Assembly: GCF_007954405.1 (NCBI RefSeq)
Contig: NZ_CP042344.1
Coordinates: 62,001-126,000 of the forward strand
DNA length: 64,000 bases
Origin: Comamonas flocculans
GTDB lineage: Bacteria; Pseudomonadota; Gammaproteobacteria; Burkholderiales; Burkholderiaceae_C
Reading direction: 5' to 3'
This document shows, in pieces, positions 1-64,000 of this stretch; the stretch's first letter is position 1; each line of letters opens with the position of its first letter. The translations under genes were made by a program, and so were the position numbers. The notes under the pieces are model-generated. The model saw only the letters and a program-made list of their open reading frames with translations, had not been told where the DNA came from and made no database searches.

Positions 1-867
1 CTGGGCCTGGCCGCTGTCCGGCACCTGCTGACCCTCGGGCGCCAGCACGGCCTGCAAGCGCTGGGCCAGTGCCTCGGGCACCTGCGCGCCGGTGCCGAGG
101 TGGATGCCCTGGGTGAGCGTGATGTGCGCGGCCTCGAAGCTGCCGGCGCCGGCACACAGAATGGTGCGCGTGGGCGCACTCTCATGCACCAGCACCAGCA
201 TCGCGGGCACGACGGCGGCAGGCGCCAGCTGCTGCAGCGCGCCCTCGGTCATCAGACCCTCGGTCATGCGCGTGGCAGCCGTCGGCGCCAGGGCGTTGAC
301 GCGGATGCCGTACTTCGCGCCTTCGATGCCCAGGGTCTGCATCAGACCGACCTGCGCGAGCTTGGCCGCGCCGTAGTTGGCCTGCCCGAAGTTGCCGTAC
401 AGCCCGGTCGACGAGGTGGTCATGAGGATGCGCCCGTACTGCTGCGCCTGCATCAGCGGCCACACCGCCTTGCAGCAGTGCGCTGCGCCCATGAGATGCA
501 CGTCGACAACCAGGCGGAAGTCTTCCATCGACATCTTCGCAAACGACTTGTCGCGCAGGATGCCGGCGTTGTTCACCAATATGTCCACCCTGCCCCAGGC
601 GTCGGCGGCCTGTTGCACCATGGCCTGCACCGCGGCGAAGTCCGTGACCGAGGCGCCATTGACCATGGCCTCGCCACCGGCCGCGCGGATCTGCTCGACC
701 ACCTGCTGCGCCGCCGACACCGAATGGCCACTGCCATCGACCGCCGCCCCGAGATCGTTGACCAGCACCTTGGCGCCGCGCGCCGCCAGCGCCAGCGCAT
801 GCTCGCGCCCCAGGCCGCCGCCGGCGCCCGTTACGATGGCCACCCGTCCCGTGAAATCCAGACCCAT
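1..867 (-). CDS. Short-chain dehydrogenase/reductase, 3' end beyond the window
   Basis: NAD(P)-dependent oxidoreductase of the SDR family; the substrate is unknown. 289 codons are present, and the frame is still open at base 1, so the C-terminus lies outside. Visible motifs: the Rossmann glycine motif TGAGGGLG at residues 13-20, the NNAG motif at 99-102, and the catalytic Ser (152/153), Tyr165 and Lys169 (YGAAK). The core is normally about 250 residues, so this protein has a C-terminal extension, as in hydroxyacyl-CoA dehydrogenases of the multifunctional-enzyme-2 type. The start ATG at 867 has an AAGGAGG box about 8 bases upstream. A role in acyl-CoA or polyhydroxyalkanoate metabolism is an inference from family resemblance only. 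Confidence 0.9.
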   Translation of the reverse strand, partial: MGLDFTGRVAIVTGAGGGLGREHALALAARGAKVLVNDLGAAVDGSGHSVSAAQQVVEQIRAAGGEAMVNGASVTDFAAVQAMVQQAADAWGRVDILVNNAGILRDKSFAKMSMEDFRLVVDVHLMGAAHCCKAVWPLMQAQQYGRILMTTSSTGLYGNFGQANYGAAKLAQVGLMQTLGIEGAKYGIRVNALAPTAATRMTEGLMTEGALQQLAPAAVVPAMLVLVHESAPTRTILCAGAGSFEAAHITLTQGIHLGTGAQVPEALAQRLQAVLAPEGQQVPDSGQAQ

Positions 868-960
868 GATGCACGCCTCCTTCATCAAGTTGTACGCATT
901 GCGATCGGCGCAATGTAAGCCAGCACCGGCACGCCGGCCGTCGCGCGCAGGACGCCCGGC

Positions 961-1839
961 ATGACGGCGCCCGACAAGCTGGCGCAGCCGCGCCCCGCCG
1001 CCACCATCGTGCTGCTGCGCGACAGCCCCGAGGGTCTGCAGACCCTGCTGCTGCAGCGCAATGCGGCGCTGGCCAACATGGCGGGCATGTTCGTCTTCCC
1101 TGGTGGCAAGCTGGAACACAGCGACTCGGACGCGCACAGCTTCGGCCTGCTTGACGAAACCCTGCCTGCGCTGCAAGCCCGCCTGGGCGAGCCCGGCACG
1201 GACGCCGCCATGGCCGCCGGACTGCACGTGGCGGCGCTGCGCGAAGCGCTGGAAGAATGCGGCCTGCTGCTGGCCGACGCCGGCAGCACGGGCGCACAGT
1301 TCGACAACCTGCGCGCGCGCCGCCTGCTGGCCGAAGGCCTGGGCTTCGCCCAGGTGCTGACGCAATTGCAGCTGCGCATGGCCACGCGCGCGCTGGTGCC
1401 CTGGTCGCGCTGGATCACCCCCGCCACGCCGGTGCTGCGCACCCGCCGCTTTGACGCACGCTTCTTTCTTGCCCGGGCACCGGCCGGCCAGGAGGCGCTG
1501 CACGACGCCCAGGAGACCACGGCCAGCCTGTGGAGCACGCCGCAGAGCGCGCTGCAGCACTACCGCGACGGGCACATCGAGCTGGCACCGCCGCAAATCA
1601 TGAGCCTCGCTCATCTGTGCCGCTACGCCAGTGCAAGCCAGGCGCTGGCCGCCGCGCGCGAGCGCCTGGCGCCCGCCATCGCGCCGGAGATCTACCAGGA
1701 GGGCGACACCCAGGTGCTGTGCTACCCGGGCGACGCGCGCCATTCCGTCAAGGAGCGCGCCCTGCCCGGCCCCACGCGGCTGTACCGCCAGGGCCGGCTG
1801 TTTCTGCCGGCCGCAGGTTTCGACGCCTTGCTACGCTGA
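961..1839 (+). CDS. Nudix hydrolase, NUDT19/NUDT7-like
   Basis: 292-residue hydrolase of the Nudix superfamily, expected to cleave a nucleoside diphosphate linked to another moiety. The helix part of the Nudix box is REALEECG at residues 94-101, with the upstream FPGGK at 46-50. The spacing between the glycine strand and the REXXEE helix is longer than in MutT, as in NUDT19/NUDT7-type coenzyme A diphosphatases. The start ATG at 961 has no strong ribosome binding site. It lies divergent to the dehydrogenase at the left edge, and its stop directly abuts the stop of the convergent aminotransferase. CoA or acyl-CoA hydrolysis is likely by family but not demonstrated. Confidence 0.88.
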   Translation: MTAPDKLAQPRPAATIVLLRDSPEGLQTLLLQRNAALANMAGMFVFPGGKLEHSDSDAHSFGLLDETLPALQARLGEPGTDAAMAAGLHVAALREALEECGLLLADAGSTGAQFDNLRARRLLAEGLGFAQVLTQLQLRMATRALVPWSRWITPATPVLRTRRFDARFFLARAPAGQEALHDAQETTASLWSTPQSALQHYRDGHIELAPPQIMSLAHLCRYASASQALAAARERLAPAIAPEIYQEGDTQVLCYPGDARHSVKERALPGPTRLYRQGRLFLPAAGFDALLR

Positions 1840-2766
1840 TCAGGGCGCGCCGCCGTAGTCCACCGCGCGGCTGTAGCGCGGGTCCTTGTGCCAGGCCCAG
1901 TAGGTCTCGGTGATGCGTCGGGTCAGCGGCCCGGGCGCACCGCTGCCCACGGGCTGGCCATCGAGCTCGGTCACGGGCAGCACCCCGCCGGCGGAGCTGG
2001 TGACGAACACCTCGCGCGCCGCGCGCAGCTCCTGCACCGGCAGCGGCCGCTGCTGCAGCGCCAGCCCCAGCGCATCCGCGATGTCGATCACCGTCTGGCG
2101 CGTGATGCCTTCGAGCACGCCCTGGTCGGGCGTGGCGATCCGCCCGCCGGCATCGACCGCGAAGACGTTGAAGCCAGGGCCTTCCACCACGTGGCCCGCG
2201 CCGTCGCCCAGCACCGCGGTGTCGAAGCCCGCGTCCAGCGCCTGCAGCAGGCCGCGCGTGAGGTCGTGCCAGTGGTAGTTCTTGGCCCTGGCGTCCACGC
2301 TGGCCGAGGGTATGCGCGGCACGTCGCTCACCTGCATGCGCAGGCCGCGCTGGCGCTGTTCCTCGTTGGCGATCCAGACATAGGGCACGGCAAAGGCATG
2401 GAACTGGTTGACTGCCTGGCGCGGATCGCGCGAACCCCAGGGCGGCTGGCCGCGCGTGACGATCATCTCGACATAGGCATTGCGCAGGCCCGACAGGCGC
2501 ACGCACTGCATGAGGATCTGCGCGATTTCCTCGTCGCTGCGCCCCGGTTGCAGGCGAAAGGCCTCGCAGCTGGCGCGAAAGCGCCGCAGGTGGGCATCGA
2601 GCCGGAAGAAGGCGCCGTCCCAGACGGTCACCACGTCGTAGGCAGCGTCCGAGCGCAGGAAACCCCAGTCGGTCAGTGGCAGCGTGGCCTGGGCGATCGG
2701 CAGGTAACGGCCCTGCACCCAGGCGGCGCCGGCGGAGAAATCCGCCGCGCGGTCGGTGTCGTTCAT
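1840..2766 (-). CDS. PLP-dependent aminotransferase, fold type IV (D-amino acid / branched-chain / amine type)
   Basis: 308-residue transaminase of fold type IV, the family of IlvE, D-alanine transaminase and (R)-amine transaminases. The PLP lysine is in ARAKNYHW (about residue 163), followed by the EGPGFNVFAV phosphate-cup region and the EGITRQ turn typical of the fold. The segment YVEMIVTRG resembles D-amino-acid/(R)-amine enzymes more than classical IlvE, so the substrate is uncertain. The start ATG at 2766 has a clear AAAGGAG ribosome binding site. A possible minus-strand -10 TAGGAT lies near 2790. It is convergent with the Nudix gene with no intergenic base, leaving no room for a terminator. 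Confidence 0.9.
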   Translation of the reverse strand: MNDTDRAADFSAGAAWVQGRYLPIAQATLPLTDWGFLRSDAAYDVVTVWDGAFFRLDAHLRRFRASCEAFRLQPGRSDEEIAQILMQCVRLSGLRNAYVEMIVTRGQPPWGSRDPRQAVNQFHAFAVPYVWIANEEQRQRGLRMQVSDVPRIPSASVDARAKNYHWHDLTRGLLQALDAGFDTAVLGDGAGHVVEGPGFNVFAVDAGGRIATPDQGVLEGITRQTVIDIADALGLALQQRPLPVQELRAAREVFVTSSAGGVLPVTELDGQPVGSGAPGPLTRRITETYWAWHKDPRYSRAVDYGGAP

Positions 2767-2880
2767 GTGAAACTCCTTTGGACAGCGACCACGATCCTAC
2801 TGTGCCCATGGGCAGGCGCGGGGTTGGCCCGGGCCGGACGTGAAAGAATCCGGCCATCCCCGCCACTGGCTGCAATCTCC

Positions 2881-2940
2881 CTTTTTAATAGCTGCCAGCG
2901 CTTTTCCAGCAAGGGCTGGAGCCGTATTTCATACAAATTT
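2881..2940 (+). repeat. Dispersed GATAGCTGCCAGCGCTT-type repeat, copy 1
   Basis: AT-flanked imperfect inverted repeat. AATAGCTGCCAGCGCTT is followed by a loop and the partner AAGGGCTGGAG, then ATTTCATACAAATTTTTAT. The same pattern recurs at about 9756, 23990, 31505, 40756, 45380, 51211 and 58719. It sits directly upstream of the ferredoxin gene. Confidence 0.7.
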
Positions 2941-2951
2941 TTATTTTCGCC

Positions 2952-3239
2952 ATGGACCTTCCCAAGTCTTACACCGCACACGTCGAAGGCCAGGCGCAGG
3001 ACATCCCCGCGCCGCGCACGCTGACCCTGCTCGACGCGCTGGAGCTGGCGGGCATCGACTGGCCCTCGTCCTGCCGCGACGGCAGCTGCGGCACCTGCAT
3101 GGGCCGGCTCACCAGCGGGCGGGTGCGCTACGAGCACGAGTTCATCGTCCTGTCCGACCAGGACGTGGCCGACGGCTACGTGCTGCCCTGCGTCGCCTAC
3201 CCCGAAAGCGACGTGGACCTGGAAGGCTCCTCCTTCTGA
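2952..3239 (+). CDS. Plant-type [2Fe-2S] ferredoxin
   Basis: 95-residue electron carrier of the chloroplast-type ferredoxin fold. The four cluster cysteines are at residues 41, 46, 49 and 80 (CX4CX2C...C), with the usual SSCRDGSCGTC context. It is a free-standing domain with no fused reductase. No reductase or oxygenase lies next to it, so its partner cannot be inferred. The start ATG at 2952 follows the AT-rich tail of a dispersed repeat, and no convincing Shine-Dalgarno is visible. Full length for the family. Confidence 0.92.
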   Translation: MDLPKSYTAHVEGQAQDIPAPRTLTLLDALELAGIDWPSSCRDGSCGTCMGRLTSGRVRYEHEFIVLSDQDVADGYVLPCVAYPESDVDLEGSSF

Positions 3240-3311
3240 ATGAACGAGCGAGACGGGGCCGCACGGCGCCTCGCGCTGCGGCGCACGCCACGGATCCATG
3301 CGACCTTGCCC

Positions 3312-3440
3312 TAAAATCGCCGGCTTGCGGGGAACCATCCCCGGCGTCCTCTGTCCAGAGGCACAGCGCATGTTCTTTGGGGCTTTCCTCGGCCGGGAGC
3401 GGCGCTGGCGCTGGTCGCGGCCCAAGCGAAAGCCCTTTGC
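3312..3440 (+). promoter_or_regulatory. Structured leader of the riboflavin operon with a -10-like TAAAAT
   Basis: A -10-like TAAAAT lies at 3312-3317; no good -35 is visible. Downstream are a GGGG/CCCC hairpin (about 3327-3341), a CCTCTG/CAGAGG hairpin (about 3349-3362) and a long-range 8-bp pairing. In the latter, GGGCTTTC (3380-3387) matches GAAAGCCC (3428-3435) and ends 5 bases before the ribBX ATG. No free Shine-Dalgarno is visible. The conserved sequence of the FMN riboswitch is not recognisable. Regulatory function is inferred from structure only. Confidence 0.4.
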
Positions 3441-4562
3441 ATGCAAACCACACTCACCCCCGTACCCATCTCTCCGGTTCAGGACATCGTGGCCGAGCTT
3501 GCGGCCGGCCGCATGGTCATCCTGGTCGATGAGGAAGACCGCGAAAACGAAGGCGACCTGGTGCTGGCGGCCGACCACGTCAGCGCCGAGGCGATCAACT
3601 TCATGGCCCGCTTCGGGCGCGGCCTGATCTGCCTGACGCTGCGCCGCGAAGCCTGCGAGCGCTTGCAGTTGCCGCCCATGGTGGCGCACAACGGCGCCAA
3701 GCTGGGCACCGCCTTCACCGTCTCCATCGAGGCGGCCGAGGGCGTGTCCACCGGCATCTCCGCCGCCGACCGCGCGCACACCGTGGCCACCGCGGTGGCC
3801 CCCGGCGCCAAGGCCAGCGACCTGGTGCAGCCCGGCCACATCTTCCCGCTGCAGGCGGTCGATGGCGGCGTGCTGATGCGCGCCGGCCATACCGAAGCCG
3901 GCTGCGACCTGGCGGCCATGGCCGGCTGCTCGCCCGCCGCGGTGATCTGCGAGGTGATGAAAGACGACGGCACCATGGCGCGCCTGCCCGACCTGCAGCT
4001 GTTTGCCGCCGAACACGGGCTGAAGGTGGGCACGATTGCCGACCTGATCGGCCACCGCAGCCTGACCGAATCGCTGGTGCGCCAGCTCAGCCAGCGCAGC
4101 CTGCAAACGCCCTGGGGCGAATTCACCGCCCACCTGTTTCGCGATGCGCCCAGCCACAACGTGCACCTGGCGCTGGTCAAGGGCCAGTGGCAGCCGCAGG
4201 AGAGCGTGGCCGTGCGCGTGCACGAGCCGCTGTCGACGCTCGACCTGCTCGAGGTCGGCGCGAGCATGCATTCCTGGAGCCTGCACGAGAGCCTGCGCTA
4301 CATCGAGGCGCAGGGCCGCGGCGTGGCGGTACTGCTCAACTGCGACGAAAGCGCCGAGCGGCTGCTGGCGCGCTTCGAGGGCACGGCGCGCGCCACGCAC
4401 GCGCCCGAGCGCGGGCGCATGGATCTGCGCACATACGGCATAGGCGCGCAGATCCTGCGCGAGCTGGGCGTGGCGCGCATGCAGCTCATGGGTCAGGCCA
4501 GGCGCCTGCCGAGCATGGTCGGCTATGGTCTGGAGATCACCGGCTACATCCCCAAGGACTGA
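3441..4562 (+). CDS. ribB: 3,4-dihydroxy-2-butanone-4-phosphate synthase with degenerate GTP cyclohydrolase II domain (RibBX type)
   Basis: 373 residues. The N-terminal domain (about 10-210) is DHBP synthase, converting ribulose 5-phosphate to dihydroxybutanone phosphate for riboflavin synthesis. It carries the metal-binding [11 protein letters not shown] motif and the HTEAG motif. The C-terminal domain (about 215-373) aligns with GTP cyclohydrolase II (VRVHEPLS..., [14 protein letters not shown]). It lacks the zinc cysteines (CX10CXC) and the catalytic region around them, so cyclohydrolase II activity is unlikely. This matches the RibBX form known from proteobacteria, and a separate ribA must exist elsewhere. 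It is the first gene of a tight operon, with ribH starting 2 bases after its stop. Confidence 0.93.
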
Positions 4563-4564
4563 AC

Positions 4565-5029
4565 ATGCAAAACGCGGACAAGGGCAGCGCGGTGCGGCTC
4601 GACGGCAAGGGCCTGCACATCGGCATCGTGCAGGCGCGCTTCAACGCCAACATCACCAACGCCATGGCCAGCGCCTGCCTGCAAGCCCTGCAGGACCTGG
4701 GCGTGCGCCAGGAGGACATCACCCACGTGCAGGTGCCGGGCGCGCTGGAGATTCCCGTGGCCCTGCAGGCCATGGCCGAACAGGGCGACCACGACGCGCT
4801 GATCGCCATCGGCTGCGTGATCCGCGGCGAGACCTACCACTTCGAGCTGGTCTCCAACGACTCTAGCGCCGGCGTGGGCCGCGTTGCGCTCGACTACCAG
4901 TTGCCGATCGCCAATGCCATCCTGACCACCGAGAACCTCGAGCAGGCGATCACGCGCCAGGGCGAAAAGGGACGCGACGCGGCCTACGTGGCGGTGGAGA
5001 TGGCCAATCTGCTGGAGGCACTTTCGTGA
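4565..5029 (+). CDS. ribH: 6,7-dimethyl-8-ribityllumazine synthase
   Basis: 154-residue lumazine synthase, which condenses dihydroxybutanone phosphate with the ribityl-pyrimidine, the penultimate step of riboflavin synthesis. Visible features are the substrate-binding RFN near residue 26, VPGALEIP, and the active-site region [19 protein letters not shown] with the catalytic His. Full length for the family. The start ATG at 4565 lies 2 bases after the ribB stop, with AAGGA inside the end of ribB. The stop overlaps the nusB GTG start, so translational coupling is likely. Confidence 0.96.
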
Positions 5030-5517
5030 GCACCGCCACCCGGCCGGCCTACACCGCGCGCAAGAGCAGCCAGCTCTCGGGCCGCTCGCGCGCGCGCGAA
5101 TTCGCGCTGCAGGCCCTGTACCAGCACCTGGTGGGCGGCAACCCGGCCACCGACATCGACGTGTACACGCGCGACCTGTCGGGCTTTCACAAGGCCGACA
5201 GCGCCCACTACGACGCGCTGCTGCACGGCTGCATCGCCGGCGCGACCGAGCTCGACGCCTGCCTCGAACCCCACCTGGACCGCAGCTGGGCCGAGATCTC
5301 CCCGATCGAGCACGCCGTGCTCTGGATGGGCGCCTACGAATTCAAGCACTGCCCCGACATCCCCTGGCGCGTGGTGCTCAACGAGTGCATCGAACTGTCC
5401 AAGTCCTTCGGCGGCACCGACGGCTACAAGTACGTCAACGGCGTGCTCAACCACCTCGCGCCCGAGCTGCGCAGCGCCGAAGTCGCTGCCGACCAGGGCG
5501 GCAAACCCCGCAACTGA
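5026..5517 (+). CDS. nusB: Transcription antitermination protein NusB
   Basis: 163-residue all-helical RNA-binding protein that joins NusE (S10) on boxA RNA in rRNA antitermination. The family pattern is clear: [13 protein letters not shown] near the N-terminus, and [18 protein letters not shown]...YKYVNGVL near the C-terminus. The start is GTG at 5026, overlapping the ribH stop (GTGA). The ribH-nusB pairing is widespread in bacteria. Confidence 0.95.
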
Positions 5518-5539
5518 ATCCCGACGGAGACCGAGCCCC

Positions 5540-6724
5540 ATGCAATTTGCCGCCCGCACCGAGCGGATAGACCCGTTTTACGTGATGGAGATGGCCAAGA
5601 CCGCCCAGACCATGGCGCGCGAGGCCGCCCGGGGGCGCGAGCCCATGATCTTCCTGAACGTGGGCGAGCCGGATTTCACCGCGCCACCCGCGGTGGCCGA
5701 GGCGGCCGAGCGCGCCATCCGCGACGGGCGCACCCAGTACACCAACTCGCTCGGGCTGGACAGCCTGCGCGAAGCCATCAGCGCTTGGTACGCGCAGCGC
5801 TTTGGCGTCCAGGTGCCGGCGCGGCGCATCGTCGTCACCGCCGGGGCGTCGGCCGCACTGCACCTGGCGTGCCTGGCGCTGATCAACGCGGGCGACGAAA
5901 TTCTCATGTCCGACCCCGGCTACCCCTGCAACCGGCACTTCGTGAGCGCCGCCGAGGGCGTGCCGGTACTGATCCCGACCAGCGCCGAAGAGCGCTACCA
6001 GCTCAGCAGCGCCAAGGTGCAGGCCGCCTGGGGCGCGAAGACGCGCGGCGTGCTTCTAGCTTCGCCCTCCAACCCCACGGGGACCTCGATCGCAGCCGAC
6101 GAGCTGCGCGCCATCCACGAGCTGGTGCGCGCGCGCGGCGGCCTCACGCTGATCGACGAGATCTACCTGGGCCTGTCCCACGACGAGGCCTTCGGCCAGA
6201 CCGCGCTGGCGCTCGGCGACGACATCATCAGCATCAACAGCTTCAGCAAGTACTTCAACATGACCGGCTGGCGCCTGGGCTGGATGGTGGTACCCGAGGC
6301 CATGGTGCCAGTGGTCGAGCGACTGGCGCAAAACCTCTTCATCTGCGCCTCCGCCGTGGCCCAGCATGCGGCGCTCGGCTGCTTCGAGCCCGGGAGCATC
6401 GCGCTGTACGAGCAGCGCCGGGCCGAATTCAAGGCCAGGCGCGACTACTTCATCCCGGCCCTGAACCAACTCGGCCTGAAGGTACCCGTCATGCCGGACG
6501 GCGCCTTCTACGCCTGGGCCAACTGCGCTGAAGCCGCGCGGAAACTGGGTGTCCAGGGCAGCTGGGACTTCGCGCTTGAGCTGATGCGCCGCACCCACCT
6601 GGCGGCCACGCCGGGGCGCGATTTCGGGCATGCCGAGACGGCACACTTCATCCGCTTTTCCACCGCCAACAGCATGGCGCAGCTGCACGAAGCGGTGGCG
6701 CGCCTGCGCCGGGAGCTGGCCTGA
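5540..6724 (+). CDS. PLP-dependent aminotransferase, class I/II
   Basis: 394-residue fold-type I aminotransferase of the aspartate/alanine aminotransferase group. Seen: SPSNPTGT at about 175-181 (substrate-binding Asn), DEIYLGL at about 206-212, the PLP-forming Lys237 in SFSKYFNMTGWRLGW, and the C-terminal Arg in FIRFS. Full length. A GGAGA box precedes the ATG by about 9 bases. It lies 22 bases after nusB and overlaps ybgC by one base, so it belongs to the same transcript. The amino-acid substrate cannot be read from the sequence. Confidence 0.92.
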   Translation: MQFAARTERIDPFYVMEMAKTAQTMAREAARGREPMIFLNVGEPDFTAPPAVAEAAERAIRDGRTQYTNSLGLDSLREAISAWYAQRFGVQVPARRIVVTAGASAALHLACLALINAGDEILMSDPGYPCNRHFVSAAEGVPVLIPTSAEERYQLSSAKVQAAWGAKTRGVLLASPSNPTGTSIAADELRAIHELVRARGGLTLIDEIYLGLSHDEAFGQTALALGDDIISINSFSKYFNMTGWRLGWMVVPEAMVPVVERLAQNLFICASAVAQHAALGCFEPGSIALYEQRRAEFKARRDYFIPALNQLGLKVPVMPDGAFYAWANCAEAARKLGVQGSWDFALELMRRTHLAATPGRDFGHAETAHFIRFSTANSMAQLHEAVARLRRELA

Positions 6725-7140
6725 TGGCCTTCAGCTGGCCCGTGCGGGTGTACTGGGAGGACACCGATGCCGGTGGCATCGTGTTCTACGCCAACTACCT
6801 GAAGTTCTTCGAGCGCGCGCGCACCGAATGGCTGCGCGCGCTGGGCCACGGCCAGCAGCAGCTCAAGGCCACGCTGGGCGCGATGTTCGTGGTCACCGAC
6901 GCGCAGCTGCGCTACCTGCGCCCCGCGCGGCTGGACGATGAGCTGTTGATCACCACCGCGCTGGCCGGGCACAGCCGCGCCAGCATCACCGTGCAGCAGC
7001 AGGCATTGCTGGCGCCGGGCACCCCGGGTGCGCCGCCGACCGTGCTGGCGCAGGCCAGCATCCGCATAGGCTGGGTCGACGTGCAGACGCTGCGCCCCCG
7101 GCGCATTCCCCCGACACTACTCCAACAACTTCATCCATGA
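6724..7140 (+). CDS. ybgC: YbgC-type acyl-CoA thioesterase of the Tol-Pal cluster
   Basis: 138-residue hot-dog-fold thioesterase. It has the 4-hydroxybenzoyl-CoA thioesterase-like active site EDTDAGGIVFYANYLKFFERAR near the N-terminus, with the catalytic Asp in DTDAGG. In other bacteria YbgC hydrolyses acyl-CoA or acyl-ACP and associates with the envelope Tol system. The start ATG at 6724 overlaps the upstream stop (TGATG), and its own stop overlaps tolQ (ATGA). Confidence 0.94.
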   Translation: MAFSWPVRVYWEDTDAGGIVFYANYLKFFERARTEWLRALGHGQQQLKATLGAMFVVTDAQLRYLRPARLDDELLITTALAGHSRASITVQQQALLAPGTPGAPPTVLAQASIRIGWVDVQTLRPRRIPPTLLQQLHP

Positions 7141-7841
7141 ATTCGCCGCAGGATTTGAACATTCTGGCCCTGGTACTCAATGCCAGCTGGGTGGTGCAGC
7201 TCGTCATGCTGCTGCTGCTCGTGGTCTCGGTGGCCAGCTGGGCCGCGATCTTTCGCAAGATCTACGGGCTCAAGAAGATCAACGCGCTCAATGACGACTT
7301 CGAGCGCGATTTCTGGTCGGGCGCGCGCCTGAACGACCTGTACGCCGCGGCGGTGAAGAACGCCGCCGGCTGCGGGCCGATGGAGCGCATCTTCGCCAGC
7401 GGCATGCGCGAATTCCACAAGCTGCGCGAGCGCCACATCCAGGATGCGGGCACCTTGCTGGACGGCGCGCGCCGCGCCATGCGCGCCAGCCTGCAGCGCG
7501 AGATGGACGTGATCGAATCCAACCTGTCCTTTCTCGGCTCGGTCGCCTCGGTCAGCCCCTACGTCGGCCTGTTCGGCACCGTCTGGGGCATCATGCATGC
7601 CTTCACCGGCTTTGCCGGCATGGAACAGGTGACGCTGGCCACCGTGGCCCCCGGCATCGCCGAGGCGCTGGTGGCCACCGCCCTGGGCCTGTTCGCAGCG
7701 ATACCGGCCGTGATCGCCTACAACCGCTTCGCACGCGACATCGACCGCGTGGCCATCCAGCAGGAGACCTTCATCGAGGAGTTCTCCAACATCCTGCAGC
7801 GCAACCTCGGCGGCCAGCCGCCGGCGACCGCGCCGCACTGA
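7137..7841 (+). CDS. tolQ: Tol-Pal system inner-membrane proton channel subunit TolQ
   Basis: 234-residue MotA/TolQ/ExbB-family protein. It has three predicted membrane segments: about residues 14-38, and two near 130-152 and 165-190. The conserved stretch SVSPYVGLFGTVWGIMHAF at the second segment is diagnostic. With TolR it converts the proton gradient into work on TolA during division and outer-membrane constriction. The start ATG overlaps the ybgC stop (ATGA). Confidence 0.96.
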   Translation: MNSPQDLNILALVLNASWVVQLVMLLLLVVSVASWAAIFRKIYGLKKINALNDDFERDFWSGARLNDLYAAAVKNAAGCGPMERIFASGMREFHKLRERHIQDAGTLLDGARRAMRASLQREMDVIESNLSFLGSVASVSPYVGLFGTVWGIMHAFTGFAGMEQVTLATVAPGIAEALVATALGLFAAIPAVIAYNRFARDIDRVAIQQETFIEEFSNILQRNLGGQPPATAPH

Positions 7842-7855
7842 GGAGGAGGCCCAGC

Positions 7856-8281
7856 ATGCCCGTCATGGCCAGCCGCGGCCACGGCCGCCGCCGCTCGATG
7901 AACGAGATCAACATGGTGCCCTTCATCGACGTGATGCTGGTGCTGCTCATCATCTTCATGGTGACCGCCCCCATGCTCACCCCCGGGGCCATCAACGTGC
8001 CCTCGGTCGGCAAGGGCAGCACGCCGCCGAAGATGCGCGCCGACGTGATCGTGCAAAAGGACGGCGGCCTGCTGTTCAAGGCCGATGGCAACGAGCGCAG
8101 CGTGGCGCTGCAGAACCTGGGTGCGGTGGCCAGCAACTGGCTCAAGGACCAGCCCGAGGACACGCCGGTGCTGATCAGCGCCGACAAGAGCGTTGCCTAC
8201 GACGAGGTGGTGCAGGCCATGGCGGCGCTGCAGCGCGCCGGCGTCAAGCGCGTGGCGCTGGCCGTCAAGACCGGCAAGTGA
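7856..8281 (+). CDS. tolR: Tol-Pal system protein TolR
   Basis: 141-residue ExbD/TolR-family protein. A single membrane helix (about 20-40) carries the essential proton-path aspartate in NMVPFIDVMLVLLIIFM, followed by a periplasmic domain. GAGGAGG lies 7 bases before the ATG at 7856; a second in-frame ATG at 7865 is possible. The stop overlaps the tolA GTG start. Confidence 0.95.
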   Translation: MPVMASRGHGRRRSMNEINMVPFIDVMLVLLIIFMVTAPMLTPGAINVPSVGKGSTPPKMRADVIVQKDGGLLFKADGNERSVALQNLGAVASNWLKDQPEDTPVLISADKSVAYDEVVQAMAALQRAGVKRVALAVKTGK

Positions 8282-9309
8282 CGACGGTGGCAGGCCCGAG
8301 CGAGCACGACCTCTTCGCCCCCACCATGCCGGGCGGGCGCAAGCGCGCGATTGCGCTGGCGGTGCTGGCCCACGTCGCGCTGATCGCGGCGCTGACCTGG
8401 GGCGTGAACTGGAAGAGCAGCGCCGACCAGCCCGCGGTGGAGGCCGAGCTCTGGTCGGCCGTGCCCCAGCAGGCCGCGCCCAAGGCCATCGCGCCCCCCC
8501 CGCCGCCGCCCGCGCCCGCGCCCGCGCCCGCGCCCGAACCCGCACCCGCCCCGCCACCGACTCCCGCGCCGGAACCGCCCCCGCCGCCACCACCGCCCAA
8601 GGTGGAAGAACCACCCCGGCCGAGCGAAGCGGACATCGCGCTGGAACGCGAAAGGAAACGCCAGGAAGAAGAGAAACAGCGCCAGGCCCGGCTGGAGCAG
8701 GAAAAGCGCGCCCAGGAAGAAAAGGAGCGCCAGGAAGCGCAGGAGCGCCAGCGCCAGGAAAAGCTGGCGGCGCAGAAGGCCAAGGCGGAAAAGGAAAAGG
8801 CGGAAAAGGAAAAGGCCGAGAAAGAAAAGCTGGCCCGCCAAAAAGCCGAGAAAGAGAAGGCCGAGAAAGAAAAAGCCGAGAAGGAGAAGCAGCGCAAGCT
8901 GGCGGAAAAAAAACGCAAGGCCGAAGCCGATGCCAAGCGCGCCGAAGCGCTGCGCCAGGAGCAGCTCAAACGCATCGCGGGGCTGGCGGGCGCCAGCGGC
9001 GGCCCCGCGGCCACGGGGACGGCACAGCAGAGCAGCGGCCCTTCAGGTTCCTACGCAGGCAAGGTGGCCGCCAAGGTCAGACCCAATATCGTCTATCCCG
9101 ACTCCATCGCCGACAATCCGCGCGCCGAGGTCGAGGTGCGCGCGGCGCCCGACGGCACCATCGTCGGCGCGCGCATTACCCGCTCCAGCGGCAACCCGGC
9201 GTGGGACGATGCGGTGCTGCGTGCGCTGTCGCGCACGCAGACCCTGCCGCGCGACGTGGACGGGCGCGTGCCGTCCTCGCTGATCATCGGATTCCGCCCC
9301 AAGGATTAG
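8278..9309 (+). CDS. tolA: Tol-Pal / TonB-like energy transducer TolA
   Basis: 343 residues in the classic three-part TolA layout. A membrane anchor lies at about 23-42. A Pro/Ala-rich segment spans about 74-112. A long Lys/Glu/Ala coiled coil (about 118-245) is built of repeats such as KAEKEKAEKEK. A C-terminal TonB-like domain (about 262-343) contains VRPNIVYPDSI. It spans the periplasm between TolQR and outer-membrane partners. The GTG start at 8278 overlaps the tolR stop (GTGA); a later ATG at 8326 is less likely because it would break this coupling. tolB and pal do not follow. Confidence 0.94.
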   Translation: MTTVAGPSEHDLFAPTMPGGRKRAIALAVLAHVALIAALTWGVNWKSSADQPAVEAELWSAVPQQAAPKAIAPPPPPPAPAPAPAPEPAPAPPPTPAPEPPPPPPPPKVEEPPRPSEADIALERERKRQEEEKQRQARLEQEKRAQEEKERQEAQERQRQEKLAAQKAKAEKEKAEKEKAEKEKLARQKAEKEKAEKEKAEKEKQRKLAEKKRKAEADAKRAEALRQEQLKRIAGLAGASGGPAATGTAQQSSGPSGSYAGKVAAKVRPNIVYPDSIADNPRAEVEVRAAPDGTIVGARITRSSGNPAWDDAVLRALSRTQTLPRDVDGRVPSSLIIGFRPKD

Positions 9310-9334
9310 CCCCCTCAACGACGAAGGAGACCCG

Positions 9335-9748
9335 ATGGACACCAGCCGCTTCGTGGAGCAGCACACCGACATCCTCCGCGCCATCAAGGAGATGCGCGAC
9401 CACAGCAAGGCCGGGGTAGCCGAAAACGCCCAGGAGCTTTCCCGGGCCATCATGAAGCTGCGTTCGCGCGTGGGCCTGCATCTGACCACCGAAAACAAGG
9501 TGCTCTACCCCGCCATCCATGCGCTGCAGGACCCGGACATGACCGCCCTGGCGCAACGTTTCCAGGACGAAATGCAGGGCCTGGCCCAGGCTTTCGACGA
9601 CTTTTGCCGGCGCTGGCGCAGCGCCAAGGCCCTGGCCGCCGACCCCGAAGGCTTTCGCAGCGACGCCAACACCGTCATCAAGGCCCTGCACCAGCGTATC
9701 CAGCGCGAGAACACCCTGTTCTATCCGCGCCTGACGGCAAGCCGCTGA
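9335..9748 (+). CDS. Hemerythrin-like HHE-domain protein
   Basis: 137-residue four-helix-bundle protein with the di-iron ligand pattern of hemerythrin HHE domains: His10 (EQHTDIL), GLHLTTENKVLYP in the middle, and HQRIQRENTLFYP near the C-terminus. Such proteins bind oxygen or nitric oxide or repair iron centres; the role here is unknown. AAGGAG precedes the ATG by about 8 bases. It sits 25 bases after tolA and could be read from the same transcript, in the place where tolB is usually found. Confidence 0.88.
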   Translation: MDTSRFVEQHTDILRAIKEMRDHSKAGVAENAQELSRAIMKLRSRVGLHLTTENKVLYPAIHALQDPDMTALAQRFQDEMQGLAQAFDDFCRRWRSAKALAADPEGFRSDANTVIKALHQRIQRENTLFYPRLTASR

Positions 9749-9755
9749 AACTCCC

Positions 9756-9800
9756 GATTTCATAGCTTTCAGCGCTTGGCACACAAGCGCCAGGGGCCTA
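9756..9800 (+). repeat. Dispersed GATAGCTGCCAGCGCTT-type repeat, copy 2
   Basis: TTTCATAGCTTTCAGCGCTT followed by ACAAGCGCCAGGGGCCT, in the same orientation as copy 1. It lies between the hemerythrin gene and the acnB terminator. Confidence 0.6.
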
Positions 9801-9869
9801 AAAGACCCTTGAAAAAAAAAGCGCAATGCCCTGGCGTTTCGGAGTCCGCACGACCGGCGTTGACGGATG

Positions 9870-9902
9870 AAAAACCCCGCCCGGGCCTGAACCCGGGCGG
9901 GG
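9870..9902 (-). terminator. Rho-independent terminator of acnB
   Basis: On the minus strand a CCCCGCCCGGG / CCCGGGCGGGG stem with a short loop is followed by TTTTT. It lies 21 bases beyond the acnB stop. The stem may also stop plus-strand transcripts from the tol run, but no T-run follows on that side. Confidence 0.85.
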
Positions 9903-9923
9903 TCTTGCGCGGCGTGCCCGGCG

Positions 9924-12515
9924 TCAGCTCTGCACGGTTTCGGCCACCTTGTTGTATTCCTCGATCTCGTTGAAGTTCATGTAGCGGTAGATGTTGGCCT
10001 TGTCGGCATCCACCACCTTGATGGCTTCCAGATATTCCTCGGGCGTGGGCAGTCTGCCCATGCGCGAGGCGATCGCGGTGAGCTCGGCCGAGCCCAGGAA
10101 GACGTTGGTGTCGCGCCCCAGGCGGTTGGGGAAATTGCGCGTCGAGGTCGATATCACCGTCGCGCCCTTGCGCACCTGCGCCTGATTGCCCATGCACAGG
10201 CTGCAGCCCGGCATCTCGGTACGTGCGCCTGCGCTGCCGAACGCGGCGTAATGCCCCTCGCCCACCAGTTCCTTCTCGTCCATCTTGGTGGGCGGCGCCA
10301 CCCAGAGCTTGGACGGGATGTCGCGCTGGCCACCGAGCAGCCTGGCCGCCGCGCGGAAATGCCCTATGTTGGTCATGCACGAACCGATGAAGGCCTCGTC
10401 GATCTTGGTGCCGGCCACTTCCGAGAGGAACTTGGCGTCGTCCGGGTCGTTCGGGCAGCAGACGATGGGTTCCTTGATCTGGTTCAGGTCAATCTCGATC
10501 ACGGCGGCGTATTCGGCGTCCTTGTCGGCCTCGAGCAGTTGCGGGTTGGCGAGCCAGGCCTGCACCTTCTCGATGCGCCGGTGCAGGGCCTTGGCGTCCT
10601 GGTAGCCGTCGGCGATCATGTTCTTCATCAAGACCACGTTGGACTTGAGGTATTCGATGATCGGCTCCTTGTCGAGCTTGATCGTGCAGCCTGCGGCACT
10701 GCGCTCGGCCGAGGCGTCCGAGAGCTCGAAGGCCTGCTCGCACTTGAGGTGGGGCAAGCCTTCGATCTCCAGGATGCGGCCCGAGAAGATGTTCTTCTTG
10801 CCCGCCTTGGCCACGGTGAGCAGCCCCTGCCTGATGGCAAACAGCGGAATCGCGTGCACCAGGTCGCGCAGCGTCACGCCGGGCTGCATCTGCCCGGAAA
10901 AACGCACCAGCACCGACTCGGGCATGTCCAGCGGCATCACGCCCGTGGCGGCGGCAAAGGCCACGAGCCCCGAGCCCGCGGGGAAGGAAATGCCGATGGG
11001 AAAGCGCGTGTGCGAATCACCGCCCGTGCCCACGGTGTCGGGCAGCAGCAGGCGGTTGAGCCAGGAGTGGATGATGCCGTCGCCCGGGCGCAGCGAAACG
11101 CCGCCGCGCGTGCTGATGAACTCGGGCAGCTCGTGGTGCGTCTTCACGTCCACCGGCTTGGGGTAGGCGGCGGTGTGGCAGAAGCTCTGCATCACCATGT
11201 CGGCCGAGAAGCCCAGGCAGGCCAGGTCCTTGAGCTCGTCGCGCGTCATCGGGCCGGTGGTGTCCTGGCTGCCGACGGTGGTCATGCGCGGCTCGCAATA
11301 GGTGCCGGGGCGCACGCCCTGGCCCTCGGGCAGGCCGCAGGCGCGGCCGACCATCTTCTGCGCCAGCGTGAAGCCGGCCTTGGAGGGCGCCGGCTCCTTG
11401 GGCAGGCGGAAGGTGGTGGACGGTGCCAGCCCCAGGAACTCGCGCGCGCGCGCCGTGAGCGAGCGGCCGATGATCAGGTTGATGCGCCCGCCGGCCTGCA
11501 CCTCGTCGAGCAGCACCTCGTTCTTGAGCGCGAAGTCGGCGATCTTTTCACCGCCCTTCTCTATCCTGCCCGCATAGGGGTAGATGTCGATCACGTCGCC
11601 CATTTCCATCTTCGACACATCCACCTCGATCGGCAGCGCGCCCGAGTCTTCCTGGGTGTTGAAGAAAATCGGGGCGATCTTGCCGCCCAGGCACACGCCG
11701 CCGAAGCGCTTGTTGGGCACAAAGGGGATGTCCTCGCCCGTGGCCCAGATGACGGAGTTGGTGGCGGACTTGCGGCTCGAACCCGTGCCCACCACGTCGC
11801 CCACGTAGGCGACGACATGGCCCTTTTTCTTCAGGTCCTCGATGAACTGGATGGGGCCGCGCACGCCGTCCTGCTCGGGCTGGAAGGCGGCGTCGGGGCG
11901 CGCGTTCTTGAGCATCGCCAGGTAGTGCAACGGAATGTCCGGGCGCGTGGTGGCGTCGGGCGCCGGGGAAAGGTCGTCGGTATTGGTCTCGCCGGGCACC
12001 TTGAAGACCGTGACCGTCAGCCTGTCGGCTACCGGGGGGCGGCTGGTGAACCATTCGGCGTCGGCCCAGCTCCGGATCACCTCGCTGGCCAGGGCATTGC
12101 CCTGTCTGGCCTTGGCTGCCACATCGTTGAAGTAGTCGAACATCAACAGCGTGTGCTTCAGGCCCTGCGCGGCAATCCTGCCCACCGCCGGGTCGTCCAG
12201 CAGCTTGACCAGCGGCTGCACGTTGTAGCCACCGACCATGGTGCCCAGCAGCTCGGTGGCGCGCTCGCGCGAAATCAGCTCCACCTTGATCTCGTCCAGC
12301 GCGATCGCGGCGAGAAACGAGGCCTTGACGCGGCTCGCATCGTCCACGCCCGGCGGCACGCGGTGCACCAGCAGATCCAGCAGGAAGGCGGCCTCGCCTG
12401 CCGGCGGATTCTTGATGAGCTCGACCAGTTCGGCCACCTGCTGGGCCGACAGCGCCAGCGGCGGTATGCCGAGCGCCGCGCGCTGGGCGGCGTGTTCACG
12501 GTAGGCTTGCAACAT
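9924..12515 (-). CDS. acnB: Aconitate hydratase B
   Basis: 863-residue bifunctional aconitase B (citrate to isocitrate; 2-methylisocitrate in some bacteria), with a [4Fe-4S] cluster. It has the AcnB-specific N-terminal helical domain ([20 protein letters not shown]), the swivel domain, and a catalytic region with [13 protein letters not shown] and CSLCMGNQ carrying cluster cysteines. The length matches E. coli AcnB (865). The start ATG at 12515 aligns with the family (MLxxYRxH), with GGAG 9 bases upstream; a TTG 15 bases earlier is not needed. It heads a minus-strand group and ends at a strong terminator. Confidence 0.97.
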
Positions 12516-12560
12516 TTCTTTCTTCTCCAAAGTACATCGTCAAATAAAAATCTGGCATGG

Positions 12561-12580
12561 CTGCGCCGTGCCCGGCGCAG
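12561..12580 (-). terminator. Weak hairpin downstream of the secreted hypothetical gene
   Basis: A perfect 8-bp stem (CTGCGCCG / CGGCGCAG, 4-base loop) is followed on the minus strand by a T-run about 10 bases later. It may be a weak terminator between the hypothetical gene and acnB, or just leader structure of acnB. Confidence 0.3.
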
Positions 12581-12608
12581 CGCCGCGGCAGAACCCTTGG
12601 CTGCGAGC

Positions 12609-13208
12609 TCAGCGACTGCCGATCGGCGCGGAATCGAACAGGCTGGGTGCGGGCGTGGTCTTGAGCGCCTGCGTGACTTGGGCCTGCTGCTCGCTCATGC
12701 ACTCGTCGGCCATGCGCTGGCCGAGCTTTTGGTTCATGAGCATGGACTTGTTGGCGATCTGTATCCACACCGCGCCGGCCTTCTGATCCTCCAGGCGCAC
12801 CGCCGAGGTGGCCGCCACCACCGGGCGCATGTGGTACTTGAAGCCGCGCCCGGAGACGAAGAAGGCGCCGGGTGAAGCCGGGTCGGCATCGATCTGGACG
12901 GTCGCGCCGAGCTCGCAGACGATACGGCCGGTATAGACCCGCTCGCCCAGCGCGCGCTCCTGCTCGGTAAGCACGATCACCTCGGGCACCGTCTCGGCTG
13001 CCGGTTCGGCCTTGGGCTTCTTGGCCGCGGCCTTGGCGGTCTTGGTGGGCTTGGCCTTGTGCGCCGCGGCCGGCGCCTTGCGCGCCGGTGCCTTGGCGAC
13101 CGGCTTGGCAGCGGCCTTGGCCGACGTGGCTGCGGGCGCGGAAGCATCGGCAGCCCAGCACAGCGCCGGCGCCAGTACCAGCAGGGAAGCCAGGATCAGG
13201 GGTTTCAT
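12609..13208 (-). CDS. Secreted protein of unknown function
   Basis: 199 residues, not recognised. A signal peptide is evident (positive MKP, hydrophobic 4-18, cut near CWA-AD at residue 20). It is followed by an Ala/Lys/Pro-rich low-complexity linker (about 21-75) like a histone tail or periplasmic spacer. A globular C-terminal part (about 78-199) contains a GRIVCELGATVQ segment and two cysteines (also ADECM) that could form a disulfide. The start ATG at 13208 has AGGTGA upstream. It lies between the CitE-like gene and acnB on the same strand. Confidence 0.8.
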   Translation of the reverse strand: MKPLILASLLVLAPALCWAADASAPAATSAKAAAKPVAKAPARKAPAAAHKAKPTKTAKAAAKKPKAEPAAETVPEVIVLTEQERALGERVYTGRIVCELGATVQIDADPASPGAFFVSGRGFKYHMRPVVAATSAVRLEDQKAGAVWIQIANKSMLMNQKLGQRMADECMSEQQAQVTQALKTTPAPSLFDSAPIGSR

Positions 13209-13251
13209 GCGATCACCTGTGAGGACGAATACGGTACGAGCATGCTGTATA

Positions 13252-14247
13252 TCAGGAAAACCAGTGCGCCACCGTGGGCGGCAAGGCCATGCCGGTGGCA
13301 TGGGCACGCTGGAGCAACTGCCAGAAGTAGCGGTAGCTCGCGCGGTCATGCAGAGTGCCGGCGTCGCTGATCGGCGCCCACTCGGCCGTCTGGGCCGCGA
13401 GCAGAATGCGCGCGGCATCGGCGACCTCGGTGTCGGCCGGCGCCATCGCCGCCAGAATGGGCCGGATCTGCGCCGGGTGGATGCTCCACATGCGCGTATA
13501 GCCCAGCTCCTGGCTGGCACGCCGGGCGGCGGCCTGCATGGCGGCCGTGTCCTTGAACTCGGTGACCACGCAATGCGACGGAACCTTGCCGTGCGCGTGG
13601 CAGGCACTGGCGATTTCAAGCTTGGCGCGCACCACCAGCGGGTGGCTGAACTGGCCCGCCGAGCCCATGGCCGACGCCGGTATCGCACCGCCGTGCGCCG
13701 AGACGAAATCCATCAGCCCGAAGGACAGGCTCTGCACCCGCGGGTGCGCGGCGATGTCGAAGGCGCGCTGCACCGCCGCCGGCGACTCTATCAAAACATG
13801 TAGCGGCAAGCGCGCGCCGGCATTGCGTTGCAGGGCTTTTTCAGCGAAAAGAACATCGTCCACGCTTTCCACCTTGGGCAGCATGACGTGGCACAACCGG
13901 TCGGCCGCCTCGCCGAGGATGGTGTCCATGTCCTGCGCAAACGCCGGGTGATCGACCGGATGCACGCGCACCGCCACGCGCGCGCCCGGATCGCTCTCGC
14001 GCACCAGCGCGGCCACCAGGCGTGCATGCTGCGCCTCGCCGCCCACGGGAGCGCCGTCCTCGCAGTCCAGCGTGACGTCGAACACGCAGGTACCGAACTC
14101 GCGCGTCATCTCGGCCTGCAGCTGCAGGCTCTTGCGCATGCGCGTCTGCACGCCACTGTAGTGGTCGCACACCGGCAACACGGCGGCGCCGGCCTGCGGG
14201 CCGAGCAAGACCCGGGCGGGATGGGTTGCAACAAGGTGCTGGGTCAT
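13252..14247 (-). CDS. HpcH/HpaI aldolase / citrate lyase beta (CitE)-like protein
   Basis: 331-residue TIM-barrel lyase of the CitE-like family, which cleaves or thioester-hydrolyses malyl- or citramalyl-CoA-type substrates. Visible: FDVTLDCEDGAPVG (metal/CoA region), LPKVESVDDV, LIESPAAVQRAFDIA, FGLMDFVSAHGG and a C-terminal WSIHPAQIRPI. These match stand-alone malyl-CoA-lyase/CitE-like enzymes, not the citrate lyase complex (no citD or citF nearby). The start ATG at 14247 overlaps the tam stop (ATGA). The substrate is inferred only by family. Confidence 0.88.
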   Translation of the reverse strand: MTQHLVATHPARVLLGPQAGAAVLPVCDHYSGVQTRMRKSLQLQAEMTREFGTCVFDVTLDCEDGAPVGGEAQHARLVAALVRESDPGARVAVRVHPVDHPAFAQDMDTILGEAADRLCHVMLPKVESVDDVLFAEKALQRNAGARLPLHVLIESPAAVQRAFDIAAHPRVQSLSFGLMDFVSAHGGAIPASAMGSAGQFSHPLVVRAKLEIASACHAHGKVPSHCVVTEFKDTAAMQAAARRASQELGYTRMWSIHPAQIRPILAAMAPADTEVADAARILLAAQTAEWAPISDAGTLHDRASYRYFWQLLQRAHATGMALPPTVAHWFS

Positions 14248-15053
14248 GGCATACGCTTGGCAAGGATGAACAAACGCGGAAACGCCAACAGGTGGCGGCC
14301 GTCGGCGCGCGCGGGACAGGCGTCGGCAATGCGCGCCCGGTAGGCATCGACAAAGTCGCCCTGCAGCGCTGCAGGCAAGGCCGCGACAAAAGGCCTGAGT
14401 CCCGTGGCCAGAAACCATTGCACGATGGCGTCGGGCGACTCCATGGAGTGCAGGTAGGTGGTGCGCCAGACGTCCACCTCCACCGCGCGCGCCGACGGCG
14501 CGGCCAGCAGGTCGTAGTAGGCATCGGGCGCCAGCAGCGGCGTGCGCGCCGACGGCGCGTCGGCCAGGTGGGGCGCAAAACGCGGCAGCCGCGCCAGTTC
14601 CCGCATCAGCCGGTGCGCGGGTTCATGCAGGTTGTCGGGCATCTGCACGGCCAGCACGCCGCCCGGAGCCAGGCTGGCAAACAGCCGGGGCAAGAGGCGT
14701 TCGTGCCCATCCACCCACTGCAGCGTCGCGTTGGCAAAGATCAACTCCGGCGCGGGCTCGCTGCCTGCGCCCTGCTCGGTCGCATCCAGCCAGGCGCGCA
14801 GGTCCTGGTGCCTGAAGACGGCTTGCGGCACCAGAGCGCGCGCACGTTCCACCATGGCGCCAGAGCTGTCCAGCCCCAGCACCCGCGCGCTCGCGTAGCG
14901 CTGCGCCAGCAAGGCGGTGGAATTGCCTGGGCCGCAGCCGAGATCGACCACCTCGCGCACCGAAACCAGGGGCACGCGCGCGAGCAGTTCCGCCGCGGGG
15001 CGCGTACGCTGCGGCGCAAAGTGCAGGTACAGCGCCGGGTTCCAGTCGGGCAT
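14244..15053 (-). CDS. tam: Trans-aconitate 2-methyltransferase
   Basis: 269-residue SAM-dependent methyltransferase. The N-terminus MPDWNPALYLHFAPQRTRPAAE (WNPxLY...RTRPAxELL) is characteristic of Tam, followed by the SAM-binding VVDLGCGPGNST at about 35-46 and LGLDSSGAMVERA. Tam methylates trans-aconitate, a by-product of aconitase that inhibits the enzyme. Its placement in a minus-strand group with acnB fits that role. The start ATG at 15053 has no obvious ribosome binding site. It ends overlapping the CitE-like gene and follows mdh by 23 bases. Confidence 0.88.
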   Translation of the reverse strand: MPDWNPALYLHFAPQRTRPAAELLARVPLVSVREVVDLGCGPGNSTALLAQRYASARVLGLDSSGAMVERARALVPQAVFRHQDLRAWLDATEQGAGSEPAPELIFANATLQWVDGHERLLPRLFASLAPGGVLAVQMPDNLHEPAHRLMRELARLPRFAPHLADAPSARTPLLAPDAYYDLLAAPSARAVEVDVWRTTYLHSMESPDAIVQWFLATGLRPFVAALPAALQGDFVDAYRARIADACPARADGRHLLAFPRLFILAKRMP

Positions 15054-15076
15054 GGCGCGCGTGTGCGACAAGCGGC

Positions 15077-16063
15077 TCAGAGCAGGTGCTTGACGGCGTC
15101 CGCCTCGCCCTGCAGCTCGGCCAGGGTCTTGTCGATGCGCCCTTGCGAGAAGGCGTCGATTTCCAGGCCCTGCACCACGCTGTATTTGCCGCCTTCGGTG
15201 GTGACCGGGAAGCCGAACATCACGTCCTTGGGAATGCCGTAGTCGCCGTTGGACGGAATGCCCATGGTCACCCACTTTCCGTTGGTGCCCAGCGCCCAGT
15301 CGTGCATGTGGTCGATGGCCGCGTTGGCCGCCGAGGCCGCCGAGGACAGGCCGCGCGCCTCGATGATGGCCGCCCCGCGCTTGCCCACCGTGGGCAGGAA
15401 GACATTGGCGTTCCAGTCCTGGTCGTTGATCGCGTCCTTGACCGGCTTGCCATTGACCTGGGCGAAGCGGTAGTCGGCGTACATGGTGGGCGAATGGTTG
15501 CCCCAGACGGCCAGCTTCTCGATGTCACCGACAGGCACGCCCAGCTTGTGCGCGATCTGGCTGGCGGCGCGGTTGTGGTCCAGGCGCAGCATGGCGGTGA
15601 AGTTCTCGCGCGGCAGGTCGGGAGCCGACTTCATGGCGATGTAGGCGTTGGTGTTGGCGGGGTTGCCCACGACCAGCACCTTGACGTTGCGCGAAGCCAC
15701 GGCGTTCAGCGCCTTGCCCTGGGCCGTAAAGATCTGCGCGTTGGCGGCCAGCAGGTCGGCGCGCTCCATGCCGGGGCCGCGCGGGCGCGCGCCCACCAGC
15801 AAGGCATAGTCGGTGTCCTTGAAGGCCTGCATCGGGTCGGAGTGCGCCTCGATGCCCGCGAGCAGCGGAAAGGCGCAGTCTTCCAGTTCCATGATCACGC
15901 CCTTGAGCGCGTTCTGGGCCTTCTCCGCCGGGATTTCCAGCAGCTGCAAAATGACGGGCTGGTCCTTGCCGAGCATTTCGCCCGAGGCAATGCGAAACAG
16001 CAGGGCGTAGCCGATCTGACCCGCAGCACCGGTGACGGCCACGCGGACGGGTTTCTTGCTCAT
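15077..16063 (-). CDS. mdh: Malate dehydrogenase
   Basis: 328-residue NAD-dependent malate dehydrogenase of the citric acid cycle. Seen: [21 protein letters not shown] (NAD binding, residues 10-30), [14 protein letters not shown] (mobile loop Arg residues), [10 protein letters not shown], and the catalytic His in [11 protein letters not shown]. Length is typical of the proteobacterial MDH group. The start is ATG at 16063. It is divergent from the GntR regulator across a shared 210-bp promoter region. Confidence 0.96.
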
Positions 16064-16187
16064 GTGATACTCCAGTGGAAACGGTAAGACGCAGTAAAAC
16101 CGTGGCTGTGGCGTCCCGATCTGCTGGCGCGCTGCAAACCCCGGCGAAACCGCAGGATTTTACTGCCTCCATCGCTCCCGCGTCAAT

Positions 16188-16215
16188 TTGTCTTATGTCT
16201 TATATAAGATATAAT
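16188..16215 (+). promoter_or_regulatory. Promoter of the GntR gene overlapping a palindromic operator
   Basis: TTGTCT (16188-16193), a 16-base spacer and a perfect TATAAT (16210-16215) form a sigma-70-like promoter reading toward gntR. The spacer contains the perfect 12-base palindrome TCTTATATAAGA (16198-16209), and TCTTAT is repeated at 16191. This arrangement suggests autoregulation by the adjacent GntR protein, with possible control of mdh on the other strand. Confidence 0.6.
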
Positions 16216-16273
16216 TGGCGCTACCCGCAGCGGCCAAGCACCTGCGCCGCGCCGGCTGCGCCGGCAGCCTTTC

Positions 16274-17029
16274 ATGAGCAACGCTTCCTCCTCCACACTG
16301 GATACGCCCGCCTTCAGCCCCCTGTATCTGCAGATCAAGGGATTGATCCTGCAGGGGCTGCAATCGGGCGAATGGAAGCCGGGCGAAGCCATCCCCAGCG
16401 AAATGGACCTGGCGGCGCGCTTTCGCGTGAGCCAGGGCACGGTGCGCAAGGCGATCGATGAGCTCGCGGCCGACAACCTGCTGATGCGCCGCCAGGGCAA
16501 GGGCACCTTCGTCTCCACCCACGCCGAGCAGCAGGTGCAGTACCGCTTTCTGCGGCTGCGCCCCGACCAGGGCGACGAGCACAGCGAAGGTCCTGCGCGG
16601 CGTCTGATCCTCGAATGCAAGCGCATGCGCGCCACCGCCGAGATGGCCCGTCTGCTGGCGCTGCGCACGGGCGACGCGGTGATGCATGCCCGGCGCGTGC
16701 TGCTGTTCGCGCAGACGCCCGCCATACTTGAGGACATCTGGCTGCCGGCCCAGGCCTTCAAGGGCTTGAGCGCCGAACGCATGGCCAGCTACCCGGGCCC
16801 GACCTATGCGATGTTCGAGGAAGACTTCGGCGTGCGCATGGTGCGCGCCGATGAAAAGCTGCGCGCCGTACACCCCAACGCCGAACAGGCCGCCTTGCTC
16901 GAGGTGGACGTGGACACGCCCGTGCTCAGCGTGGAGCGCGTGGCCTATACCTACAACGACCTTGCGATGGAGCTGCGCCGCGGTCTGTACCGCACCGACA
17001 CGCACCACTACCGCAACACCCTGGCCTGA
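16274..17029 (+). CDS. GntR-family transcriptional regulator (HutC/UTRA type)
   Basis: 251-residue regulator. The winged helix-turn-helix lies at about residues 15-80 (GEAIPSEMDLAARFRVSQGTVRKAIDEL). A UTRA ligand-binding domain of the HutC class lies at about 105-250. Its position between mdh and sdhCDAB, with a palindrome in its own promoter, suggests control of citric acid cycle genes by a small-molecule effector such as a cycle intermediate. This is inference; no matching palindrome was seen in front of sdhC. Confidence 0.9.
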   Translation: MSNASSSTLDTPAFSPLYLQIKGLILQGLQSGEWKPGEAIPSEMDLAARFRVSQGTVRKAIDELAADNLLMRRQGKGTFVSTHAEQQVQYRFLRLRPDQGDEHSEGPARRLILECKRMRATAEMARLLALRTGDAVMHARRVLLFAQTPAILEDIWLPAQAFKGLSAERMASYPGPTYAMFEEDFGVRMVRADEKLRAVHPNAEQAALLEVDVDTPVLSVERVAYTYNDLAMELRRGLYRTDTHHYRNTLA

Positions 17030-17112
17030 GGCCGGCACCATGCTGCACGCGCCCGATGGCCATCCCTGCGCCCAATTTCACGGTCATGCGTCCGGTCATG
17101 GCCGTGGTGTCC

Positions 17113-17118
17113 TAGAAT
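17113..17118 (+). promoter_or_regulatory. Possible -10 element of the sdh operon
   Basis: TAGAAT at 17113-17118, 60 bases before sdhC, in the 149-bp gap after gntR. No matching -35 was seen, so the operon could also be read from the gntR promoter. Confidence 0.25.
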
Positions 17119-17178
17119 TTCCGGTTGCCGACGCTGTGCGCCCCGACTGAACGCATTCCCACTTTCCGAAAGCACACC

Positions 17179-17610
17179 ATGCCAGAGACCGCCAAGAAAC
17201 GCCCGGAGTTCCGCAACCTCAACGTCTTCTCAGACCTGCCCACCTACCGCTGGCCGCTGGCGGCGCTGGTTTCGGGCATGCACCGCATCAGCGGGCTGCT
17301 GATCTTCCTGCTGCTGCCCTTCATCATCTGGATGTTCGACACCTCGGTGTCCTCCGAGCTTTCCTTCAACCGCTTCACCTCCGTGTTCAGCGAAGGGGCA
17401 GGTTTCGTGCCCGGCTGGTTCATCAAGCTCGTCGTGCTGGCGCTGATCTGGGCCTACCTGCAGCACTTCATTGCGGGCGTGCGCCACATCTACTTCGACA
17501 TCACCCACATGACGACCAAGAGCCGCGGGCGCCGCACGGCGGCGGCCACGCTGATCCTGGCCTTCGGCCTGACCGCCATCCTCGGCGCCAAGCTGTTTGG
17601 CCTGTACTGA
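17179..17610 (+). CDS. sdhC: Succinate dehydrogenase cytochrome b556 subunit
   Basis: 143-residue membrane anchor with three hydrophobic helices (about 30-50, 80-102, 120-140). It contains the quinone/haem motif MHRISGLL (Ser and Arg of the ubiquinone site) and a haem-ligand His candidate in LQHFIAGVRH. It forms complex II with sdhD, sdhA and sdhB. The start ATG at 17179 was chosen by family length; an upstream in-frame start would add 18 residues of non-conserved sequence. Confidence 0.93.
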   Translation: MPETAKKRPEFRNLNVFSDLPTYRWPLAALVSGMHRISGLLIFLLLPFIIWMFDTSVSSELSFNRFTSVFSEGAGFVPGWFIKLVVLALIWAYLQHFIAGVRHIYFDITHMTTKSRGRRTAAATLILAFGLTAILGAKLFGLY

Positions 17611-17648
17611 TGGCGCAGCGGCGCATTTTCTGAATCAAGGAGATTTCC

Positions 17649-18014
17649 ATGGCTACCACCTACGGTCCCAAGCGGCTCGTCGTCGGCGCCCACTACGGCC
17701 TGCGCGACTGGCTCGTGCAACGCCTGTCGGGCATCATCATGGCGCTGTTCACCATCGCGCTGCTGGTGCAGCTGATCGCCAGCAGCGGCCCGATCGGCTA
17801 TGAAACCTGGGCCGGCATCTTCGCCAGCCAGTGGATGAAGTCCATCACCTTCGCCACCATCGTGGCGCTGATATGGCACGCCTGGGTCGGCGTGCAGAGC
17901 ATCTGGATGGACTACGTCAAGCCCGACGGTCTGCGCCTCGTGTTCTATCTCGTCACCGCCTTCTGGCTGGTCGCCTGCGGCGGCTGGGCCATCCAGGTGT
18001 TGTGGCGTCTGTAA
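17649..18014 (+). CDS. sdhD: Succinate dehydrogenase hydrophobic membrane anchor subunit
   Basis: 121-residue three-helix membrane subunit of complex [18 protein letters not shown] marks helix one, and the haem His is probably in [23 protein letters not shown] lies 8 bases before the ATG. It is placed between sdhC and sdhA as expected. Confidence 0.93.
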
Positions 18015-18037
18015 ATTCTTCCGAGCGAAAGTCAAGC

Positions 18038-19843
18038 ATGAGCTACACCAAAGCCAATATCACCAAGCGCAAGTTCGACGTCGTGATCGTCGGCGCCGGC
18101 GGCGCCGGTCTGCGTGCTGCGCTGGAGTTGTCGCGCTCGGGCCTGAACGTGGCCTGCCTCACCAAGGTCTTTCCCACGCGCTCGCACACGGTGGCGGCGC
18201 AAGGCGGCGTGTCGGCCTCGCTCGGCAACATGAGCGAGGACAACTGGCACTACCACTTCTACGACACCGTCAAGGGCGGTGACTGGCTGGGCGACCAGGA
18301 CGCGATCGAGTTCATGTGCCGCGAAGCCCCCAACGTGGTGATCGAGCTCGAACACTTCGGCATGCCGTTCGACCGCAACCCCGACGGCACCATCTACCAG
18401 CGCCCCTTCGGCGGCCACACCTCCAATTACGGCGAAAAGCCGGTGCAGCGCGCCTGCGCCGCCGCCGACCGCACCGGCCACGCCATGCTGCACACGCTCT
18501 ATCAGCAGAACGTGCGCACCAAGACCAATTTCTTCGTCGAGTGGATGGCGCTGGATCTCATCCGCAACACCCAGGGCGACGTGATCGGCGTGACCGCGCT
18601 GGAACTGGAAACCGGCGACTTCTACGAGCTGCACGCCAAGGCGGTGCTGCTGGCCACGGGCGGCGCGGGGCGCATCTTCGCGGCCACCACCAACGCCTAC
18701 ATCAACACCGGCGACGGCCTGGGCATGGCCTCGCGCGCGGGCATCCCGCTGCAGGACATGGAATTCTGGCAATTCCACCCCACGGGCGTGTTCGGCGCCG
18801 GCGTGCTGCTGACCGAAGGCTGCCGGGGCGAAGGCGCTATTCTTTTGAATAGCGAGGGCGAGCGCTTCATGGAGCGCTACGCGCCCACGCTCAAGGACCT
18901 GGCACCGCGCGACTTCGTCTCGCGCTCGATGGACCAGGAGATCAAGGAAGGTCGTGGCTGCGGCCCGAACAAGGACCACATCCTGCTCAAGCTGGATCAC
19001 CTGGGCGCCGAGACCATCCACAAGCGCCTGCCTTCAGTGGAAGAGATCGGCCACAACTTCGCCAACGTGGACATCACCAAGGAGCCGATCGGCGTGGTGC
19101 CGACGATCCACTACATGATGGGCGGCATCCCGACCAACATCCACGGCCAGGTAGTGGTCTGGGACGGGCAGCAGAACCAGGTCGTGTCCGGTCTGTATGC
19201 CGTGGGCGAATGCTCGGCGGTGTCGGTGCACGGCGCCAACCGCCTGGGCACCAACTCCCTGCTCGACCTGCTGGTGTTCGGCAAGTCTGCGGGCAAGCAC
19301 ATCACCGAGTATGTGCGCGGCTACGGCGAGCACCATGATGCACCGGCCGACGCCTCCGACTATTCGCTCTCGCGCCTGAACAAGCTGCAGGATTCGACCG
19401 ACGGCCTGTATTCACAGGACGTGGCGGGCAAACTGCGCACCACGATGCAGACGCACGCCGGCGTGTTTCGCACGCAGAAGATGCTCGACGAAGGCGTGGA
19501 GATGGTCAAGGGCATTGCCGAAGAGGTCGAGCACATCGCGCTCAAGGACAAGTCCCTGGTCTGGAACACCGCGCGCATGGAGGCGCTGGAGGTCGAGAAC
19601 CTCATCGAGGTGGCGCGCGCCACCATCGCCTCGGCAGCGGCGCGCAAGGAATGCCGCGGAGCGCACATGGTCTACGACTACGAGCACCCGGCCGACCATC
19701 CGCAATTCCCGCTCGGTCGCAACGACGAGGAATGGCTCAAGCACACGCTCTGGTATCGCGACGGCGACCGGCTGGACTACAAGCCGGTCAACCTCAAGCC
19801 CTTGAGCGTGGACAGCATTCCCCCCAAGGTCCGCACGTTCTGA
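18038..19843 (+). CDS. sdhA: Succinate dehydrogenase flavoprotein subunit
   Basis: 601-residue catalytic subunit of complex II. Seen: the dinucleotide-binding [12 protein letters not shown] (19-30), His50 in [10 protein letters not shown] for covalent FAD attachment, the active-site QFHPTGV segment, and [18 protein letters not shown] in the C-terminal half. Full length. The start ATG at 18038 lies 23 bases after sdhD. An AT-rich palindrome, GCTATTC TTTT GAATAGC (18836-18853), encodes AILLNS and stands out from the GC-rich codon use around it. Confidence 0.97.
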
Positions 19844-19872
19844 GCGGTTCGTTCACACGAGGTAATGGAATC

Positions 19873-20574
19873 ATGAAGCGCACCATCAAAGTCTACCGCT
19901 ACGACCCGGACAAGGACGAACGCCCCTACATGGAAACCCACGAGGTGGAGCTCGACGGCCATGAGCGCATGCTGCTGGACGCCCTGCTCAAGCTCAAGAG
20001 GGAAGACCCGACCATCGCCTTTCGCCGCTCGTGCCGCGAAGGCGTCTGCGGCTCGGACGCGATGAACATCAATGGCAAGAACGGTCTGGCCTGCCTGACC
20101 AACATGCACACACTGCCCGAGACCATCGTTCTCAAGCCCCTGCCCGGCCTGCCCGTGATCCGCGACCTGATCGTGGACATGACGCAGTTCTTCAAGCAGT
20201 ACCACTCGATCAAGCCCTATCTGATCAACGACGAGCCGCCACCCGAGAAGGAGCGCCTGCAGTCCCCCGAAGAGCGCGAAGAGCTCGACGGCCTGTACGA
20301 GTGCATCCTGTGCGCGAGCTGCTCCACCGCCTGCCCCTCGTTCTGGTGGAACCCGGACAAGTTCGTCGGCCCCGCCGGCTTGCTGCAGGCCTACCGCTTC
20401 CTGGCCGACAGCCGCGACCAGGCCACGGGCGAGCGCCTCGACAACCTGGAAGACCCCTACCGGCTGTTCCGCTGCCACAGCATCATGAACTGCGTGGACG
20501 TGTGCCCCAAGCACCTCAACCCCAATCGCGCCATCGGCAAGATCAAGGAATTGATGACGCACCGCGCGCTGTAA
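19873..20574 (+). CDS. sdhB: Succinate dehydrogenase iron-sulfur subunit
   Basis: 233-residue electron-transfer subunit. The N-terminal [2Fe-2S] ligands are in SCREGVCGSDAMNINGKNGLAC. The C-terminal CILCASCSTACP and CHSIMNCVDVCPKHLNP hold the [4Fe-4S] and [3Fe-4S] clusters. Start ATG at 19873; family-typical length. Confidence 0.97.
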   Translation: MKRTIKVYRYDPDKDERPYMETHEVELDGHERMLLDALLKLKREDPTIAFRRSCREGVCGSDAMNINGKNGLACLTNMHTLPETIVLKPLPGLPVIRDLIVDMTQFFKQYHSIKPYLINDEPPPEKERLQSPEEREELDGLYECILCASCSTACPSFWWNPDKFVGPAGLLQAYRFLADSRDQATGERLDNLEDPYRLFRCHSIMNCVDVCPKHLNPNRAIGKIKELMTHRAL

Positions 20575-20580
20575 GCGGCC

Positions 20581-20871
20581 ATGCCCCCGCCCGACCTGCT
20601 GGACGAGCGCGAGACCTCGATCCTGCGCTGGCGCTGCCGCCGCGGGCTGCTGGAAAACGACATCTTCATCGAGCGTTTCTTCCAGGTCCACGGCCAGCGC
20701 GTAAGCGAGGAACAAGCTTATGGCCTTACGCTGCTGATGAACCTGCCCGACAACGACCTGCTCGAGCTCTTCCTGCGCCGCACCGAGCCCGCCGACGAGC
20801 TGGATGTGCCGCAGGTGCATGCCGTGCTGGAACTGATCCGTCAGCGCCCGCCGGGCGGCTTGCCGTCGTGA
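20581..20871 (+). CDS. sdhE: FAD assembly factor SdhE
   Basis: 96-residue small helical protein that promotes covalent flavinylation of SdhA. It contains the conserved Arg-Gly start of the RGxxE-type motif ([15 protein letters not shown]). Located 6 bases after sdhB and before gltA, the standard position in beta- and gammaproteobacteria. Confidence 0.92.
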
Positions 20872-20908
20872 CGGCCACCCCATTGCCACACTAACAAGGA
20901 ACTCCGAG

Positions 20909-22225
20909 ATGACTATGCAATTGGCACAACACAAGGCGACGTTGTCGTTCAACAACGGCAGCCCCAGCGTGGACCTGCCCGTCTACCACGGCACCATAGG
21001 CCCGGACGTGGTCGACATCCGCAAGCTCTACAGCCAGACCGGCATGTTCACCTACGACCCCGGTTTCCTGTCCACCGCCTCCTGCCAGTCCAGCATCACC
21101 TTCATCGACGGTGAAAAAGGCCGCCTGCTCTACCGCGGCTACCCGATCGAGCAGCTGGCAACGCAGTGCGACTTCCTGGACGTGTGCTACCTGCTGCTCA
21201 AGGGCGAATTGCCCAACGTCGGCCAGCGCGACGAATTCCACAAGCTCGTGATCAGCCACACCATGGTGCACGAGCAGATGCAGTTCTTCATGCGCGGCTT
21301 TCGCCGTGACGCCCACCCGATGGCGGTGCTTACCGGCCTGATCGGTGCGCTCTCGGCCTTCTACCACGACAGCACCGACATCCACAACGCCGAGCACCGC
21401 GAGATCGCCGCGATCCGCCTGATCTCCAAGCTGCCCACGCTCGTGGCCATGGCCTACAAGTACGGCGTGGGCCAGCCCTACATGTATCCGCGCAACGACC
21501 TGTCCTACGCGGGCAACTTCCTGCGCATGATGTTCGGCGTGCCCTCGGCCGACTACCAGGTCAACCCGGTGATCGAGCGCGCAATGGACCGCATCTTCAT
21601 CCTGCACGCCGACCACGAGCAGAATGCCTCCACCTCCACCGTGCGCCTGTGCGGCAGCTCGGGCACCAATCCGTTCGCCGCGATCGCGGCCGGCGTGGCC
21701 TGCCTCTGGGGCCCGGCCCACGGCGGCGCCAATGAGGCCTGCCTGAACATGCTCGAGAACATCCAGGCCAACGGCGGCATCGCCAAGGTGGGCGAGTTCA
21801 TGGAGCAGGTCAAGGACAAGAACAGCGGCGTCAAGCTGATGGGCTTTGGCCACCGCGTCTACAAGAACTACGACCCGCGCGCCAAGCTCATGCAGGAAAC
21901 CTGCAACGAGGTGCTGGCCGAACTCGGCCTGGAAAAAGACCCGCTCTTCGCCCTGGCCAAGCAGGTCGAGAAGATCGCCCTGGAAGACGATTATTTCGTG
22001 CAGCGCAAGCTCTACCCGAACGTGGACTTCTACTCCGGCATCGTGCAGCGCGCGATCGGCATTCCGGTCAAGCTCTTCACCGGCATCTTCACGCTGGCAC
22101 GCACCGTGGGCTGGATCGCCCAGCTCAACGAGATGATCAGCGACCCCGAATACAAGATCGGCCGCCCGCGCCAGCTCTACGTCGGGGCGCCGGAACGCAA
22201 GGTCACGCCCATAGGCGAGCGCTGA
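20909..22225 (+). CDS. gltA: Citrate synthase (type II)
   Basis: 438-residue hexameric-type citrate synthase condensing acetyl-CoA with oxaloacetate. Seen: [25 protein letters not shown] and [15 protein letters not shown] with the catalytic histidines, and VDFYSGIV with the catalytic Asp. AAGGA lies about 9 bases before the ATG at 20909; a second ATG 6 bases on is possible. It is the last gene of the sdh run, followed by a strong terminator. Confidence 0.97.
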
Positions 22226-22250
22226 TCGGCCACGCAGGCCCTGCAAGAAC

Positions 22251-22282
22251 AGCCCGCCCGCACACCGCCGGCGGGCTTTTTT
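22251..22282 (+). terminator. Rho-independent terminator after gltA
   Basis: AGCCCGCC / GGCGGGCT stem with an 11-base loop and a run of six T, 25 bases after the gltA stop. It ends the gntR-sdh-gltA run. Confidence 0.9.
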
Positions 22283-22318
22283 CTGGCGCGGCACTGGCGC
22301 CCCGCCGCAGGGGCCCGC

Positions 22319-22347
22319 TTGGCGTTTGCGGCAATCCACGGCACAAT
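22319..22347 (+). promoter_or_regulatory. Possible promoter of rnk
   Basis: TTGGCG (22319-22324), a 17-base spacer and CACAAT (22342-22347). It lies just after the gltA terminator and 127 bases before rnk, the only gene it could serve. Confidence 0.35.
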
Positions 22348-22390
22348 CCGGATCAACGCATGTCGGCGCAAGCCCTTGCATGACGCTCTG

Positions 22391-22420
22391 GCCCGGACAA
22401 CGGCGGTTGCCCGGGCTTTT
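22391..22420 (+). terminator. Terminator-like hairpin in the rnk leader
   Basis: GCCCGGACAAC / GTTGCCCGGGC, an 11-bp stem with one mismatch and a 4-base loop, followed by TTTT. It lies between the proposed rnk promoter and the gene, so it may be an attenuator or a second terminator for read-through from gltA. Confidence 0.5.
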
Positions 22421-22473
22421 GTCCGTCTGCGCGCGCCAAATGCCAGACAAGAAATTTTGATAGGAATCCGACC

Positions 22474-22881
22474 ATGGTAGGCAAACCCCAGATCACTCTG
22501 TCGTCGCTGGACTACGAGCGCCTGCAGAGGCTGCTTGAAAAGGATGGCCCGAGCTTTGCGGGGCGCGAGGCGCTGGAAGCCGAACTGGACCGCGCCGACG
22601 TGCTCGAGCCCAAAGACATGCCGGCCAACGTGGTCACGATGAATTCCACGGTGCGTTTCACCATCGTGGAAACCGGCAAGACCAGCACGCTGCAGCTGGT
22701 CTACCCCAAAGACCTCGACGGTTCGGCCGAGAAGGTGTCGGTCCTCGCGCCCGTGGGCATCGCGCTGCTGGGCCTGAGCGTCGGCCAGGAGCTGCCCATG
22801 CCCAGCCCCACCGGCCACGTGACGGTGCGCGTGGACGCCATCACCTGGCAGCCCGAGAGCGCGGGCGAGCTGCACCGCTGA
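22474..22881 (+). CDS. rnk: Rnk-type regulator of nucleoside diphosphate kinase (GreA/GreB C-terminal fold)
   Basis: 135 residues. The N-terminal part (about 5-45) is a short coil-forming segment. The C-terminal domain (about 50-130) is the FKBP-like GreA/GreB C-terminal fold (VVTMNSTVRFTI..., YPKDLDGSAEKVSVLAPVGIALLGLSVGQEL). In other bacteria Rnk binds RNA polymerase near the secondary channel, but its shorter coil does not give Gre activity. Length and motifs fit. It is a monocistronic gene. Confidence 0.9.
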   Translation: MVGKPQITLSSLDYERLQRLLEKDGPSFAGREALEAELDRADVLEPKDMPANVVTMNSTVRFTIVETGKTSTLQLVYPKDLDGSAEKVSVLAPVGIALLGLSVGQELPMPSPTGHVTVRVDAITWQPESAGELHR

Positions 22882-23005
22882 ACAGATCCGGCACGCCGCC
22901 GGCCCCGACGCGCTTGGGGGGAGATGGCCGCGCAGGCTGCGAAGGAGAACAACGGGCGCCCGGCCAGCCGGGCCGGCCATCGCAAGCGCCCAGGCTGAGC
23001 GGCCC

Positions 23006-23962
23006 TCAGTTCAGTTGCAGGCGCTCGCGCGCGGCATGGTATTGGCGCTGCAGGCGGGCGATCATCTCGGCTGCCGGGCGCACGTCGGTGACGGCAGCAA
23101 TCCCCTGGCCGCAGCCCCAGATGTCCTTCCAGGCCTTGGCCGCGGCGTTGCCGCCGAAATTCATCTTGCTCGGGTCGGACTCGGGCAGGTGCTCGGGGTC
23201 CATGCCGGCGGCGCGTATCGACGGTGCGAGGTAGTTGCCATGCACGCCGGTGAACAGGTTGGTGTAGACGATGTCGTCGGACGTGCCATCGACGATCGCC
23301 TGCTTGTAGGCCTCCTGCGCGCGCGCCTCCTGCGTTGCGATGAAGGCCGAGCCGATATAGGCCAGGTCGGCGCCCATGGCCTGGGCCGAGAGCACCGCGT
23401 CGCCGGTGGCGATCGCCCCGGAAAGCGCCAGCGGCCCGTCAAACCAGCGGCGGATCTCCTGCACCAGCGCAAACGGGCTCTTGACGCCTGCATGCCCGCC
23501 CGCCCCCGCGGCCACCGCGATCAGACCGTCGGCGCCCTTTTCTATCGCCTTGTGGGCAAAGCGGTCGTTGATCACGTCGTGCAGCACCACGCCGCCCCAG
23601 TCGTGCACCGCGTGGTTCACATCCTCGCGCGCGCCCAGCGACGAGATGACGATGGGCACCCGGTACTTGGCGCACATCTGCATGTCGTGCTCCAGCCGGT
23701 CGTTGCTCTTGTGCACGATCTGGTTGATGGCGAACGGCGCCGCCGGCTGCTCGGGGTGCGCCCGGTCCCAGGCGGCCAGGGTTTCGGTGATCTCGGCCAG
23801 CCAGTCGTCAAGCTGCGAGGCCGGGCGCGCATTGAGCGCCGGCATCGCGCCGACGATGCCCGCCTGGCATTGGGCGATCACCAGTTGCGGGTTGCTGATG
23901 ATGAACAGCGGCGCGCCGATCACCGGCAGGCGCAGCTTCTTGAACACCGGGGGCAAGGCCAT
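23006..23962 (-). CDS. NAD(P)H-dependent flavin oxidoreductase / nitronate monooxygenase family
   Basis: 318-residue FMN-binding TIM-barrel protein of the 2-nitropropane dioxygenase/FabK-like family. Seen: LPVIGAPLF at the N-terminus, AVAAGAGGHAG around residues 150-165 (FMN phosphate/catalytic region), and ALSGAIATGDAVLSAQAMGADLAYIGSAFIA. The start ATG at 23962 has GGAG 10 bases upstream. It is the last gene of a minus-strand group behind an acyl-CoA dehydrogenase. In that setting a 2-enoyl-CoA or acyl-CoA-related reductase role is as plausible as nitronate oxidation. Confidence 0.88.
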   Translation of the reverse strand: MALPPVFKKLRLPVIGAPLFIISNPQLVIAQCQAGIVGAMPALNARPASQLDDWLAEITETLAAWDRAHPEQPAAPFAINQIVHKSNDRLEHDMQMCAKYRVPIVISSLGAREDVNHAVHDWGGVVLHDVINDRFAHKAIEKGADGLIAVAAGAGGHAGVKSPFALVQEIRRWFDGPLALSGAIATGDAVLSAQAMGADLAYIGSAFIATQEARAQEAYKQAIVDGTSDDIVYTNLFTGVHGNYLAPSIRAAGMDPEHLPESDPSKMNFGGNAAAKAWKDIWGCGQGIAAVTDVRPAAEMIARLQRQYHAARERLQLN

Positions 23963-23989
23963 GAGAGTATGCTCCAAAAAAGTACCAAT

Positions 23990-24037
23990 GAAATCAGGCT
24001 CAAACGCTTGCTGGTCAAGCGCTGCCAGCTATCTTTG
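23990..24037 (-). repeat. Dispersed GATAGCTGCCAGCGCTT-type repeat, copy 3
   Basis: Reverse orientation: AAACGCTTGCTGG-TCAAGCGCTGCCAGCTATC, with a clear AAGCGCTT-type stem. It lies between the flavin oxidoreductase and acyl-CoA dehydrogenase genes. Confidence 0.75.
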
Positions 24038-24048
24038 TGGAAGCTGGT

Positions 24049-25872
24049 TCAGAAAGCTTCCAGCGCCAGCGCGCAGGCGCTTTCACCACCGTGCACGATG
24101 GCGTCGCGCAGCGCCGGGGCGCGCGTGAGGATGTGCTCGGCGTAGAACTGCGCGGTGGTGATCTTGGCCTGCATGAAGGCCGCATCCTCCTCCTGGCCTG
24201 CCCTTTCCTGGGCGACGAGCAGCGCGCGCGCCATTTGCCAGCCCGCCACCAGATTGCCAGCCAGCATCAGATAGGGCACGCTGCCCGCGAAGACTGCGTT
24301 GATGTGCTGCCTGGCGTCCAGCGCGGTGATGTAGCCCACCACCTCCAGATAGGCCGCTCGGGCGCTGGCCAGGCGCGCAGCCATGGCCAGCGCCGCCGCG
24401 CTGCCACTGGCGCGCAGCTGCGCTTCGGTCTGCTCGATGCGCCCGGCGAGCGCGCGCGCCACGGTGCCGCCGTCGCGCATGGTCTTGCGCCCGACCAGGT
24501 CGTTGGCCTGGATCGCCGTGGTGCCTTCGTAGATGGTCAGGATGCGCGCATCGCGCAGGTGCTGGGCCGCGCCGGTCTCTTCGATGAAGCCCATGCCGCC
24601 GTGCACCTGCACGCCCAGCGAGGTGACCTCCTGGCTCATCTCGGTGGAATAGCCCTTGACCAGCGGCACGAGGAATTCGTAGAAGGTCTGGTTGTCCTTG
24701 CGTGTTTGCGCATCGGGGTGGCGGTGCGCCGTGTCGTAGGCCGCCGCCGCCACCGTCGCCATCGCGCGGCAGCCTTCGGTGAGCGCGCGCATGGTCATGA
24801 GCATGCGGCGCACGTCCGGGTGGTGGATGATGGGCGCGCTGCCCGCCAGGCTGCCATCGACCGGGCGGCTTTGCACGCGCTCGCGGGCGTAGGCGACGGC
24901 GCGCTGGTAGGCGCGCTCGGCCACCGCGATGCCCTGCATGCCCACCGCATAGCGCGCGGCGTTCATCATGATGAACATGTACTCGAGACCGCGGTTTTCC
25001 TCGCCGACCAGATAACCCACGGCGCCGGGGCCGGCGCTGTCTGCAATGCTCGCCGCCGTGCCATCACCGTATTGCAGCACGGCCGTGGGGCTGGCCTTGA
25101 TGCCCAGCTTGTGCTCGATGGAGACGCAGTGCACGTCGTTGCGCGCGCCCAAGCCGCCGTCGGCATTCACCAGGAACTTGGGCACGACGAACAGGCTGAT
25201 GCCCTTGACGCCCTCGGGCGCGCCGGGCACGCGCGCGAGCACCAGATGGACGATGTTCTCGGCCATGTCGTGCTCGCCATAGGTGATGAAGATCTTGGTG
25301 CCGAAGACCTTGTAGCTGCCGTCGCCCTGGGGTTCGGCGCGGGTACGCACCAGCGCAAGGTCCGAGCCAGCCTGCGGCTCGGTCAGGTTCATGGTGCCGG
25401 TCCACTGGCCCGAGACCAGCTTTTCCAGATAGACGGCCTTGAGTTCATCGCTGCCCGCGGTCAGCAGCGCCTCGATCGCGCCGTCGGTCAGCAGCGGCGC
25501 CAGCGCAAAGCTGAGGTTGGCGGCGTTGAGGATCTCCACACAGGCCGCGCCGATGGTCTTGGGCAGATCCTGGCCGCCGAACTCGGCCGGGTGCTGCACG
25601 CCCTGCCAGCCGCCTTCGATGAATTGGCGATAAGCCTCCTTGAAGCCCGGAGTGGTGGTGACGGCGCCATCCTTCCAACTGCTGGGGCGCACATCGCCCT
25701 CTGCATTCAGCGGCGCGAGCACGCCCTCGTTGAAGCGCGCGCACTCCTGCAGCACCGCGGCCGCGGTGTCCAGGCCGGCTTCCTCGAAGCCCGGCATCCG
25801 GGCAATCTGGTCGATGCGCGCAAGGTGTTCGATGGCAAACAGCATGTCCTTGACGGGGGCGATATAGCTCAT
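24049..25872 (-). CDS. Acyl-CoA dehydrogenase with C-terminal extension (DmdC-like)
   Basis: 607-residue FAD flavoprotein, longer than the usual ~380-400 residue acyl-CoA dehydrogenases because of a C-terminal helical extension (about 470-607). Seen: NLTEPQAGSDLA at 162-173 (FAD contact), HGGMGFIEE at 424-432, and the catalytic base Glu449 in LTIYEGTTAIQAND. The extended form is that of DmdC (3-methylmercaptopropionyl-CoA dehydrogenase) and related enzymes, but the acyl chain cannot be told from sequence. It lies downstream of etfBA, its likely electron acceptor. Confidence 0.92.
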   Translation of the reverse strand: MSYIAPVKDMLFAIEHLARIDQIARMPGFEEAGLDTAAAVLQECARFNEGVLAPLNAEGDVRPSSWKDGAVTTTPGFKEAYRQFIEGGWQGVQHPAEFGGQDLPKTIGAACVEILNAANLSFALAPLLTDGAIEALLTAGSDELKAVYLEKLVSGQWTGTMNLTEPQAGSDLALVRTRAEPQGDGSYKVFGTKIFITYGEHDMAENIVHLVLARVPGAPEGVKGISLFVVPKFLVNADGGLGARNDVHCVSIEHKLGIKASPTAVLQYGDGTAASIADSAGPGAVGYLVGEENRGLEYMFIMMNAARYAVGMQGIAVAERAYQRAVAYARERVQSRPVDGSLAGSAPIIHHPDVRRMLMTMRALTEGCRAMATVAAAAYDTAHRHPDAQTRKDNQTFYEFLVPLVKGYSTEMSQEVTSLGVQVHGGMGFIEETGAAQHLRDARILTIYEGTTAIQANDLVGRKTMRDGGTVARALAGRIEQTEAQLRASGSAAALAMAARLASARAAYLEVVGYITALDARQHINAVFAGSVPYLMLAGNLVAGWQMARALLVAQERAGQEEDAAFMQAKITTAQFYAEHILTRAPALRDAIVHGGESACALALEAF

Positions 25873-25935
25873 GGCGGGGTCCTGCAGGTGAAAAAAAGGG
25901 CATCGCGTGCGATGCCCCGGTAGCCGACTGGCGCT

Positions 25936-26868
25936 TCAGAGTGCCTTGACCAGTTCCGGCACGGCGTCGAACAGGTCCGCCACCAGACCGTAGTCGGCCA
26001 CGCTGAAGATCGGCGCTTCTTCGTCCTTGTTGATCGCGACGATCACCTTGGAATCCTTCATGCCCGCGAGGTGCTGGATGGCGCCTGAAATGCCGCAGGC
26101 GATGTAGAGGTCGGGCGCGACGATCTTGCCGGTCTGGCCCACCTGCAGGTCGTTGGCCGCATAGCCCGCATCCACCGCCGCGCGGCTCGCGCCGATGGCG
26201 GCGCCGAGCTTGTCGGCCAGCGGGGTGAGCACTTCATTGAATTTCTCGCTGCTGCCCAGCGCGCGGCCACCCGAGACGATGACCTTGGCGGCCGTCAGTT
26301 CGGGACGGTCGCTCTTGCTGAGTTCGCGCCCGACGAAGCTGCTCTTGCCGCTGTCGGACACGGCAGCCACGGTCTCCACGGCAGCCGAGCCACCGCTGGC
26401 CGCGGCGGCATCGAAGCCCGTGCCGCGCACCGTGATCACCTTGACCGCATCGCCCGACTGCACCGTGGCGATGGCGTTGCCGGCATAGATCGGGCGCTCG
26501 AAGGTGTCGGGCGCGTCGACCTTGGTGATGTCGGAAATCTGCGCCACATCGAGCTTGGCGGCCACGCGCGGTGCCACGTTCTTGCCGCTGGCGGTGGCCG
26601 GAAACAGGATGTGGCTGTAGTCGCCCGCGACGGCCAGCACCTGGGCGGCGAGGTTTTCGGCCAGCCCGTCCTTGAGGCTGGCGCCCTCGGCGTGCAGCAC
26701 CTTGGCCACGCCGGCGATCTGCGCGGCGGCCTGCGCGGCGGCGCCGGCGTTCTCCCCGGCGACCAGCACATGCACCTCGCCCCCGCAGGCAGCGGCGGCG
26801 GTAACGGTGTTCAGGGTTGCAGCCTTGAGGCTGGCGTTGTCGTGTTCGGCAATGACGAGTGCGGTCAT
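25936..26868 (-). CDS. etfA: Electron transfer flavoprotein alpha subunit
   Basis: 310 residues. The N-terminal domain (about 1-185) is the adenine-nucleotide-alpha-hydrolase-like fold. The C-terminal FAD domain (about 190-310) carries [56 protein letters not shown] and the [23 protein letters not shown] signature. It passes electrons from acyl-CoA dehydrogenases to the quinone pool. 18 bases after etfB. Confidence 0.96.
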
Positions 26869-26886
26869 GTTCTGTGTTCCTTTACC

Positions 26887-27636
26887 TCAGATCACCTTGG
26901 CTTCGTTGCGCAGCTTCTCGACCAGCGTGGCCACGTCGGGCACCTTCACGCCGGCGCCGCGCTTGGGCGGCTCGCTCACTTTCAGGGTCTTCAGGCGTGG
27001 CGCCGCATCCACCCCGAGGTCGGCAGGCGTCACGGTATCGAGCGGCTTCTTCTTGGCCTTCATGATGTTGGGCAGCGTGACGTAGCGCGGCTCGTTCAGG
27101 CGCAGGTCGGTGGTGATGACCGCGGGCGTGGTGATGCTGACGGTCTCAAGACCCCCGTCCACCTCGCGCGTGACCGTGGCCTTGCCGTCCGCCACTTCGA
27201 CCTTGCTGGCAAAGGTCGCTTGCGGCAGGTCGGCCAGCGCGGCCAGCATCTGGCCGGTCTGGTTGGCGTCGTCGTCAATCGCCTGCTTGCCCAGGATCAC
27301 CAGGCCCGGCTGTTCCTTGTCCACCAGCGCCTTGAGCAGCTTGGCCACGGCCAGCGGCTGCAGCTCTTCGTCGGTCTGCACCAGGATGGCGCGATCCGCG
27401 CCTATGGCCATGGCGGTGCGCAGGGTTTCCTGGCACTGGGCGACGCCGCAGGACACCGCCACCACCTCGCTGACCACGCCCTTTTCCTTGAGACGCACGG
27501 CCTCCTCGACGGCAATCTCGTCGAAGGGGTTCATGCTCATCTTGACGTTGGCGATGTCCACACCCGTGTTGTCCGACTTCACGCGGACCTTGACATTGAA
27601 GTCCACCACGCGTTTGACGGGGACCAAAACCTTCAT
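26887..27636 (-). CDS. etfB: Electron transfer flavoprotein beta subunit
   Basis: 249 residues. [19 protein letters not shown] is the typical ETF-beta N-terminus. [30 protein letters not shown] is the ETF-beta signature for AMP binding and dimer contact. First gene of etfB-etfA-acyl-CoA dehydrogenase-flavin oxidoreductase. A CAGGAG box lies about 9 bases upstream of the ATG. Confidence 0.96.
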
Positions 27637-27724
27637 GCTGCGGCTCCTGGAGTTGATAGCGTTGACGTGTACGTAAACCCGAAGATTCTATAGTGCTGGC
27701 GCCTTGCCCGCCGTTTCAAATAAA

Positions 27725-27736
27725 ACGAACGGTCGT
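27725..27736 (-). promoter_or_regulatory. TetR-type inverted repeat upstream of etfB
   Basis: ACGAACGGTCGT, an imperfect inverted repeat (ACGA..CG..TCGT) in an AT-rich setting, 89 bases before the etfB ATG. On the same strand TTGAAA follows and CACTAT lies 18 bases beyond it, a weak promoter match. Repeats of this form are bound by TetR-family regulators of fatty acid and acyl-CoA catabolism; no such regulator is encoded in the window. Confidence 0.4.
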
Positions 27737-27801
27737 GCTTTTTTGATTATGCCAGCCGCGGCTCAAACGCCTGCGTCGTGTCGGTGACAGCGCGGGCGCG
27801 C

Positions 27802-28590
27802 TCAATGCGGCTTCCAGCTCGGCACGCGCTTTTCGGCAAAGGCCAGCGCGCCCTCTTGGGCGTCGGCGTCCATCATGTTCGCGGCCATGGTCTGGCCGGC
27901 GAGCTGGTAGGCGGCCTGCAGGCCCAGCTCGCGCTGTTGATAGACCAGCTTCTTGCCCATGGCGACGGCCGCGCGGGGCTTCTCCACCACGGCGTCCACC
28001 AGCGCCGCCACCTCGGCATCGAGCTGGTCGGGCGCCGCGACGCGGTTGACCAGGCCTTCCTCGAGCGCGGTCTGCGCGTCGATGAAGTCGCCGGTGAGCA
28101 GCATCTCCATCGCGCGCTTGGCCGGCACGTTGCGCACCAGCGGCACGCTGGGCGTGGAGCAGAACAGGCCGTAGTGGATGCCGCTGGTGGCAAAGCGCGC
28201 CTCGGTGCTGGCCACCGCCAGGTCGCACTGGGCCACGAGCTGGCAGCCGGCGGCCGCCGCGATGCCCTGCACCCGCGCGAGCACCGGCACGTCGAGCTGG
28301 TTGATGGCGAGCATCACGCGGCTGCACTGGGTGAACAGCTCGCGGTACCAGGCCAGGTCGGGATGCGCCGACATGTCCTTGAGGTTGTGACCGGCGCAAA
28401 ACGCACGGCCGCCGCCTGCGAGCACCACCATGCGCGCGTCGGGGTCGGCTTGCACCTGCTGCAAGGCGGCCTGCAGGCTGGCCAGCATCTCCGAGCCCAG
28501 CGCGTTGAAGCGCTTGGGGTCGTTCATCGTCAGGGTGTATACGCCGCGTGCGTCACGCTCGGTGCGCAGCAGCTCGGCGGTATCGGTCAT
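27802..28590 (-). CDS. Enoyl-CoA hydratase/isomerase family protein
   Basis: 262-residue crotonase-fold protein. The oxyanion-hole segments are AGGGRAFCAGHNLKDM (about 58-73) and GIAAAAGCQLVAQCDLAVAS (about 109-128). The second catalytic Glu of the hydratase is not obvious in the region FATSGIHYGLFCSTPS, so an isomerase or a specialised acyl-CoA enzyme is possible. The start ATG at 28590 was chosen over one 54 bases upstream because of family alignment. Located between the deacetylase-like gene and etfB on the same strand. Confidence 0.9.
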   Translation of the reverse strand: MTDTAELLRTERDARGVYTLTMNDPKRFNALGSEMLASLQAALQQVQADPDARMVVLAGGGRAFCAGHNLKDMSAHPDLAWYRELFTQCSRVMLAINQLDVPVLARVQGIAAAAGCQLVAQCDLAVASTEARFATSGIHYGLFCSTPSVPLVRNVPAKRAMEMLLTGDFIDAQTALEEGLVNRVAAPDQLDAEVAALVDAVVEKPRAAVAMGKKLVYQQRELGLQAAYQLAGQTMAANMMDADAQEGALAFAEKRVPSWKPH

Positions 28591-28609
28591 GGTCTCTTTG
28601 CCTCTTGCA

Positions 28610-29563
28610 TCACAAATCGGCGAGCGCGCGCAGATGCGCCTCAACGCTCAGCGCCAGCGGGTTCATCGCGTAGCCGCCTTCCAGACAGGAAACGATACGC
28701 CCTTTGGAAAAACGCCGTGCGACGTCCCTGATTCGCGAGGTGATCCAGGCAAAGTCGGCCTCCACCAGCCCGAGCTGCCCCATTTCGTCGTCGCGGTGGC
28801 TGTCGAAGCCCGCGCTGATGAAGATCATCTCCGGCTTGAAGGCCTCCAGGCGCGGCATCCAGACCAGGTCGACGATCTCTCGGATGTCCATGCCGCGGGT
28901 GTAGGCGGCCACCGGCACGTTGCACATGTTGGCCGCCGGACGCTGGTCGCCGCTGTAGGGGTAGAAGGGATGCTGGAAGAAGCTGCACATCAGCGCGCGA
29001 TCGTCGCCGGCGAGGATGTCCTCGGTGCCGTTGCCATGGTGCACGTCGAAGTCGATCACCGCCACGCGCTTCAGGTTGTGGCGCTTGAGCGCGTATTTGG
29101 CGGCCACGGCCACGTTGTTGAAGAAGCAAAAGCCCATGGACTTGGCGTGCGTGGCATGGTGCCCGGGCGGGCGCACCGCGCAGAAGGCGTTTTCCAGCTC
29201 GCCGGCGATGACCGCGTCGGTGGCGTCCAGCGCCGCGCCGGCGGCACGCAGGGCGGCGTTCCAGGTCCAGGCGTTCATCGACGTATCCGGGTCCACCTGC
29301 GCGTGGGCCGGGCCGCCGGCGGCCTTTTCTTCGGCAATGCGCTCGGACATGCCGCGCAGCGAGGCCACGTACCAGCGGTCGTGCGCCAGCTCGATGTCGG
29401 CCAGCGCGGCGGCCGGCGCCTCGCGCTGGTCCAGCACGTCGGCCAGGCCCGTGACCAGCATGCGGTTGTGGATGGCATCCAGGCGCTCGGGGCATTCCGG
29501 GTGGCCAGCCCCCATTTCGTGCCTGCGGCAATCAGGGTGGGTATAAAAGCCCGTTCTGCTCAC
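28610..29563 (-). CDS. Histone deacetylase / AcuC / acetylpolyamine amidohydrolase family protein
   Basis: 317-residue zinc-dependent deacetylase. Seen: GHPECPERL at 20-28, the catalytic His pair in RPPGHHA (135/136), zinc ligands Asp173 and His175 in DFDVHHGNGTE, and Asp254 in SAGFDSHRDDEMGQL. Bacterial members act on protein acetyl-lysine (AcuC) or acetylpolyamines; the sequence does not decide which. The start is GTG at 29563 with GGAG about 9 bases upstream, since no ATG gives the conserved N-terminus. It is divergent from moxR across 39 bases and precedes the enoyl-CoA hydratase gene. Confidence 0.9.
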   Translation of the reverse strand: MSRTGFYTHPDCRRHEMGAGHPECPERLDAIHNRMLVTGLADVLDQREAPAAALADIELAHDRWYVASLRGMSERIAEEKAAGGPAHAQVDPDTSMNAWTWNAALRAAGAALDATDAVIAGELENAFCAVRPPGHHATHAKSMGFCFFNNVAVAAKYALKRHNLKRVAVIDFDVHHGNGTEDILAGDDRALMCSFFQHPFYPYSGDQRPAANMCNVPVAAYTRGMDIREIVDLVWMPRLEAFKPEMIFISAGFDSHRDDEMGQLGLVEADFAWITSRIRDVARRFSKGRIVSCLEGGYAMNPLALSVEAHLRALADL

Positions 29564-29602
29564 GCTCTGTCTCCACGCTGCTTTTGGGATAACGTCGCGG
29601 CC

Positions 29603-30519
<917 letters not shown>

Positions 30520-30523
<4 letters not shown>

Positions 30524-31500
30524 GCAGCGTCGCCGCCCCGCATGCCTGGCTGGCCGCGCGCTGGCAGCGCTGGTGGATGGCGCGCGTGCCGCCGGGCGAC
30601 CAATTGCGCCTGACGCAGCGCAACATCTACATCCTGCCCACGGGCGCGGGCTGGATGCTGGCGCTGACGCTGCTCATCCTGCTGGTGGCCTCGATCAACT
30701 TCCAGCTCAACCTGGGCTATCTGCTGACCTTCCTGCTGGCCGGCTGCGCGGCCGTGAGCACCTGGGTGAGCCACGCCACGCTGCGCGGCCTGCAGCTCGT
30801 GCTGGCGCCGCCGACGCCGCAATTCGCCGGCACCAGCGTGCGGCTGCAGGTGCAGCTGATCAACACGCGCGCCAGCGGGCGCCATGGCATAGCGCTGTCG
30901 CTGCGCCAGCCGCGGCTGTGGTCCTGGACGGACGTGCCGCCCCAGGGCAGCGCGGCGCTGGAGCTGAGCTTCGCGCCCGCGCGGCGCGGACTGCAGGCGG
31001 TGCCGCCGCTGGCCATCCAGACGCTCTACCCCATGGGCCTGTTTCGCGTGTGGGCCTGGTGGCGGCCGAAGGCGCAGGTGCTGGTCTATCCCCAGCCCGA
31101 GGCCGCCTGCCCGCCCCTGCCCGCGGGCGAGCCGCTGGCCGGCCAGGGCGGCGCGGCCAGCAGCAGCGCCAGCAGCGAGCACGGCGGCGTGCGCGCCTAC
31201 CGGCGCGGCGACGCGCAGCGCCTCATCGTCTGGAAGAAGGCGGCGCAGGCCCTGGCCAGCGGCAGCGACGCGCTGGTCAGCCGCGACGCCCAGGCCGACC
31301 AGCGCAGCCAGCTCTGGCTCAGCCTGCAGGCCACCGCCCTGCGCGACACCGAGGCCGCGCTCTCGCGCCTGGCGGCCTGGGTGCTGCAGGCCGACCGCCT
31401 GGGGCTGAGCTACGGGCTGCGCCTGGGCGCGGTGACCGTGGCGCAAGGCAGCGGAGCGGCCCAGCGCGAGCGCTGCCTGCACGCGCTGGCCGTCCATTGA
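30520..31500 (+). CDS. DUF58 domain membrane protein
   Basis: 326 residues. Two adjacent hydrophobic helices (about 42-60 and 66-86) are followed by a soluble part holding the DUF58 motif (GVRAYRRGDAQRLIVWKKAAQ at about 227-247). The function is not established in the family; it is consistently encoded with MoxR ATPases. Translationally coupled to moxR by an ATGA overlap. Confidence 0.9.
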
Positions 31501-31504
31501 TTCT

Positions 31505-31556
31505 GCATGAAATACGCCTCAAACGCTTACCTGGCAAGCGCTGGCAGCTATCTTTC
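31505..31556 (-). repeat. Dispersed GATAGCTGCCAGCGCTT-type repeat, copy 4
   Basis: Reverse orientation: ATGAAATACGCCTCAAACGC, then AAGCGCTGGCAGCTATC. It occupies most of the 92-bp gap between the DUF58 and transglutaminase genes, inside an apparent operon. Confidence 0.8.
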
Positions 31557-31592
31557 GGATAGTTTCTGCCACTGGCCGACCCGAGGCCGCGC

Positions 31593-33656
31593 ATGATGCA
31601 GCGTCTGCACAGCCTGCCCCGCGACACGCGCGACACGCTGTTTCTGCTGCTGGTGGTGGCCTGCTGCATCGCGCCACTGGTGGCGCACATCCCGCCCTGG
31701 GCCTCGGTGCTCGGGGCGCTGCTGCTGCTGTGGCGCGGCGCACTCGCCTGGCGGCTGCACCCGCTGCCCTCGCGCCCGGTCATCTGGCTGCTGCTGCTGG
31801 CCGTCACCGGCTTCACGCTGGCGAGCTTTCGCACCATCGTCGGACCGGATGCGGGGGTGACCCTCGTCGTCATGCTGCTGGCGCTCAAGACGCTGGAGCT
31901 GCGCGCGCGCCGCGACGCCATGGTGGTCTTCTTCCTGGGCTTCTTCACGCTGCTGTCCAACTTCCTGTTTTCGCAGGCGCTGGGCGTGGCGCTGATGATG
32001 CTGCTGGCCCTGCTCGGCCTGCTCACCGCGCTGGTCAACGCGCACCGCCCGGCCGGGCGGCCGAGCCTGGCCTCCTCGCTCGCCGCCGCCGCGCGCATGG
32101 CGCTGCTGGGCGCACCGATCATGCTCGCGCTGTTCGTCTTCTTCCCGCGCTTTGCGCCCTTGTGGGGCGTGCCGGGCGACGACACCACGGGGCGCAGCGG
32201 CCTGTCCGGCCAGATGAGCGTGGGCGCGATCGCGCAGCTGGCGCTGGACGACAGCGTGGCGCTGCGCGTGCGTTTTCACACGCCGGGCGGCGAGCCGCCG
32301 CCACAGTCCGCGCTGTACTTCCGCGGTCCGGTGCTCAGCGCCTTCAACGGCCGCGATTGGTACGCGCTGCTGCAGCCCGAGGCACGCACCCTGGGCTGGG
32401 CGATTCCGGCCCCCGCCGAGCTGCAGGTGCAGGGCGAGCCGGTGCGCTACGAGATGACCATGGAAGCAAGCCGCCGCCCCTGGCTGCTGACGCTGGACGT
32501 ACCCGCCGAGCCTCCCCAGCTGCCCCAGGGCATGCGCGCACAGATGACGCCCGAGCTGCAGTGGGTGACGCTGCGCCCCGTCACCAGCGTGCTGCGCTAC
32601 GAGGCCGCGAGCTATCTGCGCTTTCGCCACGGCCCGCGCGAGCGCACGCCCATGCTGCGCCCCTACCTGCAGCTGCCGCCCGACTCCGACCCGCGCACGC
32701 GCGCGCTGGCGCAGTCCATGCGCGCCGAGCTCGGCGGCGGCGCCCAGGCCCTGGTGGACGCCGCGCTGCAGCGCCTGCGCAGCGGCGGCTACCGCTACAC
32801 GCTGGAGCCGGGCGCCTACGGCCAGAACACCGCCGACACCTTCTGGTTCGATCGCAAGGAGGGTTTTTGCGAGCACATCGCCTCGGCCTTCGTGGTGCTG
32901 ATGCGCGCGCTGGACATCCCCGCGCGCATCGTCACCGGCTACCAGGGCGGCGAGATGAACCCGCTGGACGGCTACTGGACGGTGCGCCAGAGCGACGCCC
33001 ACGCCTGGACCGAGGTCTGGATGCAAGAGCGCGGCTGGGTGCGGGTGGACCCGACGGGCGCGGTGGCGCCCGGGCGCATAGGCACGCTGCAGCGCCTGCA
33101 GGCGCCGCGCGGCGCCTTCGGCACCGCCTTGGGTGCGGTCATCAGCCCGTCCATGCTGCAGCGCCTGCGCTCGGTCTGGGAGGCGCTGGACAACCGCTGG
33201 ACGCAGTGGGTGCTGAACTACACGCAGGAGCGCCAGCTCGACCTGCTCAAGCGCCTGGGCCTGCGCGACCCCGACTGGCGCGACCTGGTGCGCGTGCTCG
33301 GCCTGCTCGCCGCCGCTGCTGCGCTGGCGGGCGCCGCCTGGGTGCTGCGCGAGCGCTACCGGCTCGACCCCTGGCAGCGGCTGATGCAGGAGCTGCACCG
33401 GCACCTGCGCCGCGCCCACCTGGCGCTGCCCGAGCACCTGCCCGCACGCACCATGGCCCGGCACCTGCGCGAGGCGGCGGGCGCGGATGCCGAGCCGCTG
33501 GCCGATTGGCTGCTGCGCCTGGAGCGCGCGCGCTACGGCGCGGCGCCCGAAGAAGCGTCGCCGGCCGAGCTGCGCCGCGCGCTGCGCCGCCTGCCCTGGG
33601 GCGCGCTGCGCCAGCCGCGGCGTCCAGGCGCCGCACGCCCTGAAAACGGCGGATGA
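31593..33656 (+). CDS. TgpA-like membrane transglutaminase (DUF3488 + transglutaminase core)
   Basis: 687-residue inner-membrane protein. The N-terminal half has several hydrophobic helices (about 12-185; DUF3488). A periplasmic transglutaminase-like domain (about 340-500) has the Cys426-His470-Asp486 triad in EGFCEHIASAF, SDAHAWTEVW and VDPTGAV. A further membrane helix lies near 570-590, before a cytoplasmic tail. Pseudomonas TgpA has the same architecture and partners. The peptide substrate is unknown. Start ATGATG at 31593. Confidence 0.93.
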   Translation: MMQRLHSLPRDTRDTLFLLLVVACCIAPLVAHIPPWASVLGALLLLWRGALAWRLHPLPSRPVIWLLLLAVTGFTLASFRTIVGPDAGVTLVVMLLALKTLELRARRDAMVVFFLGFFTLLSNFLFSQALGVALMMLLALLGLLTALVNAHRPAGRPSLASSLAAAARMALLGAPIMLALFVFFPRFAPLWGVPGDDTTGRSGLSGQMSVGAIAQLALDDSVALRVRFHTPGGEPPPQSALYFRGPVLSAFNGRDWYALLQPEARTLGWAIPAPAELQVQGEPVRYEMTMEASRRPWLLTLDVPAEPPQLPQGMRAQMTPELQWVTLRPVTSVLRYEAASYLRFRHGPRERTPMLRPYLQLPPDSDPRTRALAQSMRAELGGGAQALVDAALQRLRSGGYRYTLEPGAYGQNTADTFWFDRKEGFCEHIASAFVVLMRALDIPARIVTGYQGGEMNPLDGYWTVRQSDAHAWTEVWMQERGWVRVDPTGAVAPGRIGTLQRLQAPRGAFGTALGAVISPSMLQRLRSVWEALDNRWTQWVLNYTQERQLDLLKRLGLRDPDWRDLVRVLGLLAAAAALAGAAWVLRERYRLDPWQRLMQELHRHLRRAHLALPEHLPARTMARHLREAAGADAEPLADWLLRLERARYGAAPEEASPAELRRALRRLPWGALRQPRRPGAARPENGG

Positions 33657-33672
33657 AGCGCGCCGGCGCGCG

Positions 33673-34332
33673 CTACTGCACCGTGCCCGTCAGCGGCGCC
33701 ACGACCGCGTCCTCGGCGTGCGGCTGGGCCACCGGCTGCACCGTCACCGGCTGCTGCAGGCGCGGCCCGGGCGCCGGCAGGTAGCGCGCGAACAGGTCGA
33801 AGAAGCTGGCATAGAAGTGCGCGTCGTTGATGGTCTCGCTGCCCACCTTGACCAGGGTGTCGTCGGTGGCATTGAGCGGCAGCGACAGCGAACCCAGGCC
33901 GCCGACGCCGAGCGAGGCGGAATTGTTCACCTTCTTGATCACGTAGCGGTCCTGAATGGCGCTGGCGAAGACCGCGGTGGCGCCCACGCCCTGCCCGTCG
34001 GGCGCGCAGACCACGCGCATCTGCACCTCGTAGTGCACGTCCGGCGTGGGCTGGTAGTACTTGCGCCCCTTGACGTCCTCGGCGGTGGCGGTCTCCACGA
34101 TGTAGCCCTGGCTGAGCAGCGCGCGGCGCGCCGCCTCGCAGCTTTGCTGCTGGCCGGCGCGCAGGTGGCGCGTGTGCATGTCGGAGCGGTCGAAGTCGTT
34201 GGGCGTGAAGGCGATGTTGCGCTCGGGCCCGGGCAGCGCTTCGGGCAGGCGCGCGCAGCCCGTCAGCGCGCCCGCGAGCAGCAGCGCCGCGAGGCCGAGA
34301 TGAAGCGCAAAGGGGTGTCTGGCGATCGGCAT
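33673..34332 (-). CDS. DUF2242 lipoprotein
   Basis: 219 residues. The lipoprotein signal ends at the lipobox LTGC (Cys about residue 26). The body (TPNDFDRSDMHTRHLRAGQQQSCEAARRALLSQGYIVE...) matches the DUF2242 family of uncharacterised betaproteobacterial lipoproteins. It is convergent with the transglutaminase gene, and its ATG at 34332 lies 55 bases past the tsaD stop. Confidence 0.88.
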   Translation of the reverse strand: MPIARHPFALHLGLAALLLAGALTGCARLPEALPGPERNIAFTPNDFDRSDMHTRHLRAGQQQSCEAARRALLSQGYIVETATAEDVKGRKYYQPTPDVHYEVQMRVVCAPDGQGVGATAVFASAIQDRYVIKKVNNSASLGVGGLGSLSLPLNATDDTLVKVGSETINDAHFYASFFDLFARYLPAPGPRLQQPVTVQPVAQPHAEDAVVAPLTGTVQ

Positions 34333-34387
34333 GGAAGACCGATTGTGCAGCAGTGCCGGTCGCGCGCAGGGGGGTTCACCGCCTGTT

Positions 34388-35431
34388 TCAGGCAGCAATA
34401 TCCTGCAAGGACCAGCGCGGCAGCACGTCGAAGGCATAGTCGCGCGTCGGCCGCGCCAGCCCGGCCTGCACGCGCATCGCCGCCGCCATGGCGATCATCG
34501 CGCCGTTGTCGGTGCACAGGTGCAGCTCGGGGTAGTGCACGCGCAGGCCGCGCGCGGCGCAGGCCGCATCCAGCTGCGCGCGCAGCCGCGCGTTGGCGCC
34601 CACGCCGCCGGCCACCACCAGGCGCCGCAGCCCGCTCTGCTGCAGCGCCGCCAGCGACTTCTTCACCAGCACCTCGACGATGGCCGCCTGGGTGCTGGCG
34701 GCCAGGTCCGCGGTGTGCGCCGGCAGGTCCTCGCCCAGCTTGCGCGCCTGGGTGAGCACGGCGGTCTTGAGGCCGGCAAAGGAAAAATCCAGCGTGCCGC
34801 TGTGCAGCAGGGGCCGAGGCAGCTTGAAGGCCTCGGCCCTGCCGCCCTCGGCCAGCCGGGCCAGCGCCGGCCCGCCCGGATAGGGCAGCCCGAGCAGCTT
34901 GGCCGACTTGTCGAAGGCCTCGCCGGCAGCGTCGTCCACGGTTTCACCGAGCAGTTCGTAGCTGCCCACCGCATCCACCCGCATGAGCTGGGTGTGTCCG
35001 CCCGAGACCAGCAGCGCGACGAAGGGGAACTCGGGCGGGTCGGCCCCGAGAAAAGGCGACAGCAGATGGCCTTCGAGGTGGTGCACGCCCAGCACCGGCA
35101 GGTCCAGCGCGGCGCCCATGGCGCAGGCCACGCCCGCGCCCACCAGCAGCGCGCCGGCCAGGCCTGGTCCGCGCGTGAAGGCCACCAGATCGAGCGCGGA
35201 CAGCGCCACGCCGGCCTGCTGCAGCACGGCCTGCGTGAGCGGCAGCACGCGGCGAATGTGGTCGCGGCTGGCGAGCTCGGGCACCACGCCGCCATAGGCC
35301 TGGTGCATGGCGATCTGGCTGTGCAGCGCCTGCGCCAGCAGTTCGGGGCGGGCCTTGGCGTCGCGCACGCGCACCAGCGCCACGCCGGTTTCGTCACAGG
35401 AAGATTCAATGCCGAGGATCAGGCGGTGCAT
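34388..35431 (-). CDS. tsaD: tRNA N6-adenosine threonylcarbamoyltransferase
   Basis: 347-residue catalytic subunit of t6A37 tRNA modification. Seen: [10 protein letters not shown] (7-16), the iron-binding [18 protein letters not shown] (nucleotide phosphate loop), [23 protein letters not shown], and CTDNGAMIA near the C-terminus. The start ATG at 35431 gives the standard N-terminus [12 protein letters not shown]. Confidence 0.96.
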
Positions 35432-35474
35432 GGGCGCAAGTGTAGGGCTGGCGCTGCCGGCTGCAGGCGCCCGG

Positions 35475-35494
35475 CCGGGTTCTCGAGAACCCGG
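35475..35494. promoter_or_regulatory. Perfect 20-base palindrome between tsaD and ccoN
   Basis: CCGGGTTCTC followed by its exact reverse complement GAGAACCCGG. It can be a dimer-binding operator or an 8-bp stem with a TCGA loop. No T-run on either side, so a terminator is unlikely. It lies 44 bases upstream of tsaD and 63 bases before a TATAAT toward ccoN. Confidence 0.55.
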
Positions 35495-35537
35495 ACTTGC
35501 ATAAGGGTATCTGGTGCTTCGCGGGGCAGGCACTTTC

Positions 35538-35576
35538 TATAATCTTCGGGTCTACCCGATACTTGATTTTCTTCAA
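35538..35576 (+). promoter_or_regulatory. -10 TATAAT and FNR/Anr-like box before ccoN
   Basis: A perfect TATAAT lies at 35538-35543 with no clear -35. TTGATTTTCTTCAA at 35563-35576 matches the FNR/Anr consensus TTGAT-N4-ATCAA in 9 of 10 positions. It lies about 20 bases downstream of the TATAAT, a repressing position if that -10 is the true promoter. Confidence 0.4.
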
Positions 35577-35617
35577 TTCCCACATCCTGAAAATATGCTT
35601 GAGAAAAGGAAGCCGTC

Positions 35618-37285
35618 ATGGACAGCGCAGTAGTCAGCCTGTTGTCGGCCTTTGTGCTGTCCCTCATAGGGCTTTTTGCCTTCATGTGGTCCATGCGCAA
35701 GGGGTTGTTCGTGGAAAACCCCAAGGCCGCCGGCACGATTTTTGCCCCGGGCGAGGTGGGCAAGGCCGATGATCCCTCGCTGACCCCGAGCGGCGAGGCG
35801 CGGCTGCAGCAGGCCATCGACGAGACCCAGGACAAGGGCCGCGAACTGCAGCAGGCCGAGGACCCGCAGGAGCTGGAAGACCGCATCGAGGCCGACCGCT
35901 CCACCTCGTTTCCGGCCTTCATGTTCATCGGCTTCGCGGTGATGTGGCTGGTGGTGGGCTCGCTCGCAGGCCTGACCGCCTCGCTCAAGCTGCACTGGCC
36001 CGACTGGCTGGTGGGCGAGGCCTGGGAGACCTTCGGGCGCATGCGCACCTACCACCTGACGGCGGTGCTCTACGGCTGGATCACCAACTGCGAGCTGGGC
36101 ATCATCGTCTGGCTGCTGCCGCGCCTGATGCGCACGCCGCTGCGCGGGCCGCTGTTCGTGATGATGGGCGGCGCGCTGATCAACGTCGGCATCGCCAGCG
36201 CCATCGGCGGCTTTGGCGCGGGCTGGACGGCCGGCATGGAATATCTCGAGATCCCGTGGCAGATCGGCATCTTCCTGGTGCTGGGCTTCGTCTGCATCAT
36301 CATTCCGGTGATCTCCACAGTGGTGCATCGCAAGGCACATGAAATCTACGTGAGCGCCTGGTACCACGTGGGCTCGCTGCTGTGGATCGCGCTGCTGTTC
36401 ACCGTGGCCAAGTTCCCCGGCGCGCACTACGGCGTGGAGCAGGCCACGATGAACTGGTGGTATGGCCACAATGTGCTGGGCCTGTGGTTCACGCCGGCGG
36501 CGCTGGGCGCGATCTACTACTTCCTGCCCAAGGTGATAGGGCGGCGCGTGAGCTCCTACAACCTGTCCATCCTGGGTTTCTGGACGCTGGCATTCTTCTA
36601 CGCCCAGGTCGGCGGACACCACCTGGTGGGCGGGCCGGTGCCCGAGTGGCTGATCACGCTCTCGATCGTGCAGAGCATGATGATGATCGTGCCGGTGGCC
36701 GCGTTCTCGGTGAACATGGCCGGCACCATGTGGGGCCGCATGAAGCTGGCGCTGTACTCGCCCACGCTGCGCTTCATGATGTTCGGCGGCTTCATGTACA
36801 TGCTGTCGTCGGTGCAGGGCTCGTTCGAGGCGCTGCGCTCGGTCAACCGCGTCGCGCACTTCACGCACTTCACCGTGGCCCACGCCCACCTGGGCGCCTA
36901 CGGCTTCGTGACCATGGTGCTGTTCGGCGCCGTCTACTTCATGCTGCCACGCATCCTGCGCTGGGAATGGCCCTTCCCCAGGCTGATTTCCTGGCACTTC
37001 TGGCTCGCCGCGATCGGCATCCTGATCTACTTCGGCCCGCTGACCTACGGCGGGTGGCTGCAGGGCCTGGCCATGCTCGACGAGTCGCGTCCCTTCATGG
37101 ATTCGGTCACGCTCACCATTCCCTACCTCTACTGGCGCAGCATAGGCGGCTCGATGATGGTTGCCAGCCACCTGATCTTCGCCTTCCACGTGCTGGTGAT
37201 GGTGCTGCGCTTCGGCCCCAACCGCACCGGCGCCGCCCTGTTCAACCACGAGCCGCGCAAGCTGGAGGTGGCCCATGGAAAATGA
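35618..37285 (+). CDS. ccoN: Cbb3-type cytochrome c oxidase catalytic subunit, divergent, with CcoS-like N-terminus
   Basis: 555-residue haem-copper oxidase subunit I of the C family, many membrane helices. All six metal-ligand histidines align: His146 (low-spin haem), His284 (WWYGHN), His334/335 (GGHHL), His422/424 (AHAHLG). Tyr394 aligns with the cross-linked helix-VII tyrosine. The usual Glu after it (TFEGP in CcoN) is Gln here (SVQGS). The first ~90 residues are extra: one helix (6-25), the sequence MRKGLFVENP resembling the assembly protein CcoS, and a charged linker. Start ATG at 35618 with AAAAGGA upstream. The ccoO start overlaps its end. It reduces oxygen to water at the inner membrane by family; the substrate affinity is unknown. 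Confidence 0.88.
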   Translation: MDSAVVSLLSAFVLSLIGLFAFMWSMRKGLFVENPKAAGTIFAPGEVGKADDPSLTPSGEARLQQAIDETQDKGRELQQAEDPQELEDRIEADRSTSFPAFMFIGFAVMWLVVGSLAGLTASLKLHWPDWLVGEAWETFGRMRTYHLTAVLYGWITNCELGIIVWLLPRLMRTPLRGPLFVMMGGALINVGIASAIGGFGAGWTAGMEYLEIPWQIGIFLVLGFVCIIIPVISTVVHRKAHEIYVSAWYHVGSLLWIALLFTVAKFPGAHYGVEQATMNWWYGHNVLGLWFTPAALGAIYYFLPKVIGRRVSSYNLSILGFWTLAFFYAQVGGHHLVGGPVPEWLITLSIVQSMMMIVPVAAFSVNMAGTMWGRMKLALYSPTLRFMMFGGFMYMLSSVQGSFEALRSVNRVAHFTHFTVAHAHLGAYGFVTMVLFGAVYFMLPRILRWEWPFPRLISWHFWLAAIGILIYFGPLTYGGWLQGLAMLDESRPFMDSVTLTIPYLYWRSIGGSMMVASHLIFAFHVLVMVLRFGPNRTGAALFNHEPRKLEVAHGK

Positions 37286-37862
37286 AGTCAAGCTGATCAC
37301 CGGCACCATGGTGACCTTCACCATCGCCGTGGCGGCGCTGGTGCTCATCCCCTACTTCCAGGTGCGCGACATCCCCGCGCCCGACGGACTCAAGCCCTAT
37401 ACCAGCGCCGAGCTGCGCGGGCGCGAGGTCTACATCGCCAACGGCTGCATGTATTGCCACACCCAGCAGCCGCGCGACGCCAGCTTCGCCCCCGACGCCA
37501 AGCGCGGCTGGGGCCGCGTGTCGGTGCCGGCGGACTACACCTACGACCGCCCGCACCTGCTGGGCAGCATGCGCACCGGGCCCGACCTGTTCAACATCGG
37601 CGTGCGCCAGCCCAGCCTGGACTGGAACCTGGGACACCTGTACCAGCCGCGCGCCTATGTCAAGGAATCGATCATGCCGTCCTACCCCTACATGTTCGAG
37701 GTCAAGGACAAGGCGGACAAGGACGAGACCGTGGTCAACCTGCCGCCGGGCACCGCTCCCGAGGGCAAGGTGGTCGTGGCCAAGCCGGAGGCGCTGGATC
37801 TGGTCAAGTACCTGCAGTCGCTCAAGCGCAACTACCCGATCGTGCCGGCCGACCCGCAATGA
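37275..37862 (+). CDS. ccoO: Cbb3-type oxidase monohaem cytochrome c subunit (CcoO-like)
   Basis: 195 residues. A single N-terminal membrane anchor (about 9-27) is followed by a periplasmic c-type domain with CMYCH (Cys58, Cys61, His62) and later Met candidates (LLGSMRTGPDLFN, SIMPSYPYMF). The sequence around the haem, YIANGCMYCHTQQPRD, is the CcoO signature. It overlaps ccoN by 11 bases. It carries electrons to the ccoN centre. Confidence 0.92.
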   Translation: MENEVKLITGTMVTFTIAVAALVLIPYFQVRDIPAPDGLKPYTSAELRGREVYIANGCMYCHTQQPRDASFAPDAKRGWGRVSVPADYTYDRPHLLGSMRTGPDLFNIGVRQPSLDWNLGHLYQPRAYVKESIMPSYPYMFEVKDKADKDETVVNLPPGTAPEGKVVVAKPEALDLVKYLQSLKRNYPIVPADPQ

Positions 37863-37896
37863 GCGCGCCGACCGGACTGAACCTGTGAGGTAATGC

Positions 37897-38496
37897 ATGC
37901 CCAATTCCAATGAACGTCCCGAGGCCCAGCAGCGCGAGAGCACCGATCCGGAAGAGCGCATCCGGCCGATGCCGCTGCTGCCGGCGCTGATCGCCATCGG
38001 CATGGTGCTCTTCGGCATCATCTACATCGCCATCTCCGGCCCCTACAGCCGCCCCTGGATGGGTGACGAGCGCACGCTGGCCGACCTGCAGGCCAAGCCC
38101 GCCGGCGGTGGCGGCGCGGACGCGGCGGTCGACGGCGGCGCGATCTACGCGGCCAACTGCGCCTCCTGCCACCAGGCCAGCGGCGCCGGCCTGCCGGGGG
38201 TGTTCCCGCCGCTGGACGGCTCGGAATGGGTGCATGGCAGCCCCAAAATCCTGGCCAACATCGTGCTGCACGGCATCGACGGCGAGATCACCGTCAAGGG
38301 CAACACCTACAAGGGCCTGATGCCGAGCTTTGCGCAGTTGAGCGACGCCGAGCTTGCCGGGGTGCTTACCCACATCCGCAGCAGCTGGTCGAACCAGAAC
38401 GAGCCGGTGGACGCCGAGCTGCTGGCCCAGGAGCGCAAGAGCGGACGCGACACGCCGTTCGAGAGCGGCGAAGCGCTCAAGGCGCTGGAGCCCTGA
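37897..38496 (+). CDS. Membrane-anchored monohaem cytochrome c (CcoP substitute)
   Basis: 199 residues. A soluble N-terminus rich in Glu/Arg (1-25) is followed by one membrane helix (about 27-47). The cytochrome c domain has CASCH (Cys88, Cys91, His92) and a probable axial Met in KGLMPSFAQLSD. Only one haem motif is present, whereas CcoP normally has two. Located where ccoP would be expected, so it probably feeds electrons into the oxidase. No ccoQ is seen between it and ccoO. Confidence 0.88.
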   Translation: MPNSNERPEAQQRESTDPEERIRPMPLLPALIAIGMVLFGIIYIAISGPYSRPWMGDERTLADLQAKPAGGGGADAAVDGGAIYAANCASCHQASGAGLPGVFPPLDGSEWVHGSPKILANIVLHGIDGEITVKGNTYKGLMPSFAQLSDAELAGVLTHIRSSWSNQNEPVDAELLAQERKSGRDTPFESGEALKALEP

Positions 38497-38503
38497 GCCG
38501 CCC

Positions 38504-39136
38504 ATGGTGCTGCGTACCGCGCTGATCAGCCTGCTGGTGGCGATCGGCGGCTACGCCGCAGCCAGCTGGCTCACGCACGACTTTCGCGTCTGGACCGAAG
38601 AAGGCGCGCGCCGCCTGGAAGTGGCGCTCGCGCCCGTGCCCCTGCCCGAGGTGGCGCTGCAGGGCACACGGCTGCCCGCGCCCACGCTGGCCGCCACCGC
38701 CCGGGGCAGCGTGACGATTGCCGACTTCTTCTACACCCGCTGCCAGACGGTCTGCCTGTCGCTGGGCAGCACCTTCCAGCAACTGCAGGCCAGGCTGCAG
38801 ACCGAGCCCCAGGACGAAGGCGCCGCGCCGCTGCGGCTGCTGTCGCTGTCCTTCGACGGCGCGCACGACAGCGCCGCGGTGCTGCAGGCCTATGCCGGCA
38901 AGCTGGGCGCCGACCCCGACCTCTGGCGCTTTGCCAGCGTGCCCGACGCCGCGCAGCAGCGCGCGCTGCTCGAGCGCCTGGGCGTGGTGGTCATCCCCGA
39001 CGAACTGGGCGAATTCGAGCACAACGCCGCGCTGCTGGTGTTCGACGCCCGCGGGCGCATGGTGCGGGTGTTCGACCTGGCCGAGCAGGAGCTGGCGCTG
39101 AACTACGCGCGCCAGCTCGCCTCCAAGCGCTCATGA
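38504..39136 (+). CDS. SCO1/SenC-like copper chaperone
   Basis: 210-residue thioredoxin-fold protein with an N-terminal membrane anchor (about 5-22). Copper ligands are Cys80 and Cys84 in FFYTRCQTVC and a distal His in EFEHNAALL. SCO proteins deliver copper to oxidases, and PrrC/SenC forms support cbb3 assembly. The start ATG at 38504 lies 8 bases after the cytochrome gene. The stop overlaps the next gene (ATGA). Confidence 0.9.
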   Translation: MVLRTALISLLVAIGGYAAASWLTHDFRVWTEEGARRLEVALAPVPLPEVALQGTRLPAPTLAATARGSVTIADFFYTRCQTVCLSLGSTFQQLQARLQTEPQDEGAAPLRLLSLSFDGAHDSAAVLQAYAGKLGADPDLWRFASVPDAAQQRALLERLGVVVIPDELGEFEHNAALLVFDARGRMVRVFDLAEQELALNYARQLASKRS

Positions 39137-39819
39137 ACGGGCACGGGGGGCGCAGACTCATCGCATTGCTTGGCGACCGGCGGCTGGCCTGGCCGGGCCT
39201 GCTGCTGGCCGCGGTGCTGGCGCTGCCGGCGGCGCGCACCCTGCTGGAGGCCAGCATGTGGCGCCACATGGTGCTGCAGTATCCGCTGTGGATGCTCTCG
39301 GGCGCGCTGCTGGCCGGCGGGCTGAGCGGTCGCATGCGCGAGCGCCTGGCGCGCTGGAACGCCTCGGGCATCAGCGGGCTGCTGCTGGCGGGCACGGTCA
39401 TCACCGTGCTGATGATTCCGCGCGTGCTGGACCTGGCGCTGGTTGCGCCGGCGGTGGAGCTGGCCAAGTGCGGCGCGCTGCTGGCCGCCGGCGCGGCGCT
39501 GCGCCTGTCCTGGCGGCAGGCGGGGCTGGTGGCCCAGGGCTTCTTTCTGGGCAACATGCTGCTCATGGGCGCGGTCGTCGGGCAGCTCTATGCGCAGTCG
39601 CCGCTGCGGCTGTGCAATGCCTACCTGCTGGGCGACCAGGAGCGCCTGGGCCAGTGGCTCACCGCCATTTCCACGACGGTGGCGCTGCTCTGGCTGGCGC
39701 AGGTGTTCTGGTGGGTCGCGCGCCGCGACGCCGACACCGGACGCATGGCGGGCACGCAGGCGCCGCAGGACGCCGCCGCGCGCGAGGGCGCCAGCGCCCC
39801 AAGTCCGCAATCGCCCTGA
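39133..39819 (+). CDS. Polytopic membrane protein of unknown function in the oxidase cluster
   Basis: 228 residues with about five or six hydrophobic helices and a polar tail from about 195. The segment SMWRHMVLQYPLWML carries a His-Met pair similar to the CtaG/caa3 assembly type, but the match is too short to name the family. Its translation is coupled to the SCO gene (ATGA), so a role in copper insertion or oxidase assembly is likely by context. Not otherwise recognised. Confidence 0.75.
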   Translation: MNGHGGRRLIALLGDRRLAWPGLLLAAVLALPAARTLLEASMWRHMVLQYPLWMLSGALLAGGLSGRMRERLARWNASGISGLLLAGTVITVLMIPRVLDLALVAPAVELAKCGALLAAGAALRLSWRQAGLVAQGFFLGNMLLMGAVVGQLYAQSPLRLCNAYLLGDQERLGQWLTAISTTVALLWLAQVFWWVARRDADTGRMAGTQAPQDAAAREGASAPSPQSP

Positions 39820-39855
39820 GGGCGCACACCGCCGGCGGGCGCGGGCAGGCAGATA

Positions 39856-40338
39856 ATGGCCGGCATGAACCTCGCATCCACCCTGTTTCCGCTGGGCTGG
39901 GAACACTACCTGCTGGGCGGCCTGTGCATCGGCCTGGGCGTGGCGCTGCTGTTTGCCATGACCGGCCTGGTCGGCGGCATGAGCAGCGTGTTCTCCTCGA
40001 CCTGGTCCTTCATCGTGCGGCGGCCCTTCTTCCAGCAGCCGGCGCTGCGCGGCTCGCGCATCTGGCGGCTGCAGTACGCCGCCGGCCTTGTCCTCGGGGC
40101 GCTGCTGTGGTGGCTGTGGCTGGGCGGCCCGGGGCCGGAGACCACCGCCGTGCCGGCCTGGCAGCTGCTGGTGGGCGGCTTCATCGCCGGCTTTGGCGCG
40201 CGCATGGGCCACGGCTGCACCTCGGGGCACGGCATCTGCGGGCTGGGTTCGCTGCAATGGCCGTCGGCCCTGGCGGTGCTGTGCTTCATGGCCACGGCCA
40301 TGATCACCGCCAACCTGGTCTGGAGCTTGCAGGCATGA
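39856..40338 (+). CDS. YeeE/YedE (sulfur transport) family protein, first half
   Basis: 160 residues with four or five hydrophobic helices. The conserved pore motif GFGARMGHGCTSGHGICGLG (about 114-133) is that of the YeeE/YedE thiosulfate-transport family. In the two-gene form the complete pore is made from two half-length proteins, and the second follows immediately with an ATGA overlap. The start ATG at 39856 is possible, and a second at 39865 equally so. Transport of a sulfur compound is inferred by family. Confidence 0.85.
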   Translation: MAGMNLASTLFPLGWEHYLLGGLCIGLGVALLFAMTGLVGGMSSVFSSTWSFIVRRPFFQQPALRGSRIWRLQYAAGLVLGALLWWLWLGGPGPETTAVPAWQLLVGGFIAGFGARMGHGCTSGHGICGLGSLQWPSALAVLCFMATAMITANLVWSLQA

Positions 40339-40745
40339 CATCCGCACGCGCCCTGGCGACGCTGGCCGCCGGCATGCTCTTTGGCTTCGGCCTGGCCGCT
40401 TCCACCATGATCCGCCCCGAGGTGGTGCTCAGCTTCCTGCGCTTTCAGGACTTCGGCCTGGTGCTGGTGCTGGGTGGCGCGGTGCTCGTCACCGGCCTGG
40501 CCTACGCACTGCTGCCGCGCCTGCTGCGCCGCCCGCTGCTGGGGGGTGAATTCCAGCGCCACCCCATGCACCCGGGCGCCCGCACGCTGGTGGGCGCCGC
40601 GCTCTTTGGCGTGGGCTGGGGATTGAGCGGCGTCTGTCCCGGCCCGGCGATCGCCGGCCTGGGCGCGGGCAACTGGATGCTGCTCTACGCGCTGGGCGGC
40701 ATCGCACTGGGCGCGCTGGTGCAAGGGCTGCTGGCCAAGCCCTGA
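40335..40745 (+). CDS. YeeE/YedE (sulfur transport) family protein, second half
   Basis: 136 residues with hydrophobic helices and the second pore motif GVGWGLSGVCPGPAIAGLG (about 97-115). Together with the preceding gene it corresponds to one full-length YeeE. Translationally coupled (ATGA). Confidence 0.87.
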   Translation: MTSARALATLAAGMLFGFGLAASTMIRPEVVLSFLRFQDFGLVLVLGGAVLVTGLAYALLPRLLRRPLLGGEFQRHPMHPGARTLVGAALFGVGWGLSGVCPGPAIAGLGAGNWMLLYALGGIALGALVQGLLAKP

Positions 40746-40755
40746 GCGGGCCAAG

Positions 40756-40813
40756 AATTTTCAGCATCAAAACCGCCTTTTGCGCTTGCCCCGCCTGCGC
40801 AGACAGCTATTGC
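40756..40813 (-). repeat. Dispersed GATAGCTGCCAGCGCTT-type repeat, diverged copy 5
   Basis: Reverse orientation and degraded: TTCAGCATCAAAACCGCC, GCGCTTGCCCCGCCTGCGC, ACAGCTATTG. It lies between the YeeE pair and valS. Confidence 0.5.
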
Positions 40814-40837
40814 TGCCGTAGCAGCCGGCAGACCGCA

Positions 40838-40843
40838 TAAAAT
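40838..40843 (+). promoter_or_regulatory. Possible -10 of valS
   Basis: TAAAAT at 40838-40843 in the context CATAAAATC, as before ribBX. No convincing -35. Confidence 0.3.
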
Positions 40844-40870
40844 CAGGCCGCCCTTATCCTTTTGCCTAGC

Positions 40871-40896
40871 ACGGCATCCCGCGGGATGCCGTTTTT
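40871..40896 (+). terminator. Terminator-like perfect palindrome in the valS leader
   Basis: ACGGCATCCCG followed by its exact complement CGGGATGCCGT and TTTTT. The T-run faces valS, and the structure ends 6 bases before the valS ATG. It may terminate transcripts from the YeeE pair or act as an attenuator or translational block for valS, which lacks a visible Shine-Dalgarno. Confidence 0.6.
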
Positions 40897-40902
40897 CATG
40901 CC

Positions 40903-43797
40903 ATGAGCGAAACCCCTGCACAACCGGGCCTGTTCAGCCTGTCCAAATCCTTCGAACCCGCCCCGCTGGAGGCCCACTGGGGGCCGGAATGGGAAAAGCG
41001 CGGCTACGCCCGCGCGGGGGTGCGCGGCAGCGGCCAGCCGGACGCAAGCCAGCCAGGCTTTGCCATCCAGCTGCCGCCGCCCAACGTGACGGGCACGCTG
41101 CACATGGGCCACGCGTTCAACCAGACCATCATGGACAGCCTCACGCGCTACCACCGCATGAAGGGGCACAACACGGTCTGGGTGCCGGGCACGGACCACG
41201 CGGGCATCGCCACGCAGATCGTGGTCGAGCGCCAGCTGCAGGAACAGGGCGTGCAGCGGCGCGCGCTGGGGCGCGAAGCCTTCACCGCCAAGGTCTGGCA
41301 GTGGAAGGAGAAAAGCGGCAACACCATCACCACGCAGATGCGCCGCATGGGCGACAGCGTGGACTGGAGCCGCGAGTACTTCACCATGGACGACAAGCTC
41401 TCCAGGGTGGTGACCGAGACCTTCGTGCGCCTGTATGAGCAGGGCCTGATCTACCGCGGCAAGCGGCTGGTCAACTGGGACCCCAAGCTGCAGTCCGCCG
41501 TGTCCGACCTGGAGGTAGAGAGCGTCGAGGCCGAGGGCAAGATGCACTACATCACCTACCCCTTCGTCGACGGCCCGCAACCCATCGACGGCGTGATGCA
41601 GCGCGGCATGACGATCGCCACCACCCGCCCCGAAACCATGATGGCCGACGGCGCGCTGGCCGTGCACCCCGAGGACGAGCGCTACAGGCACCTGGTGGGC
41701 AAGATGGTGGAGCTGCCGCTGATGCAGCGCAACATCCCCATCATCGCCGACGACTTCGTCGACCGTGAATTCGGCTCGGGCTGCGTGAAGATCACCGGTG
41801 CGCACGATTTCAACGACTACGCCTGCGCGCTGCGCCACGGCCTGCCGCTCATCACCATCTTCACGCTGGACGCGCACATCAACGACAACGGCCCCGCCGC
41901 CTACCGCGGCATGGACCGCTACGCCGCCCGCAAGGCGGTGGTGGCCGACCTGGAGGCCGGGGGTTTTCTGGTGGAGATCAAGCCGCACAAGCTGATGCTG
42001 CCCACCTGCACGCGCACCGGCCAGGCGGTGGAGCCGATGCTGACCGACCAGTGGTTCGTCGCGATGTCCAAGGTGGGCGAAGGCGACGCCAGCGGCAAGA
42101 GCATCGCGCAAAAGGCCATCGACGCCGTGGCCTCGGGCGAGGTTCGCTTCGTGCCCGAGAACTGGGTCAACACCTACAACCAGTGGATGAACCACATCCA
42201 GGACTGGTGCATCTCGCGCCAGCTCTGGTGGGGCCACCAGATCCCGGCCTGGTACGACGAGGATGGCCAGGTCTACGTCGCACGCAGCGAGGAAGAAGCG
42301 CAGGCGCAGGCCCCCGGCAAGAAGCTGCGCCGCGACGAGGACGTGCTCGACACCTGGTACTCCAGCGCCCTGGTGCCGTTTTCCACCATGGGCTGGCCCG
42401 AGCAGAGCGACGCGCCCGCCGATGACTACAACCTCTACCTGCCCTCTTCGGTGCTGGTCACCGGCTACGACATCATCTTCTTCTGGGTCGCCCGGATGAT
42501 CATGATGAGCACGCACTTCACCGGCCGCGTGCCCTTTCGCCACGTCTACATCCACGGCCTGGTGCGCGACGCGCAGGGCAAGAAGATGAGCAAGAGCGAG
42601 GGCAACGTGCTCGACCCGGTGGACCTGATCGACGGCATCGCGCTCGCGCCGCTGCTGGAAAAGCGCACCACCGGCCTGCGCCGCCCGGAGACCGCGCCGC
42701 AGGTGAAGAAGAACACGCAAAAGGAATTTCCCGAAGGCATCCCCGCCTACGGCGCGGACGCGCTGCGCTTCACCTTCGCCGCGCTCGCGAGCCTGGGGCG
42801 CTCCATCAACTTCGACAGCAAGCGCTGCGAGGGTTACCGCAATTTTTGCAACAAGCTCTGGAACGCCAGCCGCTTCGTGCTGATGCACTGCGAAGGCCAC
42901 GACTGCGGGCTCGACGGGCTGAGCAATTGCGCCAATGGCCGCATGTCGTTTTCCGCGGCCGACCGCTGGATCGTCTCCGAGCTGCAGAGGACCGAAGCCG
43001 CCGTGGCCCAGGGCTTTGCCGAATACCGCTTGGACAACGTGGCGGGCGCGATCTACGAATTCGTCTGGAACGCGTTCTGCGACTGGTACCTGGAGATCGC
43101 CAAGGTGCAGCTGCAGACCGGCGACGAGGCGGCGCAGCGCGGCACGCGGCGCACGCTGATCCGCACGCTGGAGACCATGCTGCGCCTGGCCCACCCCCTC
43201 ATCCCCTTCGTCACCGAGGCGCTGTGGCAGGTGGTGGCGCCGGTGGCCGGCCGCGCCGGGCCTTCCGTGATGCTCGCGCCCTACCCCGAGGCCCAGCCCG
43301 AGCGCATCGACGAAGCCGCCTGTGCGCAGGTGCGCCACCTGCAGCAGATGGTCGAGGCCTGCCGGCAGCTGCGCGGCGAGATGGGCGTGTCGCCGGCACA
43401 GCGCTTGCCCCTGCTGGCCGTGGCCGACGACGGCGACGAGGCACGCTTCCTGCGCGAGCACGCCCCCGTGCTGCAAAACCTGGCGCGGCTGAGCGAGCTC
43501 AAGCTCTTCGAGGACGAGTCCGCCTGGCAGGCCGCAGCCGGACAGGCGCCGGTGCTGGTGGCCGGCAAGGCGCGCCTGGCGCTGCACGTCGAAATCGACG
43601 CGGCGGCCGAGAAGGCGCGCCTGGCCAAGGAAGCGGCGCGCCTGTCGGGCGAGATCGCCAAGGCCCGGGGCAAGCTGGCCAACGAAGCCTTCGTGGCCAA
43701 GGCCCCGGCCGCAGTGATCGCCCAGGAAAAGCAGCGCGTGGCCGATTTCGGCGCGACGCTGGCGCGCATCCGGGAACAACTGGCCCGGCTGGGCTGA
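40903..43797 (+). CDS. valS: Valyl-tRNA synthetase
   Basis: 964-residue class I aminoacyl-tRNA synthetase. HIGH-type motif HMGH at 67-70, the editing domain in the middle ([17 protein letters not shown]), the KMSKS motif at 561-565, the anticodon-binding region, and the C-terminal coiled-coil arm (about 895-964) typical of ValRS. Full length. The start ATG at 40903 is the only one giving a full N-terminus. Confidence 0.97.
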
Positions 43798-43800
43798 TGA

Positions 43801-43896
43801 CTCCTTCCCCCTCTGGGGGAAGGCGGGGATGGGGGCTGCCGGCGACTGCGCCGCCGCTGGCCCCCACCCCAACCCTCCCCCAGAGGGGGAGGGAGC
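43801..43896. repeat. Paired GC-rich hairpin repeat (BIME-like), copy A
   Basis: Two arms in inverse orientation: CTCCTTCCCCCTCTGGGGG (43801 on), then AAGGCGGGGATGGGGGCTGC, a 7-base centre, and the mirrored arm ending at 43896 with AGAGGGGGAGGGAGC. Each arm is itself a hairpin. It fills the 123-bp gap between valS and galU. Confidence 0.8.
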
Positions 43897-43920
43897 AAAA
43901 ACCCACACTACAGGTGCTCC

Positions 43921-44805
<885 letters not shown>

Positions 44806-44823
44806 GACCGCGCCGCATTCGGC

Positions 44824-49031
<4,208 letters not shown>

Positions 49032-49047
49032 AGCCGCCGCGCCCGCC

Positions 49048-49656
49048 TCAGAACTTGGCGCGGTAATAGACCATCGGCCCGCCGTGGCGCGCGCGCAGCA
49101 GCAGGCGGGCGTCGCCGCCGCCCTGCAGCTGTACGCCGATCGCGCCGAACTCGGGGATGATGCCGCCGCCGCGGGCGGACTTCCATTGCACCTCCAGGCG
49201 CGCGGCGTAGACGGGCAGCGCGGCGCTGTGCTGCGCCTGAACGGCCTGGGCCGCGTTGCGGAAGTTGCCCGACCACTGCATCCAGCCCGAGACTCCCAGA
49301 CGCAAGCGCCCGCCCATGGGCTGGCGCCAGTGCACGCCCACGCGCGGCTGCCAGCGCGCGGCCGGGCCGAGTGCCTGGTCGCCGGCCCAGCGGCCCCAGG
49401 GCGTGGTCTGCGCGCCGAGGGAAAAGCCGGTGGCCGCGCCCGTGGCGGCGCTCCAGTGCACCAGGTCCAGCGCCTGAGCGCGCTCCTGCACAGTGCTTCC
49501 GGGGGGAATGGTGTCGGCGCGCCACTGCCAGTGCGGCGCAGCCATGGTCTGGGCGCTGAGGGCCAGCCCGGACGAGGTCACCTGGGCCCCCGCCATCTGG
49601 CACATGAACAGCCCGAGCACCCAGACCATGCTCCGGCTTGTCGAGACTGGCTTCAT
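49048..49656 (-). CDS. Small exported protein, probable outer-membrane barrel, unknown function
   Basis: 202 residues, not recognised. A signal peptide (about 1-24, cut at GAQ) precedes alternating hydrophobic/polar strands (GRLRLGVSGWMQW, AARLEVQWKS, ARLLLRARHG). A C-terminal phenylalanine after MVYYRAK fits the recognition signal of beta-barrel assembly. It lies between trxB and the efflux lipoprotein gene on the minus strand. Confidence 0.75.
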   Translation of the reverse strand: MKPVSTSRSMVWVLGLFMCQMAGAQVTSSGLALSAQTMAAPHWQWRADTIPPGSTVQERAQALDLVHWSAATGAATGFSLGAQTTPWGRWAGDQALGPAARWQPRVGVHWRQPMGGRLRLGVSGWMQWSGNFRNAAQAVQAQHSAALPVYAARLEVQWKSARGGGIIPEFGAIGVQLQGGGDARLLLRARHGGPMVYYRAKF

Positions 49657-49735
49657 GGCGAACCTCCTCGTGCAGCAAACCGGCGTTGTGCACAGTCAGA
49701 CCCCTGTTGCCGCCGGGGAGTTCCGCCTGGCCCAG

Positions 49736-51280
49736 TCAGTGCCCTGGCGGTCCGGCCCCTTGCGGCTCCTGCGCCGCGGGCGCGCCTGCCGGTTGCGCGC
49801 CTGCTGCGCCATCCGCGCTCCACGGCGCCTGCCAGCCGCCGCCCAGCGCCTGCACCAGCGCCACCACGGCCTGCTGGCGCTGCAGTTGCAGCTGCATCAG
49901 CGCCCGGCGCGCGCCCAGCGTGGCCGCCTGTGCCGTCACCACGCTGGTGTAGGCCGTAAGCCCCGCCTGGTAGCTGTTGAGCGTGCGCTGCTCGGCCCCC
50001 GCCGCCGCATCGGCGGCCGCCCGCTGATGCACGATCTGGCGCTCCAGCGCATCCAGCGCGGTGAGCTGGTCTTCCACCTCGCCCAGCGCGCCGAGCACGC
50101 TCTGGCGGTAGCGCGCACCGGCCGCCTGCTGCGCGGCGATGGCCTGCTGCAGCGCGGCGTCGCGGCTGCCGCCGTCGAACAGGGTTTGGGCAATCGCCGT
50201 GCCCAGCGACCAGGTCAGCGCCGGCACGGACAGCAGATCGGCGATGCTGCCGCCCGCGGCGCCCAGCCCGGCCGAGAGGCTCAGGCTCGGGAACCACGCG
50301 GCCTGCGCCGCGCCGATGCGCGCATTGGCCGCGGCCACCTCGCGCTCGCTCGACGCCACGTCGGGGCGGCGCAGCAGCAGCTCGGAAGGCAGCAGCGGCG
50401 GCACCTGGGGCACCGCGTCGCGCCAGCCGGCCGGCGCCAGCGTGAACTGCGCCGGCGCCCGCCCGAGCAGCAGCGCAATGGCGTGCTCCGCGCTGGCGCG
50501 GCTGCGCGCCAGGCCCACGCGCGTGGCGCGGGCGTTTTCCAGCGTGGTCTGCGCCTGCAGCAGGTCGGCATGCGCAGCGACGCCCGCGCGGTAGCGGTTG
50601 CCGGTGATCTCGCGGGCACGCTCGTAGCCGGTGATGATCTCGTCCATCAGGCGCATTTCGGCGTCCAGTTCGCGCACCTGCAGATAGGCCTGCACCAGGC
50701 TGGCCCGCGCCGCCAGGCGGGCGCCGGCCAGGTCCGCCTCGCTGGCCTGCAGCGCCGCCTGCTGCGCCCGCACGCCCGCGGTAATGCGCCCCCAGAGGTC
50801 AGGCGCCCAGCTCGCCGCCAGGCCCAGGCTGGCGCTGCCACGCGCCGGCTCGCCGCCGCGCTGCGCTGCGGCCTGCAGGCCCAGCGTGGGCAGGCGCTGG
50901 GCCTCGCTTTGCTGCAGCAGCGCCTGCGCCTGGGCGACGTTGGCCGCGGCCACGGCGATGTTCTGGTTGCCGGCGTCGAGCTGCGCCACCAGCGCGTCGA
51001 GCGCCTCATCGCCAAACAGCTGCCACCACTGGCCGTCCTGCCAGCGCCGGTAGTCCGAGGTGCTGACCCAGCCTTTGGGGGCAGCGCTTTTCCACTGCGT
51101 GGGCAAAGGCGGCTCAGGCGCGGTGGGTGGCAAGGTGGTGCTGGAGCAGGCGGCCAGCAGGGCGCTGGCGAGCAGCAGGGCGGGCAGCTTGCGGGGTTTT
51201 GCGGTATGCCAAAAATTTACATGAAAAGTGGCTGAAACGCTTGCCCAGCAAGCGCTGGCAGCTAGCAAAACAGAGGACAC
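49736..51280 (-). CDS. RND efflux outer-membrane channel lipoprotein (NodT/OprM family)
   Basis: Outer-membrane factor of the mdtABC pump. Lipobox LLAAC with the Cys codon at 51146-51148, preceded by a normal signal peptide core (KPRKLPALLLASALL). Two OEP repeats follow, with APDLWGRITAGV and GLGAAGGSIADLLSVPALTWSLGTAIAQTLFDGG. The start is unclear: no ATG lies near the signal peptide. The GTG at 51280 has a GGAGG box 7 bases upstream, contributed by a repeat. The next in-frame ATG (51424) overlaps the mdtC stop and would read through two repeats, placing the lipobox Cys at residue 93. The body is complete. Confidence 0.85.
   Translation of the reverse strand: MSSVLLAASACWASVSATFHVNFWHTAKPRKLPALLLASALLAACSSTTLPPTAPEPPLPTQWKSAAPKGWVSTSDYRRWQDGQWWQLFGDEALDALVAQLDAGNQNIAVAAANVAQAQALLQQSEAQRLPTLGLQAAAQRGGEPARGSASLGLAASWAPDLWGRITAGVRAQQAALQASEADLAGARLAARASLVQAYLQVRELDAEMRLMDEIITGYERAREITGNRYRAGVAAHADLLQAQTTLENARATRVGLARSRASAEHAIALLLGRAPAQFTLAPAGWRDAVPQVPPLLPSELLLRRPDVASSEREVAAANARIGAAQAAWFPSLSLSAGLGAAGGSIADLLSVPALTWSLGTAIAQTLFDGGSRDAALQQAIAAQQAAGARYRQSVLGALGEVEDQLTALDALERQIVHQRAAADAAAGAEQRTLNSYQAGLTAYTSVVTAQAATLGARRALMQLQLQRQQAVVALVQALGGGWQAPWSADGAAGAQPAGAPAAQEPQGAGPPGH
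51211..51270 (-). repeat. Dispersed GATAGCTGCCAGCGCTT-type repeat, copy 7
   Basis: On the minus strand TTTTGCTAGCTGCCAGCGCT, TGCTGGGCAAGCG, then TTCATGTAAATTTTT. It sits exactly where the start codon of the efflux lipoprotein gene would be expected. Confidence 0.8.
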
Positions 51281-51283
51281 CCT

Positions 51284-51400
51284 GCTCCCTCCCCCTTCGG
51301 GTGAGGGCTGGGGTGGGGGCCAGCGGCGTGGGCTTTTTCCACTGCCGTTGAAAGAGCTGGCGGCCCCCATCCCGGCCTTCCCCCGCTGGGGGAAGGAGGC
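51284..51400. repeat. Paired GC-rich hairpin repeat (BIME-like), copy B
   Basis: Left arm 51284-51327 (CTCCCTCCCCCTTCGGGTGA, GGGGTGGGGGCCAGCGGCG) and inverted right arm 51357-51400 (CTGGCGGCCCCCATCCCGG, CCCCCGCTGGGGGAAGGAGG), about 29 bases apart. It occupies the mdtC / outer-membrane lipoprotein junction. Confidence 0.8.
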
Positions 51401-51420
51401 AGAAGGCAGATCGGGCAGGG

Positions 51421-54400
51421 TCATGCTCCCTCCAATGCGGGGCGGTGTGTGGGTGCGGCTTCGGGCCTGGCGCGGCGCAGCTTGTCCAGCAGCACGTAGA
51501 CGGCGGGCGTGGTCAGCAAGGTGAGCAACTGGCTGGCAATCAGCCCGCCGACGATGGTCACGCCCAGGGGTTGGCGCAGCTCCGCGCCCTCGCCAAAGCC
51601 CACGGCCAGCGGCAGCGCGCCCAGGCCCGCGGCCAGCGTGGTCATGAGGATGGGGCGAAAGCGCAGCAGGCAGGCCTCGCGCACCGCCTGCACGGCGCCG
51701 AGGCCGCGCGTGCGCTGCACCTCGATGGCGAAGTCGATGATCAGGATGGCGTTCTTCTTGACGATGCCGATGAGCAGGAATACCCCGATCAGCGCCATGA
51801 TGGAAAACTCCATCTTCAGCAGCATCAGCGCCAGCGCCGCGCCAAAGCCCGCGCTGGGCAGCGTGGTGAGCACGGTCAGCGGATGGATCAGGCTCTCGTA
51901 GAGCATGCCGAGCACGAGGTAGATCACCACCACGGCGGCCAGGATCAGCAGGCCCTGCTCGGACTGCTGTTGCTGCCCCATGGCGAGCGCGCCGTCGAAG
52001 GCGCCGCGCACCTTGTTGGGCATGCCCACGGCGTCCACCGCGTCCAGCACGGCCTGGCGGCCCTGCTGCTCCGATACGCCATCGGCCAGGTTGAAGGACA
52101 GCGTGCTGGAGAGCTCGCCGCCGTCATGGAACACGCTGGCGGGCACGGCGCGCTCGGAAAAGCGCGCGAATTCCGACAGCGGCACCATGGTGCGCCCGCT
52201 GGTGGAGATCGCCGCGCCGGTGGAGCTGGCGCGCAGCGCCGGGTTGACCACGCTGCCACTCGTCTTGCCCGCGGGCACCATCACGTCGCGCAGCGTGGCG
52301 GGCGACTGGGCGTAGCGCGGCGCCCATTCCATGATCACGCTGTACTGGTTCAGCTCGCTGTACATCGTGGCCACCTGGCGCTGGCCGAAGGCGTTGTAGA
52401 GCGCATCGTTGATGGCCGAGGGCGCGATGCCCAGGCTGGCGGCCTTGGCGCGGTCTACCTCGATGAAGGTTTCCACGCCGTTGTCACTCATGTCGTCGTC
52501 GATGTCGCTCAGGCGCGCGTCCTGCTTGAGCTGGGCGGCCAGGCGCTGCGTCCAGGTCTTGAGGTCGCCCTGGCTGTCGGCCTTGAGCGTGTACTGGTAG
52601 GTGGCGTTGCTGCTTCTGCCGCCCATGCGCAGCTCCTGCGCGGGGTTCAGGAAGATGCTCAGCCCGGTGATGGTGGCCAGCCTGGGCCGCAGGCGGTTGA
52701 TGACGGTGCGCGTCTTCTCGCCCTTGGGCCGCTCGGCGGCGGGCTTGAGCGCGCCAAACAGAAAGCCGCCGCCGCTGCGCCCACCGGCGTAGGCGACGAT
52801 GGTGCCCACCGAAGGGTCGGCACCGATGATGTCCGCCGCCTGCTGCAGCTTCTCGCCAAAGGCAAGCGAAGAGATGCTCTGGTCGGCACGCAGCCCGGCG
52901 AAGAACTGGCCGTTGTCCTGGTCCGGGAAATAGCCCTTCTGGATATGCACGAAGAGATAGCCGCTGAGCGCCACGACCACCGCCAGCACCAGCACCACCA
53001 GCCAGGGGAAGGCCAGCGTCCAATCCAGCGCATGGCCGTAGCCGCGCATCAGCGCACCCCAGCCACGACCGAGCCTTTGCCGCAGCCAGCCGGCCGCGCT
53101 GCGCCGGGGCGGCGCATCCGCCGCGCGCCTGGCCTGGTGCGCCGGCAGCAGCAGCGCGCACAGCATGGGCGTGGTGGTGAGCGAGATCACCAGCGAAATC
53201 ATCACCGCCACCGACAGCGTGACAGCAAACTCGCGAAACAGCCGCCCCGGCTGCCCGCCCATGAACAGCAGCGGAATGAACACCGCCACCAGCGAAACGC
53301 TGATGGTGAGCACCGTGAAGCCCACCTCGCGCGCGCCATCCAGCGCCGCCTTGCCGCGCGCCACGCCCTGCTCCAGGTGGCGCGAGATGTTCTCTATGAC
53401 GACGATGGCGTCATCCACCACGAAACCCGTGGCCACCGTCAGCGCCATCAGCGTGAGGTTGTTCAGCGAATAGCCCAGCCCCGCCATCACCGCGAAGGTG
53501 CCCAGCAGCGAGACCACCGTGGCCACCGCCGGAATCAGCGCCGCGCGCAGGTTGCCCAGGAACAGGCCCACCACCAGCACCACCAGCAGCACGGCCACGG
53601 CCAGGGTGATCTCCACCTCGTGCACCGAGCCGCGCACCGAGCCGGTGCGGTCGATCGCCACCTGCAGCTGCACGTCCTGCGGCAGTTGCGCGCGCAGTTG
53701 CGGCAGCAGCGCCTCGATGGCGTCGGCGGTGGCGATGAGGTTGGCGTCCGGCTGCTGGGTGATGTTGACGACGATGGCCGGCTGGCCGTTGAACATGCCG
53801 CGCGTGCGCACGTCCTGCACACTGTCGCTCACCGTGGCCACCTGCGACAGGCGCACCTCGGCCCCGTCGCGCACGGCCACCACCAGATCGCGATAGTCCG
53901 CCGCGCGCAGCCCCGGCGCGGGCGTCAGCACCTGAAACGCCCGCCCGTCCTGCGCGCCGCCGGTCTCCACCACGCCCTTGGGCCGGTTGGCATTGCTCGA
54001 CTGCAGTGCGGCGCGCACGTCGTCGCTGCTGATGCCCAGGTCGTGCAGCACGAAGGGGTTGAGCTCCACGCGCACGGCTGGCTGCGAGCCGCCGCCCAGC
54101 GTCACGTCGCCCACGCCCGGCACCTGCAGCAGGCGCTGGCTGACGATGTTGTTCACCGCATCGAAGATCTGCCCCGGCGAGCGCGTCCTGGACGTGAGCG
54201 CCAGGATCATGAAGGGCTGCGCGGCGGGGTTGGCCTTGCGGTAGGTCGGGTTGGAGCGCAGATTGGCCGGCAGATCGATGCGCGCGGCATTGATGGCCGC
54301 CTGCACGTCGCGCGCGGCGCTGTCGATGTTGCGGTTCAGATCAAACTGCAGCACCACGCGGCTGGAGCCGGTGCTGCTGGAGCTGGTCATCTGGTTGACC

Positions 54401-54627
54401 CCGGCGATGGTGCCAAGCCGGCGCTCCAGCGGCGTGGCCACGGTGCGCGCCATGTCGGCGGGGCTCGCGCCAGGCATGCTGGCGGAGACGAAGATGACGG
54501 GAAAGTCCACCGCGGGCAGGCGCGCCACGGGCAGCGTGAGGAAGGCGGCGATGCCGGCGAGCGCCAGGCCTATGGTCAGGAGGATGGTGGCGATGGGGCG
54601 GCGGATGAAGGGGCGGGAGAGGTTCAT
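51421..54627 (-). CDS. mdtC: RND efflux pump inner-membrane subunit MdtC
   Basis: 1068-residue RND transporter with 12 membrane helices and two large periplasmic loops. The N-terminus (RPIATILLTIGLALAGI...LPAVDFPVI) and the segments SASMPGASPADMARTVATPLER and MTSSSSTGSSRVVLQFDLNRNI are MdtC-like. ATGFVVDDAIVVIENISRH carries the proton-relay Asp pair of helix 4. It works with MdtB as a heteromultimer and with MdtA. The start ATG at 54627 has GAGGGG upstream. A repeat-filled gap of 559 bp separates it from mdtB. Confidence 0.95.
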   Translation of the reverse strand: MNLSRPFIRRPIATILLTIGLALAGIAAFLTLPVARLPAVDFPVIFVSASMPGASPADMARTVATPLERRLGTIAGVNQMTSSSSTGSSRVVLQFDLNRNIDSAARDVQAAINAARIDLPANLRSNPTYRKANPAAQPFMILALTSRTRSPGQIFDAVNNIVSQRLLQVPGVGDVTLGGGSQPAVRVELNPFVLHDLGISSDDVRAALQSSNANRPKGVVETGGAQDGRAFQVLTPAPGLRAADYRDLVVAVRDGAEVRLSQVATVSDSVQDVRTRGMFNGQPAIVVNITQQPDANLIATADAIEALLPQLRAQLPQDVQLQVAIDRTGSVRGSVHEVEITLAVAVLLVVLVVGLFLGNLRAALIPAVATVVSLLGTFAVMAGLGYSLNNLTLMALTVATGFVVDDAIVVIENISRHLEQGVARGKAALDGAREVGFTVLTISVSLVAVFIPLLFMGGQPGRLFREFAVTLSVAVMISLVISLTTTPMLCALLLPAHQARRAADAPPRRSAAGWLRQRLGRGWGALMRGYGHALDWTLAFPWLVVLVLAVVVALSGYLFVHIQKGYFPDQDNGQFFAGLRADQSISSLAFGEKLQQAADIIGADPSVGTIVAYAGGRSGGGFLFGALKPAAERPKGEKTRTVINRLRPRLATITGLSIFLNPAQELRMGGRSSNATYQYTLKADSQGDLKTWTQRLAAQLKQDARLSDIDDDMSDNGVETFIEVDRAKAASLGIAPSAINDALYNAFGQRQVATMYSELNQYSVIMEWAPRYAQSPATLRDVMVPAGKTSGSVVNPALRASSTGAAISTSGRTMVPLSEFARFSERAVPASVFHDGGELSSTLSFNLADGVSEQQGRQAVLDAVDAVGMPNKVRGAFDGALAMGQQQQSEQGLLILAAVVVIYLVLGMLYESLIHPLTVLTTLPSAGFGAALALMLLKMEFSIMALIGVFLLIGIVKKNAILIIDFAIEVQRTRGLGAVQAVREACLLRFRPILMTTLAAGLGALPLAVGFGEGAELRQPLGVTIVGGLIASQLLTLLTTPAVYVLLDKLRRARPEAAPTHRPALEGA

Positions 54628-54668
54628 GGTTGATCCCCTCTGCACCGGGAGCTTGCCCTCTGCGGATT

Positions 54669-55235
54669 GACTCCCTCCCCCGCTGGGGGAGGGTTGGGGC
54701 GGGGGCCTGCGGCGCGGGCATTGCCAATGTCTTGTCTTTGCAGACGTCCGAGGCCGGGATGTGCGCTCCGACGCACATGCTCACCGCGCAAGCGAGCCGC
54801 CGCAGGCGCAGCCGAGGGGATGGGGGTGTGCGAGCGCCCCTGCGTTCCATGTACCCCGGACTGGTACCCGTATCCGTTTTCGGGGTCCCCTCTGGCTGTG
54901 CCGAGGAGCGCAGCAGTCGGGGTGGGCGAATGCGCCGCAGGACGCATTCGCTTCGTGATCTGACTTGCCGCGTCTGTCTGAACGCAGCGCGTCAGCGCGC
55001 AGTGAGTTTCGCGGCACACCCCGACCGCGAGCGCCGCAGGTTGCCCCGTAGCGCAGTGCAGGGGACACCGACAGCGGGGTCGCCTTTCTTTTGGGCACTT
55101 TTCTTTGGCGAAGCAAAGAAAAGTGCCTCGCCCGCCGGGGCGAGACCCGGCCTCCGGCGTCTGCAAGACAAACAGCTCTGAATTTTTCATCGCCGCTGGC
55201 CCCCACCCCCGCCCTCCCCCAGAGGGGGAGGGAGT
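54669..55235. repeat. Paired GC-rich hairpin repeat (BIME-like), copy C, split by a MITE-like element
   Basis: Left arm 54669-54714 (GACTCCCTCCCCCGCTGGGG, GGGCGGGGGCCTGCGGCG) and inverted right arm 55191-55235 (CGCCGCTGGCCCCCACCCCC, CCCCCAGAGGGGGAGGGAGT). The arms match over about 46 bases but are ~475 bases apart, because the element at 54731-55172 lies between them. The right arm is inside the mdtB coding sequence and encodes its last ~16 residues. Confidence 0.8.
54731..55172. mobile_element. MITE-like non-coding element with terminal inverted repeats
   Basis: About 440 bp bounded by ~27-bp terminal inverted repeats: left CTTGTCTTTGCAGACG-TCCGAGGCCGGG, right CCCGGCCTC-CGGCGTCTGCAAGACAA, with two mismatches and one gap. 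Inside are three perfect stems: ATGTGCG/CGCACAT (54759-54778), GCGAATGCG/CGCATTCGC (54926-54951) and the 14-bp GGCACTTTTCTTTG/CAAAGAAAAGTGCC (55094-55127). No convincing open reading frame and no transposase. It could be a transposase-dependent MITE or a structured RNA gene. Confidence 0.65.
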
Positions 55236-58200
55236 GAATCCCGGCTCTCTCCCAAAGGAAGAGCATCTTCCACCGGCCGCCCGCCAAACCTTTCCCCCCA
55301 ACGATCAAACCAGATGTAAATCACCGGCGTGGTGAACAGCGTCAGCAACTGCGACAACACCAACCCGCCAAAAATCGAAATCCCCAGCGGCCGCCGCAAC
55401 TCCGCCCCATCCCCCCAACTGAGCATCAGGGGCACGGCCGCCGCCAGCGCCGCCAGCGTGGTCATCAATATCGGCCTGAAACGCAGCAGCGCCGCCTGGT
55501 GGATGGCCTGCACCGCGCTCTTGCCCTCGTGGCGCTCGGCTTCGATGGCGAAGTCGATCATCATGATGGCGTTCTTCTTGACGATGCCGATCAGGAGCAC
55601 CAGGCCGATGATGCTCACCACGTCCAGCGCATGCCCGGTGAACTCCAGCGCCAGCAGCGCGCCCACGCCCGCCGAGGGCAGCGTGGAGAGGATGGTGAGC
55701 GGATGCACGTAGCTCTCGTACAGCACGCCCAGCACGATGTAGACGCAGACCACGGCCGCCAGAATCAGCCAGAGCTGGTTGGCCAGGGACTTTTCATACG
55801 CGCCTGCGGCGCCGGTAAAGCGCAGCGTGAGGCTCGCGGGCAGGCCGGCCTGCACCGCCGCCGTGCTCACCGCCTGCACCGCCGCGCCCAGGCTCACGCC
55901 GGGGGCGGTGTCAAAGCCGACGGTGGCCGCGGGGTACTGGCCCACGCGCTGCACCGTCAGCGCGGCGGGCTGCTCCAGCACCTCGGCAAAGGAGGACAGC
56001 GGCGTGCTACCCCCGCCGCTGGTCTTCACCGGCAGGTCGCGCAGCAGTTGCAGGCTGGCGGCCTCGGGGCGGGCGGCTTCCAGGATCACGCGGTACTGGT
56101 TGGTCTCGCTGAAGATGGTGGAGACGATGCGCTGGCCGTAGGCGTTGTACAGCGTGTTGTCCAGCGTGCTGGTGGCCACGCCCAGGCGGGCGGCGGTGTC
56201 GCGGTCCACGCGCACCATGGCCGAGGGGGCGGTCTTGCCCGCGTCGGTGGTGGCGTGGCGCACCTCGGGCAGGTCGGCAATCACCGCGACGAGCTTGCGC
56301 GCCCATTCGCCCACCAGCCGGGTATCCACGCCCTCCAGGTCAAAGCGGTACTGCGTTGCGCCGGTATCCGAATCGATCGTCAGGTCCTGCGTGGGCTGCA
56401 GATACAGCTGCACGCCCGCCACCTGCTCGGCCACCCGCGTGCGCAGGCGCTGCATGATGGCCGCTTCGGTATCGCCAAACAGCGCGCGCGGCTTGAGGTT
56501 GAGCACCAGTCGCCCGGACGACAGCGCCGCGTTGTTGGCCGCATCCACCCCCACGACGGAGCTGAGCGAGGCGACCGCCGGGTCGGCCAGCACGATGCGC
56601 GCCACCTCGCCCTGCAGTTGCGACATGCGGGCGAACGACACGTCGCTCGCCGCCTGCACCTGCCCCTGCAGCTGGCCGGTGCTTTGCGTGGGGAACAAGT
56701 CCTTGGGAATCAGCACGTAGAGCAGCGCCGTCACCGCAAAGGTGGCCAGCGCCAGCCACAGCGTGAAGCCCTGGTGGCGCAGCACCCATTGCAGGCCGCC
56801 GTCGTACCAGCGGATCATGGCGTCCACGCCCGATTGCAGCGTGCGCGCAATGCGGCCCTGGGCCTCGTCCAGCGGCCCCAGCACGCGCGCCGACATCATC
56901 GGCACCAGCGTGAGCGAGACCAGCGCGGAAAACAAAATGGTGATCGCCAGCGTGACCGCAAACTCGCGAAACAGCCGCCCTATCACCTCCTGCATGAACA
57001 AGAGCGGTATCAGCACCGCGATCAGCGAGACGGTGAGCGAGATGATGGTGAAGCCGATCTCGCCCGCGCCCGCCAGCGCGGCCTGCAGCGGCGGCTTGCC
57101 CATCTCGCGGTGGCGCGCGATGTTCTCGATCATCACGATGGCGTCATCGACGACGAAGCCGGTGGCAATGGTCAGCGCCATCAGGCTCAGGTTGTTGAGC
57201 GAATAGCCCAGCAGGTACATCGCCCCCACGGTACCCAGCAGCGAGATCGGCACCGCGATGCTGGCAATCAGGGTGGCGCGCAGGCTGTGCAGGAAGGCAA
57301 AGATCACCAGCACCACCATCACGATGGCCAGGATCAGCTCCATCTCCACATGCTCGACCGATGCGCGTATGCCCAGCGTGCGGTCCGACAGCACCGCCAG
57401 CTGCACGCTCTGCGGCAGGCCTTGCTCCAGCAGCGGCAACTGGCGCTTGATCGCGTCCACCGTGGCAATGACGTTGGCGCCGGGCTGGCGCTGCACGTTG
57501 ATGATGATGGCGGGGTTGAGCGGCGTGGCAGAGCGTGAATCAGGTGCGGCCGATCGCCCTCGCCCCTCTGGGGAGAGGGAGGGGTGAGGGGCCTGCGCCG
57601 CGCCGCCTTCCCCCTTGATCCCCGTCCACGCCCCCAGCCTGTCGTTCTCCGAGCCATCCACCACCTGCGCCACGTCCTTCAGGCGCACCGGCTGGCCATC
57701 GACGTAGGCGACGATCAGCTCCCGGTAGTCCTCGGCGGTCAGCAACTGGTCATTGGCATTGATGCTGTACTGGCGCGTGGGCCCGTCAAACGTGCCCTTG
57801 GCACCGCTGGCGTTGCCGGCGGTGATGGCGCTGCTGATCGCGTCCAGCCCCAGGCCCATGCTGGCCAGCTGCTGCACGTCGCCCTGCACGCGCACGGCGG
57901 GGCGCTGCCCGCCGGCCAGCGTCACCAGCCCCACGCCGTTGATCTGGCTGATCTTCAGCGCCAGGCGCGTGTTCACCATGTTCTGCACTTCGGTGAGCGG
58001 CAGGCTGGTGCTGGTGACCGCCAGCTGCAGGATGGGCGCGTCGGCCGGGTTCACCTTGGCGTAGATCGGCGGCGTGGGCAGGTCGGCGGGCAGCAGGGAG
58101 CCGGCCGCGTTCATCGCCGCCTGCACCTGCTGCTCGGCCGCGTCCATGCTGAGCTGCAGGTCGAACTGCAGCGTGACCATGGACACCCCCGCGCTGCTCA

Positions 58201-58447
58201 CGCTGCCCATGCGCGTGAGGCCCGGCATCTGGCCGAACTGGCGCTCCAGCGGCGCGGTCACGGTGCGGCTCATCACGTCGGGGCTGGCACCGGGGTAGAG
58301 CGTCTGCACCTGGATGGTGGGGTAATCCACCTGCGGCAGCGCGGCCAGCGGCAGAAAGCGCAGGCCGACGAGACCCGCGAGCACGATGGCCACCATGAAC
58401 AGCGCCGTGGCCACCGGACGCTGGATGAACAGGCGCGAGATGTTCAT
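55187..58447 (-). CDS. mdtB: RND efflux pump inner-membrane subunit MdtB, with repeat-derived insert and tail
   Basis: 1086-residue RND transporter. MdtB-like N-terminus (RPVATALFMVAIVLAGLVG, LPQVDYPTIQVQTLYPGASP) and ATGFVVDDAIVMIENIARH in helix 4. Compared with E. coli MdtB from memory, LGAW is followed within a few residues by AIVMNVQRQPGAN. Here about 37 residues (275-311, rich in Gly, Pro, Ser, Arg) lie between LGAW and PAIIINVQRQPGAN. The matching DNA (57557-57600) is an arm of the BIME-like repeat. The C-terminal [16 protein letters not shown] is likewise encoded by repeat DNA. The frame is intact, so the protein may still work. ATG at 58447. Confidence 0.93.
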   Translation of the reverse strand: MNISRLFIQRPVATALFMVAIVLAGLVGLRFLPLAALPQVDYPTIQVQTLYPGASPDVMSRTVTAPLERQFGQMPGLTRMGSVSSAGVSMVTLQFDLQLSMDAAEQQVQAAMNAAGSLLPADLPTPPIYAKVNPADAPILQLAVTSTSLPLTEVQNMVNTRLALKISQINGVGLVTLAGGQRPAVRVQGDVQQLASMGLGLDAISSAITAGNASGAKGTFDGPTRQYSINANDQLLTAEDYRELIVAYVDGQPVRLKDVAQVVDGSENDRLGAWTGIKGEGGAAQAPHPSLSPEGRGRSAAPDSRSATPLNPAIIINVQRQPGANVIATVDAIKRQLPLLEQGLPQSVQLAVLSDRTLGIRASVEHVEMELILAIVMVVLVIFAFLHSLRATLIASIAVPISLLGTVGAMYLLGYSLNNLSLMALTIATGFVVDDAIVMIENIARHREMGKPPLQAALAGAGEIGFTIISLTVSLIAVLIPLLFMQEVIGRLFREFAVTLAITILFSALVSLTLVPMMSARVLGPLDEAQGRIARTLQSGVDAMIRWYDGGLQWVLRHQGFTLWLALATFAVTALLYVLIPKDLFPTQSTGQLQGQVQAASDVSFARMSQLQGEVARIVLADPAVASLSSVVGVDAANNAALSSGRLVLNLKPRALFGDTEAAIMQRLRTRVAEQVAGVQLYLQPTQDLTIDSDTGATQYRFDLEGVDTRLVGEWARKLVAVIADLPEVRHATTDAGKTAPSAMVRVDRDTAARLGVATSTLDNTLYNAYGQRIVSTIFSETNQYRVILEAARPEAASLQLLRDLPVKTSGGGSTPLSSFAEVLEQPAALTVQRVGQYPAATVGFDTAPGVSLGAAVQAVSTAAVQAGLPASLTLRFTGAAGAYEKSLANQLWLILAAVVCVYIVLGVLYESYVHPLTILSTLPSAGVGALLALEFTGHALDVVSIIGLVLLIGIVKKNAIMMIDFAIEAERHEGKSAVQAIHQAALLRFRPILMTTLAALAAAVPLMLSWGDGAELRRPLGISIFGGLVLSQLLTLFTTPVIYIWFDRWGERFGGRPVEDALPLGESRDSLPPPLGEGGGGGQRR
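57557..57600. repeat. Single arm of the GC-rich hairpin repeat inside mdtB, copy D
   Basis: CCCTCGCCCCTCTGGGGAGA, then GGGAGGGGTGAGGGGCCTGC. Same layout as the intergenic arms (palindromic CCCTC...GAGGG plus G-rich tail ending in a GCGCCG-type box) but in coding DNA, in frame. Confidence 0.75.
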
Positions 58448-58466
58448 GCGCCCGCCTCTCTGGTGT

Positions 58467-58590
58467 TCCTCCCTCCCTCTTTGGGAGAGGGCCGGGGTGG
58501 GGGCGCGCGATGCCCAGCACAGCCCGAGCCGTCATGCTCGCGCCGCCAACCCCTCTGCCCCACCCTCTCCCCAAAGGGGCGAGGGAGTCC
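58467..58590. repeat. Paired GC-rich hairpin repeat (BIME-like), copy E
   Basis: Left arm 58467-58508 (CCTCCCTCCCTCTTTGGGAG, GGCCGGGGTGGGGGCGCG) and inverted right arm 58540-58590 (GCGCCGCCAACCCC, CCACCCTCTCCCCAAAGGGG, CGAGGGAG). It fills the mdtA-mdtB junction. Confidence 0.75.
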
Positions 58591-58601
58591 AAAGCCCGCC
58601 A

Positions 58602-59981
58602 TCACCGCGCCGCCCCTTGCTGCCCGCGCCGCTGCGCAAAGAACGCGCGCCGCTCCTCGGGCGTCATCTTCTCCAGCTTCTCGCGCAGCTCGGGCGGCAG
58701 GCGACTCAGGTCGGGTGATTCATTTTCAGTAGCTGCTCGCGCTTGTCCTGTCTGCGTTTGCGCCGCTTTTTGTTCATCATTCAGGCGCACCTTGCCGCCA
58801 TCCTTCACGCGGTCGCCGCCCTCGGTCACCACACGCTCGCCGGCCTGCAGGCCCTGGGTGAGCAGCACCTGCGCGGCGTCGGCCAGGCCGCGCTTGACCA
58901 CCCGGGTGCGCGCCGTGTCGTCGGCATCGACCACATAGACGTAGTCGCCCTGCGGCCCGGTGCGCACCGCCGTCACCGGCACCAGCACGCCCGTTTCCTG
59001 ACCCAGTCGCAGCCGGGCGTTGACGAACTGGCCGGGGAACAGCGCGCCGTCGGCGTTGGCAAAGCGCGCCTTGGCGCGCACCGTGCCGGTGGCGGTGTTC
59101 ACCTGGTTGTCCAGCGTGAGGAAGACCCCCTCGGCCAGCGGCTGGGTGCGCGCGCTGTCCAGCGCCGCCACCGGCAGCTCGCCCACCTTCTGCGCCGCCA
59201 GCACCGCGCCCACGCGCTCCTGCGGCACGGAGAACACCACGTCGATCGGCGTCACCTGGGTGATCACCGCAATGCCCGTGGCGCTGCCGCTGGAAACCAG
59301 GTTGCCCGGATCGACCGCGCGCAGGCCGATGCGCCCGCTGATGGGTGCGCGCAGCGTCGCGAAATCCACGTTCAGCGCCGCCGCGCGCACGCTGGCCTCG
59401 TCGGCCTGCACCGCGCCTTCGAGCTGCTTGACCAGCGCCGCCTGCGTGTCCACGTCCTGGCGGGCGATGGAGTCCTGCGCAAGCAGCGTCTGGTAGCGCG
59501 ACAGCGTCAGCCTGGCTGCGGTGAGTTGCGCCTCGTCGCGCGCCTTCTGCCCGCGTGCCTGGGCCAAGGCCTGCTCGTAGGGCCGCACGTCGATGCGCGC
59601 CAGCACCTGGCCCTTCTTGACCATCTGCCCCTCGGTGAACAGCACTTCGGAGAGGATGCCCGAGACCTGCGGCACCAGCGTGGACGTGACCGGCGGTGTG
59701 ACCGTGCCCAGCGCATCCACCACCACCGGCAGCGTGCCCTGGCGCGCCACGGCCGCCCCCACGGTCACGCCCGGTCCGCCGCCACCGCCGAAGGGCCCGC
59801 CGCGCCCCGGCGGCCCCGCGCCCGGCGCGCCGGGTGCGGGCGCATTGCCGCGCTGCACCAGCCACCACGCGCCGCCCACCAGCAGCGCGATGGCCAGCAG
59901 CGTGAGCAGGAGTGAAAGGCCCTTGCGGTGCGGGCGCGGCGCGGGCGTCGCGGATGGGGGAGTCTGTGCAGGTTCGGCCAT
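58602..59981 (-). CDS. mdtA: RND efflux periplasmic adaptor subunit MdtA
   Basis: 459-residue membrane-fusion protein. One N-terminal membrane helix (about 22-42), a Gly/Pro-rich linker (45-75), lipoyl half-motifs (GILSEVLFTEGQMVKKGQVLARID), a helical hairpin (about 135-200) and beta-barrel (RAPISGRIGLRAVDPGNLV). The C-terminal tail from about 395 is longer than in E. coli MdtA. It contains a dispersed-repeat copy (58719-58776) and ends in a charged LREKLEKMTPEERRAFFAQR segment. ATG at 59981; it heads mdtA-mdtB-mdtC-lipoprotein. Confidence 0.94.
   Translation of the reverse strand: MAEPAQTPPSATPAPRPHRKGLSLLLTLLAIALLVGGAWWLVQRGNAPAPGAPGAGPPGRGGPFGGGGGPGVTVGAAVARQGTLPVVVDALGTVTPPVTSTLVPQVSGILSEVLFTEGQMVKKGQVLARIDVRPYEQALAQARGQKARDEAQLTAARLTLSRYQTLLAQDSIARQDVDTQAALVKQLEGAVQADEASVRAAALNVDFATLRAPISGRIGLRAVDPGNLVSSGSATGIAVITQVTPIDVVFSVPQERVGAVLAAQKVGELPVAALDSARTQPLAEGVFLTLDNQVNTATGTVRAKARFANADGALFPGQFVNARLRLGQETGVLVPVTAVRTGPQGDYVYVVDADDTARTRVVKRGLADAAQVLLTQGLQAGERVVTEGGDRVKDGGKVRLNDEQKAAQTQTGQARAATENESPDLSRLPPELREKLEKMTPEERRAFFAQRRGQQGAAR
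58719..58776 (+). repeat. Dispersed GATAGCTGCCAGCGCTT-type repeat, diverged copy 8, inside mdtA
   Basis: TTCATTTTCAGTAGCTGCTC, GCGCTTGTCC, GCGTTTGCGCCGC, TTTTTGTTCAT: the same order of blocks as the intergenic copies but weaker pairing. It lies within the C-terminal codons (about 402-421) of mdtA. Confidence 0.5.
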
Positions 59982-60357
59982 GTTCGAATTCGTTTTTCCC
60001 TCGGGCCTTCGCATCGTAGCCAGCTGGCGCAAGCAGGCGGTATGGAGCACTTGAAGAAATGTAAAGGCCCCGCGCGCCGCCCTGCGGCAAGCGGGGCAAG
60101 GCGCAATCCAGCGGCGCACAATGCCTGCTTTCTTCCCGAGCGGCGCCCCGGCCTGCGGCAGGCCAGCGCCGCCGGGGTCGATGGCGCCATCCACCGCGCG
60201 GCCGGGCCGCAGCTGCTGGCACGGTGTCGGCGCCCCGGCGGACCTGGCGCTCCATGAACAGCTGCCCGGTGCGCCGCCACAGGCCTGAAACCCTTGCGGC
60301 TATTCGCGCGGCGCTAGGATGGGCCACGACGATCCAACCCAGGCAAGGAGCAACACC
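59982..60357. other. 376-bp intergenic region, mdtA / AHSA1 gene
   Basis: Divergent promoter region with no conserved-looking frame, no dispersed repeat and no strong terminator. It contains a short GGCCTG/CAGGCC hairpin near 60159. TAGGAT near 60315 with TTGCGG 15 bases before it is a weak promoter candidate for the plus-strand gene. No regulator gene for the efflux operon is present here. Confidence 0.5.
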
Positions 60358-60858
60358 ATGAGCGAGCAGGCATTGCAACTCGGCACCATCACGGCGCAGG
60401 GCGAGGGCTACCAGGGGCGCCTGGCGCGCAGCTTCGAGCACCCCCCGGCCGATGTCTGGACCATGCTGACCGAACCGGCCGCAATGGCACAATGGCTCAG
60501 CAGCGGCACCATAGAGCAGCGCCTGGGCGGCAAGGTGCGCATCGATTTCGTGGACAGCGGCATCGTGATCGACAGCACGGTCACCGCCTTCGAGGCCGGC
60601 AAGCTGCTGCAATATTCCTGGAGCAGCGGCAAGGAGCCGCAGCGCCCGCTGCGCTGGGAACTGAGCCCCACGGCCGGCGGCACGCAGCTCGTGCTCACCG
60701 TGGGTGTACCCGCGGGCGAAGACGCGGCCAAGGCCTGCGCCGGCTTCGAAGGCCACCTGCAGATGCTGGCCGCGGCGCTCGAAGGCGTGCCGATCAAGTT
60801 CCCCTTCGAGACCTACCTGCAGGCGCGCGCCGGCTACCAGGCCCTGCTCGGCGCCTGA
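60358..60858 (+). CDS. SRPBCC / AHSA1-like protein
   Basis: 166-residue helix-grip (START-like) fold of the AHSA1 family (activator of Hsp90 homologue C-terminal). RSFEHPPADVWTMLTEPAAMAQWL is the hallmark N-terminal strand-helix, and HLQMLAAALEG lies in the C-terminal helix. The ligand is unknown. The ATG at 60358 has AAGGAG 7 bases upstream; the earlier ATG at 60319 has none. It precedes an Hsp20 and Lon pair, so a stress role is possible. Confidence 0.85.
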   Translation: MSEQALQLGTITAQGEGYQGRLARSFEHPPADVWTMLTEPAAMAQWLSSGTIEQRLGGKVRIDFVDSGIVIDSTVTAFEAGKLLQYSWSSGKEPQRPLRWELSPTAGGTQLVLTVGVPAGEDAAKACAGFEGHLQMLAAALEGVPIKFPFETYLQARAGYQALLGA

Positions 60859-60928
60859 ACGGCAGGCGCGCCTGCAGGGTGCGCGCGGCGGTCGTACCAT
60901 CGATGGCGAAAGGCAAAGAAGCACGAAC

Positions 60929-61323
60929 ATGAAACGCCGAGAAGATTTGCCCGACTGGATGTGGTCCGACGCGCTCGCGGCGCTGGACCGCGCCGAGCGC
61001 ATGCACCGCCAGCTGTTCCAGCCGCGCCACGCCAGCACCTGGGAGCCGCCGGTGGACGTGCTGGAGACCGAGCACGAGGTGCTGATCTACGTGGCCCTGC
61101 CCGGCGTGGACGCGCATGAGGTCGGGGCCATGATCGAGGATGCGACGCTCGTGGTCTCGGGCCGGCGCACCCTGCCGCCGGCGCTGCGCACCGCCGCCAT
61201 CCACCGGCTGGAACTGCCCCAGGGGCGCTTCGAGCGGCACATCGCCCTGCCGGCCGGCCGCTACGGCGCGGTGGACGTCGCGAGCGAGCAGGGCTGTCTG
61301 GTCATCCGCCTGCACAAGATGCC

Positions 61324-61327
<4 letters not shown>
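60929..61327 (+). CDS. Hsp20 / alpha-crystallin family small heat-shock protein
   Basis: 132-residue chaperone. An N-terminal helical arm (1-35) precedes the alpha-crystallin domain (about 39-130), with PVDVLETEHEVLIYVALPGVDAHEV, LVVSGRR and LELPQGRFERHIALP. No C-terminal IXI oligomerisation motif is obvious; the protein ends CLVIRLHKMP. The stop overlaps the lon start (ATGA), so the chaperone and protease are made together. A heat-shock promoter could not be identified. Confidence 0.9.
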
Positions 61328-63744
<2,417 letters not shown>

Positions 63745-63750
63745 GCGCGC

Positions 63751-64000
63751 CTACGGCGCGTTGTCGGTGGACAGCTCGGCCTGCTTGAGCACGAGTTGCG
63801 TGGCCCCTTCGGCCAGGTCGGGCGGGTAACCGTAGCGCGCCAGCAAGCGCCGCACGTTGCGGCGCAGGCTGGCGCGCACCGATTCGCGCTGTGTCCAGTC
63901 GAGCTTGGGCATTTTCTTGACCATCTCGGTCAACTCGCGCGCCATCAGGCGCAGGGTGTCGCTTTGCATGGCGTCGCGCGCGGACTCGTTGTCGGCCAGG
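63751..64000 (-). CDS. hsdR: Type I restriction enzyme R subunit (HsdR), C-terminal fragment; 5' part beyond the window
   Basis: 83 codons, open to the right edge. DTLRLMARELTEMVKKMPKLDW, then ESVRASLRRNVRRLLARYGYPPDLAEGATQLVLKQAE, matches the C-terminal helical region (DUF3387) of HsdR, the translocase/nuclease subunit of type I restriction-modification. The natural C-terminus and stop are present. hsdM and hsdS, if present, lie outside. Confidence 0.8.
   Translation of the reverse strand, partial: LADNESARDAMQSDTLRLMARELTEMVKKMPKLDWTQRESVRASLRRNVRRLLARYGYPPDLAEGATQLVLKQAELSTDNAP

What the first reader, a model, noticed from the sequence alone, without database searches (positions are those of the whole stretch)
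57515..57625. Repeat arm inserted in frame in the MdtB porter domain
The intergenic GC-rich repeat occurs as a single arm (57557-57600) inside mdtB. It lies in a stretch encoding ~37 extra residues (275-311) between LGAW and PAIIINVQRQPGAN, which are only a few residues apart in E. coli MdtB as I recall it. The frame stays open and the insert is Gly/Pro/Ser/Arg-rich. The site is expected to be a surface turn of the porter domain, so the protein may tolerate it. This would be a case of repeat DNA being turned into protein.
Basis: partly seen in the sequence, partly recalled or inferred. Interest (0 to 1): 0.75.

Follow-up and report, generated by a model that had tools for sequence, protein, structure and literature searches.

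The report
Repeat DNA coding an efflux-pump loop
A short repeated DNA sequence that normally lies between genes sits in frame inside the gene for the drug-efflux protein MdtB and codes an extra, probably floppy loop; related bacteria have filled the same loop with other, unrelated repeats, while the sister protein MdtC has kept its loop unchanged.

Summary
Confirmed and extended. MdtB (55187-58447, minus strand) has a net 33 extra residues (277-311) against solved E. coli MdtB. A profile of 107 other genomic arms of the GC-rich repeat still finds the arm at 57554-57593 (E=2e-4). Of 9 genomes of the genus, 3 carry it; this one keeps arm 1 plus spacer, G002 and G007 keep more. An unrelated AT-richer repeat fills the same loop in G005, G007 and G104; a third family does so in five other genera, in G120 as six tandem 28-codon units. 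Repeats hit 10 of 156 MdtB loops, against one hit in 387 kb of the rest of these genes. The matching MdtC loop kept its length in 110 of 111 sequences. In this genome 11 of 73 arm clusters read in frame through genes, uvrA, purL, thrC, mfd and hrpA among them. Best reading: MdtB has a permissive turn where dispersed, mostly stop-free repeats repeatedly become protein. Repeat-coded protein segments are known; capture of three families in one loop of only one of two paired subunits looks new. Translation and effect on efflux are untested.

The parts
55187..58447 (-). mdtB, MdtB/MuxB-type RND permease, 1086 residues
   Evidence: dN/dS 0.13-0.30 against 7 congeners
57515..57619 (-). extra segment, residues 277-311, between strands 273-277 and 311-320
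   Evidence: alignment to 9lyq_B; model; 280-306 pLDDT below 50
57554..57593 (-). GC-rich repeat arm inside mdtB
   Evidence: leave-out profile E=2e-4
57533..57556 (-). spacer of the former two-arm element, matching the copy in G007
   Evidence: read from the sequences printed; inference
55190..55282 (-). C-terminal tail of MdtB (residues 1056-1086), low pLDDT, overlapping a second repeat arm
55198..55235 (+). GC-rich arm at the 3' end of mdtB
   Evidence: 61.5 bits; also a seed of the model
58468..58504 (-). GC-rich arm between mdtB and mdtA
   Evidence: seed of the model
58550..58588 (+). GC-rich arm between mdtB and mdtA, inverted to the previous one
   Evidence: seed of the model
51211..51277 (-). 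AT-richer repeat, intergenic copy downstream of mdtC
   Evidence: seed of the model
51421..54645 (-). mdtC, partner permease; its equivalent loop is not expanded

Best explanation
A dispersed REP-like element (two inverted GC-rich hairpin arms around a spacer) inserted in frame into the turn between beta strands 273-277 and 311-320 of MdtB in an ancestor within this genus, beside remains of an older AT-richer repeat; in this lineage it was later trimmed in frame to one arm plus spacer (inferred). It persists because the GC-rich arms lack stop codons in nearly every frame (shown), the encoded Ala/Pro/Ser/Gly/Arg-rich peptide is disordered (model), and this turn of MdtB, unlike that of its partner MdtC, varies greatly in length (shown by comparison). 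Selection removes out-of-frame and damaging insertions, so in-frame ones in permissive turns remain (inferred). Two other repeat families have entered the same turn in relatives, one of them expanded to six tandem 28-codon units. The peptide is presumed to be translated as part of a working pump (inferred); no gain of function need be assumed.
For: Leave-out profile hits in the loops of G000, G002 and G007; loops without the arm in the six other congeners; AT-richer repeat in the loops of G007, G104 and G005, third family in those of G218, G120, G326, G177 and G131; 10 of 156 loops hit against 1 hit in 387,016 bases of the rest of the same genes; 54 of 130 MdtB-type loops longer than the modal length against 1 of 111 MdtC-type loops; purifying selection; disordered loop in the model; arms stop-free in 91 to 109 of 110 copies per frame; 11 of 73 arm clusters in frame within genes; PurL with the same presence and absence, 4 with and 3 without of 7 read.
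Against: No proteome or expression data. The profile hits for the own copy (2e-4) and for the AT-richer repeat in G005 (8.6e-4) are moderate. Support in the tree is 57-78, so insertion and loss cannot be counted. The model is of middling quality (mean pLDDT 70, pTM 0.64). One repeat hit lies outside the loop (Polaromonas MAG), so this turn is not the only place that takes repeats. Many long loops show no recognisable repeat.
Confidence: 0.82

Rival explanations
1. The loop DNA is a preferred insertion target of the repeats' mobility machinery, so recurrence reflects targeting and not tolerance.
For: Three families in one turn; repeats adjoin each other in G007 and at several places in the genome by coordinates.
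Against: The families are unrelated, lie in both orientations and begin at different codons; no Y1 transposase (PF01797) in the genome; copies are dispersed genome-wide. Target duplications were not examined.
Confidence: 0.1
2. The long loop is adaptive: repeat-coded peptide gives the pump a new property and is selected.
For: Retention in 3 congeners; six near-identical in-frame units in G120; loops longer than the modal length in 54 of 130 MdtB-type sequences.
Against: Length and sequence vary without pattern; several congeners lack it; the segment is modelled as disordered. Tandem units of the third family also occur at other loci with the same 84-bp spacing, so expansion need not be selected.
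Confidence: 0.12
3. It is an old loop whose GC-rich codons resemble the repeat by chance.
For: The genome is GC-rich, and loops longer than 7 are common in this bacterial family.
Against: Leave-out profile E=2e-4 here and down to 2.9e-9 in congeners; the rest of the genes, 387 kb, gives no arm hit; the arm is absent from the loops of six congeners.
Confidence: 0.03
4. mdtB is a broken or wrongly assembled gene.
For: A large insert in a conserved protein; the family scores are below curated cut-offs.
Against: Open frame of 1086 codons, dN/dS 0.13-0.30, DD pair kept in all eight sequences aligned, and G000 and G007 are single-contig genomes with related inserts.
Confidence: 0.03

Closest known systems
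Rickettsia palindromic elements (RPE) coding in-frame protein segments
   Same: Dispersed palindromic repeats inserted in frame in otherwise conserved genes (as described in PMC3733652, passages and section 15; the original papers were not held).
   Different: Unrelated sequences and bacteria; here three families share one turn of one protein.
Intragenic REPs of the GTAG and CGTC superfamilies (PMC3733652)
   Same: REP singles and dimers inside coding genes, repair genes such as uvrA included; recB of two Xanthomonas species is hit at about the same site (section 15 read).
   Different: The consensus arm here has no GTAG or CGTC end and the genome has no PF01797 match; capture by several families of one turn is not described in the parts read.
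BRE, betaproteobacterial repeat element (PMC3110155)
   Same: Dispersed ~90-bp repeat, also in Comamonadaceae, some copies entirely within coding sequences (section 14 read).
   Different: Its sequence is not in the text held, so identity with any of the three families is untested.
E. coli MdtB (9lyq) of the MdtABC pump
   Same: Same fold and family; best solved relative.
   Different: Two residues where this protein has 35.

Membership tests
Protein-coding (intragenic) palindromic repeats, RPE/REP-like | dispersed, multicopy, palindromic repeat | tested here: met
   129 arm matches in 73 clusters (150 of 621 candidates scored); inverted pairs
Protein-coding (intragenic) palindromic repeats, RPE/REP-like | copy in frame inside a gene that is otherwise conserved | tested here: met
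Protein-coding (intragenic) palindromic repeats, RPE/REP-like | relatives without the insert at the same place | tested here: met
   no arm detected in the loops of 6 of 9 congeners
Protein-coding (intragenic) palindromic repeats, RPE/REP-like | insert present in the mature protein | not testable with these tools
   needs proteomics
REP, GTAG or CGTC superfamily | terminal GTAG or CGTC motif | tested here: not met
   consensus of 107 arms
REP, GTAG superfamily | RAYT (Y1 transposase) in the genome; an association, not strictly required | tested here: not met
   PF01797: 0 matches in the own genome
BRE | BRE sequence | not tested
   sequence not in the text held
MdtB/MuxB RND permease | best family NF007798 at its curated cut-off | tested here: inconclusive
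   best family, but 1369.7 bits against a cut-off of 1584; ACR_tran far over its cut-off; adjacent mdtA- and mdtC-type genes

The most novel reading that the evidence does not exclude
The MdtB turn is a recurrent landing and expansion site at which at least three unrelated repeat families have become protein across one bacterial family, while the MdtC turn is frozen. The repeat record would then be a natural insertion scan showing that the two permeases of the MdtBC pump are under different structural constraint at a turn of the porter domain, and the larger arrays (six 28-residue units) may have a function of their own.
Probability: 0.35. Interest if true: 0.7.

Novelty: new variant of a known kind. 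Interest (0 to 1): 0.58.

Why it matters
It shows intergenic repeats feeding new sequence into a conserved membrane protein, repeatedly and from unrelated sources, and offers a natural experiment on which parts of a two-permease efflux pump tolerate insertion. It also shows how repeat-coded segments split family matches (NF007798 and ACR_tran both break at the insert) and may mislead annotation.

Tried and rejected
Rfam on window 51000-60000 gave two matches, both below gathering score and implausible: mir-641 over a two-arm element, and IRES_Bip. Search for a RAYT was negative. One search printed nothing (faulty pattern) and one search trained codon usage on the wrong record; both were redone, and only the cluster count (73) is used. 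One of the six seeds of model R2 (window 13786-13854) is probably ordinary coding sequence (judged by eye), and the 58-copy profile also holds it. Of the 5 of 58 AT-richer copies flagged as read through I find two convincing (in purK and rlmD; families), one spurious and two doubtful; only 58 of 147 matches were examined.

The 107-arm profile still holds the arm at the 3' end of mdtB. Dropped before the 156-loop count: L031 and L037 (same contigs as L008 and L009), L233 (partial, replaced by L248), L235 and L249 (G295, runs of N; third-family copies can be seen but no complete loop). Of the 165 loci then examined, 9 gave no loop by the motif. Lengths are one residue shorter than because of the motif used. 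PurL loops were read in 7 of 9 congeners (G006 and G008 not parsed). Broken genes with out-of-frame copies were not sought, so a bias for frame was not tested. Searches scored only 150 candidates each, so copy numbers are lower bounds. One search saw 299 genomes drawn from a larger family.

Literature: searches listed no paper on repeats in the MdtB loop; only the held library was searched. PMC7015380 was seen as one passage only.

Full report
Observation. The gene at 55187-58447 (minus strand) codes an MdtB/MuxB-type RND permease of 1086 residues between mdtA- and mdtC-type genes. NF007798 is its best NCBIfam model, but the score (1369.7) is under the curated cut-off (1584) and the match is broken in two at the segment in question. 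Against solved E. coli MdtB (9lyq_B), residues 277-311 face two residues, a net gain of 33. The repeat arm lies at 57554-57593. Since that copy was a seed of the covariance model, I built a profile from 107 other arms of the genome, leaving out the mdtB loop arm and the in-gene arms known then. It finds this spot at E=2e-4, the orthologous loop of G002 at 2e-4 and 2.9e-9 and that of G007 at 1.1e-4 and 4.1e-8.

The repeat. In the window's genome (G000, one contig of 3,333,437 bases) the arm matches 129 times in 73 clusters, with 150 of 621 candidates scored. Fifty neighbouring matches form inverted pairs by the rule. The consensus has no GTAG or CGTC end, and no PF01797 transposase was found. 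In 110 arms outside the listed genes, each of six frames is free of stops in 91 to 109 copies; 43 non-genic pairs are open in 4.74 of six frames on average. So this DNA can nearly always be read as protein.

History of the loop. All nine held genomes of the genus have mdtB, with loops of 17 to 94 residues in the counting. G000, G002 and G007 carry the GC-rich arm; G002 has both arms and G007 more. G005 has the AT-richer repeat only. No profile hit was found in the loops of G001, G003, G004, G006 and G008, though G001 looks like a decayed AT-richer repeat by eye. The own copy keeps arm 1 and the spacer seen in G007 and then returns to native sequence, which I read as in-frame loss of arm 2. A tree of MdtB without the loop has support of 57 to 78 at the deciding nodes, so gains and losses cannot be counted. 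G002 is probably Comamonas sp. SCN 65-56, since contig length and loop agree.

Two further families. An AT-richer repeat matches 147 times in G000, with 150 of 3767 candidates scored. A profile of 58 of these copies finds the mdtB loops of G007 (6.7e-5), G104 (1.3e-4) and G005 (8.6e-4). A third, GC-rich family finds the loops of G218, G120, G326, G177 and G131, two of them in reverse orientation. It is dispersed in 7 of 7 genomes searched, with six matches in G000. In G120 the loop has 177 residues made of six tandem 84-bp units of 28 codons each. In all, 10 of 156 loops (12,762 bases) hold a repeat at E<=0.01. The remaining 387,016 bases of the same genes gave one hit, in a Polaromonas MAG, in the stretch before the second half of the protein.

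Paralogue control. From the same set of loci, 111 MdtC-type sequences could be measured: 110 have the equivalent loop at unchanged length and one is 8 residues longer. Of 130 MdtB-type sequences, 54 exceed the modal length. MdtB2C is reported as the active form in E. coli (PMC12802153, passages seen). So the turn varies in one permease and hardly at all in its partner. How close the turn lies to the drug pocket was not computed.

Not alone. Eight of 73 arm clusters pass a strict test, coding on both sides in one open frame, and three more do so on inspection with weaker scores. They lie in mdtB, a UvrA-type ORF of 2053 aa within the stretch held (three clusters), purL, thrC, mfd, hrpA, a Mu-type portal gene, a PxpB-PxpC-type ORF and an MmeI-type methylase. 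PurL shows the same presence and absence: repeats in G000, G007, G005 and G001, none detected in G002, G004 and G003 (7 of 9 read).

What is known. REPs inside coding genes, often dimers and often in repair genes such as uvrA, are described for many bacteria, and recB of two Xanthomonas species is hit at about the same site (PMC3733652, section 15 read). BRE, a betaproteobacterial repeat also of Comamonadaceae, has some copies inside coding sequences (PMC3110155, section 14 read). The kind of event is therefore known. Eight searches of the held library listed nothing on unrelated families entering one loop of one subunit.

Verdict. In-frame capture of a REP-like element in a permissive turn of MdtB is strongly supported at the DNA level, and the turn has been used repeatedly. 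Translation, tolerance by the pump and any benefit are inferred.

Noticed in passing
L120 (G000:C1:950200-956800): A UvrA-type ORF of 2053 aa within the stretch holds three in-frame repeat elements, one of them a composite with the AT-richer repeat between its arms.
   Followed up: partly
L145, L147, L149, L154, L125, L152, L124: In-frame GC-rich repeats in purL, thrC, mfd, hrpA, a PxpB-PxpC-type ORF, a Mu-type portal gene and an MmeI-type methylase.
   Followed up: partly
L187, L174: The AT-richer repeat read in frame in purK and rlmD.
   Followed up: partly
window 55190-55282: The C-terminal tail of MdtB overlaps a second repeat arm; arms also lie near the mdtB 3' end in G002, G001 and G005.
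   Followed up: partly
L055, downstream of the loop: A Polaromonas MAG has a third-family repeat in frame at a second place in MdtB.
   Followed up: partly
G014:C30, G218:C10: The third family forms tandem arrays spaced 84 bp, a multiple of three, outside mdtB too.
   Followed up: no
L044, L047, L055, L211, L213, L215-L217: Many MdtB loops of Polaromonas and relatives contain two cysteines; the one of L217 matches the third family in reverse, so repeat decay may have made a cysteine pair.
   Followed up: no
G000:C1 about 0.95-0.97 and 1.90-2.05 Mb: GC-rich arms are crowded in two parts of the chromosome.
   Followed up: no
window 13786-13854: A seed of the AT-richer repeat model that looks like ordinary coding sequence, a probable false copy.
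   Followed up: partly
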